Assembly: GCA_947625675.1 (NCBI GenBank)
Contig: CANQPH010000007.1
Span: 1-64,000, forward strand
Length of the DNA stretch: 64,000 bases
Source of the DNA: an uncultured Acetatifactor sp.
GTDB taxonomy: Bacteria; Bacillota; Clostridia; Lachnospirales; Lachnospiraceae
Reading direction: 5' to 3'
Shown here in pieces: positions 1 through 64,000 of the stretch. The translations under genes were made by a program, and so were the position numbers. The notes under the pieces are model-generated. The model saw only the letters and a program-made list of their open reading frames with translations, had not been told where the DNA came from and did no database searches. The number at the start of each line of letters is the position of its first letter. Position 1 is the stretch's first letter.

Positions 1-79
1 CTTTCAAAAAATCGGCGGAGCGGCACTTTGGACAGGTTCAGCCGTTTTTTAGGTGCAGTTTGCGGAAACTCAAGAATAA

Positions 80-250
80 GTTGCTACAGTTCACTCGTCC
101 GCCAGCCCAGGAGCAGATTCGTGCTTGCACGAATATCTGCTCCTGGCTGAACGGACGAAGGGTGCGCCATTTTATGAGCAAAGACAGTCGCAAAGCGACG
201 GAAAGCGCATAAGCGCGGCTTTGCGAATGGCGCAGAGTGAACTGTAGCGA
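80..250. repeat. Bipartite palindromic repeat element, copy 1
   Basis: Terminal inverted repeats CTACAGTTCACTC (84-96) / GAGTGAACTGTAG (235-247). Lobe A stem CCAGGAGCAGAT (107-118) / ATCTGCTCCTGG (135-146) with apical TCGTGCTTGCACGA. Lobe B stem GCGCCATT (164-171) / AATGGCGC (226-233). Confidence 0.8.
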
Positions 251-271
251 ACGGTTGGTTGGGCTGAGCCA

Positions 272-1828
272 TTACGCCCTCAGGGCTCCTTGTATGTTCC
301 GCTTCCGCTTTTCATTCAATTTTTCGTACAGGGCGATCTCCTCCGGAGAGAAACCCTCGTACTGCATATGTTCAAAATCACACAGCACGAACAGCAGCTC
401 CGACATGATGTTTTCCGCCTCCCTTGTCACCACGTACTCCTTCTCATTCGCTTTCTGTCTGTCGGACTGTTTCTCTTTCTCCTCGCCCTTCGGCTCGCCT
501 GGAAACCCGCTCTTCGACTCGTTTTTGGACCCGCTCTTCACCTTCCCCTTGTCCTTCTCGGACACGGCGATCATTTCCTTCGCAAGCAGTCTCTGAACCG
601 ACTGGGAAAACTCCCTCCGGGAAATGTTCAGAACATTGGCCATTTCCTTCAGGGTGCAGTTCTCATGGGGCTGGTCCAGGTAATACAACAGCTTCACGTC
701 AACGGTGGTCAGATCGTTCCGCAGGGCCACGATGTCAAACAATCTCTCCTGGAGCTTCCTTTCCCTGTAAATATCGAAGAAAGTTCCCTCCCCTTCCAGC
801 ACGCCCTCGCTCACCCTCGTCCGCTCGTTCCCCAGTTTGTAATTCCCGGGTATGTTCAGGGGAGACACGCTGCCATCGCTGGCGGCGTCAAACAGGAAAC
901 GGTACACCTGCCCCTTTCTTTTCTCATAATCCATGTCGTCGAAGACGTCCTTGTAAAAATCGTTGTAACAGGCGAAAACGGTGCGCTTCATCTGAATTGT
1001 CTTTTTCACGCTGGTCCCCTGGGAAACCAGTGAGCCCTTGGTCTTCACGTAATAGTACACGGGAAGCTTCAGCGCATAAATTTTATCGGTGTGCCGGACA
1101 TATTCCAGATTGAACATGAAATCCTCGCACCAGCTGACGGAATCGTCCATCCTCAGCCCATATTTTTCTATAATGGAGCGCTTGTAAAATTTGTTCCACA
1201 GAACCCCATAATAAAAATCCGCCGGTCTCTGCATCATTTTGACGGCATAATCCATGCGGGTCATAACGCCCTCTTCTTCAATGCTGCCCTTCTGGGAAAC
1301 CCTCTCCCCGATCACCCGGTAGAAATCCGCAATCACCATGTCGCAGTCGTTCTCCCGGGCGGCCTGCAGGAAAAACCTCGTGGCCTCCGGCGCAATCCAG
1401 TCATCGCTGTCCAAAAACTGCAGATATTCCCCTCTGGCCATGGAGATCCCCCGGTTACGAGTATCGGAAACCCCCGTGTTTTCCTTGTGCAACACCCGGA
1501 TACGTCCATCCTTCGCCCCGTAAGCTTCGCAGATCCTGCCGGAATCGTCCGTGCTCCCGTCGTCGAGCAGCAACAATTCAAAATCCTTGTACTCCTGGTT
1601 CAGGATGCTTTGAATGCACCTCTCTATCGTCTTTTCCGCATTGTAAACCGGGACGATGATGCTGACCGTCGGCGCCGCTTCCCGGTTCCCCCCGCCGCCA
1701 CCGGCACGGGCTTCTTTTCGGCTCCTTTCGCTTCCTGCCGCCGGCTCCGCCCCTGGAGAAAGCATCCCCTTCATATGATAATCCTTCACGTCACGTACAC
1801 CCTTTCTATTTACCTTTCGTTCCCGCAA
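272..1828 (-). CDS. Family 2 glycosyltransferase with C-terminal MarR-like winged-helix region
   Basis: VSIIVPVYNAEKTIERCIQSILNQEYKDFELLLLDDGSTDDSG and DSDD motifs; C-terminus VDVKLLYYLDQPHENCTLKEMANVLNISRREFSQSVQRLLAKEMI resembles a winged HTH. Confidence 0.85.
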   Translation of the reverse strand: MRERKVNRKGVRDVKDYHMKGMLSPGAEPAAGSERSRKEARAGGGGGNREAAPTVSIIVPVYNAEKTIERCIQSILNQEYKDFELLLLDDGSTDDSGRICEAYGAKDGRIRVLHKENTGVSDTRNRGISMARGEYLQFLDSDDWIAPEATRFFLQAARENDCDMVIADFYRVIGERVSQKGSIEEEGVMTRMDYAVKMMQRPADFYYGVLWNKFYKRSIIEKYGLRMDDSVSWCEDFMFNLEYVRHTDKIYALKLPVYYYVKTKGSLVSQGTSVKKTIQMKRTVFACYNDFYKDVFDDMDYEKRKGQVYRFLFDAASDGSVSPLNIPGNYKLGNERTRVSEGVLEGEGTFFDIYRERKLQERLFDIVALRNDLTTVDVKLLYYLDQPHENCTLKEMANVLNISRREFSQSVQRLLAKEMIAVSEKDKGKVKSGSKNESKSGFPGEPKGEEKEKQSDRQKANEKEYVVTREAENIMSELLFVLCDFEHMQYEGFSPEEIALYEKLNEKRKRNIQGALRA

Positions 1829-1852
1829 AAATCCTTGGCGATTTCCAGACGT

Positions 1853-2398
1853 TCAATCCTGGAAGGTCTTCAACGCATCTATGGTCTGTTGGATCAATTC
1901 ATCCAAAGTCCAGCCCAGCATTTCGGCCCCTTGATTGATCACCTCTCTGGAACAGCCCGCCGCAAAGCCCTTGGTCTTGAACTTCTTTTTCACGGACTTC
2001 ACTTCTAGATCCTGAACGCTCTTGGAGGGACGCATCAACACCACCGCCCCGATGAGGCCGGTGAGCTCGTCCACCGCAAACAGCACCTTTTCCATCTGAT
2101 GTTCCGGCTTGATGTCCACCGTCAGGCCGTAGCCATGGCTGGCCGTGGCATGAATGATCCTCTCGTCCACCCCTCTCTCCCGCATGATCTCCTGGGACTT
2201 GATGCAGTGCTCTTCCGGAAATCGCTCAAAATCCAGGTCATGCAGCAGACCCACGATTCCCCAAAAGTCCTTCTCCTCCCCGTACCCCAGCTTTTCCGCA
2301 AAATACATCATGGTTTTTTCCACGATCTGGGCGTGCTCCAGGTGAAAAGGCTCCTGATTGTATTCCGTCAACAGATTCCACGCTTCTTCTCTCGTCAT
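1853..2398 (-). CDS. HD domain-containing phosphohydrolase-like protein
   Basis: LLHDLDFE ... H motifs typical of HDIG-type proteins, 181 aa. Confidence 0.8.
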   Translation of the reverse strand: MTREEAWNLLTEYNQEPFHLEHAQIVEKTMMYFAEKLGYGEEKDFWGIVGLLHDLDFERFPEEHCIKSQEIMRERGVDERIIHATASHGYGLTVDIKPEHQMEKVLFAVDELTGLIGAVVLMRPSKSVQDLEVKSVKKKFKTKGFAAGCSREVINQGAEMLGWTLDELIQQTIDALKTFQD

Positions 2399-2523
2399 TT
2401 TCCGCTTTCTCCTCTACTTCATTAACTTCATTAATTTGCATCAGCAGAATTATTCTACCACAAAATAACAATCTCTACAAGAATTCCGTCAAAAGTTGCT
2501 GCAGGCTGCGGGGAAGTAAATCA

Positions 2524-2551
2524 TTGACTATTTCTTTTTTTTCTGTATAAT
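2524..2551 (+). promoter_or_regulatory. Sigma-A-type promoter for the downstream GATase gene
   Basis: TTGACT (2524-2529), 16 bp spacer, TATAAT (2546-2551). Confidence 0.6.
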
Positions 2552-2600
2552 GACAATGAAAAGTATTTTGGGAAACAAATGGATTTGACAGGAGCGCAAC

Positions 2601-3302
2601 ATGAATCCTTTAATTGGTATCATGCCCTTGTGGGATGAAAAAAAGGACAGCATATGGATGCTGCCCGGATATATGGATGGAATTCTTCAAGCAAAAGGCA
2701 CGCCGATCATCTTTCCTTTTTCCGACGATCAGGAAGAACTGAAACGGCTCGTGGAGCTGTGTGACGGCATCCTGTTCACAGGCGGCCATGACGTCTCCCC
2801 GATGCTGTACCACGAAGAACCTCTTGATGAGCTCATCTCCTGCTGTGACAAAAGGGACAAACTGGAATCGACCGTACTGCAGATCGCCCTGGAAGCCGAA
2901 AAGCCCATCCTGGGGATCTGCCGGGGCATCCAGTTCATCAACGCTTTCCTCGGAGGCACGCTCTATCAGGATCTCCCCTTGCAGCATCCTTCCGAGGTGC
3001 CGCACCGCCAGCCTGCGCCCTATAATATTCCCGCCCACAGCGTCCGTATCCTTGAGGGCTCCCCGCTGCGGCAATGTCTCGGCATCGACGAGCTGCCCGT
3101 CAACAGCTGCCACCACCAGGCGATCAAAACACTGGCTCCCGGCCTCGAGCCCATGGCCGTCTCGCCGGACGGACTTGTGGAGGCTCTGTATATGCCCTGC
3201 TACAAGTATCTGTGGGCGGTTCAATGGCATCCGGAATTTTCCTTCCGGACGGATGAAAACAGCAGGAAAATATTCCGGGCGTTCGTTGAGACGATGAGGT
3301 AA
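2601..3302 (+). CDS. Gamma-glutamyl-gamma-aminobutyrate hydrolase family (class I GATase / peptidase C26)
   Basis: LFTGGHDVSPMLY, PILGICRGIQFINAFLGGTLYQDL, VQWHPE. Confidence 0.9.
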   Translation: MNPLIGIMPLWDEKKDSIWMLPGYMDGILQAKGTPIIFPFSDDQEELKRLVELCDGILFTGGHDVSPMLYHEEPLDELISCCDKRDKLESTVLQIALEAEKPILGICRGIQFINAFLGGTLYQDLPLQHPSEVPHRQPAPYNIPAHSVRILEGSPLRQCLGIDELPVNSCHHQAIKTLAPGLEPMAVSPDGLVEALYMPCYKYLWAVQWHPEFSFRTDENSRKIFRAFVETMR

Positions 3303-3320
3303 GGCCCATGCTGTTTTAAC

Positions 3321-4247
3321 TCAGTCCTTCCTCAAACTCACCCCCTGCCCGTCCCGGTACTTGGCGATCTCTTCCAGATATTTCTGCCCCAGGGGACTGA
3401 TGGCGATGCCCTTGCGGGCCAGGTAGCCGATGGTCATGGTTTCCTCCGATTGCAGAGGGATGGCGCAGTACTCGCTGCCGTTGAGTTCCTCGCAAATGAT
3501 GCCGGAACAGAGGGTAAAACCGTTCAGTCCCACCATGAGGTTCAGCATGGTGGCCCGGTCATTGGCCTTGATCAGCCGCTTATATTCATAGGTGCTCAGC
3601 ACCTCTTCCGCAAAATAGAAGGAATTGTAAGTTCCCTGTTCAAAAGAAAGGCAGGGATATTCCGCCAGTTCCTCCAAAGCGATGCTTTCCCGAGAAGCCA
3701 GCGGATGCCCCTTCCAAAGATACACGTATATGCCGCATTTCAATAGTTCCGTAAATTCCAATTCATATTCGTGAAAAAGCTTGGTCAGCACTTTCCTGTT
3801 GAAATCATTGAGGTACAGGATCCCGATTTCGCTCCGAAAATTTTTCACGTCCTCGATCACGTCATAAGTCCTGGTCTCATGCACCGCAAATTCATATTCG
3901 TCCATGCCGAACTGCTTCACCATCTCGATGAAGGCATTGACGGCGAAGGTATAGTGCTGCATGGAAACGCTGAACCTCTTTTTCACCTTTTTCTTGTCCA
4001 CGTAGCGGGCTTCCATCAAGGCATACTGTTCCACCACCTGTCTGGCGTAACCGATGAACTCCTCCCCTTCCGGGGTCAGAAGAATTCCCTTGTTGGTGCG
4101 GCGGAACAGTTCCACCCCGATCTCCTCCTCCAGCTCCCGAATGGCCACGGAGAGACTGGGCTGGGAGAGATACAGGGTGCGGGCCGCCTCGTTCATGGAT
4201 TTGGAGTTGGCCATGGTAATGGCATAATGCAGCTGATTCAAAGTCAT
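3321..4247 (-). CDS. LysR family transcriptional regulator
   Basis: N-terminal LysR HTH MTLNQLHYAITMANSKSMNEAARTLYLSQPSLSVAIRELEEEIG. Confidence 0.92.
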   Translation of the reverse strand: MTLNQLHYAITMANSKSMNEAARTLYLSQPSLSVAIRELEEEIGVELFRRTNKGILLTPEGEEFIGYARQVVEQYALMEARYVDKKKVKKRFSVSMQHYTFAVNAFIEMVKQFGMDEYEFAVHETRTYDVIEDVKNFRSEIGILYLNDFNRKVLTKLFHEYELEFTELLKCGIYVYLWKGHPLASRESIALEELAEYPCLSFEQGTYNSFYFAEEVLSTYEYKRLIKANDRATMLNLMVGLNGFTLCSGIICEELNGSEYCAIPLQSEETMTIGYLARKGIAISPLGQKYLEEIAKYRDGQGVSLRKD

Positions 4248-4295
4248 GGATGTCGCAATTCCTTTCCTAAACCCTTACAGCACTTTCTCTGCGGG

Positions 4296-4380
4296 GCCTT
4301 CCGGCCACAGCGCCCTCATCACGGCACTTTCGTCACAGAGCCTTCCGGCCGCAGCGCCCTCATCATGGCATTTCCCCGGG
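4296..4380. repeat. 44-bp-period direct tandem repeat, about 1.9 copies
   Basis: GCCTTCCGGCC[A/G]CAGCGCCCTCATCA[C/T]GGCA starts at 4296 and 4340. Confidence 0.85.
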
Positions 4381-5688
4381 TCACTCCACCGCCCGGAAGG
4401 CCTCTTCCAGATCCTCCAGGATGTCATCGATGTTCTCCGTGCCGATGGAAAGACGGATGGTGTTGGGCTTGATGCCCTGATCCAGCAGTTCTTCCTCGCT
4501 CAGCTGAGAATGGGTGGTGGAAGCGGGATGGATCACCAGAGATTTCACGTCCGCCACGTTGGCCAGGAGGGAGAAAAGCTCCAGGTTGTCGATGAACTTT
4601 TTGGCCTTCTCCGCATCCCCCTTGATCTCAAAGGTGAAAATGGATCCGCCGCCGTTGGGGAAATACTTCTTATAAAGAGTCTGCTGCCGGGGATCCGCGC
4701 TGACGGAAGGATGATGCACCTTTTCCACCTGGGGATGGTTGTTCAAGTATTCCACCACCTTCAAGGCGTTCTCCACATGTCTCTCCACCCGCAGGGAAAG
4801 GGTTTCCAGACCCTGGAGGAAGAAAAAGGCATGGAAGGGAGAAAGGGTGGCCCCGGTATCCCGCAGGAGGATCGCCCGGATCTTGGTCACGAAGGCCGCC
4901 GCACCCACCGCCTTGGTGAAGCTCACGCCGTGATAGCTGGGGTTGGGATCCACCAGAGAAGAAAACTTTCCGCTGGCTTCCCAGTCAAATTTGCCGCTGT
5001 CCACAATCACGCCGCCGATGGTGGTGCCGTGGCCGCCGATGAACTTGGTGGCGGAATGCACCACGATGTCCGCACCGTATTCGATGGGGCGCACCAGATA
5101 AGGGGTGGCGAAGGTGTTGTCAATGGCCAAGGGGATCTTGTGGGCATGGGCGATGTTCGCCAGGCGTTCAATGTCCACCACGTCGGAGTTGGGATTGCCC
5201 AGGGTCTCAATGAAGACCACCTTGGTATTGTCCTGAATGGCTCCCTCCACTTCCTCATAATTGAAAGGATCCACGAAGGTGGTTTGGATGCCGTACTGGG
5301 GAAGGGTGTGAGCCAGGAGATTGTAGGTTCCGCCATAAATATTCTTGGCGGCCACGATGTGATCCCCGGCCTGGGCCAGATTTTCAAAGGTATAGGTGAT
5401 GGCCGCCGCACCGGAGGCCACCGCCAGGGCCGCCACGCCGCCCTCCAGGGCCGCAATCCTCTTTTCAAACACATCCTCCGTGGGATTGGTCAGCCTTCCG
5501 TAAATATTGCCCGCATCCGTCAGATTGAATCTGGCCGCCGCATGGGCGCTGTTGTGGAATACGTAAGAGGAGGTCTGGTAAATCGGCACCGCTCTAGAAT
5601 CCGTCACGGGATCCGCCTGCTCCTGTCCCACATGAAGCTGTAAGGTTTCAAATTTTAAATTTCTTTCCGAATAGGGTTTCTTGCTCAT
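4381..5688 (-). CDS. O-acetylhomoserine aminocarboxypropyltransferase / cysteine synthase family (Cys/Met PLP enzyme)
   Basis: ETLQLHVGQEQADPVTDSRAVPIYQTSSYVF, GNIYGRLTNPT, SATKFIGGHGTTIGG; 435 aa. Confidence 0.92.
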   Translation of the reverse strand: MSKKPYSERNLKFETLQLHVGQEQADPVTDSRAVPIYQTSSYVFHNSAHAAARFNLTDAGNIYGRLTNPTEDVFEKRIAALEGGVAALAVASGAAAITYTFENLAQAGDHIVAAKNIYGGTYNLLAHTLPQYGIQTTFVDPFNYEEVEGAIQDNTKVVFIETLGNPNSDVVDIERLANIAHAHKIPLAIDNTFATPYLVRPIEYGADIVVHSATKFIGGHGTTIGGVIVDSGKFDWEASGKFSSLVDPNPSYHGVSFTKAVGAAAFVTKIRAILLRDTGATLSPFHAFFFLQGLETLSLRVERHVENALKVVEYLNNHPQVEKVHHPSVSADPRQQTLYKKYFPNGGGSIFTFEIKGDAEKAKKFIDNLELFSLLANVADVKSLVIHPASTTHSQLSEEELLDQGIKPNTIRLSIGTENIDDILEDLEEAFRAVE

Positions 5689-5798
5689 TTTCTACCTCTT
5701 TCCGCAGCGGATGCCCGCTCGCTTTTTCTTTTCTAGAGGTATCTTAGCACTCCAATCCGGTCTTGTCTAATACATAATACCACGGTCTTGCTATAGTT

Positions 5799-5887
5799 TC
5801 AAATTATAACTAGATGATGACGAGGTTCTACAAGTCCCACCGTAATATCGTTGACATTGGTTCCGGTGGGGCCAACAATCGGACCTC
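5799..5887 (-). pseudogene. Remnant of the C-terminus of a glycerate kinase-type (MOFRL) protein
   Basis: Directly 3' of the lhr stop codon the minus strand encodes GPIVGPTGTNVNDITVGLVEPRHHLVII*; GPTGTNVND is the C-terminal signature I associate with type-2 glycerate kinases. Confidence 0.5.
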
Positions 5888-5901
5888 CTCCTGCAGCGCC
5901 T

Positions 5902-8900
5902 TCAGCGATACAGCGCATAATCCTGCATTTCCCGCAGGAAACCCGCCTCCTTCAAGGGGGCTCCCTCCGGATACTCCTTTACCACCAGACGATTCCTGCC
6001 GGGAAACACCTTTTTTCCCCGGAAATTCCGAACCAGGGCGGAAAGCAGTTCCCTGAAAACCTCTGAGGGAAGTTCCCCGGAGGGTTCCGGCCCCAGAAGC
6101 TTAAGCGTCCTTCCATATCGCTCCAAGGCCAACACGGGAAGGCCGTCCAAAAGCCCGACCAAAGTTCCCGGAACCCGCTGGAACTCCCGGTCCTCCTGAT
6201 GGGAAAGGGCCTTGCCCCAGACCAGAGCCGGATCACAGGCGTTCAGCCACTTGATCCGATCTTCCAAAGGGGCGGCCTCCTGCAATGCGTTTTCCAGCGA
6301 ATCCCCTTCCCGCGGCCCATTTTCCAGGGATCTTCCCTCCTGCAATCCGTTTCCAGAGAAAGCGATCCCTTGCGGCCCAGTTCCCAGCGAATCCCTCTCC
6401 TGCAATCCGTTTCCAGAGAAAGCGGCCTCCTTTCCTCCATCTTCAAGGGAAAAGGCTTCCTGCGGCCCGGCATACCGCTCCAGGGCCCACACCGTTCCCT
6501 CATAGTCCTGACTGCGGACGAACTGGGCGCCGCTCATGCCCCGCACGAAGTATCCCCGACGCACCCTTCCGGTATATTCCCAGATGCGCAGCACATCCAG
6601 GGCCTCTCCCCAGGCCGGACCTTCCGGGAATTTCTCATAGGTTTCCCGGCACAGGATTTTTTTCCTGGCAAACAGCTGCTCCAGCCAATCCTCCAGGGCC
6701 TGGGCCTTCCTGGGATGCACAACGTCCCACCGTCCTGCGGACATCTGCTTCACTCTGGCCCCCACCCTCTGTCTGGCCGTCGCCCTGGACAGGGAAGATC
6801 GGTTCAGCCATTGCCTGACCGGCAGAAAACTGTCCGCACATACCAGCCCCTGACAGGCCAGCTCCATCAGAGTTTCCGTCACCGGTTTCTCCGGCGACAG
6901 GGCCGTCAGGGTCTGGGCGAAACAGGCTCCCCTGGCCCGGAGGGCTCGATAAACCGCCTGCTGCGTTTCCGTAAGTCTTATCTCCGAGGCCCTTTTCTCC
7001 ACTTTCCAGCTATCCGCACCCGTCAGGGCTCCTTTTCCCGTCTCCTGGCTCTCCGCACTCGTCAAGCCACCTTCCCCCATCTCCAGGCCGACATCCGCCT
7101 GCCAGTCCACGTCCTCATAGCGATAAAAAGCCAGTTCGCCGTCCTCCCTCATCTTCCAGAAATATTCTCCCTCGGCCAGCAGCTGATCCAACAAGCCTTC
7201 CCGGTACCCTCGCACTCTTCGAGGAAGCAGGATCCCTTCCCAGGCCTCCGCCGGAAAAAAGCTTCCCTGCAACTGACTTAAGCTTTCCCGCAGCTGATCC
7301 AGGGGCGATGCGTTGGTCTCCACGAGGGAAGCCATCCAGGCGGCGTAGGCCTGGGGCGGCCTGGTCACGGCCTGTCGTCTCATGGCCTGCAGGACCGCTT
7401 TCCCGGCCTGCCTGTACAGCCTGGCATGATAATAAACTCCCTCCGCCAGCACAACCTCTTTTTTCTCGCAAAGCTCTCCCAATATCTTTTCCAGGAAATC
7501 CTCTTCCAGGCAGTAACGCTCCTGAATCCGTTCAAAGGTTTGGCCGCCCCGATAATAAAGCATGCGCCGAAGGATGTGCTCTGCAGCCTCATCGGCTCCC
7601 CGGCCTTCCCGGGAACCCGACCCTCCATCACCGCTTCCGTTCTCTTCCAAGGAACCAGGCTCTCCGCCCTCTGCGCCGTCCTCCTCCCTGGCTCCCGGCA
7701 GAGCCGCCTCCAACATCCTGCGGTAATCCTCTACCTGTTCTCCTGCCACCCAGAGCCCCGGCTCCACATAGACCGCCGACCCCTTCGCCGCCAATTCCTC
7801 CAGCCACTCCAGGGGACAGCCTAGAGCCGCCAGTTCCTCCGCCTCCGCATCTCCCTCTGTCAGGAAAAAAGCATGAAGCTGCTCCGGGCTCTCCGGTCGG
7901 CGCCGCCGCTCCTCCACGTTTCGCCGCTGTTCCTCCAGCGCCTGGGCGGAAGGCCTCGGCAAGGCTTCCAGCTCCTTCAAATTTTCTTCCACCGACCGGA
8001 CGATGCCCGAAGAAGAAGGAAAATAATTATACATCTGCTCCGCTTCCACCTGCCATTTCAAAGGCAGGGACATGGGGGAAGGCGTCTCCGTCCACATTTC
8101 CCGCACGGTCATCCGCCCGCTTCTGATCTCCTGAAAGATTTCCCGCACTCCCTGGATGTCCCACAGATCTTCCAGGCACTCCCTGACGGTTTCCCGCACA
8201 AGAGGATGCCCTTTTTCTTCTTTCAGCCGATCCAACAGCTCCGTGCTGCGCAGTCTCTGGAGCCACAGGGGAGTCCTGCCCTTCTGCTTCATCCCCGTCA
8301 TCAGGGCCCGGGCCGCATTGTATCGAAAAGTCATGGAAAAAACCGGAGTCCCCGGAAGCATGGCCTCCAGAATTTCCCGGGCCAGATCCATCTCAATCCG
8401 CCCGAACAATCCCTCCGGCAGACGGTCTTCTCCATAGGAATACAGCAGGAAACCGTCTTCCTCGTCCACGCAGCCCACATTTTTGCCCATTTCCTTCTGC
8501 GCCTCATATTGAAGCAGCAGGGACAGGGGCGCATTCACCCTTCTGCCGAACAGGGAATGCACCATCATCTGGGGACAACCGTTAGCATCCCGAAAATGTT
8601 CCACCAAAATCGTCCGGTCATCCGGCAGAAGTCCAGTCGACGCCGCCTGGCGCTCCAGGAAATCCGCCGCCCCTTCCGCCGCATTTTCATCCAGTCCCAG
8701 GGCGGACAGCTGTGCCAGGAGTTCCTGACGGGAATCCAGATCCAGACATCCTCCCAGCCTTCTCATGATCCGTCCAAAGGCTTTGCCGGTACGGAAAGAT
8801 CGGCCTTTGATCTCCCCCTTCCAAAAAGGCAGCCTGGCTCCGGAAGCCTCCGCCGGGGCCAGGATCACCGTATCCCGATCCTGTCTGACCACTCTCCAGC

Positions 8901-10542
8901 CAAAGGAACCCAACAGGATCTTGTCTCCGATCCTGGTCTCATAGACGAACTCTTCGTCCAATTCCCCCAGAACCACGCCCTCCTCTGTCCTGGCCGTATA
9001 AAGTCCCTTATCCGGAATGGTGCCTCCCGCTGCCACCGCCAGCAGCCTGCTGTAGGCGTCCCCGTGGACAAGTTCGTGAATCCGGTCATACAGCACCCTG
9101 GGCCGGACGGGGATTTCCCGGCCGTGCTCATAATCTCCCGCCAACATGGCCAGCACGGATTTCACGTCTTCCCGGGAAACCTCTGCAAAAGAATAAGTGC
9201 GGGCCAGAATCTCCATCACCTCATCCACGGAATACCCTAATCCGGCCGCCATGGACACCAGGTGCTGGGCCAGCACGTCCAGGCATCCCCTGGGCGGGGC
9301 CGCCCATTCCACGCCGCCTTCCTCGGCCAGGGCCGCCGTCATGCCGCAGGATAAGCCCTCCGGAACCGTTCTGGGATACATGTACATGAGACTCACCCGG
9401 CCCGGATTGTGACCGGCTCTGCCCAATCTCTGCATGGTGCCGGACACGGTGCGGGGACAGCCGACCTGCAGCACCAGGTCGATCTCCCCCACGTCTATGC
9501 CCAATTCCATGGAGGAAGTGGCGCAGAGCAGACGCAACCCGCCGCCCCGAAGCGATTCTTCCGTCTCCTGCCTTTGTTCTTTGGAAAGACTGCCGTGGTG
9601 CACTCTGGCAAATCCCTCCCCTCCCAGGAGGTTCACATAATAGGCCAGTTTTTCCGCATACCTTCGTCCTTCGCAAAAGGCGATCACGCTCCTGCGGCCC
9701 TGACACTGCTCATAAATCTCCCTGGCCAGTTCCTCCCAAATGGGATCCTTGTTCCTTCCCCCTTCCGGGAAGGATCCCACCACCCGGATCTCCACCTTTT
9801 TCTCCATTTTGGGCGCAACGATCAGAGCCTCCTCCGGGGCCAGATACCGGGCCGCCAGTTCCAGGGGCTCAATGGTGGCGGACAAGCCGATTCGCTGCAG
9901 AGGCCTGCCGCACAGATGATCCAGCCGGGCCAGGGACAACATCAAATGGGCCCCCCGCTTGGTATCGATCAAGGCATGGAGTTCGTCCAGGATCACAGCC
10001 CTGGCCGTTTTCAGCACCTCCGCCCCGGAACCGGAAGTCAGCAGCAAATACAGGGACTCCGGCGTGGTGATCAGGATATGGGGAGGGTGCTTGAGCATCT
10101 GCCTCCGCTCTGTCTGGGACGTGTCCCCGGTACGGACGAACACTCGAACTGGGGAATCCGCCCCACGAGATTCCCCCGAACCGGCAGGAACAGATTTTTC
10201 CAAACCCGCCGACAAGGACTCTCCCCAGCTCCCCAGAGCGGAAATCCCTTCCAGGGGCTTTTTCAAATTCTCCCGAATATCCCCCGCCAGGGATTTCAAC
10301 GGGGAAACGTAGATCAGATACAGCTCCTCTTTCAGCTTTCCTTCCCTGGCCAGTGCCATCAATCGATCAATAAATACCAGAAAGGCGGACAAGGTTTTAC
10401 CCGTACCCGTAGGGGCGCTCACCAACACGTGCCTTCCCGCCATAATGGCAGGCCAGGCCTCCAGCTGTACTTTCGTGGGCGCTCCAAAGGTCCGGTCAAA
10501 CCAGTCCGCCGTCTCTCTGGAAAAACCATCCAGTCCGCTCAA
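5902..10542 (-). CDS. lhr: Lhr-family large ATP-dependent DEAD/DEAH helicase
   Basis: SAPTGTGKTLSAFL, DELHAL, SATIEPLE, RLGRAGHNPG motifs; 1546 aa with Lhr-type C-terminal region. Confidence 0.9.
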   Translation of the reverse strand: MSGLDGFSRETADWFDRTFGAPTKVQLEAWPAIMAGRHVLVSAPTGTGKTLSAFLVFIDRLMALAREGKLKEELYLIYVSPLKSLAGDIRENLKKPLEGISALGSWGESLSAGLEKSVPAGSGESRGADSPVRVFVRTGDTSQTERRQMLKHPPHILITTPESLYLLLTSGSGAEVLKTARAVILDELHALIDTKRGAHLMLSLARLDHLCGRPLQRIGLSATIEPLELAARYLAPEEALIVAPKMEKKVEIRVVGSFPEGGRNKDPIWEELAREIYEQCQGRRSVIAFCEGRRYAEKLAYYVNLLGGEGFARVHHGSLSKEQRQETEESLRGGGLRLLCATSSMELGIDVGEIDLVLQVGCPRTVSGTMQRLGRAGHNPGRVSLMYMYPRTVPEGLSCGMTAALAEEGGVEWAAPPRGCLDVLAQHLVSMAAGLGYSVDEVMEILARTYSFAEVSREDVKSVLAMLAGDYEHGREIPVRPRVLYDRIHELVHGDAYSRLLAVAAGGTIPDKGLYTARTEEGVVLGELDEEFVYETRIGDKILLGSFGWRVVRQDRDTVILAPAEASGARLPFWKGEIKGRSFRTGKAFGRIMRRLGGCLDLDSRQELLAQLSALGLDENAAEGAADFLERQAASTGLLPDDRTILVEHFRDANGCPQMMVHSLFGRRVNAPLSLLLQYEAQKEMGKNVGCVDEEDGFLLYSYGEDRLPEGLFGRIEMDLAREILEAMLPGTPVFSMTFRYNAARALMTGMKQKGRTPLWLQRLRSTELLDRLKEEKGHPLVRETVRECLEDLWDIQGVREIFQEIRSGRMTVREMWTETPSPMSLPLKWQVEAEQMYNYFPSSSGIVRSVEENLKELEALPRPSAQALEEQRRNVEERRRRPESPEQLHAFFLTEGDAEAEELAALGCPLEWLEELAAKGSAVYVEPGLWVAGEQVEDYRRMLEAALPGAREEDGAEGGEPGSLEENGSGDGGSGSREGRGADEAAEHILRRMLYYRGGQTFERIQERYCLEEDFLEKILGELCEKKEVVLAEGVYYHARLYRQAGKAVLQAMRRQAVTRPPQAYAAWMASLVETNASPLDQLRESLSQLQGSFFPAEAWEGILLPRRVRGYREGLLDQLLAEGEYFWKMREDGELAFYRYEDVDWQADVGLEMGEGGLTSAESQETGKGALTGADSWKVEKRASEIRLTETQQAVYRALRARGACFAQTLTALSPEKPVTETLMELACQGLVCADSFLPVRQWLNRSSLSRATARQRVGARVKQMSAGRWDVVHPRKAQALEDWLEQLFARKKILCRETYEKFPEGPAWGEALDVLRIWEYTGRVRRGYFVRGMSGAQFVRSQDYEGTVWALERYAGPQEAFSLEDGGKEAAFSGNGLQERDSLGTGPQGIAFSGNGLQEGRSLENGPREGDSLENALQEAAPLEDRIKWLNACDPALVWGKALSHQEDREFQRVPGTLVGLLDGLPVLALERYGRTLKLLGPEPSGELPSEVFRELLSALVRNFRGKKVFPGRNRLVVKEYPEGAPLKEAGFLREMQDYALYR
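6265..6478 (-). repeat. 30-bp (10-aa) degenerate in-frame tandem repeat inside lhr
   Basis: Protein GLQERDSLGT/GPQGIAFSGN/GLQEGRSLEN/GPREGDSLEN/ALQEAAPLED. Confidence 0.8.
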
Positions 10543-10545
10543 TTT

Positions 10546-10974
10546 TTACTCCTTCAACTCCGAAGTGCAATGAGGGCAGCGCACCGCATCAATGGCGATC
10601 TCACTCTTGCAGTAAGGACAGATTTTGGTGGTAGGCGCCGCCGGAGCAGATTCTTCCTTATGCTTGAATTTTTCATTGATGGCATTCAACAGCTTGATCA
10701 GGCAAAAGATCACCAGGGCCGTGATCAGGAAATTGATGACCGCCGTGATGAAGTTGCCATAAGCCAGGACGGGAGCGTTCTCACCGCTTCCCAGGACCAC
10801 CACCAGATTGGAAAAATCCGTGCCGCCGAAGATCCCCAGAATGGGCGTCAGGATGTCCTGATTCAAGCTGGTCACAATGGCGGTAAAGGCTCCGCCGATG
10901 ATCACGCCTACGGCCATGTCCACCACGTTGCCCCTCATGATAAATTTCTTGAATTCCTCAATAAAGCCTTTCAT
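10546..10974 (-). CDS. mscL: Large-conductance mechanosensitive channel MscL
   Basis: MKGFIEEFKKFIMRGNVVDMAVGVIIGGAFTAIV; start chosen for AGGAGG spacing. Confidence 0.95.
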   Translation of the reverse strand: MKGFIEEFKKFIMRGNVVDMAVGVIIGGAFTAIVTSLNQDILTPILGIFGGTDFSNLVVVLGSGENAPVLAYGNFITAVINFLITALVIFCLIKLLNAINEKFKHKEESAPAAPTTKICPYCKSEIAIDAVRCPHCTSELKE

Positions 10975-11018
10975 GTACATTCCTCCTAATTCAGTATAAG
11001 TCCGTTGCTTAGCAGAGT

Positions 11019-11154
11019 TATTATACCATGTCAGCAGGGAATCAAGCGCCCACGCAGTGGGCATTTGATTTCACCTGACATGGTAACGACAGAATCAAAC
11101 AGTGCGAGAGCACTGCGCCTGCGCAGCAGGCGGATTCTGGAGTGTATTATACCA
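11019..11154. repeat. Multi-hairpin element flanked by 10-bp direct repeats in the mscL 5' region
   Basis: TATTATACCA at 11019-11028 and 11145-11154. Stems TACCATGTCAG/CTGACATGGTA, AATCAA/TTGATT, GCCCAC/GTGGGC, CAGAATC/GATTCTG, AGTGC/GCACT, GCCTGC/GCAGGC. Confidence 0.7.
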
Positions 11155-11190
11155 GATCTTAGAAAAAGAAGCAACCTTTCTTCAAAGTTT

Positions 11191-11273
11191 ACCGTTAAAT
11201 TTGTAACGGTTCAGCCGCCCCAAGCCGAACAAATTCGGCTGGCAAAGCCGCACTATGCGCTTTCCGTCGCTTT
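11191..11273 (-). repeat. Partial, reverse-oriented copy of the bipartite palindromic repeat
   Basis: GCAAAGCCGCAC-TATGCGCTTTCCGTCGCTTT is nearly identical to the reverse complement of lobe B of the element at 80-250; preceded by TGTAACGGTTCAG. Confidence 0.65.
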
Positions 11274-11293
11274 AGAGATGACCAAGCAGACCA

Positions 11294-12481
11294 TCAGGGA
11301 CGGAGTACTTCTAGATCCCACTTTTTATGATTCCGATCCAGGGCGAAAATCTTTTCCAGCCCTTCCGTGACCAGCACCTCCCGGTCCTCCGTCACCAGGA
11401 TCATCTGAAAATCCTGCCGTTCCCTCCAGAACTCCGCCGCCCGCTCCCGTCCCATGACGAAAAGGGCCGTGGAAAGGGCGTCGCACAGAAGGCCCCGGTC
11501 CGCCACCACCGTCACGGAAGCCAGCCCGTTATCCGCCGGATAACCGGTGTCCGGATCGATGATGTGTCCGTAATGCTTCCCATCCTCCCCTATGAAAAAA
11601 CGCTCATAAGCGCCGGAGGTGACCACGGCGCAGTCCTTCACCCTGAGGGAAGCGAACACTCCTTCCCCGAAGGGATCCTTCAGCCCCAGGTTCCACAGGC
11701 TTCCGTCCGGCTTGGCCCCCACGGCCTGGATGTTCCCTCCCAGATCCAGCAGGGCGGAAGTGATTCCTTTCTCCTCCAGGAACTCTTCCAGCATGTCCCC
11801 GGCGTAGCCTTTGGCCACCGCCCCCAGATCCAGCATCATCCCTTCCTCCAGCTGAAGCTGCTCCCCATCCAAAACCACTTTCTCATACCCCGTTTTATCC
11901 AATAATTCCTGAATTTCTTCCGGCGGCGGGATTCGGTTTTCTCCCGTGGTGAACCCCCAGGCTGCCAGCACCGGATAGATGGTGGGATCCAGAGCGCCAT
12001 CCGTCTCCGCTGCCTCGTCCAAAGCGAAGGAAAGTATCTCCCGGGTCTCAGGGCTCACCGTCACGGGAGCGCCATCACTATGGTTGATCTGATAAAGTTC
12101 GCTCTCCTCATCCGTCACGGACCACAGCCGCTCCAACCCTTCCAGCTTCCCCTTGGCTTCCTCCAGGATCTCCCGCCCCTGCTCTTTCCCTTCCGCATGG
12201 ATCGTCAAAGTCACATAGGTATCCATGACTGGAAAGGATTCCGTCACGACGGCAAGAGATTCTGTCATAGGAAAAGACTCCGCCATGACAGAAGATTCCG
12301 TCCCGGCAGCAAAGGAATCCATCCCGGCAAAAGATTCCGCAGCCACAATAGATTCTGTCACGGAAGTTTCTCCCTGTGAAAAGTTTCCGTCAGAACCAGA
12401 ATCTCCCCCGCCCCGACAGGCGGACAAAAAAAGGAATATGACGATCAGAGCCGCCAGGATAAACGTTTTTTTTCTTTTCAT
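11294..12481 (-). CDS. apbE: FAD:protein FMN transferase (ApbE), lipoprotein
   Basis: MKRKKTFILAALIVIFLFLSAC lipobox; DTYVTLTIHAEG, DLGAVAKGYAGD, LLDLGGNIQAVG, VVTSGAYERFF. Confidence 0.93.
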   Translation of the reverse strand: MKRKKTFILAALIVIFLFLSACRGGGDSGSDGNFSQGETSVTESIVAAESFAGMDSFAAGTESSVMAESFPMTESLAVVTESFPVMDTYVTLTIHAEGKEQGREILEEAKGKLEGLERLWSVTDEESELYQINHSDGAPVTVSPETREILSFALDEAAETDGALDPTIYPVLAAWGFTTGENRIPPPEEIQELLDKTGYEKVVLDGEQLQLEEGMMLDLGAVAKGYAGDMLEEFLEEKGITSALLDLGGNIQAVGAKPDGSLWNLGLKDPFGEGVFASLRVKDCAVVTSGAYERFFIGEDGKHYGHIIDPDTGYPADNGLASVTVVADRGLLCDALSTALFVMGRERAAEFWRERQDFQMILVTEDREVLVTEGLEKIFALDRNHKKWDLEVLRP

Positions 12482-12517
12482 ATATCCTCGCATTCCGCCG
12501 CCTCTCAGACGGCATTT
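12482..12517 (-). promoter_or_regulatory. Hairpin-SD 5'UTR motif upstream of apbE
   Basis: AAATGCCGTCTGAGAGGCGGCGGAATGCGAGGATAT-ATG on the minus strand. Confidence 0.6.
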
Positions 12518-12595
12518 GATCCAAAGGGACTTTGTGCGACGTCCAGGCTCCTCCTATGGTAGAATAGGACTTCCAAATCAGTCATTGGGGCGATA

Positions 12596-13186
12596 TCACC
12601 CTTCCTTTGGATAAGCCTCCAACAAGGCCGCCACAAGATCTAGATCGATCTGCAAATCTCCCTGATACAAACCGACCGGAACCTTTCCCGTCAGTCCATA
12701 CAGTTTCGGAAATTCCTGTGTTTTTTCCGGCCCGATTCCAAATTGATACACCAATAATACCATAGACTCCGGATCCAGGATCCAATATTCCCTCACTCCT
12801 GCATTTTGGTACTTATGGAGCTTTATGCCCTTATCCCTTTTTCCGGTAGAAGCCGACAATACCTCCAACACGAACTCAGGGGCTCCCAGAATTCCCCAAC
12901 TTTTCATCTTTCCCCGATCACACACAATCACCACGTCCGGCTGCACCATTGTATCATCATCACAATCCAGCCGGACATCTATGGGAGCGTTGAAGGCAAC
13001 GCACTTTCCTTTATTCTTTTGAATAAAATTTTGAATCTGACGGCTTATTTCCCCCGCCGCTATTTGATGAAACGGGTTTGGGGACTTCATTTCAAAAAAA
13101 TTTCCATCGATCAATTCCACACGCTCTTCCTCTGGAAGCGCATAATAATCCTCTATCGTATATTTTCCGTTCTCATTCTCGTCCAT
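12596..13186 (-). CDS. Uma2 family (DUF820) endonuclease-like protein
   Basis: YTIEDYYALPEEERVELIDGNFFEM, VQPDVVIVCD, PEFVLEVLS, EYWILDP; start set by GGGGAGG. Confidence 0.88.
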   Translation of the reverse strand: MDENENGKYTIEDYYALPEEERVELIDGNFFEMKSPNPFHQIAAGEISRQIQNFIQKNKGKCVAFNAPIDVRLDCDDDTMVQPDVVIVCDRGKMKSWGILGAPEFVLEVLSASTGKRDKGIKLHKYQNAGVREYWILDPESMVLLVYQFGIGPEKTQEFPKLYGLTGKVPVGLYQGDLQIDLDLVAALLEAYPKEG

Positions 13187-13365
13187 GCTCATACCTCCCC
13201 AAATGCCAGGCACAACCCGAATCCTCCCGATCCTTATGCACTTCTCCAATTTCCGGTGTAAAACGGCGATATGCCTTAAACATCAGAATCAAAGAATCTT
13301 CAGAAAAGTCCTTTATCTTACCTGATTCCAGAATATCACACGCCGCATTTTACGTCAAGATTTTA

Positions 13366-13551
13366 GTAACAGTTCAGACAAACACTAAATTTGGATGAAA
13401 ATCGTGCTTGCACGAATTTTCATCCGGATTCAGTGTTTGGATGGGCGCCATATTATGAGCAAAGGGAGCATATCCGCTCCTTTGGAGCGGACTTAAAAGC
13501 AGCGAAAAGTGCGTAAGCACGACTTTGCGAATGGCGCCCCTGAACTGTTAC
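13366..13551. repeat. Bipartite palindromic repeat element, copy 2
   Basis: TIRs GTAACAGTTCAG (13366-13377) / CTGAACTGTTAC (13540-13551). Shares the GTGCTTGCACGAA apical loop, GCGCCATNTTATGAGCAAAG and CTTTGCGAATGGCGC with copy 1. Confidence 0.8.
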
Positions 13552-13657
13552 AGATTTTCCGAAAAATATAATTCTCTTTTCCACTCTTTTCCTTGCAACC
13601 GGCACAGGGTTGTCCTATAATGGAAGACAGCTTAAAATTTACGAAGGAGGAACTCCA

Positions 13658-15463
13658 ATGGAACTTGTCATGAGAAAGGATGTGCCGGAAGAACTCACCT
13701 GGGATCTGTCCGCCATCTATGCCTCTGAAGAAGAAATGTACCGGGATGCCGAACGGGCGGAAGCCATGAGCAAAGAGCTGGAGGCCAATTACAAAGGAAA
13801 GCTCGATACTCCCCGGCAAATCAACGCCTGTCTGGAAGAATTCCGAAAGCTCTACGAGATCGTCACCCTGGTCTCCGAATACGCCTATCTGGCCGTGGAG
13901 GTGGACTATTACGACGGGCACAACAAGGAGCGCAACGACCGCATCAGCCTCCTGATGTCGGAAATTTTCAGCCGTTTGAGCTTCATCGACAGCGAAATTC
14001 TGGAGCAGGATGCCGCCGTTCTGGAGTCCGCAGCCGCCCAGGCCGGCAAAAATCGGCGTTACCTGGAGAATCTGCTCCGACAGAAGCCCCACAGACTGCA
14101 GCCGGAAACGGAACGGGTGCTGGCCGCCCTCTCCCCCACCTTCGGCGCACCCTACCAGATCTATAACATCGCCAAGCTGGCGGACATGCGCTTCCCTTCC
14201 TTTACTGCGGAAGGTAAGGAATACCCCCTGGGCTATTCCCTTTTCGAAGACGACTACGAATATGACGCCCGCACGGAGGTGCGCCGGGCCGCCTTCCATG
14301 CTTTTTCAGAAAAAATCAGGGAATACGAAAATGTGACGGCCGCCGCCTATCAGGCCCAGGTCCAGCTGGACAAGACCCTGGCCACCCTGCGGGGCTTTTC
14401 CTCCGTTTTCGACAGCCTCCTCTTTGAACAGAAGGTGGACATTTCTCTGTATCACCGCCAGATCGACTTAATCATGGAAAAGCTGGCCCCTCACATGAAG
14501 AAATATGCCCGGCTCCTGCAAAAAGTGCATCACCTGGATCGCATGACCTATGCGGATCTGAAGCTTCCAGTGGATCCGGAATACGATCCCAAGGTGACCA
14601 TAGAAGAATCCAGACGTTACATTGAAGAAGGATTGTCCGTCCTGGGGCCGGAATATCAGGCCATGATCCGGGAAGCTTACCGGGACCGGTGGGTGGATTT
14701 CGCCAAAAATCAGGGCAAGTCCACAGGCGGCTTCTGCGCCAGCCCTTACGGCTCCCACTCCTTCATCCTGCTCAACTGGAATGACCGGATGTCCGATGTG
14801 TTCACTCTGGCCCACGAGTTAGGGCACGCAGGCCATTTCAAGGCCTGCAACGCCGCCCAATCCATTTTCGACACGGACGTGTCCACCTATTTCGTGGAAG
14901 CTCCTTCCACCATGAACGAGCTTCTCATGGCCCATTATCTGCTGAAAACCAACCCGGATCCCCGATTCCGCCGGTGGGTGCTCAGTTCCATGGTGAGCAA
15001 CACCTATTATCACAATTTCGTGACGCATCTGCTGGAGGCGGCCTACCAGAGGGAAGTCTACCGGATCATCGACGAAGGGGGCAGCGTGCAGGCCGAAACC
15101 CTGAACCGCCTCATGAAGGAAACCCTGGAACGCTTCTGGGGCGACGCCGTGGAACTCCTGCCCGGTGCGGAGCTGACCTGGATGCGCCAGCCCCACTATT
15201 ACATGGGCCTGTATTCCTACACCTACAGCGCCGGCCTCACCGTGGCCACCCAAGTCTGCGACCGGATTGAAAAGGAAGGCCAGTCCGCTGCGGAGGACTG
15301 GAAACGGGTGCTGGCCGCCGGAGGCACGGGAACGCCCGTGGAGCTGGCCGCCATGGCCGGGGTGGACATCACCACGGACAAGCCGCTCCTGGACACCATC
15401 GCCAAGATCGGGGAAATGATCGAAGAAATCTGTCAGCTGACGGAGGAATTAGGGGAGGCGTAA
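13658..15463 (+). CDS. pepF: Oligoendopeptidase F (M3 family)
   Basis: HELGHAGHF zinc motif, PSTMNELLMAHYLL; AGGAGG upstream of MELVMRKDVPEELTWDLSAIY. Confidence 0.93.
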   Translation: MELVMRKDVPEELTWDLSAIYASEEEMYRDAERAEAMSKELEANYKGKLDTPRQINACLEEFRKLYEIVTLVSEYAYLAVEVDYYDGHNKERNDRISLLMSEIFSRLSFIDSEILEQDAAVLESAAAQAGKNRRYLENLLRQKPHRLQPETERVLAALSPTFGAPYQIYNIAKLADMRFPSFTAEGKEYPLGYSLFEDDYEYDARTEVRRAAFHAFSEKIREYENVTAAAYQAQVQLDKTLATLRGFSSVFDSLLFEQKVDISLYHRQIDLIMEKLAPHMKKYARLLQKVHHLDRMTYADLKLPVDPEYDPKVTIEESRRYIEEGLSVLGPEYQAMIREAYRDRWVDFAKNQGKSTGGFCASPYGSHSFILLNWNDRMSDVFTLAHELGHAGHFKACNAAQSIFDTDVSTYFVEAPSTMNELLMAHYLLKTNPDPRFRRWVLSSMVSNTYYHNFVTHLLEAAYQREVYRIIDEGGSVQAETLNRLMKETLERFWGDAVELLPGAELTWMRQPHYYMGLYSYTYSAGLTVATQVCDRIEKEGQSAAEDWKRVLAAGGTGTPVELAAMAGVDITTDKPLLDTIAKIGEMIEEICQLTEELGEA

Positions 15464-16183
15464 GGCCTCCCCTGCCGCCTGCAGGACGATGCCGCACTCT
15501 TCCTCGCTGACGGGCTCTTCAAAGTTCCGGAATCTCACCTGATCTATGGGACTGCCGATGAGATAGGCATACCACACCAGGGCCAGCAGGAAACGCCCCG
15601 CCCCCAGGCTGGCATGAAAGGTGTCCCTGTGGATCCGGCCGATTCCTTTCTCCAGGGCGATCCGAAAAGCATCGCCGCTGGGGATGAGACCGTCCGCCCG
15701 GATCTCCTGCGCCGCCCGATCATAACAGTCCTTCACCCGGGCGAACATTTCCTCATAAGTCTCAAAGCCATGCCGTCTGATCCGTTCGCTCCCGGTCTCA
15801 TAAGCCCAGGTCTGATGCAAATACAGCTTCGCTCCCGGACAATACTCCCGAACCGCAGCCGCCAGCACACCCAAATAAGGCTGATAGGTTTCCGCCAAAT
15901 AGGAGAAATGACTGGCCTGCTGAAGCGTGACCGCATCCCATTTTCGGGCTGTGAGGGCCTCCTGTATGGTGGTCAGAAAGCCTTCCGCAAAATGACCGTT
16001 TACCTCCAGGGTATAATCCCTCTTTTCTCCTTTCAGATTTCGAAAATGTCTCTCCAGAGAACAGCCCCCGATCATCAGGTTGACCGTTTCCAGCTCCGTC
16101 CCCTCTCCCCTGGCCAGATCATGCAGATAACGCTGTGCGTCCTGGCTGAAACTGTTGCCGATGGACAATACATGAATCGCCAT
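15449..16183 (-). CDS. DUF4886-like SGNH-fold protein
   Basis: MAIHVLSIGNSFSQDAQRYLHDLA ... LMIGGCSLERH; start set by GGAGG. Confidence 0.75.
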   Translation of the reverse strand: MAIHVLSIGNSFSQDAQRYLHDLARGEGTELETVNLMIGGCSLERHFRNLKGEKRDYTLEVNGHFAEGFLTTIQEALTARKWDAVTLQQASHFSYLAETYQPYLGVLAAAVREYCPGAKLYLHQTWAYETGSERIRRHGFETYEEMFARVKDCYDRAAQEIRADGLIPSGDAFRIALEKGIGRIHRDTFHASLGAGRFLLALVWYAYLIGSPIDQVRFRNFEEPVSEEECGIVLQAAGEALRLP

Positions 16184-16279
16184 ACTAATCCTCCATTCCC
16201 GCTTAAGCGGTCTTTTTTCCAGTATGCCATAAAACCTTTTGCAATTCAAGCTTTTCATACTTTTCTTCCATATTCAAAC

Positions 16280-17044
16280 TTATCTTCCGTATTCCAGCCA
16301 GCATCGAAACAGGCAGAGCCACTGGATATACAGCACCTCGCCGGAAGCCCTGATAGGCGGCAGATGGGCGGCCCTTAATGCCATTGCGATCTGTTTTTTG
16401 GTAAGCGGGGACCGGGGACCGTACAAACCGTCCTTCAGGCCAAGGTACAGGAAAGATGCAAAGGCACGCCGCTGTGCAGGTTGGATATCCGGTTTTTCTT
16501 TGCGCTTTAGTTCCAACAATACGATGTCCACATGGGGTTTGGGATGAAAATCCTCCCGCCGAAAGTGATAAAGGATCCTGCACTCAAAAAACGGCTTCAG
16601 CTGCAGGGAGTGCAGGTTTTCTCTCGGCATGCCGCAAAAACGCATGGCGGCCCCTTTTTCCATTACCAGCCACATGCCCTGCGGCAAGCGATCCTCCTGC
16701 GTCAATTTGTTCAGGATTGCCGTCGTCCTTGAAAACGGAATATTGGCAAATACCTTGTAGGGAAACTTAGGAAGAGCACACTTTAAGAAATCCCCATGAT
16801 ACAGCCGCACATTGGCATCAACCTGCGGTTTTAATTTTTCGTAAAGCTTCTCATCAATTTCATATGTGATCACAGTTTTACAAGAAGCCGACAACGCTTT
16901 CGTAATATGTCCTTTTCCCGCACCTATTTCCAGCACCGTATCCCGGGCGGTGAGCCCGGCCTTTTTGATAAGGGAATGAATGAGTCTACGATTTGTCAGA
17001 AAGTTCTGTGAAATAGAATAAACGTCGCTCTGATTTTTTGCCAT
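16280..17044 (-). CDS. erm: Erm-family 23S rRNA adenine N6-methyltransferase
   Basis: QNFLTNRRLIHSLIKKAGLTARDTVLEIGAGKGHITKAL and NIPF catalytic motif (KsgA proteins have NLPY). Confidence 0.9.
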   Translation of the reverse strand: MAKNQSDVYSISQNFLTNRRLIHSLIKKAGLTARDTVLEIGAGKGHITKALSASCKTVITYEIDEKLYEKLKPQVDANVRLYHGDFLKCALPKFPYKVFANIPFSRTTAILNKLTQEDRLPQGMWLVMEKGAAMRFCGMPRENLHSLQLKPFFECRILYHFRREDFHPKPHVDIVLLELKRKEKPDIQPAQRRAFASFLYLGLKDGLYGPRSPLTKKQIAMALRAAHLPPIRASGEVLYIQWLCLFRCWLEYGR

Positions 17045-17087
17045 AAAAAATACACCTCACTTGTAATTTATACTCGCATTTGGACGC

Positions 17088-17135
17088 AAAAAAGCACAGC
17101 GGTACCCCTAATTACAAATTCGGTACGCTGTGCTT
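17088..17135 (-). terminator. Intrinsic terminator/attenuator in the erm leader
   Basis: Minus strand AAGCACAGCGTACC-loop-GGTACCGCTGTGCTTTTTT, a 12-13 bp stem with one bulge and a U6 tract, about 45 nt before the erm ATG. Confidence 0.85.
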
Positions 17136-17163
17136 ATTTACGAATACGAATACAAACGCCCAT
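17134..17163 (-). CDS. Putative erm leader peptide MGVCIRIRK
   Basis: ATG GGC GTT TGT ATT CGT ATT CGT AAA TAA between the promoter and terminator. GGAGGAG lies 13 nt upstream. Contains the +X+ motif RIR. Confidence 0.75.
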   Translation of the reverse strand: MGVCIRIRK

Positions 17164-17204
17164 GAGATGTAGACAACTCCTCCGCTATCGAAAGTTTATA
17201 CCTA

Positions 17205-17233
17205 CTTATAGCATGATTTACGAGGAATGTCAA
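17205..17233 (-). promoter_or_regulatory. Promoter of the erm leader
   Basis: Minus strand TTGACA, 17 bp spacer, TATAAG. Confidence 0.75.
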
Positions 17234-17253
17234 TAAAACATGGAACATAAACA

Positions 17254-17589
17254 TTATTCCTTCATATAATCGTCTCCTAACTCCAAGGGCGTATAAAGCC
17301 TTGGGAAAAGTTCCGAAGTCCGGTTTTGCATCCGGTATTCGGAAGGTGAACAGTTCCAGATCTGCCGGAATGCCCGGGTGAACGCCTCGTGGCTGGAATA
17401 GCCAAACTTCAGCGCCAAGTCCAGGATGCTGGATTCAGGACATTCCACCAACAGCCTCGCCGCCTTCGTCATTCTCCTGCGTATTATATAATCCCGCACA
17501 GAAATATGATTGACAAAGCGGAAAAGCTTTTCGAGCCATCTCCGCTCCGCTCCTATTCCATGAACCCGATCGATCGTAGCTTCAGTATA
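17254..17589 (-). pseudogene. N-terminally truncated AraC-type regulator remnant
   Basis: WLEKLFRFVNHISVRDYIIRRRMTKAARLLVECPESSILDLALKFGYSSHEAFTRAFRQIWNCSPSEYR; frame closed upstream by TGA at 17590-17592 without a good start codon. Confidence 0.6.
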
Positions 17590-17652
17590 TCAGAATGCGC
17601 CTTGGATGTCTTGATATTTTGGGGAGACTTCATCCTTGCTCCGCATACTAAG

Positions 17653-17874
17653 TTAAAACAAATGCGTTTCTGTATCGCACAAAATTTGAACAAGAACTTT
17701 ATAATCTAAATATTGGATTCCCTCAACCCCCCGCTGAATCTTATCCGCAAGCCTGCTATTATAATAAATGTCCATCGCCTTTTCCAGGGAAATATCTTTC
17801 TGTTCGGCCAAATATGCGATGATTCTCTCTTCCAAGTTCTCCTGATACACTCTTTCCAGCACATCATCGTCCAT
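17653..17874 (-). CDS. Small hypothetical protein in DUF3791/DUF3990 module
   Basis: Starts 3 nt after the DUF3990 stop; conserved-looking acidic 73 aa ORF. Confidence 0.6.
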   Translation of the reverse strand: MDDDVLERVYQENLEERIIAYLAEQKDISLEKAMDIYYNSRLADKIQRGVEGIQYLDYKVLVQILCDTETHLF

Positions 17875-17877
17875 GAT

Positions 17878-18357
17878 TTACACCTCTTCATAAGATTCAA
17901 ATACAAGAAGTCCGTCTATGGCCTTCTGTGTAATGAACGCCACTTGATCATAGGATGGATATACTCTAATCTCCCTCAACGCACGCTCCTTATCCCAAAT
18001 TCCAGAATGATACATATCTACGACACGGAAGACTTTATCATTTGCAACTTTCCCAAATATCAGATCAAACTGTAGATAATCCCTTTTCCCATCACGGCAA
18101 TGGCACACAAAATCAATCCATTCGATCAAATCATCGTCAAAACCTTTTGTTCGCATTCCGACAAGGCTTTCACTCATCTGGTAAATATTTAAAATTGCTT
18201 TATCCTTTCCCAGGACATCCGCCTTACGTTTGGCCCAGCGTTCTGCCTGTTTCCTTACAGTGGTCACATAAAATCCCTTGCCAAAATCAAGCTGCCTGTA
18301 CGAATGATTGATATCCGGATTTCTCACAATTTCTGTAGAACCATGATAAACGATCAT
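17878..18357 (-). CDS. DUF3990-like protein, putative ADP-ribosyltransferase-fold toxin
   Basis: MIVYHGSTEIVRNPDINHSYRQLDFGKGFYVTTVRKQAERWAKRKA. Confidence 0.75.
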   Translation of the reverse strand: MIVYHGSTEIVRNPDINHSYRQLDFGKGFYVTTVRKQAERWAKRKADVLGKDKAILNIYQMSESLVGMRTKGFDDDLIEWIDFVCHCRDGKRDYLQFDLIFGKVANDKVFRVVDMYHSGIWDKERALREIRVYPSYDQVAFITQKAIDGLLVFESYEEV

Positions 18358-18569
18358 ATCGCAATCCCTCGCACTGCTAAATATTCCTTTATGTCATCTA
18401 TAATATATCCAGTACCCTGCGTATGCAAAATATCATAATAAGGCACCAAGTAGTTGTTAATACATCCTGCGCTCTGCAATTTCCTATATACTTCGGACGG
18501 TTGCATATTCCATTTTCCAGCACAAGCATGAATCATATACACAATAAACGAAAACGATTCCCGGTTCAA
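18354..18569 (-). CDS. DUF3791-like small protein
   Basis: FIVYMIHACAGKWNMQPSEVYRKLQSAGCINNYLVPYYDILHTQGTGYIIDDIKEYL; 4-nt overlap with DUF3990; GGAGG before a TTG start. Confidence 0.75.
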   Translation of the reverse strand: MNRESFSFIVYMIHACAGKWNMQPSEVYRKLQSAGCINNYLVPYYDILHTQGTGYIIDDIKEYLAVRGIAI

Positions 18570-18665
18570 CAGCTACCTCCTTACCTCTAATCGCACTTCT
18601 TCATGGTTACTTTACCTGTTCTATGTTTCTCATTATACGTTACAAGAAAAAGAAATGCAAGCCCA

Positions 18666-19376
18666 TTAAAGAATGACAATATCCGCTTTTCGGCACACAA
18701 TGATGGCCGCATTCTCATCCATGATATTCTCAATTCGGAATCCGGCTTCTTGCAGCAAAGCCGTTTCATGCTCCATGGTCAGCGGAATGTCAAAATGAAC
18801 GAAACGATCCTCCGGGATCTGGAACCGTTTCCTCCGTTCCAGACAGGCTTCCCGCAAAAGCTCTTCCTCCTCGTCGCAGCAGGCGATATAGTCACCCAGG
18901 ACAAAGACGCCGCCAGCCTTCACGCCGCCATAAATCTTCCGATACAGTTCCTTTTTGCACTCCGGCCAAAAATGATGCAGACTTTCAAAAGAAATCACGG
19001 CGTCCCATTGTTCCCGGCCGAAATCGTATTGAAAATAATCCTGACATACCGGTGTGAAACGCTTGTCCGGATGTTTGTCCAACAATTTGTCCAACATATC
19101 CCGGCACAGATCCACGCCCGTCACCTCCGTCTCCGGATTCCTTTTCCAGATTTGATCCAGTTCCAGACCGGTTCCGCATCCCAGGTCCAGAATTTTCCGG
19201 CATTCGTCCGGCACCGCTTCGGCGATCAGGCGATAAGATTTTTCCCAGACGGACATATGCTCTTCATAGTCCCCCAGCCTTTTTGCGAAAAATTCCGACA
19301 TTTCCTCCAAAGGGACTTCCTCCGTATCCCGGAGCCACTTCTTCAGCCCCTGTAAATATTCCTCTTGTGTTTTCAT
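18666..19376 (-). CDS. Class I SAM-dependent methyltransferase
   Basis: CRKILDLGCGTGLELDQI; start at MKTQEEYLQGL. Confidence 0.88.
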   Translation of the reverse strand: MKTQEEYLQGLKKWLRDTEEVPLEEMSEFFAKRLGDYEEHMSVWEKSYRLIAEAVPDECRKILDLGCGTGLELDQIWKRNPETEVTGVDLCRDMLDKLLDKHPDKRFTPVCQDYFQYDFGREQWDAVISFESLHHFWPECKKELYRKIYGGVKAGGVFVLGDYIACCDEEEELLREACLERRKRFQIPEDRFVHFDIPLTMEHETALLQEAGFRIENIMDENAAIIVCRKADIVIL

Positions 19377-19482
19377 TCCAACCTCCATTCCGGAGCGTTT
19401 GCGCAACGGTGGCGCTCCCTTCTTTTACAAATAATGTATCTTCTTCGGCAAACATTTGCAACCTCAATCTCATTTATAAACA

Positions 19483-19513
19483 AACCGGTTCCCCGTCCAT
19501 GGGAAACCGGCTC
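19483..19513 (-). terminator. Intrinsic terminator of the MalY-type gene
   Basis: GCCGGTTTCC...GGGGAACCGG followed by TTTGTTT on the minus strand. Confidence 0.7.
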
Positions 19514-19544
19514 TTCACCCAAAATATCCAACACACTCTTTGTA

Positions 19545-20699
19545 TCATTTCCTCACGCCGTCAGCCAGCCGCTTCAGGCCCTCTTCCAGCCTCGCCCTGG
19601 GGCAGGCGATGTTCAGGCGCAGGAACCTCTCCCCGCCCAGGCCATACTGGGCCCCTTCCGACAAGTACAGTCCCGTGGTCTTCCGGATATGCTCCGCCAG
19701 CGCAGCCGAATCTTCACAGATCCTGGAGCAGTCCAGCCAGAGAAGATACGTGGCCTGAGAAGGCACCAAAGACAATTCCGGCAGATTTTGCGCCACAAAC
19801 TCCTTTACCAGCCGCTTGTTTTCAAAAAGATATTCCCGCAGCTGATCCAGCCAGCCGCCGCCCCGGGTAAAGGCGGCCACCGCCGCTTCCACTGCAAAAG
19901 CGTTGGGCTCCGCCACCTCGTCCGTGTTCAGCCCCCGCCACACCTTGTGGCGAAGAAATGCGTCCGGCACCACTACCGCCGCAGTCTGCAGGCCCGCCAG
20001 ATTGAAGGCCTTAGTGGGGGCGATGCAGGTGATGCTGTTGGTCCGGCAGGCTTCCGAAACGGAAGCAAAAGGGGTATAAGAACATCCGGGATCCGTCAAG
20101 TCGCAATGAATCTCGTCGGAAAGCACCGTCACATGATGCTTCTCACACAGCTCCCCGATGCGGGCCAGGGTATCCCGATCCCAGATTTTCCCCACCGGAT
20201 TGTGAGGATTGCACAGGATCATCAGGCTGGTCTGAGGATCCGCCAGCTTTTCTTCCAGATCGGCGAAATCGATGGAATAGTTCCCCTTCTCGTACCGCAG
20301 AGGACTTTGCAGCACCTGTCTCCCATTATTGAGAACGGAATTGAAAAAAATATTGTACACCGGGGTCTGGAGCAGCACTTTCTCCGCCGGAGTGGTCAGC
20401 TTGCGCACAATGCTGGAAATGGCCGGCACCACGCCGGTACAGAAGATCAGCCAATCCTTTTCCAGGGGAAAAGCGTGCCTGCTCCCCCACCATTCCCGGT
20501 AGGCGTCATACCAGGCTTCCGGAACCACGGAATAGCCGAAGACGCCGTGCTCCGCCCTCCGGGAAATGGCTTCCCGAATCTCCGGTGCGGTCTGAAAATC
20601 CATGTCCGCCACCCACATGGGCAGCTCGCCCTCCGCCACGTCCCATTTCAGGGAGCCGGTGCCTCTCCGGTCTATCGGCGTGTCGAAATCATACTTCAT
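19545..20699 (-). CDS. MalY/PatB family PLP aminotransferase (cystathionine beta-lyase type)
   Basis: MKYDFDTPIDRRGTGSLKWD ... LPMWVADMDFQTAPEI, NPHNPVGKIW, SDEIHCDL, APTKAFNLAGLQ. Confidence 0.93.
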   Translation of the reverse strand: MKYDFDTPIDRRGTGSLKWDVAEGELPMWVADMDFQTAPEIREAISRRAEHGVFGYSVVPEAWYDAYREWWGSRHAFPLEKDWLIFCTGVVPAISSIVRKLTTPAEKVLLQTPVYNIFFNSVLNNGRQVLQSPLRYEKGNYSIDFADLEEKLADPQTSLMILCNPHNPVGKIWDRDTLARIGELCEKHHVTVLSDEIHCDLTDPGCSYTPFASVSEACRTNSITCIAPTKAFNLAGLQTAAVVVPDAFLRHKVWRGLNTDEVAEPNAFAVEAAVAAFTRGGGWLDQLREYLFENKRLVKEFVAQNLPELSLVPSQATYLLWLDCSRICEDSAALAEHIRKTTGLYLSEGAQYGLGGERFLRLNIACPRARLEEGLKRLADGVRK

Positions 20700-20737
20700 A
20701 ATTTCCTCGCATTCTGCCGCCGTTCAGACGGCATTCT
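20700..20737 (-). promoter_or_regulatory. Hairpin-SD 5'UTR motif upstream of the MalY-type gene
   Basis: GAATGCCGTCTGAACGGCGGCAGAATGCGAGGAAATT-ATG on the minus strand. Confidence 0.6.
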
Positions 20738-20807
20738 ATTTCAATCGAAGTGCTTCATTTCCATTCCCGCCAGTAATAAAATTCAGCTGAAAAACGTCCC
20801 CTCCGGC

Positions 20808-21698
20808 TTACTCTTCCCTGCCGCTTCTCCTGCAGACGATCCTGGTTTTGGACGGATCGATCCTGTCATTCTCCAGGATCAGTTCTTCGATATATTCCGC
20901 CTGGATGCTGCCGCCGCTGGGGTTGAACACGCTTTTGATCCCGCTGTCGATCTGGGCCTCCACCGTGGAATATTCAAAAGCCAGGGTGGTGTTCAGCAGC
21001 TTGCAGTTCTTCATGACCAAGTTGTCAATGTAGCACATCCCCTGGAGACTTTCTATGGTACAGCCGATCAGCGTCAGATTTTTCGCATTCCATCCCAGGT
21101 ACTCCCCGGAAATAAAGCTGTCATGGACCGTCACGTTCTCTGTGTTCCAGAAAGCGTCCTTGGACAGCAGCTTGGAATCCCGCACTTCCACATTCTTCGC
21201 CCCGTCAAAGGAATAATTGCCGTAAAGGGTCAGCCTCCGGACGTCCAGGTCGCTGCAGTTCATGGCGAAATAATCCCCTTTGACCACCACGTCCTCCAGA
21301 ACCGCCCCCTCGCACTGCCACAAGGACTCCGCCCCGTTGGGAATGGAAACGTTTTTCAAGGTCAGGTCGTGGCAGCGGCGGAAATTTTTGGGGGCCTCCA
21401 CGGCGCAATCCTCCACCCGGATGTGATCCGTATACCAGACCCCGGCCCGGGCCATCTCAAACCAGGTGGTGTCCTTCACCAGGATATCCCTAGCGTACCA
21501 AAGGGGGTACTTCCACTGAAACATACTGTTGTATAACTCGATATTGCGGCTTTCCTTCAAGGGGGATTCTCCCTCTCCGAAAATCGTGTCGTAGATCCGA
21601 AGATTCTTTCTCCCGAACAGAGGACGCTCTCCCGTGTAATATCCCTGTCGGATTTCTTCCATTTGATCTTCTTGCTCTTCCATATGCTTTTCGTTCAT
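20808..21698 (-). CDS. DUF3737 family right-handed beta-helix-like protein
   Basis: GYYTGERPLFGRKNLRIYDTIFGEGESPLKES ... LWYARDILVKDTTWFEMARAGVWYT. Confidence 0.85.
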   Translation of the reverse strand: MNEKHMEEQEDQMEEIRQGYYTGERPLFGRKNLRIYDTIFGEGESPLKESRNIELYNSMFQWKYPLWYARDILVKDTTWFEMARAGVWYTDHIRVEDCAVEAPKNFRRCHDLTLKNVSIPNGAESLWQCEGAVLEDVVVKGDYFAMNCSDLDVRRLTLYGNYSFDGAKNVEVRDSKLLSKDAFWNTENVTVHDSFISGEYLGWNAKNLTLIGCTIESLQGMCYIDNLVMKNCKLLNTTLAFEYSTVEAQIDSGIKSVFNPSGGSIQAEYIEELILENDRIDPSKTRIVCRRSGREE

Positions 21699-21797
21699 AG
21701 GTCAAACTTCCTCTCCATCTGTATTGTACTGCCCATTATACATCAAATCCCCAGAGAAAACAAATATTTCTTTTTCCTCCGGGTTCTTCCCGATTTT

Positions 21798-22451
21798 TCA
21801 CAACTCCGCCCACCTTACAACCGCATCCAGGTCGATCTCAAGCTTCCCCTGATAGATTCCCACCGGGACTTTTCCTGTCAGACCATATATGGAAAGATCC
21901 ATTTCTTCCCCGAACCGATATACCAGAAGCCTCTTTTTGGGAGGATCCAGCATCCAATATTCCTTTACCCCGGCGGCTTCGTATTTTTTCAGCTTGACAT
22001 GGGAATCCTTATACGCCGTGCCGGGAGACAGGATTTCCAGGACAAAGTCCGGGGCCCCGAAAATACACCGCTCCTTCCGTTTTTCCTTATCGCACAAAAT
22101 CAACAGATCCGGCTCCACCATGGTCCTGTCATCACAGTCCAACTGCACGCCGATGGGGGAAACATAAACCTTGCAGGGGCCGCCGTTTTTCATAATATAA
22201 TCTGTCATCTGATGCAGAATCCCGACCATAAAGTCCTGGTGCAGCGCAGAGGGCGCCGCCATGTCATAGAGCACTCCATCGATCAGTTCCGCCCGCACAT
22301 CTTCCGGCAAGGCGTAATAATCTTCCAGCGTGTACTCCCCTTGTTTTTTCCCGGGAAAAGGCTCCCAAGCCGGTTCCGGCTCCCTCACCTCTCCTTTTTC
22401 CGTGGATTTTCCCAAAACTTCTTCATAAAAATAAGTGTCTTTTTTGTCCAT
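21798..22451 (-). CDS. Uma2 family endonuclease-like protein, paralog 2
   Basis: YTLEDYYALPEDVRAELIDGVLYDMAAPSALHQ, VEPDLLILCD, EYWMLDPP. Confidence 0.88.
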   Translation of the reverse strand: MDKKDTYFYEEVLGKSTEKGEVREPEPAWEPFPGKKQGEYTLEDYYALPEDVRAELIDGVLYDMAAPSALHQDFMVGILHQMTDYIMKNGGPCKVYVSPIGVQLDCDDRTMVEPDLLILCDKEKRKERCIFGAPDFVLEILSPGTAYKDSHVKLKKYEAAGVKEYWMLDPPKKRLLVYRFGEEMDLSIYGLTGKVPVGIYQGKLEIDLDAVVRWAEL

Positions 22452-22752
22452 AAACGCCGACCTTCCTTCTATAAAATATAAAGTTCATGCACTCCGGTGA
22501 AAACGGCGATCCGCCATAAACCACAGAATTACAGATACAACAGATACGAATCCTCCCGCACCTCCAGGGAACCGATGAGATTCTTCGCATGCCAACATGA
22601 TACTCTTCCCTGCATCTCCTGTCAAGGAGCACCGAACATAATTTTGCATTCTCCCGTAAAAAACTGTGGAAATCCATGTGAAAATATAGTAAAATACAGA
22701 TTGCACGGCACTTAAAACCTGACAAAACAATTAGAGGTACAAAAGCAAATCT

Positions 22753-24543
22753 ATGAATATTTTCAATTTAATCACATTGCTGGGCGGGCTGGCCATGTTC
22801 CTGTACGGGATGCGCATCATGGGCGACGGCCTGAAGGAAAGCTCTTCCGAAACGCTGAAAACCGCCCTGGAGAATCTGACCAACACTTCCTTCAAAGCTT
22901 TCCTGCTGGGACTTGTCATGACGGCCGTGATCCAGTCCTCCACAGCCACCATCGTCATCACCTCCGGCCTGGTGGGGGCCGGCATCATCAGCCTGCGTCA
23001 GTCCCTGGGCATCGTCATCGGGGCCAACGTGGGAACCACGGTGACAGGCCAGATCATCCGCCTGTTGGATCTGGATTCCAGCGGCGCTTCCTTCCTGCAG
23101 TTCTTCCGGCCTTCCACCCTGGCCCCTCTGGCCCTGATCGTCGGCATCGTCATCATCATGGGCTGGAAGTCCAAGGGCTCCAGCAAGGTCGGCCAGATCA
23201 TCATCGGCTTCGGCATCCTGTTTTCCGGCCTGCTGAACATGACCGGGGCGGTGAACGTGCTCACCGAAAGCGGCATCATTGAACGCCTGTTTTCCAATCT
23301 GGGAAGAAATCCCCTGCTGGGCTACCTCATCGGGGCCGGAGTGGCCTTTGTGCTCCAGAGTTCCTCCGCCACCATCGGCATCCTGCAGGCCTTTTCCATG
23401 TCGGGGCAGCTGACCTTCGGCGCCATCTATGCGGTGCTGGTGGGCATTTACCTGGGGGACTGCGTGACCACCGCCATCGTCTGCAACATCGGCGCCAGGC
23501 CGGACGCCAAGCGGGTGGGCGTGGTCAACATTCTCTTCAATCTGAGTGAAACCGTCCTGATCCTGGTCATCGTCAACGTGATCCACGGTCTGGGCCTTCT
23601 GGACAGTCTCTGGAACAGCGTGATCCATTCCGGCGGCATTGCCAACACCAATACCGTTTTCAATCTGTCCTGCGCCATCCTGCTGCTTCCTGCCCTGCCC
23701 ATCTATGAACGATTGAGCCACAAACTGGTGAAGGACGAATCCGTCCAGGAGGGAAAAACCGACGAGCTGCTGGACGCTTTAAGCCCGGTGTTCTTCAGCA
23801 CTCCCGCCCTGGCTTTCGGACGCTGCTACGACGCCCTGCTGGCCATGTACGGTCTGGCCCGGGCCAATCTTTCCAGGGCCTTCCAGATGATCGGAAGCTA
23901 TGATGAAAAAATCGGAGCCCAGATCGAACAGGATGAGAGCCACGTGGATCAGATGGCGGATCGAATCAGCAACTACCTGATTCAGATTTCCGCCCACATC
24001 ACCGCTTCCCAGCACGTGGAGATCATGAACCACTATTATTCCGCCGTGTCGGAATTCGAGCGTCTGAGCGATCACGCCATGAATATTGCGGAGATCTCCG
24101 CTTCCCTGCATGACCATGACACTTCCTTTTCCAAGGCTGCCTTGTCCGAGATACAGGTGCTGAAGGTACTGCTGGACAACATCCTGGAGCACAGTAACCA
24201 GGCCTTCGCCAAGCGGGACGTAGACGCCGCCAGGCATATCGAGCCTCTGGAGGAAGTGGTGGACGACATGGTAGGCGTTCTCAAGAACCATCATGTGGAC
24301 CGGCTCCTGGCCGGGGACTGCTCTATTTTCGCCGGGACGGAGTTTCTGAACCTCCTGACGGAGGTGGAACGGATTTCCGACGTCTGCTCCAACATCGGCG
24401 TGGCCACCATCGCCAGGATCCAGCCGGAGCTCAAGCACCAGGTGCACGATTATGTCTCCCAGCTCCACTCCGGCCGGGACGAGGAATTCAACAGGGAATA
24501 CCACAAGGCCCACGATCTGTACTTCGGCCTTTTGGAGTCCTGA
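22753..24543 (+). CDS. Na/Pi cotransporter family protein with PhoU-like C-terminus
   Basis: GGLAMFLYGMRIMGDGLKE, QSSTATIVITSGLVGAG, GANVGTTVTGQI; C-terminal helical PhoU-like region. Confidence 0.92.
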   Translation: MNIFNLITLLGGLAMFLYGMRIMGDGLKESSSETLKTALENLTNTSFKAFLLGLVMTAVIQSSTATIVITSGLVGAGIISLRQSLGIVIGANVGTTVTGQIIRLLDLDSSGASFLQFFRPSTLAPLALIVGIVIIMGWKSKGSSKVGQIIIGFGILFSGLLNMTGAVNVLTESGIIERLFSNLGRNPLLGYLIGAGVAFVLQSSSATIGILQAFSMSGQLTFGAIYAVLVGIYLGDCVTTAIVCNIGARPDAKRVGVVNILFNLSETVLILVIVNVIHGLGLLDSLWNSVIHSGGIANTNTVFNLSCAILLLPALPIYERLSHKLVKDESVQEGKTDELLDALSPVFFSTPALAFGRCYDALLAMYGLARANLSRAFQMIGSYDEKIGAQIEQDESHVDQMADRISNYLIQISAHITASQHVEIMNHYYSAVSEFERLSDHAMNIAEISASLHDHDTSFSKAALSEIQVLKVLLDNILEHSNQAFAKRDVDAARHIEPLEEVVDDMVGVLKNHHVDRLLAGDCSIFAGTEFLNLLTEVERISDVCSNIGVATIARIQPELKHQVHDYVSQLHSGRDEEFNREYHKAHDLYFGLLES

Positions 24544-24576
24544 ACTGTTATAGAATTTCAAAATTCAAAATTTGTA

Positions 24577-24604
24577 TTGATTTTATAGATTTATCATGTA
24601 TAAT
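24577..24604 (+). promoter_or_regulatory. Promoter of pckA
   Basis: TTGATT (24577-24582), 16 bp spacer, TATAAT (24599-24604). Confidence 0.65.
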
Positions 24605-24663
24605 AAGATAGAGGAATTTGGTATTCCTGTCATTATTACAAAATTATATAGAAAAGAGGTAAA

Positions 24664-26274
24664 ATGAAGATGGCTGTAGTTGATTTAACAAAATATGGCA
24701 TTACCGGTACCACGGAAATCGTGTACAACCCTTCTTACGAGCTTTTGTTTGAAGAAGAGACCAAGCCCGAACTGGACGGTTATGAAAAAGGACAGGTCAG
24801 CGAGCTCAATGCCGTGAACGTCATGACTGGCATTTATACGGGACGTTCTCCCAAGGATAAGTTTATCGTCATGGATGAGAATTCCAAGGACACCGTGTGG
24901 TGGACCTCAGATGAGTACAAGAATGACAACCATCCCGCCAGCGAAAAGACCTGGGCTGCCGTAAAGGACATCGCCATCAAGGAACTGTCCGGCAAGAGGC
25001 TGTTCGTGGTGGACGCTTTCTGCGGCGCCAACAAGGACACCCGCATGGCGATCCGTTTCATCATGGAAGTGGCCTGGCAGGCTCACTTTGTCCGCAACAT
25101 GTTCATCAAGCCCACCGCTGAAGAAGAGGCCAATTTCGAGCCTGATTTCGTGGTTTACACCGCCTCCAAGGCCAAGGTGGAGAACTACAAGGAACTGGGC
25201 CTGAACTCCGAGACCGCCGTGGTATTCAACATCACCAGCCGGGAGCAGGTGATCCTGAACACCTGGTACGGCGGCGAGATGAAGAAGGGTATGTTCTCCA
25301 TGATGAACTACTACCTTCCTCTGAAGGGCATCGCTTCCATGCACTGCTCCGCCAACACCGACATGAACGGCGAGAACACCGCCATCTTCTTCGGTTTGTC
25401 CGGCACCGGCAAGACCACCCTTTCCACCGATCCCAAGAGACTGCTCATCGGCGATGACGAGCACGGCTGGGACGACAACGGCGTGTTCAACTTCGAAGGC
25501 GGCTGCTACGCCAAGGTCATCAATCTGGACAAGGATTCCGAGCCCGACATTTACAACGCCATCAAGCGCAACGCCCTGCTGGAGAACGTCACCCTGGACG
25601 AGAACGGCAAGATCGACTTCAACGACAAGAGCGTGACCGAGAACACCCGTGTGTCCTATCCTATCGATCACATCGAGAAGATCGTTCGTCCCGTGTCCTC
25701 CGCACCGGCTGCCAAGAACGTGATCTTCCTGTCTGCGGATGCTTTCGGTGTGCTGCCTCCCGTATCCGTTCTGACTCCTGAACAGACCCAGTACTACTTC
25801 CTGTCCGGCTTCACCGCCAAGCTTGCGGGAACGGAGCGGGGCATCACCGAGCCCACCCCTACCTTCTCCGCCTGCTTCGGCCAGGCTTTCCTGGAGCTGC
25901 ATCCTACCAAGTATGCGGAAGAGCTGGTGAAGAGAATGGAAGCCAATGGTGCCAAGGCTTATCTGGTGAATACCGGCTGGAACGGCACCGGCAAGCGTAT
26001 CTCCATCAAGGATACCAGAGGCATTATCGATGCGATCCTGAACGGAGACATCCTGAATGCGCCCACCAAGAAGATTCCCTACTTCAACTTCGAGGTTCCC
26101 ACGGAGCTTCCCGGTGTGGATACCAACATCCTGGATCCTCGGAATACTTATGCCGACGCTTCCGAATGGGACGCCAAGGCGAAGGATCTGGCACAGAGAT
26201 TCGTGAAGAATTTTGCGAAATACGAAGGCAACGCCGCCGGCAAGGCTCTGGTTGCCGCAGGTCCTCAGCTTTAA
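24664..26274 (+). CDS. pckA: Phosphoenolpyruvate carboxykinase (ATP)
   Basis: [35 protein letters not shown]; start may be ATG 24670 by SD spacing. Confidence 0.96.
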
Positions 26275-26294
26275 TTTTCTTGAACTGACCAATA

Positions 26295-26327
26295 CCGGGT
26301 GTGAACTTCCTTCACACCCGGTTTTTT
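26295..26327 (+). terminator. Intrinsic terminator of pckA
   Basis: CCGGGTGTGAA-CTTCC-TTCACACCCGG followed by TTTTTT. Confidence 0.92.
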
Positions 26328-26350
26328 GATAAAGGCGTTCCATTCAGTCA

Positions 26351-26388
26351 AATGCCGCCTGATCGGCGGCGGAATACGAGGAAATATG
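26351..26388 (+). promoter_or_regulatory. Hairpin-SD 5'UTR motif upstream of the hybrid kinase
   Basis: AATGCCGCCTGATCGGCGGCGGAATACGAGGAAAT-ATG. Confidence 0.6.
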
Positions 26389-29300
26389 AAAATCAAGAGA
26401 ATACTATGTTTTGTACTGACCACTCTGCTTCTGACCGCATCCAGTTCCCTCGCTCTCGCCGCCCAAACCCCCGGCAACGGCGAAACCTCGGAAGATATCG
26501 GGGCCGACAGGAGTGGTGAGACTTCCGATCATACCGGAACCGCCAGGGATAGCGGCATTTCAGGAGAAATCGATGCCGATGATAATGGCGAAGCTTCGGG
26601 GGAAATTAGCATCGCTAAGAACGGCGAAGCTTCAGATGCAATCGGCATTGCCAAGGACGGCGGAACCTCGGAAGAGAACGGCATCGTCAGGGGCAGCGAA
26701 GCTTCGGAAGAAACGACCCTGCGGGTAGGTTTCTTCGCCTTCTCCGGCTATCACATCCTGCTGGAGAATGGACGGAGAAGCGGCTACGGTTATGAATTTC
26801 TGCAGAAACTGGCCACCCACGCCGACTGGGTCTATGAATATGTGGGCTATGACTCTTCCTATTCCGACGCCTTGGAGATGCTGAAAAGCGGAGAGGTGGA
26901 CATCGTGACCTCCGTCACAAAAACGCCGGAACGGGAAGAAGATTTCCTTTTTTCCAATCAGGATATCGGCTCCAACTCCACCATCTTCACCGTGAAGGCG
27001 GGAAACACGAAGGTGGTCGAGGGGGACTATTCCACCTATGACGGCCTGACCATCGGCATGCTGGAGGGCAATTCCAAAAACGTCAATTTTGAAAATTTCG
27101 CCATGGAACATGGCTTTACTTTTACGCCCCAATACTATGAGACTGAAGGAGAACTGACCGAAGCCCTGCAGGCGGAACAGCTGGACGGCATCGTCACAGG
27201 AAGCCTCCGGGTCATGGACAACGAGTGGCTGATCGAATCCTTCAGCGCCAACCCCTTTTACATCTGCGTCCGCAAGGATCAAAAGGAACTGATGGATCAG
27301 ATCAACGAAGCCATCAACGAAATGGATCTGCAGGAGCCCGACTGGAGGAACACTCTTCATGACAAATACTATACCACGGACCAATCGGGAACCATCGTGC
27401 TGAACGCCGCAGAACGCACCTTCCTGCAGAACCTCACCGATTCCGGCCGGAAGCTGAAGGTACTCGCCAACCCGAGCCGCCGTCCCTACTCCTATTTTCA
27501 GGAAGGAGAAGCCAAGGGCATCTTTCCCGCCATTTTTTCCGTTTTGGCGGAACGCCTTTCCCTTCCCTATGAATTTCTCCAGGTGAAGGACAAGGCGGAA
27601 TATTATGCGCTGCGAAAGGCCGGGGCGGCGGATATCGTCCTGGACTTCGCCTCCGACTATTACCTGGCGGAGGAAGAAAACTACAAAATCACCAGCCCTT
27701 ATTTTCAGACCACCTTCACCCGCCTGACCAGGAAGGACTTCGACGGGGAAATTCAAACGCTGGCATCCATCAATCAGTCGGACATCCTGAGCATCTATGT
27801 CACCGAGATGTATCCGCCTGAGATGCTCGTGTTCTATGATTCCGTGAAAGACTGCGTGGAAGCGGTGAAAAACGGGGAGGCGGACGCCACCATCCTATAT
27901 TCCTATATGGCGGATCAGTTTATCAGGGAGGACGTCAGGCATCTCCTCTCTTCCACCCTGTTGGGAGACACTTCCCTCTCCTACTCCATCGGCGTTCACG
28001 AGCAGGACGGATCTCTTCAGCTTTCTCTGCTGAACAAGGCCGTCTCCAGCCTGAGTGAAACGGAGCTTTCCACCATCACCGCCCGGGAGATCGATGCGGG
28101 GCGGACCACCCCGCACTACAGTCTGACTTCCTTTTTGTACGATAATCCCGTTTACGTCGTTCTGGGAACCGCTTTTTTGCTCCTGCTCCTGTTCGCCATC
28201 GCCATGCTGGTCGTCCGCACCCGGAACCAGAAAACACTGGAAAAAAAGATCGCCAGGGCCACTGAGGAACTGGAGGCCAAGACTCAGGAGCTTTCCGCAG
28301 CCCTCTCCGCCGCCGATGCGGCCAACAAGGCCAAGACCACCTTCCTCAACAGTATGTCCCATGATATCCGCACTCCCATGAACGCCATCATCGGTTTTAC
28401 CGCCCTGGCCACCACGCACCTGGACAATCGGGAAAGGGTGCAGGATTATCTGGCCAAAATCGCCAACGCCTCCAATCACCTTCTGTCCCTGATCAATGAC
28501 GTGCTGGACATGAGCCGCATTGAATCCGGCAAGGTCGTCATAGAGGAACGACCCGAGGATCTGGCGGACATTCTCCAGGGTCTTCGGAACATCATCCAGT
28601 CGGACATCCATGCCAAGCGGCTGGAACTGTTTATCGAAACGGTGGACGTGGCGGACGAGGATATCTTCTGTGACCGGCTCCGCCTGAACCAGATCCTGCT
28701 GAACCTGCTTTCCAACGCCATCAAGTTCACGGAGCCCGGCGGGAGCGTCACCCTGCGGGTGACCCAGAGGCCTTCCTCCAGGGAGGGTTGCGGTCTCTAC
28801 GAATTCCGCATCATAGACACCGGCATCGGCATGAGTCCGGAATTCGCCGCAACCGTGTTTGAACCCTTTACCAGGGAACGCACCACCACCGTCAGCGGTA
28901 TCCAGGGAACGGGCCTGGGCATGGCCATCACCAAGAACATCGTGGATATGATGCAGGGAACCATTTCCGTCAACAGCAAGCAGGGAGAGGGCACCGAATT
29001 CATCGTGAACCTGGAATTCCGGTTCTCCGCAGCCCATCAAGAAATGGAAGTCATCACGGAGCTCCACAATCTGCGGAGCCTGGTGGTGGATGACGACCTG
29101 GTCAGCTGCCAGAGTGTGTCCAAGATGCTCCGGCAGATCGGCATGCGGGCGGAATGGACCTTAAGCGGCGTGGCCGCCATCGCCCGCACGGAGGAAGCCA
29201 TCGATCTGAGGGATCCCTTTGAAGTCTACATCGTGGACTGGTCCATGCCCGACATGAGCGGGGTAGAAACCGTGCGGCAGATCCGCCGGATCGTGGGCCA

Positions 29301-29880
29301 GGACTCCCCCATCATCCTCATGTCCGCCTATGATTGGGCCGACATCGAGGAGGAAGCCCGACAGGCGGGGGTGACGGATTTCATCAGCAAGCCCCTGTTC
29401 GCTTCCGATCTGCACCGAACCCTGGAGAAAAGCCTGGGACACGCTCCCGCCGAATCATCCAGGCCCATCTCCATCCCCAAGGCGGATTTTCACGGCAAAC
29501 ACATCCTGCTGGCGGAGGACAATGCCCTCAACCAGGAGATTGCCGTGGAACTGCTGGAGGAAGCCGGTTTCAACGTGGACTGCGCCGAGAACGGACAGGA
29601 AGCTTACGACCGAATCCGCACCTCGGAGCCAGGCTTCTATGAGCTGATCCTGATGGATATCCAGATGCCAATCATGGACGGCTATGAAGCCACCACGAAA
29701 ATCCGGCAGCTGGAGGATCCCATCCTGGCCGGCATCCCCATCATCGCCATGACCGCCAACGCCTTTGAAGAGGATCGGGACAAGGCCCTCCAGACCGGCA
29801 TGAACGGACACCTGGCCAAGCCCATCGACATCGAACAGATGATGAAGGTGCTCCACAATGTATTTGCCAAGAACTTATAA
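26386..29880 (+). CDS. Hybrid sensor histidine kinase with extracellular solute-binding (SBP_bac_3-like) sensors and two receiver domains
   Basis: MKIKRILCFVLTTLLLTASSSLALA signal, LRVGFFAFSGYHILLENGRRSGYGYEFLQ, FLNSMSHDIRTPMNAIIGF, GTGLGMAI, VVDDDLVSCQ and LLAEDNALNQEIA/LMDIQMPIMDGYEAT. Confidence 0.92.
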   Translation: MKIKRILCFVLTTLLLTASSSLALAAQTPGNGETSEDIGADRSGETSDHTGTARDSGISGEIDADDNGEASGEISIAKNGEASDAIGIAKDGGTSEENGIVRGSEASEETTLRVGFFAFSGYHILLENGRRSGYGYEFLQKLATHADWVYEYVGYDSSYSDALEMLKSGEVDIVTSVTKTPEREEDFLFSNQDIGSNSTIFTVKAGNTKVVEGDYSTYDGLTIGMLEGNSKNVNFENFAMEHGFTFTPQYYETEGELTEALQAEQLDGIVTGSLRVMDNEWLIESFSANPFYICVRKDQKELMDQINEAINEMDLQEPDWRNTLHDKYYTTDQSGTIVLNAAERTFLQNLTDSGRKLKVLANPSRRPYSYFQEGEAKGIFPAIFSVLAERLSLPYEFLQVKDKAEYYALRKAGAADIVLDFASDYYLAEEENYKITSPYFQTTFTRLTRKDFDGEIQTLASINQSDILSIYVTEMYPPEMLVFYDSVKDCVEAVKNGEADATILYSYMADQFIREDVRHLLSSTLLGDTSLSYSIGVHEQDGSLQLSLLNKAVSSLSETELSTITAREIDAGRTTPHYSLTSFLYDNPVYVVLGTAFLLLLLFAIAMLVVRTRNQKTLEKKIARATEELEAKTQELSAALSAADAANKAKTTFLNSMSHDIRTPMNAIIGFTALATTHLDNRERVQDYLAKIANASNHLLSLINDVLDMSRIESGKVVIEERPEDLADILQGLRNIIQSDIHAKRLELFIETVDVADEDIFCDRLRLNQILLNLLSNAIKFTEPGGSVTLRVTQRPSSREGCGLYEFRIIDTGIGMSPEFAATVFEPFTRERTTTVSGIQGTGLGMAITKNIVDMMQGTISVNSKQGEGTEFIVNLEFRFSAAHQEMEVITELHNLRSLVVDDDLVSCQSVSKMLRQIGMRAEWTLSGVAAIARTEEAIDLRDPFEVYIVDWSMPDMSGVETVRQIRRIVGQDSPIILMSAYDWADIEEEARQAGVTDFISKPLFASDLHRTLEKSLGHAPAESSRPISIPKADFHGKHILLAEDNALNQEIAVELLEEAGFNVDCAENGQEAYDRIRTSEPGFYELILMDIQMPIMDGYEATTKIRQLEDPILAGIPIIAMTANAFEEDRDKALQTGMNGHLAKPIDIEQMMKVLHNVFAKNL

Positions 29881-29910
29881 CAAGACCAAGGTGGAGAACT
29901 ACAATGGGAT

Positions 29911-30882
29911 TCAACCGTCCTGCGCAATCCGGAGACCGATTTCCTTAAGAATTTTCACGGCCGGACCGGGAAACCTTCCCAAGTGGTCAGGACCGACATT
30001 GAGCAGCAGGTTGATTCCCTTTTCGTTTAATTCGTTTTTTTCCCGCAGGATCTGCTCTGCGCTTTTGTACTCCATATTCCCATATACCGAAAATCCCCAG
30101 TTGCCTCTTCCGCTGAGCGTTGCCGGGACATCATTTGCTTTTTGGGCATCGGCAGTTTTGTCCAGCTCATTATCGCCGCCGGACGCAATATCCCATAGGT
30201 CATGGCCAATTCTCTGGGTGACAAGACAATCCGGCTGGAAGCTTTTTACAAAATGGTAAAGGTCGTGGCTCTGCTCTTTCGACATCGTCCACGGACAGTC
30301 GAACCACATCAAGCATATATCGCCATACTTCGTGAGCAGTTCCCGGATCTGGGGCTTCGCCTTTTTGTCCAGATAGCTCTGAAAATCTACCGTTCTGTCT
30401 GGTTCAAAATCCCATACGTTATGGCCCGGATTTGCGAAGGGATTCTCTATAAACCCTCCCCCGTTTTCTTCCTCCCAGTCAAGATCCTGAGAATAATAAA
30501 GACCCAGTTTTATGCCATATTTTCTGCAGCTTTCCGCTATTTCACCAATAATATCCCGCCGAAACGGCGTCGCTTTCACAACGTTAAAATCCGACACTTC
30601 TGAATCAAACAGAGCGAATCCTTCATGATGCTTCGCCGTTATCACATAATATTTTGCGCCCGCTTCCTTCACGGTCCTGATCCATTCGTCGGCATCAAAG
30701 TAAATGGGATAAAAGGCCTTCGCCAACCTATGATACTCCTCCCGGGGAATTCTCATCTCATGTCTCACCCACTCACTTTCATTCACACGCATGCCTCGGT
30801 ATTCCCCCTCCAGAACGCTGTACAGACCAAAATGAGACATGATACCGAATTTTGCGGCTTTAAACCACTCCAAATTATTCAT
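29911..30882 (-). CDS. Alpha-L-fucosidase-like (GH29) protein
   Basis: WFKAAKFGIMSHFGLYS, GAKYYVITAKHHEGFALFDS, LGLYYSQDLDW, MWFDCPW, NLLLNVGPDHLG. Confidence 0.88.
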   Translation of the reverse strand: MNNLEWFKAAKFGIMSHFGLYSVLEGEYRGMRVNESEWVRHEMRIPREEYHRLAKAFYPIYFDADEWIRTVKEAGAKYYVITAKHHEGFALFDSEVSDFNVVKATPFRRDIIGEIAESCRKYGIKLGLYYSQDLDWEEENGGGFIENPFANPGHNVWDFEPDRTVDFQSYLDKKAKPQIRELLTKYGDICLMWFDCPWTMSKEQSHDLYHFVKSFQPDCLVTQRIGHDLWDIASGGDNELDKTADAQKANDVPATLSGRGNWGFSVYGNMEYKSAEQILREKNELNEKGINLLLNVGPDHLGRFPGPAVKILKEIGLRIAQDG

Positions 30883-30900
30883 CCAAAATTATCCTTTCTG

Positions 30901-30984
30901 TTATCGCCATGACCGCCAACGCCTTTGAAGAGAACGGGACAATGCGCTCCACAACATGCTCAACAAGAACCTATAGCAAGACGC
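30901..30984 (+). pseudogene. Relic of a second hybrid-kinase 3' end (receiver-domain tail)
   Basis: 30903-30932 is identical to 29743-29772, then an approximately 70-bp deletion, then gcgctccacaacatgctcaacaagaacctatagcaagac, matching the kinase tail gtgctccacaatgtatttgccaagaacttataacaagac. Confidence 0.85.
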
Positions 30985-32303
30985 CTGACATACTCATCAA
31001 ACTCCACCACGGTGCCGGTCATCCTGGCTTCCTCAGCCGCAAAGGCGATCAAATGATTGTCTACGGAAATGGATATGTCCGAGATGGAACATCCCTTATA
31101 GCTTCCCGCCAGATATTCATAAAGGGTCTCCACGATCCCGGTGTCCCCGCCCCCATGTCCCGTAACGATCCCATTCCCGGCGCATACCGGAATCTCCTCC
31201 TCACGGCGGGTGGCGAAATCATATACCTGGATGGAACGATCTCCCTCGGTGGCGGCGTGAATCTCCCCTCCCGTTCCGAACACGTGCAAAAATCTTCCTC
31301 CCCGGTTGAAGGCGTTCATGGTGAAGGTGGCCGTCACGTCATCCTCGAACAGCAGATTCACGGTCTGATGATCCACCACGTCATTGTCGCAGCGGAAGAC
31401 ACATTTGCCATACTGGGTCGTGCGCAGGGCCTTCTCCACCATCTCATCCGTGGGTTCGGCCTCCCGGGTGCAGGCCGTGCGGAACCAGTCATTCCCCTTA
31501 TCTTCCAAATATAGCTTCACCGCATTATATGGGCAAGTCTCCCCCTGAGGGCAGCCGTCCATGCATCGCTGCGGTGCGCCGACGGGAGCGTTCTCTTCCC
31601 GGAAATAAGACAGGGCCCCGAAAGACTGTACCTTTTTGCAGCGCTTCCCGATCAACCACTGCAGAATGTCCATATCATGGCAGGACTTCTGCAGGAGCAT
31701 GAAAGAGGATCTTTCCGAGTTGCCCCAGTTGCCCCGCACGAAGCTGTGGCTCTGGTGCACGTTGCCCACGCACTCCTCATGATTGACGGACACCACCTTT
31801 CCAATCCGGCCCGCATCAATCAATTCCTTGACCCTGGTGAAAAGGGCCGTGTAACGCAGGACGTGGCACACCACCACATGGACCCGCGCCGCTTCGGCCC
31901 GACGGGCGATGTCCAGACATTCCGCCGGAGAAGGGGAAACCGGTTTTTCCAAAAGGATGTCATACTTTAAGTCGATGGCCTCCACCGCCGGTGCGTAATG
32001 TTGGGCATCCATGGTGGCGATAACCGCCACGTCTCCGATCTTGCCCAGGGCGAATAGATCCCGCCAATCCGCAAAGCACATTTCCCGTCCTATCCCATGC
32101 TTCTCTGCGATTTCCCTTCTGCGGCTTTCGATGGGCTCCGCCACCGCGATCACCTGGTACCGCTCCGGCATTTCCTTCATGATGTCGGTATAAGCCTTTC
32201 CTCTATTTCCTGCGCCGACCAATACCACTTTTAACACTTTTCCCATTTCAAACATGCTCCTTTCAGCGGGACTTCTATTTCCCTCAACTTCCCCGTGGTT
32301 CAA
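30960..32303 (-). CDS. Gfo/Idh/MocA family oxidoreductase
   Basis: LKVVLVGAGNRGKAYTDIMKEM, DILLEKPVSPSPAECLDIARRAEAA; the SD fits a start at MGKVLKVV (32246) better than the longest ORF. Confidence 0.9.
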   Translation of the reverse strand: MNHGEVEGNRSPAERSMFEMGKVLKVVLVGAGNRGKAYTDIMKEMPERYQVIAVAEPIESRRREIAEKHGIGREMCFADWRDLFALGKIGDVAVIATMDAQHYAPAVEAIDLKYDILLEKPVSPSPAECLDIARRAEAARVHVVVCHVLRYTALFTRVKELIDAGRIGKVVSVNHEECVGNVHQSHSFVRGNWGNSERSSFMLLQKSCHDMDILQWLIGKRCKKVQSFGALSYFREENAPVGAPQRCMDGCPQGETCPYNAVKLYLEDKGNDWFRTACTREAEPTDEMVEKALRTTQYGKCVFRCDNDVVDHQTVNLLFEDDVTATFTMNAFNRGGRFLHVFGTGGEIHAATEGDRSIQVYDFATRREEEIPVCAGNGIVTGHGGGDTGIVETLYEYLAGSYKGCSISDISISVDNHLIAFAAEEARMTGTVVEFDEYVRRLAIGSC

Positions 32304-33352
32304 ATATAATTGAGCAGCTTTAATCGCTGGAAAATCAGCATCGCAATGACATGGTATCCCGCCTCCGACAGATGCACATCCCCATCAATACCGTTATAGC
32401 AAAATGCCCCCGGAAGCAGATGGGCCGCAAGCTTATTGCGCATCGTCTCTATCTCTTCTTCCGAGACATCTCGGAAATAACCGGCGGAAATTGCGTAATC
32501 CACGCCGTGACGTGAGAACTCATCATATAGGTCGATGAACCGGAAGCCGAACCTTACCATGCACTTTCTCCGGTAATTCCGATACTTTTCCTCACCGGTC
32601 GCCCCTTCGATGTCTGACCACCGTTCAAACAAAGCATGCGTAGATCCCAGGACAAGATACTTCCCGCCATTCACGGCACCACATGCTTCCATCGTATCCG
32701 CCCACCGCTCAAAAGTCAGCTCGTCGCCGTCATTAATGCCGCTGTACAAGACATTTACCGTGCCGCTGCGGTTGTTGGCCGTAAAGAAAAACGCCCCTTC
32801 CGGAATGATTGTCTCGACTCCGTCCGCCACGGTCTTTGCGATCCAGTCCGTCTCATCAGATACCGTCAGCGTATACTCAACACCGTCAATGCGGACAGGA
32901 TTTGTATCATGGCTTGTCTGAGTGATATATACGCAATAATCCTTTCCGTCTCTGTCCGGATAAGGGATCTTGAGCTTTGTACCGGCGACATGGCCGTTCT
33001 CCCTCACCATCGTGCCAAGCGAAACCTTTTGATTGTCCGCCGGGATCGTGATCTTCTCCGAGACATAACATGCGAAGCCTCCCAGCCTCGCCGCAATATC
33101 CGCCGTCCTCTCTCCGCCATGCCCATAATTGCGAACCGTGACATGTCCGTAGCCATTGTCAGTCAAAATCGTCTGCAGTCTCGCCGGGAAAGGAGATTCC
33201 CCATATCCTGCATAATGAGCCCCATTCAACGCCATTCCTTCCGTGACGGAATCTCCGAAGCAATGAATCGTGATCCCGTGCTCCCCCTCCGGTTGTTTTG
33301 ATGCAGTATTCTCAACAATCTTCATCCCAATGGATCCTTCCGCTCTTTTCAC
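32300..33352 (-). CDS. SGNH/GDSL-type hydrolase (esterase-like)
   Basis: CFGDSVTEGMAL near the N-terminus and DGDVHLSEAGYHVIA near the C-terminus; start may be 33325. Confidence 0.8.
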   Translation of the reverse strand: MKRAEGSIGMKIVENTASKQPEGEHGITIHCFGDSVTEGMALNGAHYAGYGESPFPARLQTILTDNGYGHVTVRNYGHGGERTADIAARLGGFACYVSEKITIPADNQKVSLGTMVRENGHVAGTKLKIPYPDRDGKDYCVYITQTSHDTNPVRIDGVEYTLTVSDETDWIAKTVADGVETIIPEGAFFFTANNRSGTVNVLYSGINDGDELTFERWADTMEACGAVNGGKYLVLGSTHALFERWSDIEGATGEEKYRNYRRKCMVRFGFRFIDLYDEFSRHGVDYAISAGYFRDVSEEEIETMRNKLAAHLLPGAFCYNGIDGDVHLSEAGYHVIAMLIFQRLKLLNYI

Positions 33353-34641
33353 TGTTTCATGACGGGCCGTTTCTCAATCACGAAACGTATATACAATATG
33401 ACAACAATGGAAATCAATATGGAAATACCCGCCAACAGCTGCTGCCCATACATTTTCATTCCCCAAACCATGTTCTCATGCGTCTGCACATACGACAATA
33501 CCCTTCCGCCCGCCAGAGCCGCACCAAAACCCAGCGGCATCGTGATTCCTCCGCTTATGGCGTCGGCCTGCACGATATATTGTTTGTCCACATAATTATA
33601 TAATATATTTTGTATGCAATAAGTCAAGCCCGCAACAGCGGCATTATCGACCAAAATATACACCAGAATCAGCCACCTCGTTCCCGGCGTACAGAATAGA
33701 ACCGCCGACAAACTGATCACCCTCAGCGTCATCGCCGCTTTCATCCCTGTTGCAAAGGATGTCCGGTCTTCAAACTTGCCAAAGGGCTTCAGGGCGATGA
33801 ACTGCACTATGCTTCCCCCTATGTTCATAACCTGAACCATTCCAACGCTGATCATCAATTCCTTTATCTTATAGGTTCCCAGGAAACCGCTGACAGGATT
33901 GGACACATGGTAAAGAACAAGAAGGAGAAATACCATCCTGTAACTCTTGTTATTCCACAGATAGGCGAGCACCTGCTTTATGGAAGCCGTTTCCACCACC
34001 AGCTTCTCCCTGGGTTTGCTGATGCACAACAAACATACAAGATTACATACGCAGGAAAGAGAAATGATTGCCGCAACCACCAACAACCCCGTCTGTATTT
34101 TCCCGCTCTTTTCAAAATGATCCAGCACGAATCCCACGCTCAACACAAAGGGCATGGACGCTATCAGGGATACCCTGCCCAATATTGCGCAGAAACTTCC
34201 CCTTCTGTCCGGCTCTACAAAGGAATTTTGCCAACGCGCACGGATGGGCGCCAAAGCATATCGGAAAAAGTACCCGAACAACATGCACAACACAATGGCG
34301 TTTCTCTTAAAAACAAATCCGAAGGGCAGGATCGGGATCAAATACAAGGTCATAAAACACAGCAGTCCCAAAGTGTTAAAAAGAATGACAGCCCCTTTTA
34401 CGGATTTCAGTCTCGGTATAATCACAATCGACAAAAGCTGTGTCTGTACCATCAGCGACGTAATGGTTGAAACAACCCCCGTCAAAGCATCATCGATGCC
34501 GACGACGGCCATGACCTTCGCCAAATAGACGTCCATGACAAGAAGCGATACGAAATATTCGAACATGCACTGCAAAATATAAGCTCTTTGCGATCTTTTA
34601 ACTTCTTTTGACTGCATGGCATTGTACGTCCTATTCTCCAA
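33349..34641 (-). CDS. MFS-like transporter
   Basis: About 12 hydrophobic segments; conserved small-residue loops. Confidence 0.7.
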   Translation of the reverse strand: MENRTYNAMQSKEVKRSQRAYILQCMFEYFVSLLVMDVYLAKVMAVVGIDDALTGVVSTITSLMVQTQLLSIVIIPRLKSVKGAVILFNTLGLLCFMTLYLIPILPFGFVFKRNAIVLCMLFGYFFRYALAPIRARWQNSFVEPDRRGSFCAILGRVSLIASMPFVLSVGFVLDHFEKSGKIQTGLLVVAAIISLSCVCNLVCLLCISKPREKLVVETASIKQVLAYLWNNKSYRMVFLLLVLYHVSNPVSGFLGTYKIKELMISVGMVQVMNIGGSIVQFIALKPFGKFEDRTSFATGMKAAMTLRVISLSAVLFCTPGTRWLILVYILVDNAAVAGLTYCIQNILYNYVDKQYIVQADAISGGITMPLGFGAALAGGRVLSYVQTHENMVWGMKMYGQQLLAGISILISIVVILYIRFVIEKRPVMKQ

Positions 34642-36016
34642 AATATTTCATATCCATCAATATATCGTCGATCAAGCGGATCTGCGTGCGCATCAGGTCG
34701 GGAGAATAAAGGCTCCTTTTGTTTAAGATACCGTGATTCCGCATGGCCGCTTCAATCAAATCGTTCGACTCATACATATCATCCAGACTCTCCCGGACGT
34801 TAAATCTCCCGGGGCTCGTCGGCAGGGGCGGCCAACGGGAATCAGAAACCCAGGCCTTGGAAACCGCTATCATGGCCTGGTTCAAATCCGAATCCAGCGC
34901 ATCCAGGGACTGTCCCAGATGCTTGGCCACGGTCTCTATGCCGTTCAAAATGGAAAGGCACACCGGATCCATGATCCTGGAATATTCCGTGTTGGTCCAG
35001 GCCTTGGCGGTACCTCCGTGCCACGCCACCCCGTTTTCAATCATTTCCACATAAGGGTTCTCAAAGGACTCCCCGGCCGCCAAAACCTCGCTGGGTGTCG
35101 AGAACTCATATCCCGTTTCTTCCGCAGCCCGCAATATGTTTTGGAACCTCTCCACGCTCCCGGGCTCTTCCTCAAAGAATCGGGCCTGGTTGAACTGTTT
35201 TACATAAAAATACGCAGTGGAACCTATGTACTCCGCATCCTCCGCATAAGGCATGATGAAGCTTCCCGTTTCCGAAATCCTCTGCTTCCAATTCAAAAGC
35301 ATCTCCCTGATCTCCTGCAGATCCGGCGCCTTATCCCTCATGCCCTCCGAGGCCCCCATCAAATACCACAGCATGATGTTGGCCATGCAGTCGCTTCTAA
35401 AAATAAGTTTCAAACCGTTGGGAGCAACCGACGGATTCGTAATAAACCGCAAAAAATTTGATTTGTCCTTTATGTACTCTTCAATTTTGAACAAATGATT
35501 CTTGTTGGAATGTCCCTGTACGTCAAAACGCAGCTCCGTGGCTTTTCTGATTTCATCGAAAGAAAGCAACAGGGAATCCGCATCCATCACCATTGCCTTC
35601 AAACCGGCTTCTTTATATACATCCAATATATATTCCGCCCAGCCGCATTCCGGATTCCAACCGATGACCGGCCGCCGTCCCACATATTTTTCCCAGACAT
35701 CCAGAGACAGCCTCAGAGAATGAAGGCACACCTCTTTGGGCACGTTGGCCACCATAAAATGGATATACGGAGAAGCTACCGGCTCTATCTTTCCCTCTTG
35801 AACCAATTTTTTCAATTTTTCCAGGCAGTCCGGCGCCTTGACGGCTATTTCCTCAATCGTAATCCCGCTGGCTTCGAAGGCCATCTTGTAGCCCCCTTCC
35901 GCTATCAGATCGAACAACTTCTCATAACAATTTCTTATCACCCACAAACGCTTTTCCGGCTGCAGCTGTGAATATTGAATATTTGCATGTGGCATAAAAA
36001 TAATTTTTGCTTCCAT
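34631..36016 (-). CDS. GH57-like (alpha/beta-toroid) glycoside hydrolase-type protein
   Basis: FMPHANIQYSQL, MAFEASGITIEEI, GWNPECGWAEYILDVYKEAGLKAMVMD. Confidence 0.6.
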   Translation of the reverse strand: MEAKIIFMPHANIQYSQLQPEKRLWVIRNCYEKLFDLIAEGGYKMAFEASGITIEEIAVKAPDCLEKLKKLVQEGKIEPVASPYIHFMVANVPKEVCLHSLRLSLDVWEKYVGRRPVIGWNPECGWAEYILDVYKEAGLKAMVMDADSLLLSFDEIRKATELRFDVQGHSNKNHLFKIEEYIKDKSNFLRFITNPSVAPNGLKLIFRSDCMANIMLWYLMGASEGMRDKAPDLQEIREMLLNWKQRISETGSFIMPYAEDAEYIGSTAYFYVKQFNQARFFEEEPGSVERFQNILRAAEETGYEFSTPSEVLAAGESFENPYVEMIENGVAWHGGTAKAWTNTEYSRIMDPVCLSILNGIETVAKHLGQSLDALDSDLNQAMIAVSKAWVSDSRWPPLPTSPGRFNVRESLDDMYESNDLIEAAMRNHGILNKRSLYSPDLMRTQIRLIDDILMDMKYFGE

Positions 36017-36116
36017 CTAGCAGACTCCTTATTATGACGCTCACCCAAAATGTATGTAAAATTTTTCCTTGTGCCATTTTTAGAGACATTATAAACTTTA
36101 ATTATTTTATTTCCGC

Positions 36117-36145
36117 TTGAAAATTTCATCCCAATAAAGTATAAT
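36117..36145 (+). promoter_or_regulatory. Promoter of the AraC regulator
   Basis: TTGAAA (36117-36122), 17 bp spacer, TATAAT (36140-36145). Confidence 0.7.
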
Positions 36146-36222
36146 AAAACTAACTTTACGATTTGCTTGCGTTGCTGATGAATGATCAGTTTCTTTTTTC
36201 CTCCGAGGGGGAGGGGTTTATC

Positions 36223-37107
36223 ATGTCAGAAAATATAAGTAAAACGGTCTCGGAAAACAATCGCATAGAGGTTTTCCGGAACATTAATTATCGGGGGATT
36301 TCCTCCCTGACGATTTTTTTTGCAGGAAGGGAGTCCTGTCAGCCGAGCCACCACTTTGGCCCTGCTGTGCGCGCCCAATATCTACTTCATTTCATTATCA
36401 AGGGGAAGGGGCGCTTCTCTTTTCAAAATCACACTTATACCCTGTCCGCCAATCAGGTTTTCCTGATTCCGCCCAATGTAACCACCTACTATATTGCGGA
36501 TTCCAAGGACCCCTGGGAATATATCTGGATAGGCTTTGACGGACAGGATGCGCAGTCGATCTTGCAAAATTGCGGCTTCCTCGGTTCCAATCCTTTTGTG
36601 GATTTCACCCCCAGCGAGGACTTCATGGCCCTGCTCAACAATATCGTCGATAACATGATGAATCAGAGCGTCAACGATTATGAGCTTTTGGGAAATCTTT
36701 TCCTTATTTTCGGACATTTGACCCGCAACCGGCTCAAATCCTCTTTATCCCTGGAAAACGATTACCTGATCACGGCCACCAACTACATCAAACGAAATTA
36801 CCAAAAAGATATACGCGTCCAGGACATTGCAGACTATGTCGGCATTAACCGTTCCCATTTATACCGCCTTTTTATGGAAACCTTTTCCCTTTCTCCCAAG
36901 AAATACATTTTTGATTACCGTTTCCATACGGCGGCGGAACTTCTGGTCAATACCGACATGACCGTGTCTACAATCGCTCTGAGCTGTGGATTCAACGATG
37001 TCAGCACCTTCTGCTACCAGTTCAAAAAATATACCGGTTTTACGCCGAAGCAATATCGGGAAATTGACGGCAGCAAGCAAATGACCTGGAAAGCCGCAGA
37101 ACTATAG
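36223..37107 (+). CDS. AraC family transcriptional regulator with cupin sensor domain
   Basis: HFGPAVRAQYLLHFIIKGKGRFSFQNHTYTLSANQVFLIPPN; C-terminal HTH DIRVQDIADYVGINRSHLYRLFMETF...GFNDVSTFCYQFKKYTGFTPKQYR. Confidence 0.93.
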   Translation: MSENISKTVSENNRIEVFRNINYRGISSLTIFFAGRESCQPSHHFGPAVRAQYLLHFIIKGKGRFSFQNHTYTLSANQVFLIPPNVTTYYIADSKDPWEYIWIGFDGQDAQSILQNCGFLGSNPFVDFTPSEDFMALLNNIVDNMMNQSVNDYELLGNLFLIFGHLTRNRLKSSLSLENDYLITATNYIKRNYQKDIRVQDIADYVGINRSHLYRLFMETFSLSPKKYIFDYRFHTAAELLVNTDMTVSTIALSCGFNDVSTFCYQFKKYTGFTPKQYREIDGSKQMTWKAAEL

Positions 37108-37132
37108 ATTCCCCTTCTGCGGCAAGGGTCTC

Positions 37133-38539
37133 CTAGATCGCACATTCCACATGCCAGTTGTATCCGCTTCCTCTCGTCTTCATGGTGGACTTCAGGAAGC
37201 CGTTTGCATATCTTTCACGGAAAATTGCGCTCTCCTGCGCATCGGCATCACCCCACAGGCGCACCACCCCTTCATAAGGGTAAAAGCACATGAATTGCTC
37301 TCCCGGATAATCAAAGTACTTTCCAACGTCCATCAGGTGGCCTCCCACGTAGGCTACCTTCTCTCCCTTGTCGTCAACTATCTCCAGGCCGCTGCTCCCC
37401 GCAATGGCCTGGGAACTTTTAATGAACTCATGATAACCATCTCCATTGATGTCAATGGGCATGACCTGGTCGAAAGGATACGGGAAGGGATAGTCCACCT
37501 TTTCACCCGTAAACACATCATAAGTATAGTGCTCCACCAACTGCTTCTTGTTGCGCATCCTCTTCGCATACGCCAATTTCCCGGGCTTCCCGCTCTGCGG
37601 CATGTTTCTTACCGCCGCAACCCAGCCGATGTGCATGTGACCGTCATCGATATAATGTCCCCATTCATCGCTGTAAATGTCTTCCCACACCACGTTCCCG
37701 GTTTCCATGTCAAAGGTGACCACTCTGGGACATCCTTCATAATCTCCGCTTTCCCTGCAGGTATAGAGATACATTTTCTTGGTCTCGGGATGCATGATCG
37801 GAAGCACGATGTCCGAATGTCCGAAATACCTGTCTCGGTCATAACAAATAACGTCCTTGCCATCCTTCAGACTGACCATGTGCTCCCCATAAAGCACCTC
37901 GTCATTCCCGTCGTGATTAAAATCAAAGACGAGGGTTTGATGGGAACCGCCGGAGCCTTCCTCTCTTCCTATCCTTCTGCGCCAACGTATGTTCAGATCC
38001 GAATCATAGGCCTGCAGATAAATCTCCCCATAAATCCCCTGGGCCGCCACCAGCACCGGCTCCTTGTCCGCATAGCCGCCGCAAAGCATGAAGCGGAAGG
38101 CCCATCCCAATCTTTCCCATTCCAAGTTTTCGGCCTCAAAATGACAATGTCCCTTATATTCTCCGCTCAAACCGTATAAGCACTCCAGGGTCATGGCACG
38201 GCTGTCCGTGGGAGCGTCCTTATGCCTGTTTCCCACATAGTATATCTCGTCGATTCCGTCCTGGTCCATGTCAATGGCCACAAAGGGCATGGTCCAGATT
38301 CCCGCTATGATCTCCATTTCCAATTCCTTGTGCCACAGCATCTGTCCCGCCTCTCCGAACATGGCCAATTCCATGGGATACCGGTTCAAACGAAAAGAGC
38401 TCTCGCAGGGATCAATGTTGGGATACTTGGAGTATGCGAAGAGCATCCCCGTTCCATTGGGACCAAGATTTACTTCGCAAGTCCTTACCTGATGTACCTC
38501 TTCATTCAAATGAAATTCCTTCAACACCTTGATGTTCAT
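37133..38539 (-). CDS. FG-GAP/beta-propeller protein resembling rhamnogalacturonan lyase (PL11-type)
   Basis: AIDMDQDGIDEIYYVG, DFNHDGNDEVLYG, DINGDGYHEFI repeats; adjacent to GH105; no obvious signal peptide. Confidence 0.5.
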   Translation of the reverse strand: MNIKVLKEFHLNEEVHQVRTCEVNLGPNGTGMLFAYSKYPNIDPCESSFRLNRYPMELAMFGEAGQMLWHKELEMEIIAGIWTMPFVAIDMDQDGIDEIYYVGNRHKDAPTDSRAMTLECLYGLSGEYKGHCHFEAENLEWERLGWAFRFMLCGGYADKEPVLVAAQGIYGEIYLQAYDSDLNIRWRRRIGREEGSGGSHQTLVFDFNHDGNDEVLYGEHMVSLKDGKDVICYDRDRYFGHSDIVLPIMHPETKKMYLYTCRESGDYEGCPRVVTFDMETGNVVWEDIYSDEWGHYIDDGHMHIGWVAAVRNMPQSGKPGKLAYAKRMRNKKQLVEHYTYDVFTGEKVDYPFPYPFDQVMPIDINGDGYHEFIKSSQAIAGSSGLEIVDDKGEKVAYVGGHLMDVGKYFDYPGEQFMCFYPYEGVVRLWGDADAQESAIFRERYANGFLKSTMKTRGSGYNWHVECAI

Positions 38540-38541
38540 AC

Positions 38542-39660
38542 TTAAGCCTTCCTCTCTTCTCTCATTTTCTCCAGTCTCTCGACTTCCGCACACATCATCA
38601 AAAACACACCGCCGTGCAAATCGTTCTCAATCCGTTCCCTATGAATATAGTGTTGATAGCTGCCGTCCTCAATACACGTACCGGTGCAGACATCCGTCAG
38701 AATCAGGCGCCCCTTCTCTTCCCTCAGGGAATGCAGGACTCCCTCAAAGCCCGATTTCACGGAAGCATAGTATTCCATTCCCAGATATCCGAGACGGATA
38801 CTCTTGGCCAACACGCCCACAAAAATGCAGGAGCACGAATTTTCCGGCCAATTACCCGCTTCTGTCACCTTGTCCAGAACCTGATACCATCTTCCATCCG
38901 CACCTTGGTATTTACACACCTCCTTTAACAAGGTTGTTAAAATATTTACCATGGAAGACCGTTCCTGATGTTCCGCCGGAAGATCATCCAATATGTTGAC
39001 CAGCCCCAAGAGATACCATCCCATTGCGCGTCCCCAGACGTTGGCGGACAGGCCGGTCCGCTTGTCGGCCCAGACCGCCTGCTTCGTCTCATCCCAGCCA
39101 TGACGCAGCAATCCGCTTTCTCCCCTCATGTGACAATACATGCCCTGCGCCTGCTTCACCGCCATGTCAATGAATTCAGGCTTATGAAAAACCGCACCGT
39201 ACTTGGACATCAGGGGGGACGCCATGTACAGGCCGTCCAGCCATACTTCGTTGGGCGTATGGGCAAAGTGCCAGAACACCCCATAGGAATTCACGGGGTA
39301 AGACTTCAGGCTCTCCGTCAGATAGACGAGGACCTTGTGATACCTCTCGTCCTGCGTTTCACGATATAATTCAAAAAGGAGGATTCCCGCCTGCCGGTAG
39401 TCCAGCGTGGCCAGACTGCACCAGACGTTATCCACCGGCCGGATTTCCCCGTTTTCATCCACCACCGAGTCCATCCAGCCCTTGATATAATCAAAATATT
39501 TGCGTTCTCCCGTAAGATGATAGATTTGTTCCATCCCGGACAAAAAGACGCCGTGATGATAGGTAAACATGCCTATATTGGGTCCGATTTTATCACAGGG
39601 AAAGTCCCCCATGATCGTGTCGCACATCCACCTTCCATAGTGTAAAGCCTTTTCTCTCAT
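38542..39660 (-). CDS. GH88/GH105 unsaturated rhamnogalacturonyl hydrolase
   Basis: YHHGVFLSGMEQIYHLTGERKYFDYIKGWMD, DNVWCSLATLDYRQAGILLFELY, NVWGRAMGWYLLGLVNILDDLP. Confidence 0.88.
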   Translation of the reverse strand: MREKALHYGRWMCDTIMGDFPCDKIGPNIGMFTYHHGVFLSGMEQIYHLTGERKYFDYIKGWMDSVVDENGEIRPVDNVWCSLATLDYRQAGILLFELYRETQDERYHKVLVYLTESLKSYPVNSYGVFWHFAHTPNEVWLDGLYMASPLMSKYGAVFHKPEFIDMAVKQAQGMYCHMRGESGLLRHGWDETKQAVWADKRTGLSANVWGRAMGWYLLGLVNILDDLPAEHQERSSMVNILTTLLKEVCKYQGADGRWYQVLDKVTEAGNWPENSCSCIFVGVLAKSIRLGYLGMEYYASVKSGFEGVLHSLREEKGRLILTDVCTGTCIEDGSYQHYIHRERIENDLHGGVFLMMCAEVERLEKMREERKA

Positions 39661-39697
39661 ACTTCCTCGCATTCTTCCGCCGCTTGGGCGAAAATTA
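39661..39697 (-). promoter_or_regulatory. Hairpin-SD 5'UTR motif upstream of GH105
   Basis: ATTTTCGCCCAAGCGGCGGAAGAATGCGAGGAAGT-ATG on the minus strand. Confidence 0.5.
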
Positions 39698-39739
39698 CAA
39701 TTTTTAATCTCCTCCGTCTATGAACCGCATGCCTCCGCC

Positions 39740-40588
39740 CTAGGCCTTAATCGCCCCGGATGCCAGCGATTCCAGGAAATATTTATTGAGAAACATGTAG
39801 ATCACGATCAGCGGCATGGCCGAAATGATCATGCCGGGCAGCATAATCGACCAATCCGCCGACATGGTCCCGTTTTCCATAATATAAAGCCCTACCGCCA
39901 GCGTCCTCTTGTCCGGATTGGACATGGTCAGGATCAGCGGGAACAGGTAATCGTTCCAGGCGCCTTTAAAGCTCAGAACCCCTATGGTGGCAATGACCGG
40001 ACGGATCAGAGGCAATATGATCCGGAAAAAGACCCCCATAAAAGAACATCCGTCGATGGTCGCCGCATCATCCAATTCCTGGGGCAGGGACAATATGAAG
40101 GCCCGGATCATGAAAATGTAAGCCACGGAACCGCCAAAAAAGGTCATCAGGATCAGGCCCCACAAGGTTTTATGCAAATGCAGCCTGCTCAAAATCTGGA
40201 GTTGCGGATACATGGTGGCGCTTCCCAACGCCAAAAACATCATCGCGGTCTTCACGGAAAAAATCAGTTTCTTTCCCGGGAACTCTCCTCTCGCAAAGAC
40301 ATAACCGCAGCAGCTGTCTATCAAGATGCTGATCACCGTCACCGTGGTGGCGTAAAAGATCGTGTTCATCGTATATTTATAAAAATTGGCCTTGTTCCAC
40401 GCCGTCACATAGTTTTCCCACCGCCACTTGACCGGCCAGAACTGCTTCCCGGCCAGGATCTCGCCCGATGCCTTAAAGGAACAAATCAGGCTGTAAAAAA
40501 ACGGATACAATATGATGATGACGAATGCGACCAGGAGGAAATAAATGACAAATGACTTCAACGTCCTTACAAGTTTTCCACTTTTCAT
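39740..40588 (-). CDS. Carbohydrate ABC transporter permease (MalG-like)
   Basis: Multiple TM segments; LPQELDDAATIDGCSFMGVFFRIILPLIRPVIAT EAA loop. Confidence 0.93.
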   Translation of the reverse strand: MKSGKLVRTLKSFVIYFLLVAFVIIILYPFFYSLICSFKASGEILAGKQFWPVKWRWENYVTAWNKANFYKYTMNTIFYATTVTVISILIDSCCGYVFARGEFPGKKLIFSVKTAMMFLALGSATMYPQLQILSRLHLHKTLWGLILMTFFGGSVAYIFMIRAFILSLPQELDDAATIDGCSFMGVFFRIILPLIRPVIATIGVLSFKGAWNDYLFPLILTMSNPDKRTLAVGLYIMENGTMSADWSIMLPGMIISAMPLIVIYMFLNKYFLESLASGAIKA

Positions 40589-40604
40589 GTCTGCCGCCCC
40601 TCCC

Positions 40605-41564
40605 CTAGCACAGTTCGTCCAATTTCTTGGAAGCTTTCAAATAAACAACGGTTATAAGCGCTATCATGATCGTCATGATGACGGAGCCGGCCGACGCATA
40701 GCCGATCCTCGGATTGGTGGATTCAAAGAAAAGCCGGTACAGATACAGCATGACCACGTCCGTCTGTCCCTTTGGCCCTCCATCGGTCAATACCTTGACG
40801 TCGCTGAGCACCTTCATGGTGCCGGTCAGCGCCAGCATCAGGATGACCTTAAAGGTGGGTGCGATCAAGGGCAGGGTGATATATATGATTTTTTTGAACC
40901 CCACGCACCCGTCCAGTTTGGCGGATTCATACACCTCCTGGGGCACTCCTGCGACCGCCCCGCAAAAATACATCATGTTGACGGGAAACGTCATCCAGGT
41001 GGACATCAGCACAATGACGATCATCGCCGTCCATTTGCCCGCCAGCCAGTTCACCGGGGCGTCCAACAGGCCCAAACTGATCAGCAGATTGTTCATCATG
41101 CCGTTATAGGTACGGAATATATAGGCGAAAATCATTCCGGCAGAAGAAACGCTCATGACGGAAGGCAGAAAGAGAAGGACGCTGAAAGCTCTTTTCCCCC
41201 GAAGCCTGCCCCAATTCAAAAGCATGGCCAGCAAAAAAGCCAGCGGAATTTCCAGCAGCATCTTCATTCCCGTTATGATAAGAACATTCCCAACGGAGCT
41301 CCAGTAAGTTCTGTTATGCAGGAACAAGTCGATATAATTGCTCAGGCCGACGAATTGCCCCTTAAAACCATTGTAATCCGTGAAGGAATACTTCACTACC
41401 CAGAAAATCGGATAGATGGAAAAAACGAAGAATCCGACAATCTGTGGCAGCAGCACCAAATAACTTTGTATGACAACATTTTTCTTGTATTTATGGCTCG
41501 ATTTCTTTTTTGTATTCTTCTGCACTCTTTGACCAAATCCCTTTCTATCAAGAAGGGCACACAT
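40605..41564 (-). CDS. Carbohydrate ABC transporter permease (MalF-like)
   Basis: VPQEVYESAKLDGCVGFKKIIYITLPLIAPT EAA loop; start uncertain (GTG 41525 possible). Confidence 0.93.
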   Translation of the reverse strand: MCALLDRKGFGQRVQKNTKKKSSHKYKKNVVIQSYLVLLPQIVGFFVFSIYPIFWVVKYSFTDYNGFKGQFVGLSNYIDLFLHNRTYWSSVGNVLIITGMKMLLEIPLAFLLAMLLNWGRLRGKRAFSVLLFLPSVMSVSSAGMIFAYIFRTYNGMMNNLLISLGLLDAPVNWLAGKWTAMIVIVLMSTWMTFPVNMMYFCGAVAGVPQEVYESAKLDGCVGFKKIIYITLPLIAPTFKVILMLALTGTMKVLSDVKVLTDGGPKGQTDVVMLYLYRLFFESTNPRIGYASAGSVIMTIMIALITVVYLKASKKLDELC

Positions 41565-41631
41565 TTCATGACCGTGTGCCCTTGTGAGAATGATTACCGA
41601 TTTAAAACAAAATGTTTCTTCCTACGGAGAT

Positions 41632-43110
41632 TTACTTATAATCGTCCGGATTCAGGGTTCCCGATTCCACCTCGGTCTGCAGTTCCAGGTCGATCGCCGA
41701 TTCAATCTCTTCCTTTACTTCCTCTATCGTCATATTCCCTTTACAATAATCGAGAAGGGTCTCGTTCAGGAGCGTAGGCAAGGACTTCTCTGTGTTGCTT
41801 TCGGAAAGTCCCTGTACCTTACCCGGGAAAGCGAACACGCGCCCGGAGGTCATGATCTCGATCATCTTCACCGTCTGCGGAAGCATTTTGCTCTTATCCG
41901 CCTTCTCAAGGAAAGAGGGATTGGAGGAGCTCAGCTGCCCTTCCTCCGTCAGCCTTGCGCCCACTTCGTCGCTATAGAACCATTTGATGACCGTCATCAC
42001 CTTTTCCTGATCCGCTTCGCTCAGCTCCAGAACCTTCTTGGTGGGAACCAGTCCGACTGCGGGAGCGAGGGCGATGCCGTAGTCCGTTCCGTCTTCGTTC
42101 TTCAAGGCGCACAGATCCCAATCAAAATTTGCCACATACTGGGTGGTGAAGACGCCCACGTCCCAAGAATATCCCAGGAACATTCCAGCCACGCCTTCGG
42201 AGAAATAACTCCGGGCAGGGTCGTTGTCAATGGTTTCCGCTCCAGGCACGCAATAGCCCTTCTGGTAGATCTCGCCGATCACTTCATAAGGCCGTTCCAA
42301 ATTGAAGGAGGACTTCAGGTTGTCATAATCGAAGGAAATTGCGCCTTCCGGTACCATGCTGAAAGCGTTATAAACAATATGGTACAAGGCGTAAGAGCCC
42401 CACTGCAGCCCCATGGCCAGGCCGAAATGCTCATCGTCCGTCAAAATCTCGGCATCCTTCAGGAATTCATCCCATGTCTCAGGCGGCTTGGCCTCGCCGT
42501 TTTCATCCACGATGCCCTTCTCCACGAACATGTCCTTGTTGTAGAACAATGCGGGACCCTGGTTGTCGTAGGCCAGATAATAAATCTCGTTGCTTCCCGT
42601 AACCTTGCTCCACATCCCTGCGGAACCGGCCTTCGCTTCCCAGTCCGCCACGAACTCCGCTCCTCCGGGAAGCAGGCTGAAAGGTATGTTGAACCCGCCC
42701 TCTTCCATGGCCATGTTGCTTCCCTTGGATCCATAGTACACGTAAGGCAGTTCCCCATTCTCCAGACCAAGGGAGAGCGTGTTCAACAATTCCCCGGCTG
42801 CGGTAACGGTGTATTCAATCTCAATTCCCTGTTCCTTTCCCGTGGTTTCATTGAATTTGTTGACCAATTCCTGAATCACCGGATCCTTCGGCACGTCGCC
42901 GCTCAAAAAGGGAACCTTAAGCACTTCGGTTGCGGCCGCAGGCTCTGTTTCTCCGGAAGTCTGCGCTTCCTTGCTGGGCTCGCTCTGTTGGCTTTCCTTG
43001 GACGTCTCGCCTTGCTGGGCGGTGCTCGGCGTATCCCCGCCAGAACCGCATGCAGTCATCAAACCACAAATCATGGTCATTACCAGTAAGCAGCTTAAAA
43101 TCTTTTTCAC
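41632..43110 (-). CDS. ABC transporter extracellular solute-binding lipoprotein
   Basis: VKKILSCLLVMTMICGLMTACGSGGD lipobox, Ser/Glu-rich linker; GTG start. Confidence 0.93.
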   Translation of the reverse strand: MKKILSCLLVMTMICGLMTACGSGGDTPSTAQQGETSKESQQSEPSKEAQTSGETEPAAATEVLKVPFLSGDVPKDPVIQELVNKFNETTGKEQGIEIEYTVTAAGELLNTLSLGLENGELPYVYYGSKGSNMAMEEGGFNIPFSLLPGGAEFVADWEAKAGSAGMWSKVTGSNEIYYLAYDNQGPALFYNKDMFVEKGIVDENGEAKPPETWDEFLKDAEILTDDEHFGLAMGLQWGSYALYHIVYNAFSMVPEGAISFDYDNLKSSFNLERPYEVIGEIYQKGYCVPGAETIDNDPARSYFSEGVAGMFLGYSWDVGVFTTQYVANFDWDLCALKNEDGTDYGIALAPAVGLVPTKKVLELSEADQEKVMTVIKWFYSDEVGARLTEEGQLSSSNPSFLEKADKSKMLPQTVKMIEIMTSGRVFAFPGKVQGLSESNTEKSLPTLLNETLLDYCKGNMTIEEVKEEIESAIDLELQTEVESGTLNPDDYK

Positions 43111-43422
43111 TTTTTTCCTCTCTTTCCGTCCCCTTAGGACAATTTGCATTGTATTGTGTCTATCATCTAATCAATCCAGAAAACAATACAAAACATGTCC
43201 TGCAGCTTCCTCTCATATTTCGTAAATTTCATGGATTGATCGATTTCCCTGAATTTTTCAGATATGCAACATTTTTCGCATGCAAATAAATCCTCAAATA
43301 TTCCAATAAAATTCCTATTTCAAGCAATTATTTGTTGATTATTTAATATTTTCTTCCCGATTTCAAAATTTGTATTGTACTTTTGTTTTTGTTTTCTATG
43401 AATTTATTATCTCATATTCATA

Positions 43423-44280
43423 TTATTTCACAAGCATCTTTTGTTGCCTATTATATATGTTTTGTTGCATATTTTCGTTGATATATTCATAGCTTTTCCG
43501 CAATCCCTCTTTTATATCCCAGGGATTCTCGTACTCAAACAGAACAGCTCCGCCAAAATCCCTCATGGCATCCAGAATAAGCGCCCAATCCATGATTCCT
43601 TCCCCGCAGGCCCCGGGCTTGATATGCCCGGAGGGCTGGGGAACAAAGTCTTTCATATGCACAACCGGAATTCTTTCCTGAAACATTTTATAAATGTTTT
43701 CCGGGTGAGGGTCCCCTACCGCCCACAAATTGGCAGGATCAAAAAGCAGCTTCACCGTATCCGGCAGTTCTTTCATCAATTTGCGGAGAGCTTCCGGATC
43801 CGTGGAGGTGCTGGCAAAATGTTCCACCCCATCCTCGTAACTGTTCACCCCTCCATGGGTTTCAATGACGAGGCATACATTCCGCCGCCCGGCATAATCA
43901 TCGACCTTCCCGATGCAGTCCACCATATTCTTCCATCTGGAACCCGTCACCTCTTCCAAAGGGGAAAAACCCGCAAAGATTCTCAAGTATTTCACTCCCA
44001 ATGCCGAGCATATGTCCAATACCTTTTCCACCTTTTGCACATCTTTGTCATGCCCCTGTGAAAAATCATTGCCGGTAGACGCATATTGAAGTTCTATTCC
44101 ATAATCCCGGTATAATTCCCTCACTCTTTCCAGTTCCTGCCGCGTCGCATCCAAAGCCAGATCTGCAGGCGCATTCGCAATGCCCAGTTCCAGAAACTGC
44201 ATTCCCAAATCATGGGTTATTCTTAATTGCTCTTCCAAGGGCGTCTCCCGAAATCCCCAAGCCGCACTGCCAAATTTCAT
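43423..44280 (-). CDS. Sugar phosphate isomerase/epimerase (xylose isomerase-like TIM barrel)
   Basis: MKFGSAAWGFRETPLEEQLRITHDLGMQFLELGIANAPADL, LVIETHGG, VVHMKDF. Confidence 0.85.
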   Translation of the reverse strand: MKFGSAAWGFRETPLEEQLRITHDLGMQFLELGIANAPADLALDATRQELERVRELYRDYGIELQYASTGNDFSQGHDKDVQKVEKVLDICSALGVKYLRIFAGFSPLEEVTGSRWKNMVDCIGKVDDYAGRRNVCLVIETHGGVNSYEDGVEHFASTSTDPEALRKLMKELPDTVKLLFDPANLWAVGDPHPENIYKMFQERIPVVHMKDFVPQPSGHIKPGACGEGIMDWALILDAMRDFGGAVLFEYENPWDIKEGLRKSYEYINENMQQNIYNRQQKMLVK

Positions 44281-44298
44281 ACGTTTACCTCCCATTCG

Positions 44299-45279
44299 TC
44301 AAGCATCCAGGCGAAAACTTCTGCTGTTTATCCAGGAACAGTGATCACAGGCAACGCAGTTTCCCTTCCTGATCTCTTCCCGAAACTTTTCCGATTTTGA
44401 ATTATGGAATATGGAAATCAGAGAATCCTCTTTCACGTTTCCGGCACTGAAGTCATAGAAATCCGTACAATACATCACGTTTCCATTCCACGCCACATGG
44501 ATATGGGAAAAAGGTGATCTGCAGAACGTCCCTTCCTTTCCATGAGGAAGATATGCGACATTCTTGGGATATTTTCTTTTTCCTATCTTTTCAAGCGCGG
44601 CCCGCTTTTTTTCTTCCTCCACAGGCTCATTCACCCAGGAATCTATTTCCGTGGCGACCGTGCCAAAGCATTCCTCCATCCAGCGCTTATATGCGGAAAC
44701 TTCCTCCTTTGAAAGGAAAATCATCTCCTGAAGCAAAATTTCATCGCAATCCAGGCCGCACAAGGCGTCCGGCAATTCTTCCAGGTGTTCCAGATTATCC
44801 CGGGAAATCACCGTCATCAGAGAGACTTTGGCATTTCCTCCATGAACCAGCCCGAGATTGCGGGCCACCCGGTCAAATACCCCATCTCCCCTTACTTTAT
44901 CATGTTCCTGCCTATCCCCGTCCAGGGACACGTAAATATGCTCAAATTCCTGCCGCAGCAATTCCGCATGGCGGTCCATCAATACTCCGTTGGTGACGAT
45001 CCCCAGGCGAAACCCCATTCTTCTAAGATTCTGCGCCAAGGGATCGAAATAGGGACACAGAAGGGGCTCTCCACCCCACAGGATGATATCGGGAAGAGGG
45101 CCCCTTCCCTTCTGAGATTCCTTTAACTCTTCCGCAATCCTGATCCAGTCTCCCAATTCCATGGGAGACCCGCCCGCATTTGAGAAAAAACCTTTTTCCC
45201 CCCACTGACCGCAAAACCAGCATCTAAGGTTGCAAGACTTCGTGATCTGAAAATGCACCAGTTCTAATTTCTTTTCCAT
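44299..45279 (-). CDS. Radical SAM protein with SPASM-like C-terminal cysteines
   Basis: CNLRCWFCGQWG (CxxxCxxC), ILWGGEPLLCP, C-terminal CRSPFSH..YCTDFYDF..GNCVACDHCSW. Confidence 0.9.
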   Translation of the reverse strand: MEKKLELVHFQITKSCNLRCWFCGQWGEKGFFSNAGGSPMELGDWIRIAEELKESQKGRGPLPDIILWGGEPLLCPYFDPLAQNLRRMGFRLGIVTNGVLMDRHAELLRQEFEHIYVSLDGDRQEHDKVRGDGVFDRVARNLGLVHGGNAKVSLMTVISRDNLEHLEELPDALCGLDCDEILLQEMIFLSKEEVSAYKRWMEECFGTVATEIDSWVNEPVEEEKKRAALEKIGKRKYPKNVAYLPHGKEGTFCRSPFSHIHVAWNGNVMYCTDFYDFSAGNVKEDSLISIFHNSKSEKFREEIRKGNCVACDHCSWINSRSFRLDA

Positions 45280-45286
45280 AACCCCT

Positions 45287-46336
45287 CTATTTTGACCAGT
45301 CAAACAGAATCTTGAAACATTCTTCTCCCATCTTTTCCTGATAGGCAAAAGCTTCTTTACATCTGGACACTCCCCAGATCTCCACCGGTAATTGGGAAGT
45401 ATCAAATTTTCCCTCCGATATCCATTTCAAGACCTGCTCCTTACAGCCGGCCTTTAAGGCACAGGTCATGGTAATCGTGACATTTTTGACAAACCATCTG
45501 TGATATTGATCGAAGATAATCTGTCCGGGATAGTCTCCCTGTAAATGGATATGAGCCGGACGGTCATCTTCTTCCCAGCCGCCTTCCTTCACATATTGAT
45601 GCAGGGTTCCCACCACCTGCAGATTTCCGCTGCATTCCATTAATTGATCGGCCATTTTCCCGTTTGTGGCGTCATGAATCACCGTGAGGGCCTTTTCCGG
45701 AGAAGTCACGATATCCGCATATTTTTCCGCTATGCTTCTGCGGAAGGCATTCCTCTCTATACAAATCACCTGAAGCGTGGGTTCCAATATCTTCAGTTCC
45801 TGAATGGCGGAAATGCCCACCATTCCCGCTCCGACCACGACGATCGTCTCCCCGGGTCTAAGGGTCAATCTTCCAATCCCTTTCAGCGGTACGCAGGCCA
45901 GATATGCCAGGACCGCCTGTTCGTAAGTGACATTATCCGGAATCTTCACCATATAATCAAACTGGTCATTGGTGGTATTGGAATCCTTCACCGTAAACTC
46001 GCTGGCCCCGCCCCAGGCGGCGCAAACGTCCCCATACTTCCGGCATTCATTGATCATCACCCGGTCTCCCACCTGCAGCCTGCCGTCCGTCTCCGGCCCT
46101 TTTGCCACCACGACTCCGGCCGTCTCATAGCCCGGCACAAGAGGGAAATAGCATTGCTCCGGATGCTGGAGACCCTTGTAGGTTTTCATATCCGTACCGG
46201 TAGAAATGGCGGAGAAATACGTCTGTGCAATGTAAGCGTCCGGGCAGGGCTCCGTCAGCTTTATTTCCCTCAAATTCGCCATATGCGGCCTTTCAATCAC
46301 AACCGCCCGAGATGTCCTGTAATCTCTGTAATCCAT
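45287..46336 (-). CDS. Zinc-type medium-chain alcohol/polyol dehydrogenase family protein
   Basis: VPGYETAGVVVAKGPETDGRLQVGDRVMI, GETIVVVGAGMVGISAIQELKIL. Confidence 0.85.
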   Translation of the reverse strand: MDYRDYRTSRAVVIERPHMANLREIKLTEPCPDAYIAQTYFSAISTGTDMKTYKGLQHPEQCYFPLVPGYETAGVVVAKGPETDGRLQVGDRVMINECRKYGDVCAAWGGASEFTVKDSNTTNDQFDYMVKIPDNVTYEQAVLAYLACVPLKGIGRLTLRPGETIVVVGAGMVGISAIQELKILEPTLQVICIERNAFRRSIAEKYADIVTSPEKALTVIHDATNGKMADQLMECSGNLQVVGTLHQYVKEGGWEEDDRPAHIHLQGDYPGQIIFDQYHRWFVKNVTITMTCALKAGCKEQVLKWISEGKFDTSQLPVEIWGVSRCKEAFAYQEKMGEECFKILFDWSK

Positions 46337-46354
46337 AAAATTCTTCCTCCTTTT

Positions 46355-49066
46355 TTAAATAATCCATTCGCAATCTGTCTTCGCATCCAGCTGGAACTCA
46401 AATTCATAGGGTTCTGCGCAAACCACTTTCCCCTCCGGGAGACACACCTCCGCATCCGTTCCCTCCGGCAGCTTTATTTTCCAGTAAATTCTATCCCTCG
46501 CAAACTTCCAGGAGGATTCTATCTTCCCTTTTACCGACTGATAGCTGACGCCATATTGCCCAATCTGCCGAACGAAAAGGGGTTTCATGACGATATGTTC
46601 CAGTCCGGGCCCGGACTGTGTCACACGGATTCCTCCCAAATACTCAAAAAACCAGCTCCCCACACTTCCCAGGGCAAAGTGATTCATGCTAAGCGACGGA
46701 TCCTCCGTAAGAATGCCCTTCCAATCCTCCGTAATGGCCGTGGCCCCGGTATCTATCATATACTGCCAGGAAGGAAAATCCTTTTGCGTAAAAATCTTCC
46801 AAGCCACATCGGCATGTCCGAAATCGCACAGCAGCCCAAGCAGGAAACCGGTCGTCATAATCCCCGTGGTAAGATGGTCATCCGCTTCTCTGATATAGAA
46901 CAAAAGCCTGTCCATAGCCTTCCTGCGCTCTTCCACCGGCACCAGCCCCAGCGCCAGCGGCAATATCTGACCGCCCTGGCACGCCTGACCGAAATCCCCT
47001 TTTCCCTCCTCATAATACATGGCGAGGAAGTTCTTCCTGGCGACGTCATACTGTTCCTTGAACTGCCGTTCCTCCTGAGCATTTCCCAAGATTGCGGCCA
47101 TTCGGGACAGCATGTTCAGATGCAGACAATAGTAGCAGCAAGCCAGGAAATCCGAAGACATTCCGTTGTCCACCGCCAGCCAGTCCCGGTACGGGGCCCG
47201 CATTCCCAGGGGAAGAATCCCGCTCATCCGCCGCTGCCTTTCTTTCAGCAATTCCTTTGCAGCCGGATACTTCACTCTCACGATTTCCCGATCTCCGTAA
47301 AACATGTATAGGACAAGGGGAAGAATATATTCCTCATCCTCATAGCCATACACGTCTTTTTCCAATTTACGTCCCCCGTCCGTCCAGCGGGCCAGGAACT
47401 TGGAATTATCCATATACCAACAGGCAGTGCGTGAAAATGCCTGAGTGTCCCCATTCCAGAAATTTTTTTCTCTCGTGGGGCAATCCGTAGGCCCCGAAAA
47501 AATGTTGCTCCTATAGCTCCTGGTAATTCTTTCCCAAAGATCGCAGATCAGCTTGTGGTCCGTCGTGATCTTTCCGGTTTCCATCAAATCCGTGTTCATG
47601 GGAACCATTTCAATCTTTGCGATTTCCGCTCGTCCCTTTTCCACATAAATATAGCGGAAACCCGTATAAGCGAACCGGGGCTCGTATACCTCTTCTTTTT
47701 CTCCCTTACAGATATAAACATCTATATTTCTTCTATTATAAGGCGCCTTTCCATCCGGGAAAGAATCCCGGGGGAAAAACACGTCCCTATAAGGGCCGAT
47801 ACCGGGGCTTCCGTCCTGATTCAATCTCTCGCAATATTGTATGATAACCGCTTCCCTGCGCCTGCAGTTTCGCAGCACGATCCTGCTCCGCCCCGCCTCC
47901 GTCACTCCGAAATCGTAGATGTCGTATTGCGGATTTCCCGTCAGGACGCTTGCGGCTTCCCTGTGCCGCTGCCCCCGAATGGGCGGATAATCCTGATATA
48001 CAAAGGGACGTTCCTCCGGAGAAATATCATAAGCTTCCGCCCGCTGCCAGCGTTCGTCTCCTTCTCCCTCTACCTTATTCCAATTCGGCACTTCTTCTCT
48101 CGCATCATATCTTTCCCCGAATTGAAGATCATTATCTATCAGCGGAGAAGCCGTCACCATCCAGCTGTCATCCGTCGTATAAAAATCTTTCCTTCCATCC
48201 CCATACGTGATCGTCAGTTCCCCCAAAAGGGATGGTCTGTCCGCACGCAGTTCCCCCCAGGAAGTGCAGTTATACCAACCATTGCCCAGCCAAAATGCAA
48301 GCATGTTGTTGCCCGGATGCAAAAACGGCTTTACATCAATCACCTGATACTCCTGATATTTTTCCTTGATTCCGGGAGAAAATAAGGCATCGTCCGCCCT
48401 CTCTCCATTTACAAAGGCCTCATATATTCCCTTTGCCGTCACGCACAATTCGGCTTTTTCCACGGGTGCGCCCACCAAAATCGCTTTTCTGAAATAACAG
48501 CTTCTCCGCAACAGGCGATGATGCGTCCTGGTGCAAACCATCTGCCGCTCTTCCCTGTTTTTGCGTCCCGGATTCTCCATGGTGGTCCACTGTTCAGGCT
48601 CCTGACCGGCATGGAAATCGCACACCTCGTAGGCATGCCAGTTTTCATCCGTCCTGATACATTTTTCCGATCCATCCGACAGACAGATGACGACGCTTCC
48701 TCTCATCGCTGCCGTAAACCTAAGGGGAGTGGCGGTTTGATATGCCCGCACCGCAATGATGTTCCGTCCCTCCTTCAGGCAGGCTCCCACCTCCAGGACT
48801 CCCGTGTAATTTCTGCCTTCGGACACAGGGACCCCATTCACAAAAACGTCAATTTCATTATCGCACCAAAACTCCAGCCTGGCCGATTCGACTTCCCCGG
48901 CGAGACAAAACTCTCTTCTCATATGCTCCCGCACATAGGGCTGGGGCCAAATCCACTCCCCGGGTTCCTGCTGCATGGGCGGGAATTCTTCCAATCCTCT
49001 CAAGTATTCTTCGCTCGCCCTGATCCATTTTCCGGGAAAAATTTTTTCTTCACAATGATATGCCAT
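46355..49066 (-). CDS. Alpha-L-rhamnosidase (GH78)
   Basis: FFPRDSFPDGKAPYNRR, SNIFSGPTDCPTREKNFWNGDTQAFSRTACWYMD, SMNHFALGSVGSWFFEYLGGI. Confidence 0.9.
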   Translation of the reverse strand: MAYHCEEKIFPGKWIRASEEYLRGLEEFPPMQQEPGEWIWPQPYVREHMRREFCLAGEVESARLEFWCDNEIDVFVNGVPVSEGRNYTGVLEVGACLKEGRNIIAVRAYQTATPLRFTAAMRGSVVICLSDGSEKCIRTDENWHAYEVCDFHAGQEPEQWTTMENPGRKNREERQMVCTRTHHRLLRRSCYFRKAILVGAPVEKAELCVTAKGIYEAFVNGERADDALFSPGIKEKYQEYQVIDVKPFLHPGNNMLAFWLGNGWYNCTSWGELRADRPSLLGELTITYGDGRKDFYTTDDSWMVTASPLIDNDLQFGERYDAREEVPNWNKVEGEGDERWQRAEAYDISPEERPFVYQDYPPIRGQRHREAASVLTGNPQYDIYDFGVTEAGRSRIVLRNCRRREAVIIQYCERLNQDGSPGIGPYRDVFFPRDSFPDGKAPYNRRNIDVYICKGEKEEVYEPRFAYTGFRYIYVEKGRAEIAKIEMVPMNTDLMETGKITTDHKLICDLWERITRSYRSNIFSGPTDCPTREKNFWNGDTQAFSRTACWYMDNSKFLARWTDGGRKLEKDVYGYEDEEYILPLVLYMFYGDREIVRVKYPAAKELLKERQRRMSGILPLGMRAPYRDWLAVDNGMSSDFLACCYYCLHLNMLSRMAAILGNAQEERQFKEQYDVARKNFLAMYYEEGKGDFGQACQGGQILPLALGLVPVEERRKAMDRLLFYIREADDHLTTGIMTTGFLLGLLCDFGHADVAWKIFTQKDFPSWQYMIDTGATAITEDWKGILTEDPSLSMNHFALGSVGSWFFEYLGGIRVTQSGPGLEHIVMKPLFVRQIGQYGVSYQSVKGKIESSWKFARDRIYWKIKLPEGTDAEVCLPEGKVVCAEPYEFEFQLDAKTDCEWII

Positions 49067-49200
49067 TTTTATTCTCCGCCTGTCTCCTATAGTTTCACCC
49101 TATATTGGTATTATTGCTCAATTTTCCATCCGAATTCTACCCTCTTTTGTTGTTTTTTATATATAATTTGTTGATTATTCTATAAAACGCAACAAAACAT

Positions 49201-49243
49201 AAAAAACATGGGCAAGAATGCTCACATCCTTGCCCATGTTTTA
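49201..49243 (-). terminator. Intrinsic terminator of ppdK
   Basis: AACATGGGCAAG / CTTGCCCATGTT stem with U run on the minus strand. Confidence 0.85.
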
Positions 49244-49274
49244 CTCATCTTATTATAATTTCAAAGGAAAAAAC

Positions 49275-51905
49275 TTATTTGTTGTTGAGCGCCGCCTGTG
49301 CCGCCGCCAGCCTGGCGATAGGCACCCGGAACGGAGAACAGGACACGTAGTTCAGGCCCACCTTGTGGCAGAACTCGATGGAGGAAGGATCTCCGCCGTG
49401 CTCGCCGCAGATGCCCAGCTTCAGGTCGGGTCTCACGGAACGGCCCTTCTTGGCGGCCATCTCCACCAGCTGTCCCACGCCGGTCTGATCCAGTCTGGCG
49501 AAAGGATCGGACTCGTAGATCTTGTTGGCGTAATAGGAATCCAGGAACTTGCCCGCATCGTCTCTGGAGAAGCCGAAGGTCATCTGGGTCAGGTCGTTGG
49601 TTCCGAAGGAGAAGAACTCCGCTTCTTCTGCGATCTGGTCCGCCACCAGGGCGGCACGAGGGATTTCGATCATGGTTCCCACGTGATACTCCAGCTTCAC
49701 GCCCTTCTCTTCCATGACCTTTTCCGCAGTTTCCACCACCACGTCCTTCACGAATTTCAGCTCTTTCTTCTCGCCCACCAGAGGGATCATGATCTCGGGA
49801 ACGATGTCGTAGCCGTCCTCCTGCTTCACTTCGATGGCGGCCTCGATGACGGCCCTGGTCTGCATCCTGGCGATCTCGGGATAGGTCACCGCCAGGCGGC
49901 AGCCTCTGTGGCCCATCATCGGGTTGAACTCATGAAGCTCGTCGCACTTCGCCTTTACCTCTTCCGGGGTCAGGCCCATATCCTCCGCCAGGGAAGCGAT
50001 CTCTTCTTCCGTGGTGGGCACGAATTCGTGAAGAGGCGGATCCAGATAACGCACGGTCATGGGTCTGCCTTCCAGAGCCTTGTACATGGCCTTGAAGTCG
50101 CCCTTCTGGAAAGGAATCAGCTCGTTCAAAGCTTCCTCCCTGGCTTCCACGGTGTCGGACAGGATCATCTTGCGGATCTTGGGAATCCTCTCCGCATCAA
50201 AGAACATGTGCTCGGTACGGCACAGGCCGATGCCTTCCGCTCCCAGATGCACCGCATTGGCGGTATCCGCCGGGGTATCCGCATTGGTGCGGACCTTCAG
50301 GGTGCGGAACTGATCCGCCCAGGCCATGATGCGGCCGAAGTTGCCGGAGACGGAAGCCTCTTCCGTCTGGATGTCTCCTCTGTAAATCTTACCGGTGGAG
50401 CCGTCCAGGGAAATGTAGTCGCCCTCGTGGAAGGTATAGCCGCCCAGGGTGAACCACTTCTCTTCTTCATTGATCTTGATATCGCCGCAGCCGGACACGC
50501 AGCAGGTGCCCATACCTCTGGCCACCACCGCAGCGTGGGAAGTCATGCCGCCCCGAACGGTGAGGACGCCCTGAGAAGCGTGCATGCCTTCGATATCCTC
50601 CGGAGAGGTCTCCAGACGGACCAGGATCACCCGCTCACCTCTGCCGCCCTTGCCGGCCGCCTTGGCGTCATCAGCGGTGAAATACACTTTGCCGGCCGCA
50701 GCTCCGGGAGATGCGGGAAGAGCGGTTCCAATCACCTCACCCGCCTTCAAGGCGTCGGCGTTGAAGGTAGGATGCAGCAGCTGATCCAGGGACTTGGCTT
50801 CGATGCGGCAGACCGCCTCTTCCGGGGTGATCAGGCCTTCGTCCACCAGGTCGCAGGCGATGTTGATGGCCGCAGCCGCAGTTCTCTTGCCGTTTCTGGT
50901 CTGCAGGAAATACAGATGTCCTTCCTCGATGGTGAACTCCATGTCCTGCATGTCGCGATAATGGTCTTCCAGCTTGCCGGCGATGGCGATGAACTCCTTG
51001 TAGCACTCCGGCAGATCCTCCGCCAGCTTGGTGATAGGCTGAGGGGTGCGGACGCCGGCCACCACGTCTTCGCCCTGGGCGTTGATCAGGTATTCTCCGA
51101 AAATGCCCTTGGCGCCGGTGGCGGGGTTACGGGTGAAGGCCACGCCGGTGCCGGAGGTGTTGCCCTTGTTGCCGAACACCATGCACTGCACGTTCACGGC
51201 GGTTCCCCAATCGCCGGGGATGTCATTCATACGTCTGTATACGATAGCACGAGGGTTGTCCCAAGAACGGAAAACGGCCTTCACGGCGCCCATCAGCTGC
51301 TCTCTGGGATCCTGGGGGAACTCCTGGCCGTTCATGGCTTCCTTGTACACGTCCTTGAACCTTCCGGCCAGCACCTTCAGATCCTCGGCGGTCAGCTCCG
51401 TGTCATAATGTACACCCTTCTCCGCCTTCATCTCATCGATGATCTTCTCGAAGAAGGACTTGGGAACCTCCATGACCACGTCGGAATACATCTGAATGAA
51501 ACGACGGTAGGAGTCATAGGCAAATCTGGGATTGCCCGTCTTCTTGGCAAAGCCTTCCACGGCCACGTCGTTCAAGCCCAGGTTCAGGATGGTGTCCATC
51601 ATGCCGGGCATGGACGCCCTGGCGCCGGAACGGACGGATACCAGCAGAGGGTCCTCCGTATCACCGAATTTTTTGCCCATCAGTTCTTCCAGATCCTTGA
51701 GGTTGGCAAAAATCTGCTCCTGGATCTCTTCGGAAATCTGCTTGCCATTATCATAGTAATCGGTACAGGCTTCTGTGGTCACGGTGAATCCCTGAGGGAT
51801 CGGGAGACCAAGATTGGTCATCTCCGCCAGATTGGCCCCCTTGCCGCCCAGGAGATTGCGCATGTCTGCGCTGCCCTCTTTGAACTTGTAAACCCATTTT
51901 TTCAT
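49275..51905 (-). CDS. ppdK: Pyruvate, phosphate dikinase
   Basis: MKKWVYKFKEGSADMRNLLGGKGANLAEMTNLGLPIPQGFTVTTEAC; GGMTSHAAVVARGMGTCCVSG. Confidence 0.97.
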   Translation of the reverse strand: MKKWVYKFKEGSADMRNLLGGKGANLAEMTNLGLPIPQGFTVTTEACTDYYDNGKQISEEIQEQIFANLKDLEELMGKKFGDTEDPLLVSVRSGARASMPGMMDTILNLGLNDVAVEGFAKKTGNPRFAYDSYRRFIQMYSDVVMEVPKSFFEKIIDEMKAEKGVHYDTELTAEDLKVLAGRFKDVYKEAMNGQEFPQDPREQLMGAVKAVFRSWDNPRAIVYRRMNDIPGDWGTAVNVQCMVFGNKGNTSGTGVAFTRNPATGAKGIFGEYLINAQGEDVVAGVRTPQPITKLAEDLPECYKEFIAIAGKLEDHYRDMQDMEFTIEEGHLYFLQTRNGKRTAAAAINIACDLVDEGLITPEEAVCRIEAKSLDQLLHPTFNADALKAGEVIGTALPASPGAAAGKVYFTADDAKAAGKGGRGERVILVRLETSPEDIEGMHASQGVLTVRGGMTSHAAVVARGMGTCCVSGCGDIKINEEEKWFTLGGYTFHEGDYISLDGSTGKIYRGDIQTEEASVSGNFGRIMAWADQFRTLKVRTNADTPADTANAVHLGAEGIGLCRTEHMFFDAERIPKIRKMILSDTVEAREEALNELIPFQKGDFKAMYKALEGRPMTVRYLDPPLHEFVPTTEEEIASLAEDMGLTPEEVKAKCDELHEFNPMMGHRGCRLAVTYPEIARMQTRAVIEAAIEVKQEDGYDIVPEIMIPLVGEKKELKFVKDVVVETAEKVMEEKGVKLEYHVGTMIEIPRAALVADQIAEEAEFFSFGTNDLTQMTFGFSRDDAGKFLDSYYANKIYESDPFARLDQTGVGQLVEMAAKKGRSVRPDLKLGICGEHGGDPSSIEFCHKVGLNYVSCSPFRVPIARLAAAQAALNNK

Positions 51906-52075
51906 GCTTTTTTCTCCCTTTTCTAATTTTTAGTAATTAAATTTCCATATATCCATTGTAACAATCCGGCCTGATAATATCAAGGTGAAATTTATCGTTT
52001 TTTAATATTGTTTCCAATTTCGTACATTTTTACCATAATTTTTTGGAAAAGAAGGCATATTCACGGTTTTGAATT

Positions 52076-52963
52076 CTACTCTTCCGAAGGCTGTTCCTGG
52101 GGATCGAAACTGTCGAAAATATAGATGTCAAAATGCTTCTTGGCCTCCGCCAGCTCCGCCTCGCTCTTGATGGTATAGGCCACCGCCGTGTTCCGGTACA
52201 GCTTGCGGCAGAGCCTGCGGGAAAGATTCTTCTCATGATGCTGGTTGTAGGCCACGAAATCCGGCTTGGTCAGGAAATTCAGCATCAAGTTCTCCATTGC
52301 GAAATAGGCGGGATTCCTCCTGTCGCTGTAGGACATAAAGCCATCGGACAGCTGTCCCCGCACCACCTGAGGCCGGTTTTGCTTGTACCAATAGATGCCC
52401 AGGGGATTGAAGGATTCTATGCAGTACAGCCCGGGATAATCCTGCAGGAGCCTGTCCGCTATGGGACAGACGCTCAGATCCCTTCCCTCTATTTTCAGCT
52501 CCACGATCAGGGGCACCTTCCCGCCCACCAGCTTCAGAACGTCCGCAAATTTCGGAATGGTTTCCGAGGATTTCAGCAGCTTGAACTGCTGCAATTCCTC
52601 ATAGGTATAATCACACACCTTTCCCTCGGTCCCGCACATCCGATTCAGGGTGAAATCATGGAACACCACCGCCACCCGATCTTTGGTCAGCTGCACGTCC
52701 AGCTCGATGCCATAGCCCCGATCCACCGCCTTCTGAAAGGCGGCCAGGGAATTTTCCGGGGCCTCTCCCCCATTGTCATGGAGTCCCCTGTGGGCATAGA
52801 GCACGCCTCCCAGATCATCCAGATCTTTGTTGCGGCTCAGGTGCGGCATAATGGCCAACAGGTAGGCCGCCGAGGATGCGGCCGCAACTCCCAACAACAT
52901 TCCAAGCATTTTCCGTTTCTTCAAGTCTCTCTCCTTTCCGTCTGTCCGGACAAGCTTTGTCAT
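52076..52963 (-). CDS. Glycerophosphodiester phosphodiesterase family protein
   Basis: YAHRGLHDNGGEAPENSLAAFQKAVDRGYGIELDVQLTKD. Confidence 0.92.
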   Translation of the reverse strand: MTKLVRTDGKERDLKKRKMLGMLLGVAAASSAAYLLAIMPHLSRNKDLDDLGGVLYAHRGLHDNGGEAPENSLAAFQKAVDRGYGIELDVQLTKDRVAVVFHDFTLNRMCGTEGKVCDYTYEELQQFKLLKSSETIPKFADVLKLVGGKVPLIVELKIEGRDLSVCPIADRLLQDYPGLYCIESFNPLGIYWYKQNRPQVVRGQLSDGFMSYSDRRNPAYFAMENLMLNFLTKPDFVAYNQHHEKNLSRRLCRKLYRNTAVAYTIKSEAELAEAKKHFDIYIFDSFDPQEQPSEE

Positions 52964-52978
52964 TTGTGAATAGGTTAC

Positions 52979-54475
52979 TCAATCCTCCACATCGAAATTC
53001 TCCAAAATGGAGGCTTTTTTCTCAGGTTTCACATCCCCGTGGCGCACCTGGGTCATGGTCAGGAAAGCGATCAGAGAGAACACCAGGGCGTAGGGGAACA
53101 GGGTTCGATAGGACACATTTTCCAGCAAAAAGCCGGAAAGCACCGGCGTGAAAATCTGGGCCGCCATGGAAAAGGTATAATAGGTTCCCGTGAACTTTCC
53201 GATGTCCCCGCCCTGGCTCATGGCCACGATCATGGGATAGGAGTTCACGTTGATGGAAGCCCAGGCCACCCCGATCAGGGCGAAGGCGATGTTGATGGCG
53301 GGATGATAGCTGCCCGCAAAGATCGCCGCCCCGTAACAGGCCGCCATCAGGAGCACGCCGCCCATGATGGTCTTCTTCCTGCCGAATTTGCTGGAAATAT
53401 GGCCGATGGGGATATAGCTGATGATGGCCGCCACCGTGGCCACCATGAGGCAGTTGGCGAAGCTGCCGCCCTCCATCTTCCAGACCACCCGGGTATAGCG
53501 GGAGAAAGCCGTGGTCACCGCATTGTAGGCGGTAAACCAGAAGAAAATGGACAAGAGCATGAAGATCATGCTGCGCTTCACTTCCGAAGCCAGAACCGTG
53601 GGAGAAGCCTTTTCCGCCCCGGAGGATTTGTCATTCCCCTGCGGCAGCTTCCCTGCAGAATCCGCTCCGCCTGCGGCCTTTCCGGCAGCAGACCCTTCCC
53701 CGACCACGGAGCCTTCTCTGGCCGCAGAATTCTCATCGGATGCGGGCCCTTCTCCGGCTATGGCCCCCTCTCTGGCGGCAGTCCCTTCCCCGGCCACGGA
53801 GCCTTCTCCAACAACTGCTCCCTCTCCGGCTGTCTGAACCGTCTCTTCCTTCAACTCCTCCGCCAGCTCCGCCTTCAGCTTGTTTTCCCGGATGGTGAAG
53901 ACCAGGACCCCCACCGCTGCGATCATCAGAACCGCAATGCTAAGGAAAAGGGGCAGATAATTGGGCCGGTCCCCCTTTCCCACCAGGAGGCTGATCATGA
54001 TCAGGGAGTAGACGCCGCCCACGGCCCCCATGAGGTTGATCACCGCATTGGCTTTGCTCCGCAGCCTGTTGGGCGTCAGATCCGGCATCAAGGCCACCGC
54101 CGGAGAACGATAGAGACCCATGGACAAAAGTGTCAGGAACAGGGCGACGATGAACAGCACCAGGTTCTGTCCGAGATCCGCCGCCGGAAACAGCATCATG
54201 AAGACGCAGGCCAGTATCGTCCCGCCCACGATGAAGGGGGTGCGCTTGCCGTAGGGCGTCTCCACCTTGTCGGACAGAGCCCCGAAGACAGGAAGCAGGA
54301 ACACCGCCAGCACGTTGTCCAGGGCCATGATGGCCCCCGTCACCGTCTCTCCGATGTGAAAAGTATTTTGTAAAATCAGGGGAATGATGTTGTCATACAT
54401 TTGCCAGAAAGCGCTGATGCTCAAGAATGCCAATCCGATGAAAAAGGTCCGCTTATAGTTCAGTTTACTCTGCAT
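52979..54475 (-). CDS. MFS transporter (SLC45/GPH-like)
   Basis: DKVETPYGKRTPFIVGG, PNRLRSKANAVINLMGAVGG; about 12 TM segments. Confidence 0.85.
   Translation of the reverse strand: MQSKLNYKRTFFIGLAFLSISAFWQMYDNIIPLILQNTFHIGETVTGAIMALDNVLAVFLLPVFGALSDKVETPYGKRTPFIVGGTILACVFMMLFPAADLGQNLVLFIVALFLTLLSMGLYRSPAVALMPDLTPNRLRSKANAVINLMGAVGGVYSLIMISLLVGKGDRPNYLPLFLSIAVLMIAAVGVLVFTIRENKLKAELAEELKEETVQTAGEGAVVGEGSVAGEGTAAREGAIAGEGPASDENSAAREGSVVGEGSAAGKAAGGADSAGKLPQGNDKSSGAEKASPTVLASEVKRSMIFMLLSIFFWFTAYNAVTTAFSRYTRVVWKMEGGSFANCLMVATVAAIISYIPIGHISSKFGRKKTIMGGVLLMAACYGAAIFAGSYHPAINIAFALIGVAWASINVNSYPMIVAMSQGGDIGKFTGTYYTFSMAAQIFTPVLSGFLLENVSYRTLFPYALVFSLIAFLTMTQVRHGDVKPEKKASILENFDVED
53677..53838 (-). 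repeat. 18-bp (6-aa) degenerate in-frame tandem repeat in the MFS central loop
   Basis: GEGAVV/GEGSVA/GEGTAA/REGAIA/GEGPAS/DENSAA/REGSVV/GEGSAA. Confidence 0.85.
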
Positions 54476-54593
54476 GATCCATCCTCCTGCGAATTTTTAG
54501 AAAACAACTTTTTACCATCTTATTTTATCAGAAAATCCCAAAAAATTCAAGAAAACTCTTGCTTTTCCTACAAAATAAAAATATATTTTTCTC

Positions 54594-54621
54594 TTGCAAA
54601 ATCCCACATTTTCAGTACAAT
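54594..54621 (+). promoter_or_regulatory. Promoter of the ABC-F gene
   Basis: TTGCAA, 16 bp spacer, TACAAT. Confidence 0.55.
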
Positions 54622-54656
54622 GATAATAGTGTAAAAAAGAAAGGTATGATTACGGA

Positions 54657-56294
54657 ATGATCAGTGCGAACAATGTGACCTACCGCGTAGGGAAAAAGGC
54701 TTTATTTGAAGACGTCAACATCAAATTCACCGAGGGCAACTGCTACGGCCTCATCGGGGCCAACGGCGCCGGGAAGTCCACGTTTCTGAAGATTCTGGAC
54801 GGACAGCTGGAGACCACCAAGGGGGACGTATTCATCACTCCCGGGCAGCGACTCTCCGTGTTGGAACAGGACCACTTCAAATACGATGATTACACCGTCA
54901 TGGACACGGTGATCATGGGAAATCAGCGTCTCTATGACATCATGAAGGAAAAGGACGCCATCTATGCCAAGGAGGATTTCACGGAAGAGGACGGGATCCG
55001 GGCCAGCGAACTGGAAGGGGAATTTGCGGAAATGGACGGCTGGGAAGCGGAATCCAACGCCGCCACGCTCTTAAACGGCCTGGGGATCGATACCGAATAC
55101 CACTATAGTTTGATGGGGGATCTGGAAGGCAATCTGAAGGTGAAGGTGCTGCTGGCCAGAGCCCTCTTCGGCAACCCGGACATCCTGCTTCTGGACGAGC
55201 CCACCAACCACTTGGACCTGGACGCCATCGCCTGGCTGGAAGATTTCCTCATCGATTTTGAGAACACCGTCATCGTGGTTTCCCACGACCGCTATTTTCT
55301 CAACAAGGTCTGCACCTATACGGCGGACATCGACTACGGCAAGATCCAGCTCTACGCCGGTAACTATGATTTCTGGTACGAGTCCAGCCAACTTCTGGTG
55401 AAACAGATGAAGGAAGCCAACAAGAAAAAAGAGGAAAAGATCAAGGAGCTGCAGGAATTCATCTCCCGCTTCTCCGCCAACGCCTCCAAATCCAAACAGG
55501 CCACTTCCCGGAAGCGTGCCCTGGAAAAAATCCAGCTGGACGAGATCAAGCCTTCCAGCCGCAAATACCCCTTCATCGATTTCCGACCGGACAGGGAGAT
55601 CGGCAACGAGGTGCTCACGGTGGAGCATCTGTCCAAATCCATCGGCGGCGTGAAGGTGCTGGACGACGTCTCCTTCACCATGCGCCATGACGACAAGATC
55701 GCCTTCGTGGGCGGCAACGAACTGGCCAAGACCACCCTGTTCCAAATCCTCTCCGGCAACATGGAACCGGACGAGGGAAGCTACAAATGGGGCGTGACCA
55801 CCTCCCAGGCTTATTTTCCCAAGGATTACACGGAGGAATTCGACAATGACCTGACCATCGTGGACTGGCTCACCGGCTACTCTCCCGTCAAGGACGTGAC
55901 CTATGTCCGGGGCTTCCTGGGCAGGATGCTGTTCGCAGGAGAGGACGGCGTGAAACAGGTAAAGGTGCTTTCCGGAGGGGAAAAGGTGCGCTGCCTGCTG
56001 TCCAAGATGATGATCAGCGGCGCCAACTGCCTGATCTTCGACGAACCCACCAACCACCTGGACATGGAATCCATCACCGCCCTGAACAACGGCATGATCA
56101 AGTTCCCGGGAGTGATGCTCTTCTCCTGCCATGACCACCAGCTGGTGCAGACCACGGCCAACCGCATCATCGAGATCCTGCCGAACGGCTCCATCGTGGA
56201 CAAGATCACCAGCTATGACGAGTACCTGGCCAGCGACGAAATGGCCCGGAAGCGCACCGTCTTCACCGCCCAGCGGGAAGAGGACGAACTATGA
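54657..56294 (+). CDS. ABC-F family ATP-binding protein (YbiT-like)
   Basis: GANGAGKSTFLKIL, LLDEPTNHLDLD, second domain GGNELAKTTLFQIL and FDEPTNHLDME. Confidence 0.92.
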   Translation: MISANNVTYRVGKKALFEDVNIKFTEGNCYGLIGANGAGKSTFLKILDGQLETTKGDVFITPGQRLSVLEQDHFKYDDYTVMDTVIMGNQRLYDIMKEKDAIYAKEDFTEEDGIRASELEGEFAEMDGWEAESNAATLLNGLGIDTEYHYSLMGDLEGNLKVKVLLARALFGNPDILLLDEPTNHLDLDAIAWLEDFLIDFENTVIVVSHDRYFLNKVCTYTADIDYGKIQLYAGNYDFWYESSQLLVKQMKEANKKKEEKIKELQEFISRFSANASKSKQATSRKRALEKIQLDEIKPSSRKYPFIDFRPDREIGNEVLTVEHLSKSIGGVKVLDDVSFTMRHDDKIAFVGGNELAKTTLFQILSGNMEPDEGSYKWGVTTSQAYFPKDYTEEFDNDLTIVDWLTGYSPVKDVTYVRGFLGRMLFAGEDGVKQVKVLSGGEKVRCLLSKMMISGANCLIFDEPTNHLDMESITALNNGMIKFPGVMLFSCHDHQLVQTTANRIIEILPNGSIVDKITSYDEYLASDEMARKRTVFTAQREEDEL

Positions 56295-58036
56295 GACCCA
56301 TAGATCTGCATGTACATTCCACCTGTTCCGACGGCACTCTGACTCCGTCGGAGCTGGTGGATCTGGCAAGGGAAAAAGGATTGGCCGCCTTCGCCCTGAC
56401 GGACCACGACACCGTGGACGGGCTGGAGGAGGCTGTTTCTTATGCGCGGAAGCTGCGGGCGGAGACTCCCAACCCAGATGCCCCTTCGGCTTTTGCCTGC
56501 ATTTTCTGCGATTCCGACGCCCCGCAGACTGTTTCAACCGCCCCAAGCCTTCCGCCCGTCCCTGAAGTAATTCCGGGCATCGAGCTGTCCACGGAATACC
56601 GGGGCCGGGATGTGCATATCGTGGGCCTCTATATCGATTATCAAAACGAGGGCTTCCACCGGAAGCTTGGGGAATTCCTGGATTCCCGCATCCGGCGCAA
56701 TCACAAAATGTGCGCCCTCCTGCAGGAAGCGGGCATGGACATCACTTATGAAAAGCTGCAGGAAGCCTTTCCCGACTCCGTCATCACCCGGGCTCACTAT
56801 GCCAGGTACATGATGGAACAGGGATACACCCAAAGTCTCAAGGAGGCCTTCGACCGCTATATCGGGGATCACTGCCCTTGCTACGTTCCCCGGGAGAAGA
56901 TCACTCCCGCCCAGGCCATCGCCCTGATCCTGGAAGCCGACGGCATCCCCGTCCTGGCTCATCCTCTGCTTTACCATCTAAACGACGAGAACCTGGAAGA
57001 ACTGGTGTGGGAGGGCAAGGAGGCCGGGCTGATGGGAATTGAAGCTCTCTATCCCACCCATTCCCCGGCGGAGGAACGGCAGATCCGCAGGCTGGCGGGA
57101 AAATATCACCTTCTGCTCTCCGGTGGCTCCGATTTTCACGGTTCCAACAAGCCCCAGCTGGAATTGGGTACCGGCTACGGCAAGCTCTTCGTGCCGGAGG
57201 ATCTGCTCAACGAGTTTCAAAAAAGCCGCAAGAATCTGTTGTTCACAGATCTGGACGGCACCCTGCTCAACAACGCCAGCGGACTTTATCCTCCCATGAA
57301 GGAGGCCCTGGACCGCATGACCGCCCGAGGACACCGCCTGATCCTGACCTCCGGCAGGCCCCTGCCCAGCATCCTGGAGGTGCGAAAGGCCCTGGGCATC
57401 GAATATCCCGGCATGCTGGTCATCGCCAACAACGGGGCCCTGGTTTATGACTGCGATCACTCCTCCAACATTCTGGAATACCGCCTGTCCCCGGAGGACA
57501 TCCGCTACATCATCGGAGAAGCGGAAAAGCGCCGCCTTCACATCCACGCCTATACGGACACGGAGATCGTCTGTCACGGCATGAATGCGGAACTGCAATT
57601 TTACACCAGGCGGATCCATCTGCCCTTAAAGTGCGTGGAAAGCATCCCGGATCATCTGCCGAAAGGCTCCTTCAAGCTGCAGTGCATCCATCTCACGGAC
57701 AGAAAGCGGCTGGAGGCTTTCCGGGACCGCATCGTCTCCCAGCTGGGTGACCGAATCCAGACGGTTTTCTCCAACGACCAATACCTGGAAATCCTGCCCG
57801 CCCAGGCCGGAAAGGGAAAAGCCGTCCGTTTCGTGCAGGAGTACCTCTGCATCCCCCACAGCCATACCTTCGCCGCCGGAGATGCGGAAAACGACATTTC
57901 CATGCTGGAAGAGGCCCAGGTGGGCATCGCCATGGCCAATGCGGATCCTGCGGTGAAGGAACATGCGGACCTGGTCACGATCCGGGACAACGAACACAAC
58001 GGACTGGCGGAAGTGCTGGACCGGTATTTCACTTAA
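56291..58036 (+). CDS. PHP-domain phosphoesterase fused to Cof-type HAD hydrolase
   Basis: N-term DLHVHSTCSDGTLTPSELVDLAREKGLAAFALTDHDTVDG; C-term LLFTDLDGTLLNNASGLYPPMKEAL ... AAGDAENDISMLEEAQVGIAMANA; 4-nt overlap with the ABC-F gene. Confidence 0.92.
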   Translation: MRPIDLHVHSTCSDGTLTPSELVDLAREKGLAAFALTDHDTVDGLEEAVSYARKLRAETPNPDAPSAFACIFCDSDAPQTVSTAPSLPPVPEVIPGIELSTEYRGRDVHIVGLYIDYQNEGFHRKLGEFLDSRIRRNHKMCALLQEAGMDITYEKLQEAFPDSVITRAHYARYMMEQGYTQSLKEAFDRYIGDHCPCYVPREKITPAQAIALILEADGIPVLAHPLLYHLNDENLEELVWEGKEAGLMGIEALYPTHSPAEERQIRRLAGKYHLLLSGGSDFHGSNKPQLELGTGYGKLFVPEDLLNEFQKSRKNLLFTDLDGTLLNNASGLYPPMKEALDRMTARGHRLILTSGRPLPSILEVRKALGIEYPGMLVIANNGALVYDCDHSSNILEYRLSPEDIRYIIGEAEKRRLHIHAYTDTEIVCHGMNAELQFYTRRIHLPLKCVESIPDHLPKGSFKLQCIHLTDRKRLEAFRDRIVSQLGDRIQTVFSNDQYLEILPAQAGKGKAVRFVQEYLCIPHSHTFAAGDAENDISMLEEAQVGIAMANADPAVKEHADLVTIRDNEHNGLAEVLDRYFT

Positions 58037-58044
58037 AAGTAAAA

Positions 58045-58087
58045 ACCTCCGGCGGCTTTTCACAAGCGACCGGAGGTCATTTTTTAC
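58045..58087 (+). terminator. Intrinsic terminator of the ABC-F/PHP-HAD operon
   Basis: ACCTCCGG...CCGGAGGT followed by CATTTTTT. Confidence 0.85.
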
Positions 58088-58156
58088 ATAAAAATGAGGT
58101 GCAGGGCGCAGGGCCCCGCCGCTTTTTTCGTCAAGCTATCCTTCTATTCCGTCAGG

Positions 58157-58420
58157 CTATCCTTCCACGATCAGGTATCTCCCATCGCCCACGTCGAAGA
58201 CTTCGTCAGCATCCAGGATCTCATCGCCCACGGCGCCGTCCACGTCGAGGCCGGCATCTTCAAAATATTCAATCACTTCCTCCACGGAATCCACCACAAC
58301 CGCCATGCAATCCTCCAGAAAGCTCTCCGCGCTCTCCAGGTTATCTGCAACTCTCTCAGGGAAAAGTTGAAGCTGATTCTTCAGAAAGCACTCTAATACC
58401 GCATCATCATACTCGTGCAT
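58157..58420 (-). CDS. Small acidic hypothetical protein, 87 aa
   Basis: MHEYDDAVLECFLKNQLQLFPERVADNLESAESFLEDCMAVVVDSVEEVIEYF; SD AAAAGGAGG upstream. Confidence 0.65.
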   Translation of the reverse strand: MHEYDDAVLECFLKNQLQLFPERVADNLESAESFLEDCMAVVVDSVEEVIEYFEDAGLDVDGAVGDEILDADEVFDVGDGRYLIVEG

Positions 58421-58544
58421 ACCTTACCCTCCTTTTCCAAACGACTGCTGGAACAAACTGCCAACAGACACCTATGTTCTTGTATCCATAGTAGTATGAA
58501 TACAGTCTCCCGTCAAGAGTCTCTTTGAAAAAAATTATCCTTCT

Positions 58545-59537
58545 TCAAACAGACAGACGCATGAGACGGCTGGCATCCTGCCTGGCCTCCTCCAGTTTGT
58601 TTTCCCCGATGACGTTGCCCAACAGAATCCCTCCGGCACTGGCCAGGCCGAAGCACAGGATCGTGCCGAAATTGCGCACCACCACGATGAAGGAATTGGC
58701 CGCCACCGCATCGCTGCTCAAATGGCCCAGGATCACGGAATACATGGAAAAAGCCGCTCCCCAGATCATGTCGTTGGCCATGGCCGGAAGGGAGAGGCGG
58801 ACGAAATCCCGGAACAGAAGCTTGTTGCGGACAAAAAGGTATCGGAAATTCAGCTTGATCCCCTTCCCCAGGGCAGACACCCCCAGGCAGGCAAGAAGCT
58901 CCACCACCCTGGACAGGGAGGTGGCGATGGCCACCCCGGCGGCCCCCAGCCTTGGAGCCCCGAACAAGCCGAAGATAAATACCGCATTCAGCAGGATATT
59001 CAGAGAAAAGGCCAGCACGTTCATGGCTGTGCTGATCATCACCTGTCCCACGCTCCGCAGGACCGCCAGATAGACCTCTATGACGCCCCAGCACAGGTAA
59101 GCCACGCTCAAGCACCGCAGATAAGAGGCTCCCAGGACAATGAGTTCCTCATCTTCCGTGAAAATCCGCATCAGTCCCCGGGGAAAAGCCAGGGCCAGGC
59201 CCGCAAAACCGGCGGAGATCAGGATGGAAAACCGAAGGGCGATCCCTTCCACCACCTGAATGGCCTTCCTGTCCCCTTTGCCGTAATATTGGGCGCAGAG
59301 CATGGTGGCACCGGTTCCCAGACCGTAATAGACCATGAACAATATATTGGAGTACTGAGAAGCCAGGGAAACCGCCGAAATGGAGGATTGTCCCACAAAA
59401 TTCAGCATCACCACGTCCGCCGAGCTCACGGCGGCGCTCAAAAGATTCTACACCACGATGGGCAGCATCAGCTTCGTGATCTGCCGGTAGAATCTTTTTC
59501 TTTCCCCGGCATAAGCGTTATCTTTTTCCCAGATCAA
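58545..59537 (-). pseudogene. MATE family efflux transporter with an in-frame amber stop and truncated C-terminus
   Basis: Frame from TTG 59537 (SD GGAGGAG) reads MIWEKDNAYAGERKRFYRQITKLMLPIVV-TAG-NLLSAAVSSADVVMLNFVGQSSISAVSLASQ; TAG at 59448-59450; ends early at LEEARQDASRLMRLSV*. Confidence 0.85.
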
Positions 59538-59553
59538 TGCTCTCTCCTCCGGC

Positions 59554-61095
59554 TCACAGATATTCCAGCGCTTCCAGGGGATGGGCGATGACGGCGTCCG
59601 CACCGCCTTCTTCCAGTTCCTTCCGCTCCCGGAACCCCCACAGGACTCCCAGAGTATAAGCGCCCAGAGCCTTGCCCGTCCTCATGTCCGTGGCCGTGTC
59701 CCCCAGATACAGGGCCTCCCGGGGCTGCAAGCCCAGCCTGCGGAGCACCCGAAGCCCTCCTTCCGGACTGGGCTTGATGGCAATACCCGGTTCCTGGCCC
59801 TGGATCACGTCAAAGCAACCCCGGCCAAATAGCGTCTCTATCACCCGGACGGTTTCCTGATGGGGCTTGTTGGACAACACCGCAATGCGGATTCCCCATT
59901 GTTTCAATTCTTTCAAAAGCTCCGGTATCCCTTCGTAGGGCTTCACCTCGTACATGCAGTTCTCCCGGAAGATCTCCCGGTACCTGGCGTAAGCCTCCTG
60001 AAAATGAACCAGATCCTCGTCCCCTCCTGCCGCAAGGCAGCGCTTCACCAGGTTGGCGGCGCCGTCCCCCACGAAGTATTTGTACTGCCCGATGGAATAG
60101 GGGCCGTATCCGTAGGGCTCCATGGCCAGATCCCCACAATATTTGATGCTGGCGATGGAATCGGAAAGAGTTCCGTCCAAATCGAAGATCACCGCTTTTT
60201 TGGTTGTTCCAGCAGGAAGCGGTTCGCTTGCTTCCTGATAAGGCTTGTCCGGTTCCGAACTGGAAACGTCCGCTTCCCGGCAAGGCTTGTCCGGTTCCGG
60301 ACTGAGGGCGTCCGCCTCCCGACACAACCGCTTCGCCTCCTGGTACAGCCTCCCTACTGGAAGCCCCACCACGTTGCCGTAATCTCCCTGAATGCCACGG
60401 ATATAACGGGCGCACTGGCCCTGGATCCCGTAAGCCCCGGCCTTATCGAAAGGCTCTCCGGTCTCCAGATAACTTTCGATCTCTTCATCAGTCATGGGAT
60501 AAAAACACACTTCCGTCTCCTCATGAAAAGTACAGCTGACCGGCTCACCCATCCCGTTTCCCAGGATCAGGGTCACCCCCGTATAAACATGATGAGAACG
60601 GCCCTGGAGCAGGCGCAGCATGGCAAAAGCATCCTCCCGGGATCGGGGTTTGCCAAGGATGCGCCCGTCGCAGGAGACAACGGTGTCCGCCCCGATAACC
60701 AAAGTATTCCGCACCCTCTCCCGAAGCACCGTTTCCCTCTTCCGAGAATCCATCTCCTTCTCCCGGGGAACCGTTTCCCGCCCCCAAGAATCCATCTCCT
60801 TCTCACGGAAAACCGTTTCCCGCTCCTGAGAATCTGCGTCCCGCCCATGGGCTTTCGGCTCCGATACCTGATTCCCGCCGTCTGCGTTTCCTTCTCTCGT
60901 CATCCCGACACTTACCCTGCGTCCATACACCTCCCAGGCTTTCTGGGAGGACAACTCTTCCACCACCTCTGCGGCTTCCGTGGCCGTGATATGCTCTTCC
61001 ACCTGGCTGACGCAGATCTCGAATTCCCATCCGATCTGCCTTAACAGCTCCTTCCTCCTGGGGGAGGCGGAAGCCAAAATAACATTACACTCCAT
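59554..61095 (-). CDS. Maf-like nucleotide pyrophosphatase fused to HAD hydrolase (phosphoglycolate phosphatase-like)
   Basis: N-term LASASPRRKELLRQIGWEFEI ... VIGADTVVSCDGRILGKP; C-term KAVIFDLDGTLSDSIASIKYC ... YLGDTATDMRTGKALGAYTLGVLWG. Confidence 0.92.
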   Translation of the reverse strand: MECNVILASASPRRKELLRQIGWEFEICVSQVEEHITATEAAEVVEELSSQKAWEVYGRRVSVGMTREGNADGGNQVSEPKAHGRDADSQERETVFREKEMDSWGRETVPREKEMDSRKRETVLRERVRNTLVIGADTVVSCDGRILGKPRSREDAFAMLRLLQGRSHHVYTGVTLILGNGMGEPVSCTFHEETEVCFYPMTDEEIESYLETGEPFDKAGAYGIQGQCARYIRGIQGDYGNVVGLPVGRLYQEAKRLCREADALSPEPDKPCREADVSSSEPDKPYQEASEPLPAGTTKKAVIFDLDGTLSDSIASIKYCGDLAMEPYGYGPYSIGQYKYFVGDGAANLVKRCLAAGGDEDLVHFQEAYARYREIFRENCMYEVKPYEGIPELLKELKQWGIRIAVLSNKPHQETVRVIETLFGRGCFDVIQGQEPGIAIKPSPEGGLRVLRRLGLQPREALYLGDTATDMRTGKALGAYTLGVLWGFRERKELEEGGADAVIAHPLEALEYL

Positions 61096-63226
61096 CTGTC
61101 TCTCCTTGATGCACTTCCGGGATAAAGGTTCTGCGGCTGGTCACCGGCTCCTCCTGCCCCGCTTTGGCTTTTTGTATGGCCTCCTGACAAAAGGCCTCCT
61201 GAGAATTAAAGCTCTCTTTCCCCCTCTTATCCACCTTTTCATAGGTGCCGTCAGGCTGCAGGATCTGGGCCTTGACAGTGTCCCTCAGCTGATTGTTCAG
61301 GATATGGAGCAGTTCTTCCTTCAGTTCCTCCTTTTCCACCGGGAAGAGGATCTCCACCCGGCGCTCCAGGTTGCGTGGCATCCAGTCCGCACTGCCGCAG
61401 TAGATCTCATAATGTTCGTCATTTTCAAAATAAAAAATGCGGGCGTGCTCCAGGAAATTGCCTACGATGGAACGGACGGTGATGTTCTCGCTGACCCCGG
61501 GGATTCCGGTGCGCAGGCAGCAGATTCCCCGGACAATGAGGTCGATCTTCACCCCCGCCGCACTGGCCTCGTACAGGGCCGCGATGACGTCCGGATCGCA
61601 CAGGGCGTTCATCTTGGCGATGATCCTGGCAGGCCGTCCCTCCAGCGCATATTTTTTCTCCCGGTCAATGAGGCTTAAAAAACGATTCTTCAGCCACAGG
61701 GGAGCCAGGGACAGCTTGTTCCACATCAGGGGCTCGGAATAGCCGGACAGCATGTTGAATACCGCCGTGGCGTCCTCTCCGATGGTTTCCGAACAGGTCA
61801 TGAGACCCACGTCCGTATACAGCTTGGCGGTGGCGTCGTTGTAATTGCCGGTGCCCAGGTGCACGTACCTGCGGATCCCGTCCTCCTCCCGGCGCACCAC
61901 CAGGGTGATCTTGCTGTGGGTCTTCAGGCCCACCAGGCCGTAAATCACGTGGCAGCCCGCCTTTTCCAGCATCCGGGCCCACACGATGTTGTTCTCCTCG
62001 TCGAACCGGGCCTTCAGCTCCACCAGCACGGAAACCTGCTTGCCGTTCTCCGCCGCCTGGGCCAGGGCCTTGATGATGGGAGAATTGCCGCTGACCCGGT
62101 AGAGGGTCTGCTTGATGGCCAGCACCTCCGGATCCTGGGAAGCCTGACGGATAAACTCCACCACCGGGGTAAAAGTCTGGTAAGGATGATGCAGAAGGAT
62201 GTCCCCCTTCTGGATCTCTTCAAAAATATTGCAGCCCGCCGGGAGCTCCGGCACCGGCTGAGGCTCATATTTGGGAGCTTTCAGGTGATCGAAGCCCTCC
62301 AGGCCGTACATTTTCATCAAAAAGGTCAGATCCAGAGGCCCATCTATGGAGTAGATGTTCTCCTCCTGGATCTCCAGTTCCTTTCTGAGGAACTTGAGCA
62401 GCCGTTTGTCCATGCCGTCCTCCACCTCCAGGCGGATGGCGGCGCCCCTCTGACGCTTCTTCAGCTGCTTCTCGATCTCCTTCAGCAGATCCTCCGCTTC
62501 ATCCTCATCGATGGTCAAATCCGCATTCCGCATGATTCGGAAAGGATGGGCGCAGATGATCTCATAATTCAAAAATAACTTCTGGATGTTGCGCTCGATG
62601 ATCTCCTCCAGCAGGATCACCTTCAGCACATCCCCTTCTCCGGGAAGCTCCACGATCCTGGACAGCACGCTGGGCACCTGCACCGTAGCGAAGTCCAGCA
62701 CCTTGCCGTCCTTTTTCTGCATCAGGGCCCCGATGTTCAGGGACTTATTGCGGATCAAAGGGAAGGGCCTGGAAGAATCCACCGCCATGGGAGTCAGCAC
62801 CGGATACACGTTGTCCTCGAAATATCGGTCGATGAAGGCCGCATCCGCCCTGGACAACTCCTCGTGCTTCCGGATCACGTGAAGGCCGTTCTGCTCCAGC
62901 ATGGGGAGCAGGGCCCTGTTGTAGGTGGAATACTGCAGATCCACCAGTTTGTGGATCTCCCCCGCCAGGAGGTTCAGCTGCTCCGCCGGGGTCAGACCGG
63001 CGATGTCCTTCTTGTCATAGCCCGCATGATTCATGTCCATCAGGGAAGCGATGCGGATCATGAAAAATTCATCCAAGTTGGATGCGGTGATGCTCAAAAA
63101 TTTCAGCCGTTCAAACAGCGGAATGCTCTTGTCCCTGGCCTCGCACAACACTCTGTGGTCGAACAGGAGCCAGCTGTACTCTCTGTTGGTGTAATATTCC
63201 GGATTCCGAAAATCTTTCTCTGCCAT
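61085..63226 (-). CDS. ppk1: Polyphosphate kinase 1
   Basis: NREYSWLLFDHRVLCEARDKSIPLFERLKFLSITASNLDEFFMIR; KARFDEENNIVWARMLEKAGCHVIYGLVGLKTHSKI. Confidence 0.96.
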   Translation of the reverse strand: MAEKDFRNPEYYTNREYSWLLFDHRVLCEARDKSIPLFERLKFLSITASNLDEFFMIRIASLMDMNHAGYDKKDIAGLTPAEQLNLLAGEIHKLVDLQYSTYNRALLPMLEQNGLHVIRKHEELSRADAAFIDRYFEDNVYPVLTPMAVDSSRPFPLIRNKSLNIGALMQKKDGKVLDFATVQVPSVLSRIVELPGEGDVLKVILLEEIIERNIQKLFLNYEIICAHPFRIMRNADLTIDEDEAEDLLKEIEKQLKKRQRGAAIRLEVEDGMDKRLLKFLRKELEIQEENIYSIDGPLDLTFLMKMYGLEGFDHLKAPKYEPQPVPELPAGCNIFEEIQKGDILLHHPYQTFTPVVEFIRQASQDPEVLAIKQTLYRVSGNSPIIKALAQAAENGKQVSVLVELKARFDEENNIVWARMLEKAGCHVIYGLVGLKTHSKITLVVRREEDGIRRYVHLGTGNYNDATAKLYTDVGLMTCSETIGEDATAVFNMLSGYSEPLMWNKLSLAPLWLKNRFLSLIDREKKYALEGRPARIIAKMNALCDPDVIAALYEASAAGVKIDLIVRGICCLRTGIPGVSENITVRSIVGNFLEHARIFYFENDEHYEIYCGSADWMPRNLERRVEILFPVEKEELKEELLHILNNQLRDTVKAQILQPDGTYEKVDKRGKESFNSQEAFCQEAIQKAKAGQEEPVTSRRTFIPEVHQGETDGV

Positions 63227-63245
63227 GATAACCTGACCTCCCCCT

Positions 63246-64000
63246 CTAAAATTGCTTTCTCTGCTTTAAAATGGGCTGGACGCTGAACACTTCCTGGAAA
63301 AATCCTTCCCGTTCCTCGAAGAATCCCCTCTCCAGGGTGATGTCCGCCTGGGTGTCCACCGTCAGCACCAGCGTATTGTCCTTCAGCTGGGCCTTGATCC
63401 CCTTCAGCTTCTGCTTGTGGCTGCAGTCCAGACTGTTGGCCAGTCGCAGGATGGCCGTCAGCTTGGCGATCACCAGATAAGCTTCATGGCGCAGCCCCGA
63501 TCCCCTGGCCCGCAGCTCTTCATAATATTGAAAAGGACTGTGGTTGAAGCGCACTACATTGGCCACGATCTCCCTTTCCTCATCGGAAAGGCCGATGATT
63601 TCCGTGGACATGATGATATTGTAAGAATCCTCGCCCAGGTTCACCATGCTGATATATTTGCCGCAGTCATGGAGCAGGGCCGCCAGCCGCAGATACAGCC
63701 GTTCCCTCTTGCCCATGCCATGGATCTTTTTCATGCCGTCAAAAATAGTGAGGGTGATATTGTCCAGGGTCTCCGCCCGTTTTCTGCTGCCCAGGTAACG
63801 CTTGCCGATATTGGTGGCGCAGGCTAAGATATCCTTTTCAAAATCATGTTCGTCCGTCAGCAGCCTGTTTTTTTCCGCATATTCATAGGCGATGCCGTCG
63901 CACAGGGTCACCCCGGGAGCCCAGATCTCTTCCGCCCCCATGAGCAGGGAAATCCGCTTCAGGATCACGGCGCTGATCAGGACCAGGGGAACCCTTTCCT
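63246..64000 (-). CDS. Ppx/GppA-type exopolyphosphatase, C-terminal HD-like region (partial; continues past the window end)
   Basis: AALLHDCGKYISMVNLGEDSYNIIMSTEIIGLSDEEREIVANVVRFNH; frame stays open to position 64000. Confidence 0.85.
   Translation of the reverse strand, partial: ERVPLVLISAVILKRISLLMGAEEIWAPGVTLCDGIAYEYAEKNRLLTDEHDFEKDILACATNIGKRYLGSRKRAETLDNITLTIFDGMKKIHGMGKRERLYLRLAALLHDCGKYISMVNLGEDSYNIIMSTEIIGLSDEEREIVANVVRFNHSPFQYYEELRARGSGLRHEAYLVIAKLTAILRLANSLDCSHKQKLKGIKAQLKDNTLVLTVDTQADITLERGFFEEREGFFQEVFSVQPILKQRKQF

Follow-up and report, generated by a model that had tools for sequence, protein, structure and literature searches.

Results

The erm locus

The window, a 64,000-nucleotide stretch from an uncultured Acetatifactor sp., carries on its minus strand a promoter, a short leader open reading frame (ORF), a hairpin closed by a T-run and an erm gene (Table 1). 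A sequence-only reading of this DNA had listed these elements, together with the GGAGGAG of the leader and a Shine-Dalgarno sequence (SD) before erm, and each of them lies where it had been placed. TTGACA/TATAAT-like promoters occupy the matching position in many erm homologues.

Table 1 Elements of the erm locus and of its predicted attenuator
Feature	Position	Strand	Details	Basis
Promoter	17205..17233	-	-35 TTGACA 17233-17228, 17-nt spacer, -10 TATAAG 17210-17205	sequence
Leader ribosome binding site	17177..17183	-	GGAGGAG	sequence; purine-rich SD likewise placed in homologues
Anti-Shine-Dalgarno	17162..17171	-	TACATCTCAT, between leader SD and leader ATG, reaching into ATG; predicted partner GTGAGGTGTA of erm	minimum free energy (MFE) fold, covariation helix 1, swap test
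Leader ORF	17134..17163	-	ATG GGC GTT TGT ATT CGT ATT CGT AAA TAA, MGVCIRIRK; ATG at 17163, TAA 17136-17134	sequence, homologues
Intrinsic terminator hairpin	17092..17135	-	5' arm 17135-17122, 3' arm 17106-17092; -21.4 kcal/mol; begins in leader stop codon	
Terminator T-run	17088..17093	-	TTTTTT	sequence
Outer stem, 3' arm	17051..17087	-	partner leader codons 2-9 and, at its end, anti-Shine-Dalgarno	folds, swap test
erm Shine-Dalgarno	17053..17058	-	GAGGTG, predicted fully paired	
erm	16280..17044	-	254 aa, ATG at 17044; predicted 23S rRNA (A2058) methyltransferase family	NF000499, PF00398

The assignment of the gene as a predicted erm is sound. Its product reaches 219.8 bits with NCBIfam NF000499 (curated cut-off 212) and contains an RrnaAD domain (PF00398); its best solved relatives are ErmB (1yub) and ErmC' (1qam). 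A KsgA-like relative, 31% identical, is a separate gene elsewhere in the same genome. None of ten genomes of the same genus has the gene, so that this erm is accessory in the genus. The plasmid search returned Erms below 60% identity only (best Erm(42), 37%), which places the gene outside the catalogued plasmids, and the viral contigs searched hold no relative of it.

Just upstream of the promoter lies the C-terminal part of an AraC-type regulator (17254-17580, minus strand), devoid of its N-terminal part. In the relative L002 a different gene precedes the promoter, and the promoter-leader-erm unit therefore behaves like a cassette. On the downstream side erm adjoins a DUF4886 protein (15449-16180, minus strand) with no evident link to resistance.

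A short Arg-X-Arg leader precedes most related erm genes

The leader has nine codons, and its Arg6-Ile7-Arg8 forms a +X+ motif (Arg/Lys-X-Arg/Lys) near the C-terminus, as in the attenuator class of ErmD/K, tlrB and mef. We compared 25 erm genes of 44-80% identity, the window's own included, gathered from a GTDB scan (L002 at 80% and L003 at 54% identity) and from further genomes. Directly upstream of 23 of them we found an ORF of 8-13 codons, with its own ribosome binding site and Arg-Ile/Leu-Arg at or near its end: MCGCIRIRK, MCCFIRIRK, MSIFIRIRK, MPMFIRLR, MYASMRLRK and MSARVFRLR are examples. The conserved leader and terminator by which the sequence-only reading proposed to judge itself are thus largely present, with a strong terminator in about 20 of the 23. 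More distant Erms, below 40% identity (L004, L005, L008, L009, L011, L047 and L054), have no convincing leader upstream.

The bases of the leader vary while the peptide is kept, which argues for selection on the peptide. Among the homologues the first Arg is encoded by CGG, CGC or CGT, the second by CGT, CGC, CGA, CGG or AGG, and X by ATT, ATC, TTA or CTT; almost all of these changes are synonymous. The start codon is likewise kept, with ATG, TTG and GTG exchanged. The earlier match of R-I-R to the +X+ signature is thereby extended to R-I/L-R in 23 homologues.

Between GGAGGAG and the leader ATG lie 13 nt, a distance that had been regarded as a weakness of the leader. It proves to be the rule, at 12-15 nt in 15 of 23 homologues; the spacing is long because the spacer holds the anti-Shine-Dalgarno.

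The two remaining erm genes are altered. In L079 the leader MSGIFRTRQ is parted from erm by an IS3-family element (OrfA/OrfB; L079:1200-2900, minus strand) inserted in the terminator loop, with the leader on one side and the 3' arm of the terminator, the SD and erm on the other; the insertion probably alters or abolishes control. In L010 (minus strand, upstream of 1305) the 3' arm of the attenuator and the SD remain before a broken erm, and the leader is lost.

The terminator is nested in a predicted outer stem that pairs the erm SD

Of ten pairs in the terminator stem, seven show compensatory changes. Three homologues (L048, L055 and L053) have the hairpin without a T-run. An Rfam search of the window gave no match.

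The region 17039-17196 folds at -63.1 kcal/mol, 8 standard deviations below dinucleotide shuffles, none of which (0/200) is as good. In this predicted fold the terminator is nested within a longer outer stem. There 17087-17061 is the partner of leader codons 2-9, and the erm SD, as GTGAGGTGTA, is the partner of TACATCTCAT, which lies before the leader ATG and extends into it. The SD has an unpaired probability of 0.00 in the window, and in 21 of 23 MFE folds it is paired to the ribosome binding site or start of the leader, also in the three homologues devoid of a T-run.

Covariation was assessed on an alignment of 18 sequences, with the terminator and SD helix scored. In these helices 91% of cells are paired and 9 of 18 pairs show two-sided changes; the score of 0.426 compares with 0.08-0.17 for slid structures. 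As the alignment blurs the middle helix, we tested that helix by swapping arms between species. Leader codons pair with their own downstream arm at a mean of -12.8 kcal/mol, versus -9.0 kcal/mol with that of other species, and no permutation of 20000 reached the native mean; for the SD helix, 5 of 20000 did. The leader coding sequence coevolves with the non-coding downstream arm.

Altogether, the alignments, folds and swaps show the predicted leader peptide and terminator, the outer stem and the pairing of the SD to be present, conserved and coevolving. A conserved, coevolving outer stem around a terminator points to a leader that attenuates translation as well as transcription. The sequence-only reading had opted for transcription attenuation to the exclusion of translation attenuation; that part is not supported, since in the window and most homologues alike the erm SD pairs with the start region of the leader, with coevolution, and also where the T-run is absent.

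Some attenuators depart from the common layout. Those of L041 and L042 are enlarged by inserted palindromes to 230 and 162 nt between leader and erm, versus about 75 nt; the palindrome of L042 is located in the loop of the terminator. In L043 and L046 an early hairpin closes the leader stem and a second, separate terminator/SD hairpin adjoins erm, so that there is no single nested stem.

A modelled stalled ribosome reaches the base of the terminator

We took the stall geometry as measured for tlrB (PMC6851288), in which X occupies the P site and the second Arg the A site. A ribosome so placed at Ile7 and Arg8 would overlap the 5' arm of the terminator by about 6 nt in the window, in line with the earlier proposal. 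In most homologues the modelled ribosome edge overlaps the stem by 2-11 nt, and 10-16 nt separate the P-site base from the start of the stem, a start no further out than the expected edge; in L038, L041 and L044 the stem begins just outside the assumed edge. In a static fold, the footprint on the +X+ codons removes the base of the terminator and weakens the hairpin from -21.4 to -8.9 kcal/mol; the residual stem ends away from the T-run.

The same static fold leaves the erm SD paired, because the anti-Shine-Dalgarno lies upstream of the stalled ribosome. The median cost of freeing the SD among homologues is 7.5 kcal/mol without and 7.8 kcal/mol with a stalled ribosome, and 2.2 kcal/mol when a ribosome occupies the start codon of the leader; in the window the stalled ribosome lowers it from 10.0 to 6.8 kcal/mol. 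SD release would thus need kinetic or steric effects outside the model, and we rejected simple masking as proof of it, as the static model shows no such release.

We also considered an explicit antiterminator, formed by GGTGTAC after the leader stop and TACACCT before the leader start. It is possible in L037, L038, L041 and L044, but because the window and L002 have no such pairing we left it out of the mechanism.

Discussion

A proposed mechanism and its rivals

We propose that macrolides induce erm through a dual attenuator at 17042-17233, of the same build as the one before Bacillus subtilis tlrB; judging from sequence comparison, we give this reading a probability of roughly 80%. Very probably, then, the two-layer macrolide switch (termination and SD sequestration), so far proven for tlrB, also guards erm in gut-type Clostridia.

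We infer the following course of drug-dependent stalling, termination, readthrough and SD release. In the absence of drug, the ribosome would complete the nine-codon leader and depart, and transcription would end at the terminator hairpin that starts in the stop codon of the leader. RNA that escapes would fold into the long outer stem, with the leader codons and the spacer of the ribosome binding site paired to the pre-erm region and the erm SD, which would silence both erm and further translation of the leader. With a macrolide in its tunnel, the ribosome would stall at Arg6-Ile7-Arg8, its P site at Ile and its A site at Arg8. It would occupy the leader codons that belong to the outer stem as well as the foot of the terminator; RNA polymerase would read through and erm be translated. 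The outer stem may zip co-transcriptionally from the inside outwards, closing the leader ribosome binding site only once the SD has been made; a ribosome already on the leader codons would then deny the zipper its nucleus. Methylation of A2058 would relieve the stall, making induction self-limiting.

An attenuator acting on transcription alone, as the sequence-only reading had it, with the outer stem a by-product and erm translation unregulated, would fit the strong terminators of about 20 of 23 homologues, the overlap of the stem base with the ribosome footprint in most of them, and a static model without SD release by the stalled ribosome. It would also have a parallel in ermK, controlled by transcription attenuation as cited in PMC4335068. 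We consider it unlikely, however, since leader codons and downstream arm coevolve beyond the terminator (0/20000 swaps) and SD pairing persists in the three homologues that lost the T-run. These same three, along with SD pairing in 21 of 23, could speak for the converse, a classic ErmC-like translational attenuation in which the T-run hairpin terminates little or not at all. With 7 of 10 pairs of the terminator arms showing compensatory changes, and T-runs kept in most members, this is very unlikely; an ermC-type leader, moreover, comes without a transcription terminator, and here one with six Ts is present.

The leader might instead sense something other than a macrolide, be it another tunnel-binding drug or a shortage of Arg-tRNA, with erm only one of its outputs. 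Two to three Arg codons within a nine-codon ORF are compatible with this, and +X+ stalling depends on drug and context: not every such sequence stalls with every macrolide (PMC8298421; PMC6851288). Yet nearly all matches of a leader model precede an Erm, and it is the +X+ spacing that is retained, not Arg runs, which renders this reading quite improbable. That Arg-Ile-Arg is conserved on account of the RNA stem only, in an untranslated ORF, is hardly credible. Its codons do lie within the conserved stem, and 22 of 23 individual folds have the wobble base of the first Arg paired, via GC, CG, UA and GU; but the first and second bases (CG) of the Arg codons are almost invariant while the third is free to vary, with compensation, the replacements AGG, TTA and CTT keep an allowed residue, and SD and start codon are maintained through the ATG/TTG/GTG exchanges.

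Relation to known attenuators

The dual attenuator proposed here is closest in design to that of tlrB (yxjB), whose 9-aa leader MIIQFIRYR, intrinsic terminator, SD-sequestering hairpin and tylosin-dependent stalling have been described, with both layers of repression demonstrated (PMC6851288). The two have in common a 9-aa leader with Arg-X-Arg at its end, a terminator stem that a stalled ribosome overlaps at its base (by a modelled 6 nt in the window), a readthrough hairpin, predicted in the window, that hides the SD of the gene together with the leader start, and a 23S rRNA methylase as target. However, tlrB encodes RlmAII (G748) and the window an Erm (A2058) with no rlmAII/tlrB gene downstream; the element would therefore work like the tlrB attenuator without being a tlrB locus. 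In addition, tlrB responds to tylosin and not to erythromycin (PMC6851288). NusG pausing has been shown for tlrB, whereas a pause motif of that type is missing between leader and terminator of the window, where TTNTTT occurs only as the terminator T-run; in some homologues it lies earlier.

The ermK and ermD leaders of Bacillus licheniformis (MTHAMRLRFPTLNQ; MTHSMRLR) also join a +X+ peptide to an erm gene, with MTHAMRLR as the minimal leader of ermK (PMC4335068). The 5' region of ermK, at 354 nt, is over twice the roughly 150-160 nt found here, and no SD sequestration nested with its terminator was found described in the literature searched. Stalling by macrolides and transcription attenuation at a short +X+ leader are likewise features of mef(E)/msrD, where MTASMRLR is required for induction by erythromycin (PMC4335068); MYASMRLRK of L058 is near-identical to it. 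There the genes differ (efflux and ABC-F), the leader region is longer (327 nt), and the literature searched yielded no description of an SD-sequestering outer stem of the window's type.

Transcription and translation attenuation are combined with an upstream ORF (uORF) in the vmlR leader of B. subtilis as well, but with an explicit antiterminator and anti-antiterminator, another drug class and another gene family (PMC9226507). Leaders of ermC and ermB also precede erm and sequester the SD or start region; they differ in their stall motifs, and the published ermB model is without a terminator (PMC11264731). A 2024 survey of erm upstream regions found scattered uORFs and palindromes that are not universally conserved (PMC11264731). 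No description of the leader of the window's erm clade was found in the open-licence literature.

The leader module on other genes

With a covariance model of the leader (R1, 145 positions) we searched 23 genomes that carry erm, and 392 genomes of the class. Such a model finds attenuator loci of this kind. The proposed switch also predicts which erm genes would be inducible, and hence hidden in drug-free tests, as opposed to those that have lost control, for example through an IS3 insertion in the attenuator. The leaders themselves offer about 20 natural R-I/L-R variants for testing which context makes +X+ stall.

Besides erm leaders, R1 matched MSIAFIRLR (L081/L082) before an RlmA/TlrB-type zinc-ribbon 23S rRNA guanine methyltransferase (L081:1382-2476, plus strand). 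This locus has a large part of GAATGAGGTGTATTTTTATGTCCAAAAA in common with the erm loci, together with an erm-like SD and first codons, and folds alike; L083, a 71%-identical relative, carries no recognisable leader. Two other RlmA genes have the leader MVTFMRLR. The one good case, L081, suggests that the leader module has been exchanged between erm and tlrB-type genes. We put forward only tentatively, and with more doubt than belief, the broader view that a whole erm clade, spread across many families of Clostridia, relies on a single portable dual-attenuator module, exchanged between unrelated 23S rRNA methylases (erm, A2058; tlrB/rlmA, G748). If true, drug sensing would evolve as a separable cassette.

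R1 also matched MGIIIRIRK in L080, before a frameshifted erm (L080:170-1550, minus strand) whose middle part shares one continuous reading frame with an APH(9)-like phosphotransferase (kinase) that follows it. The locus has the look of a resistance gene that has decayed or been fused.
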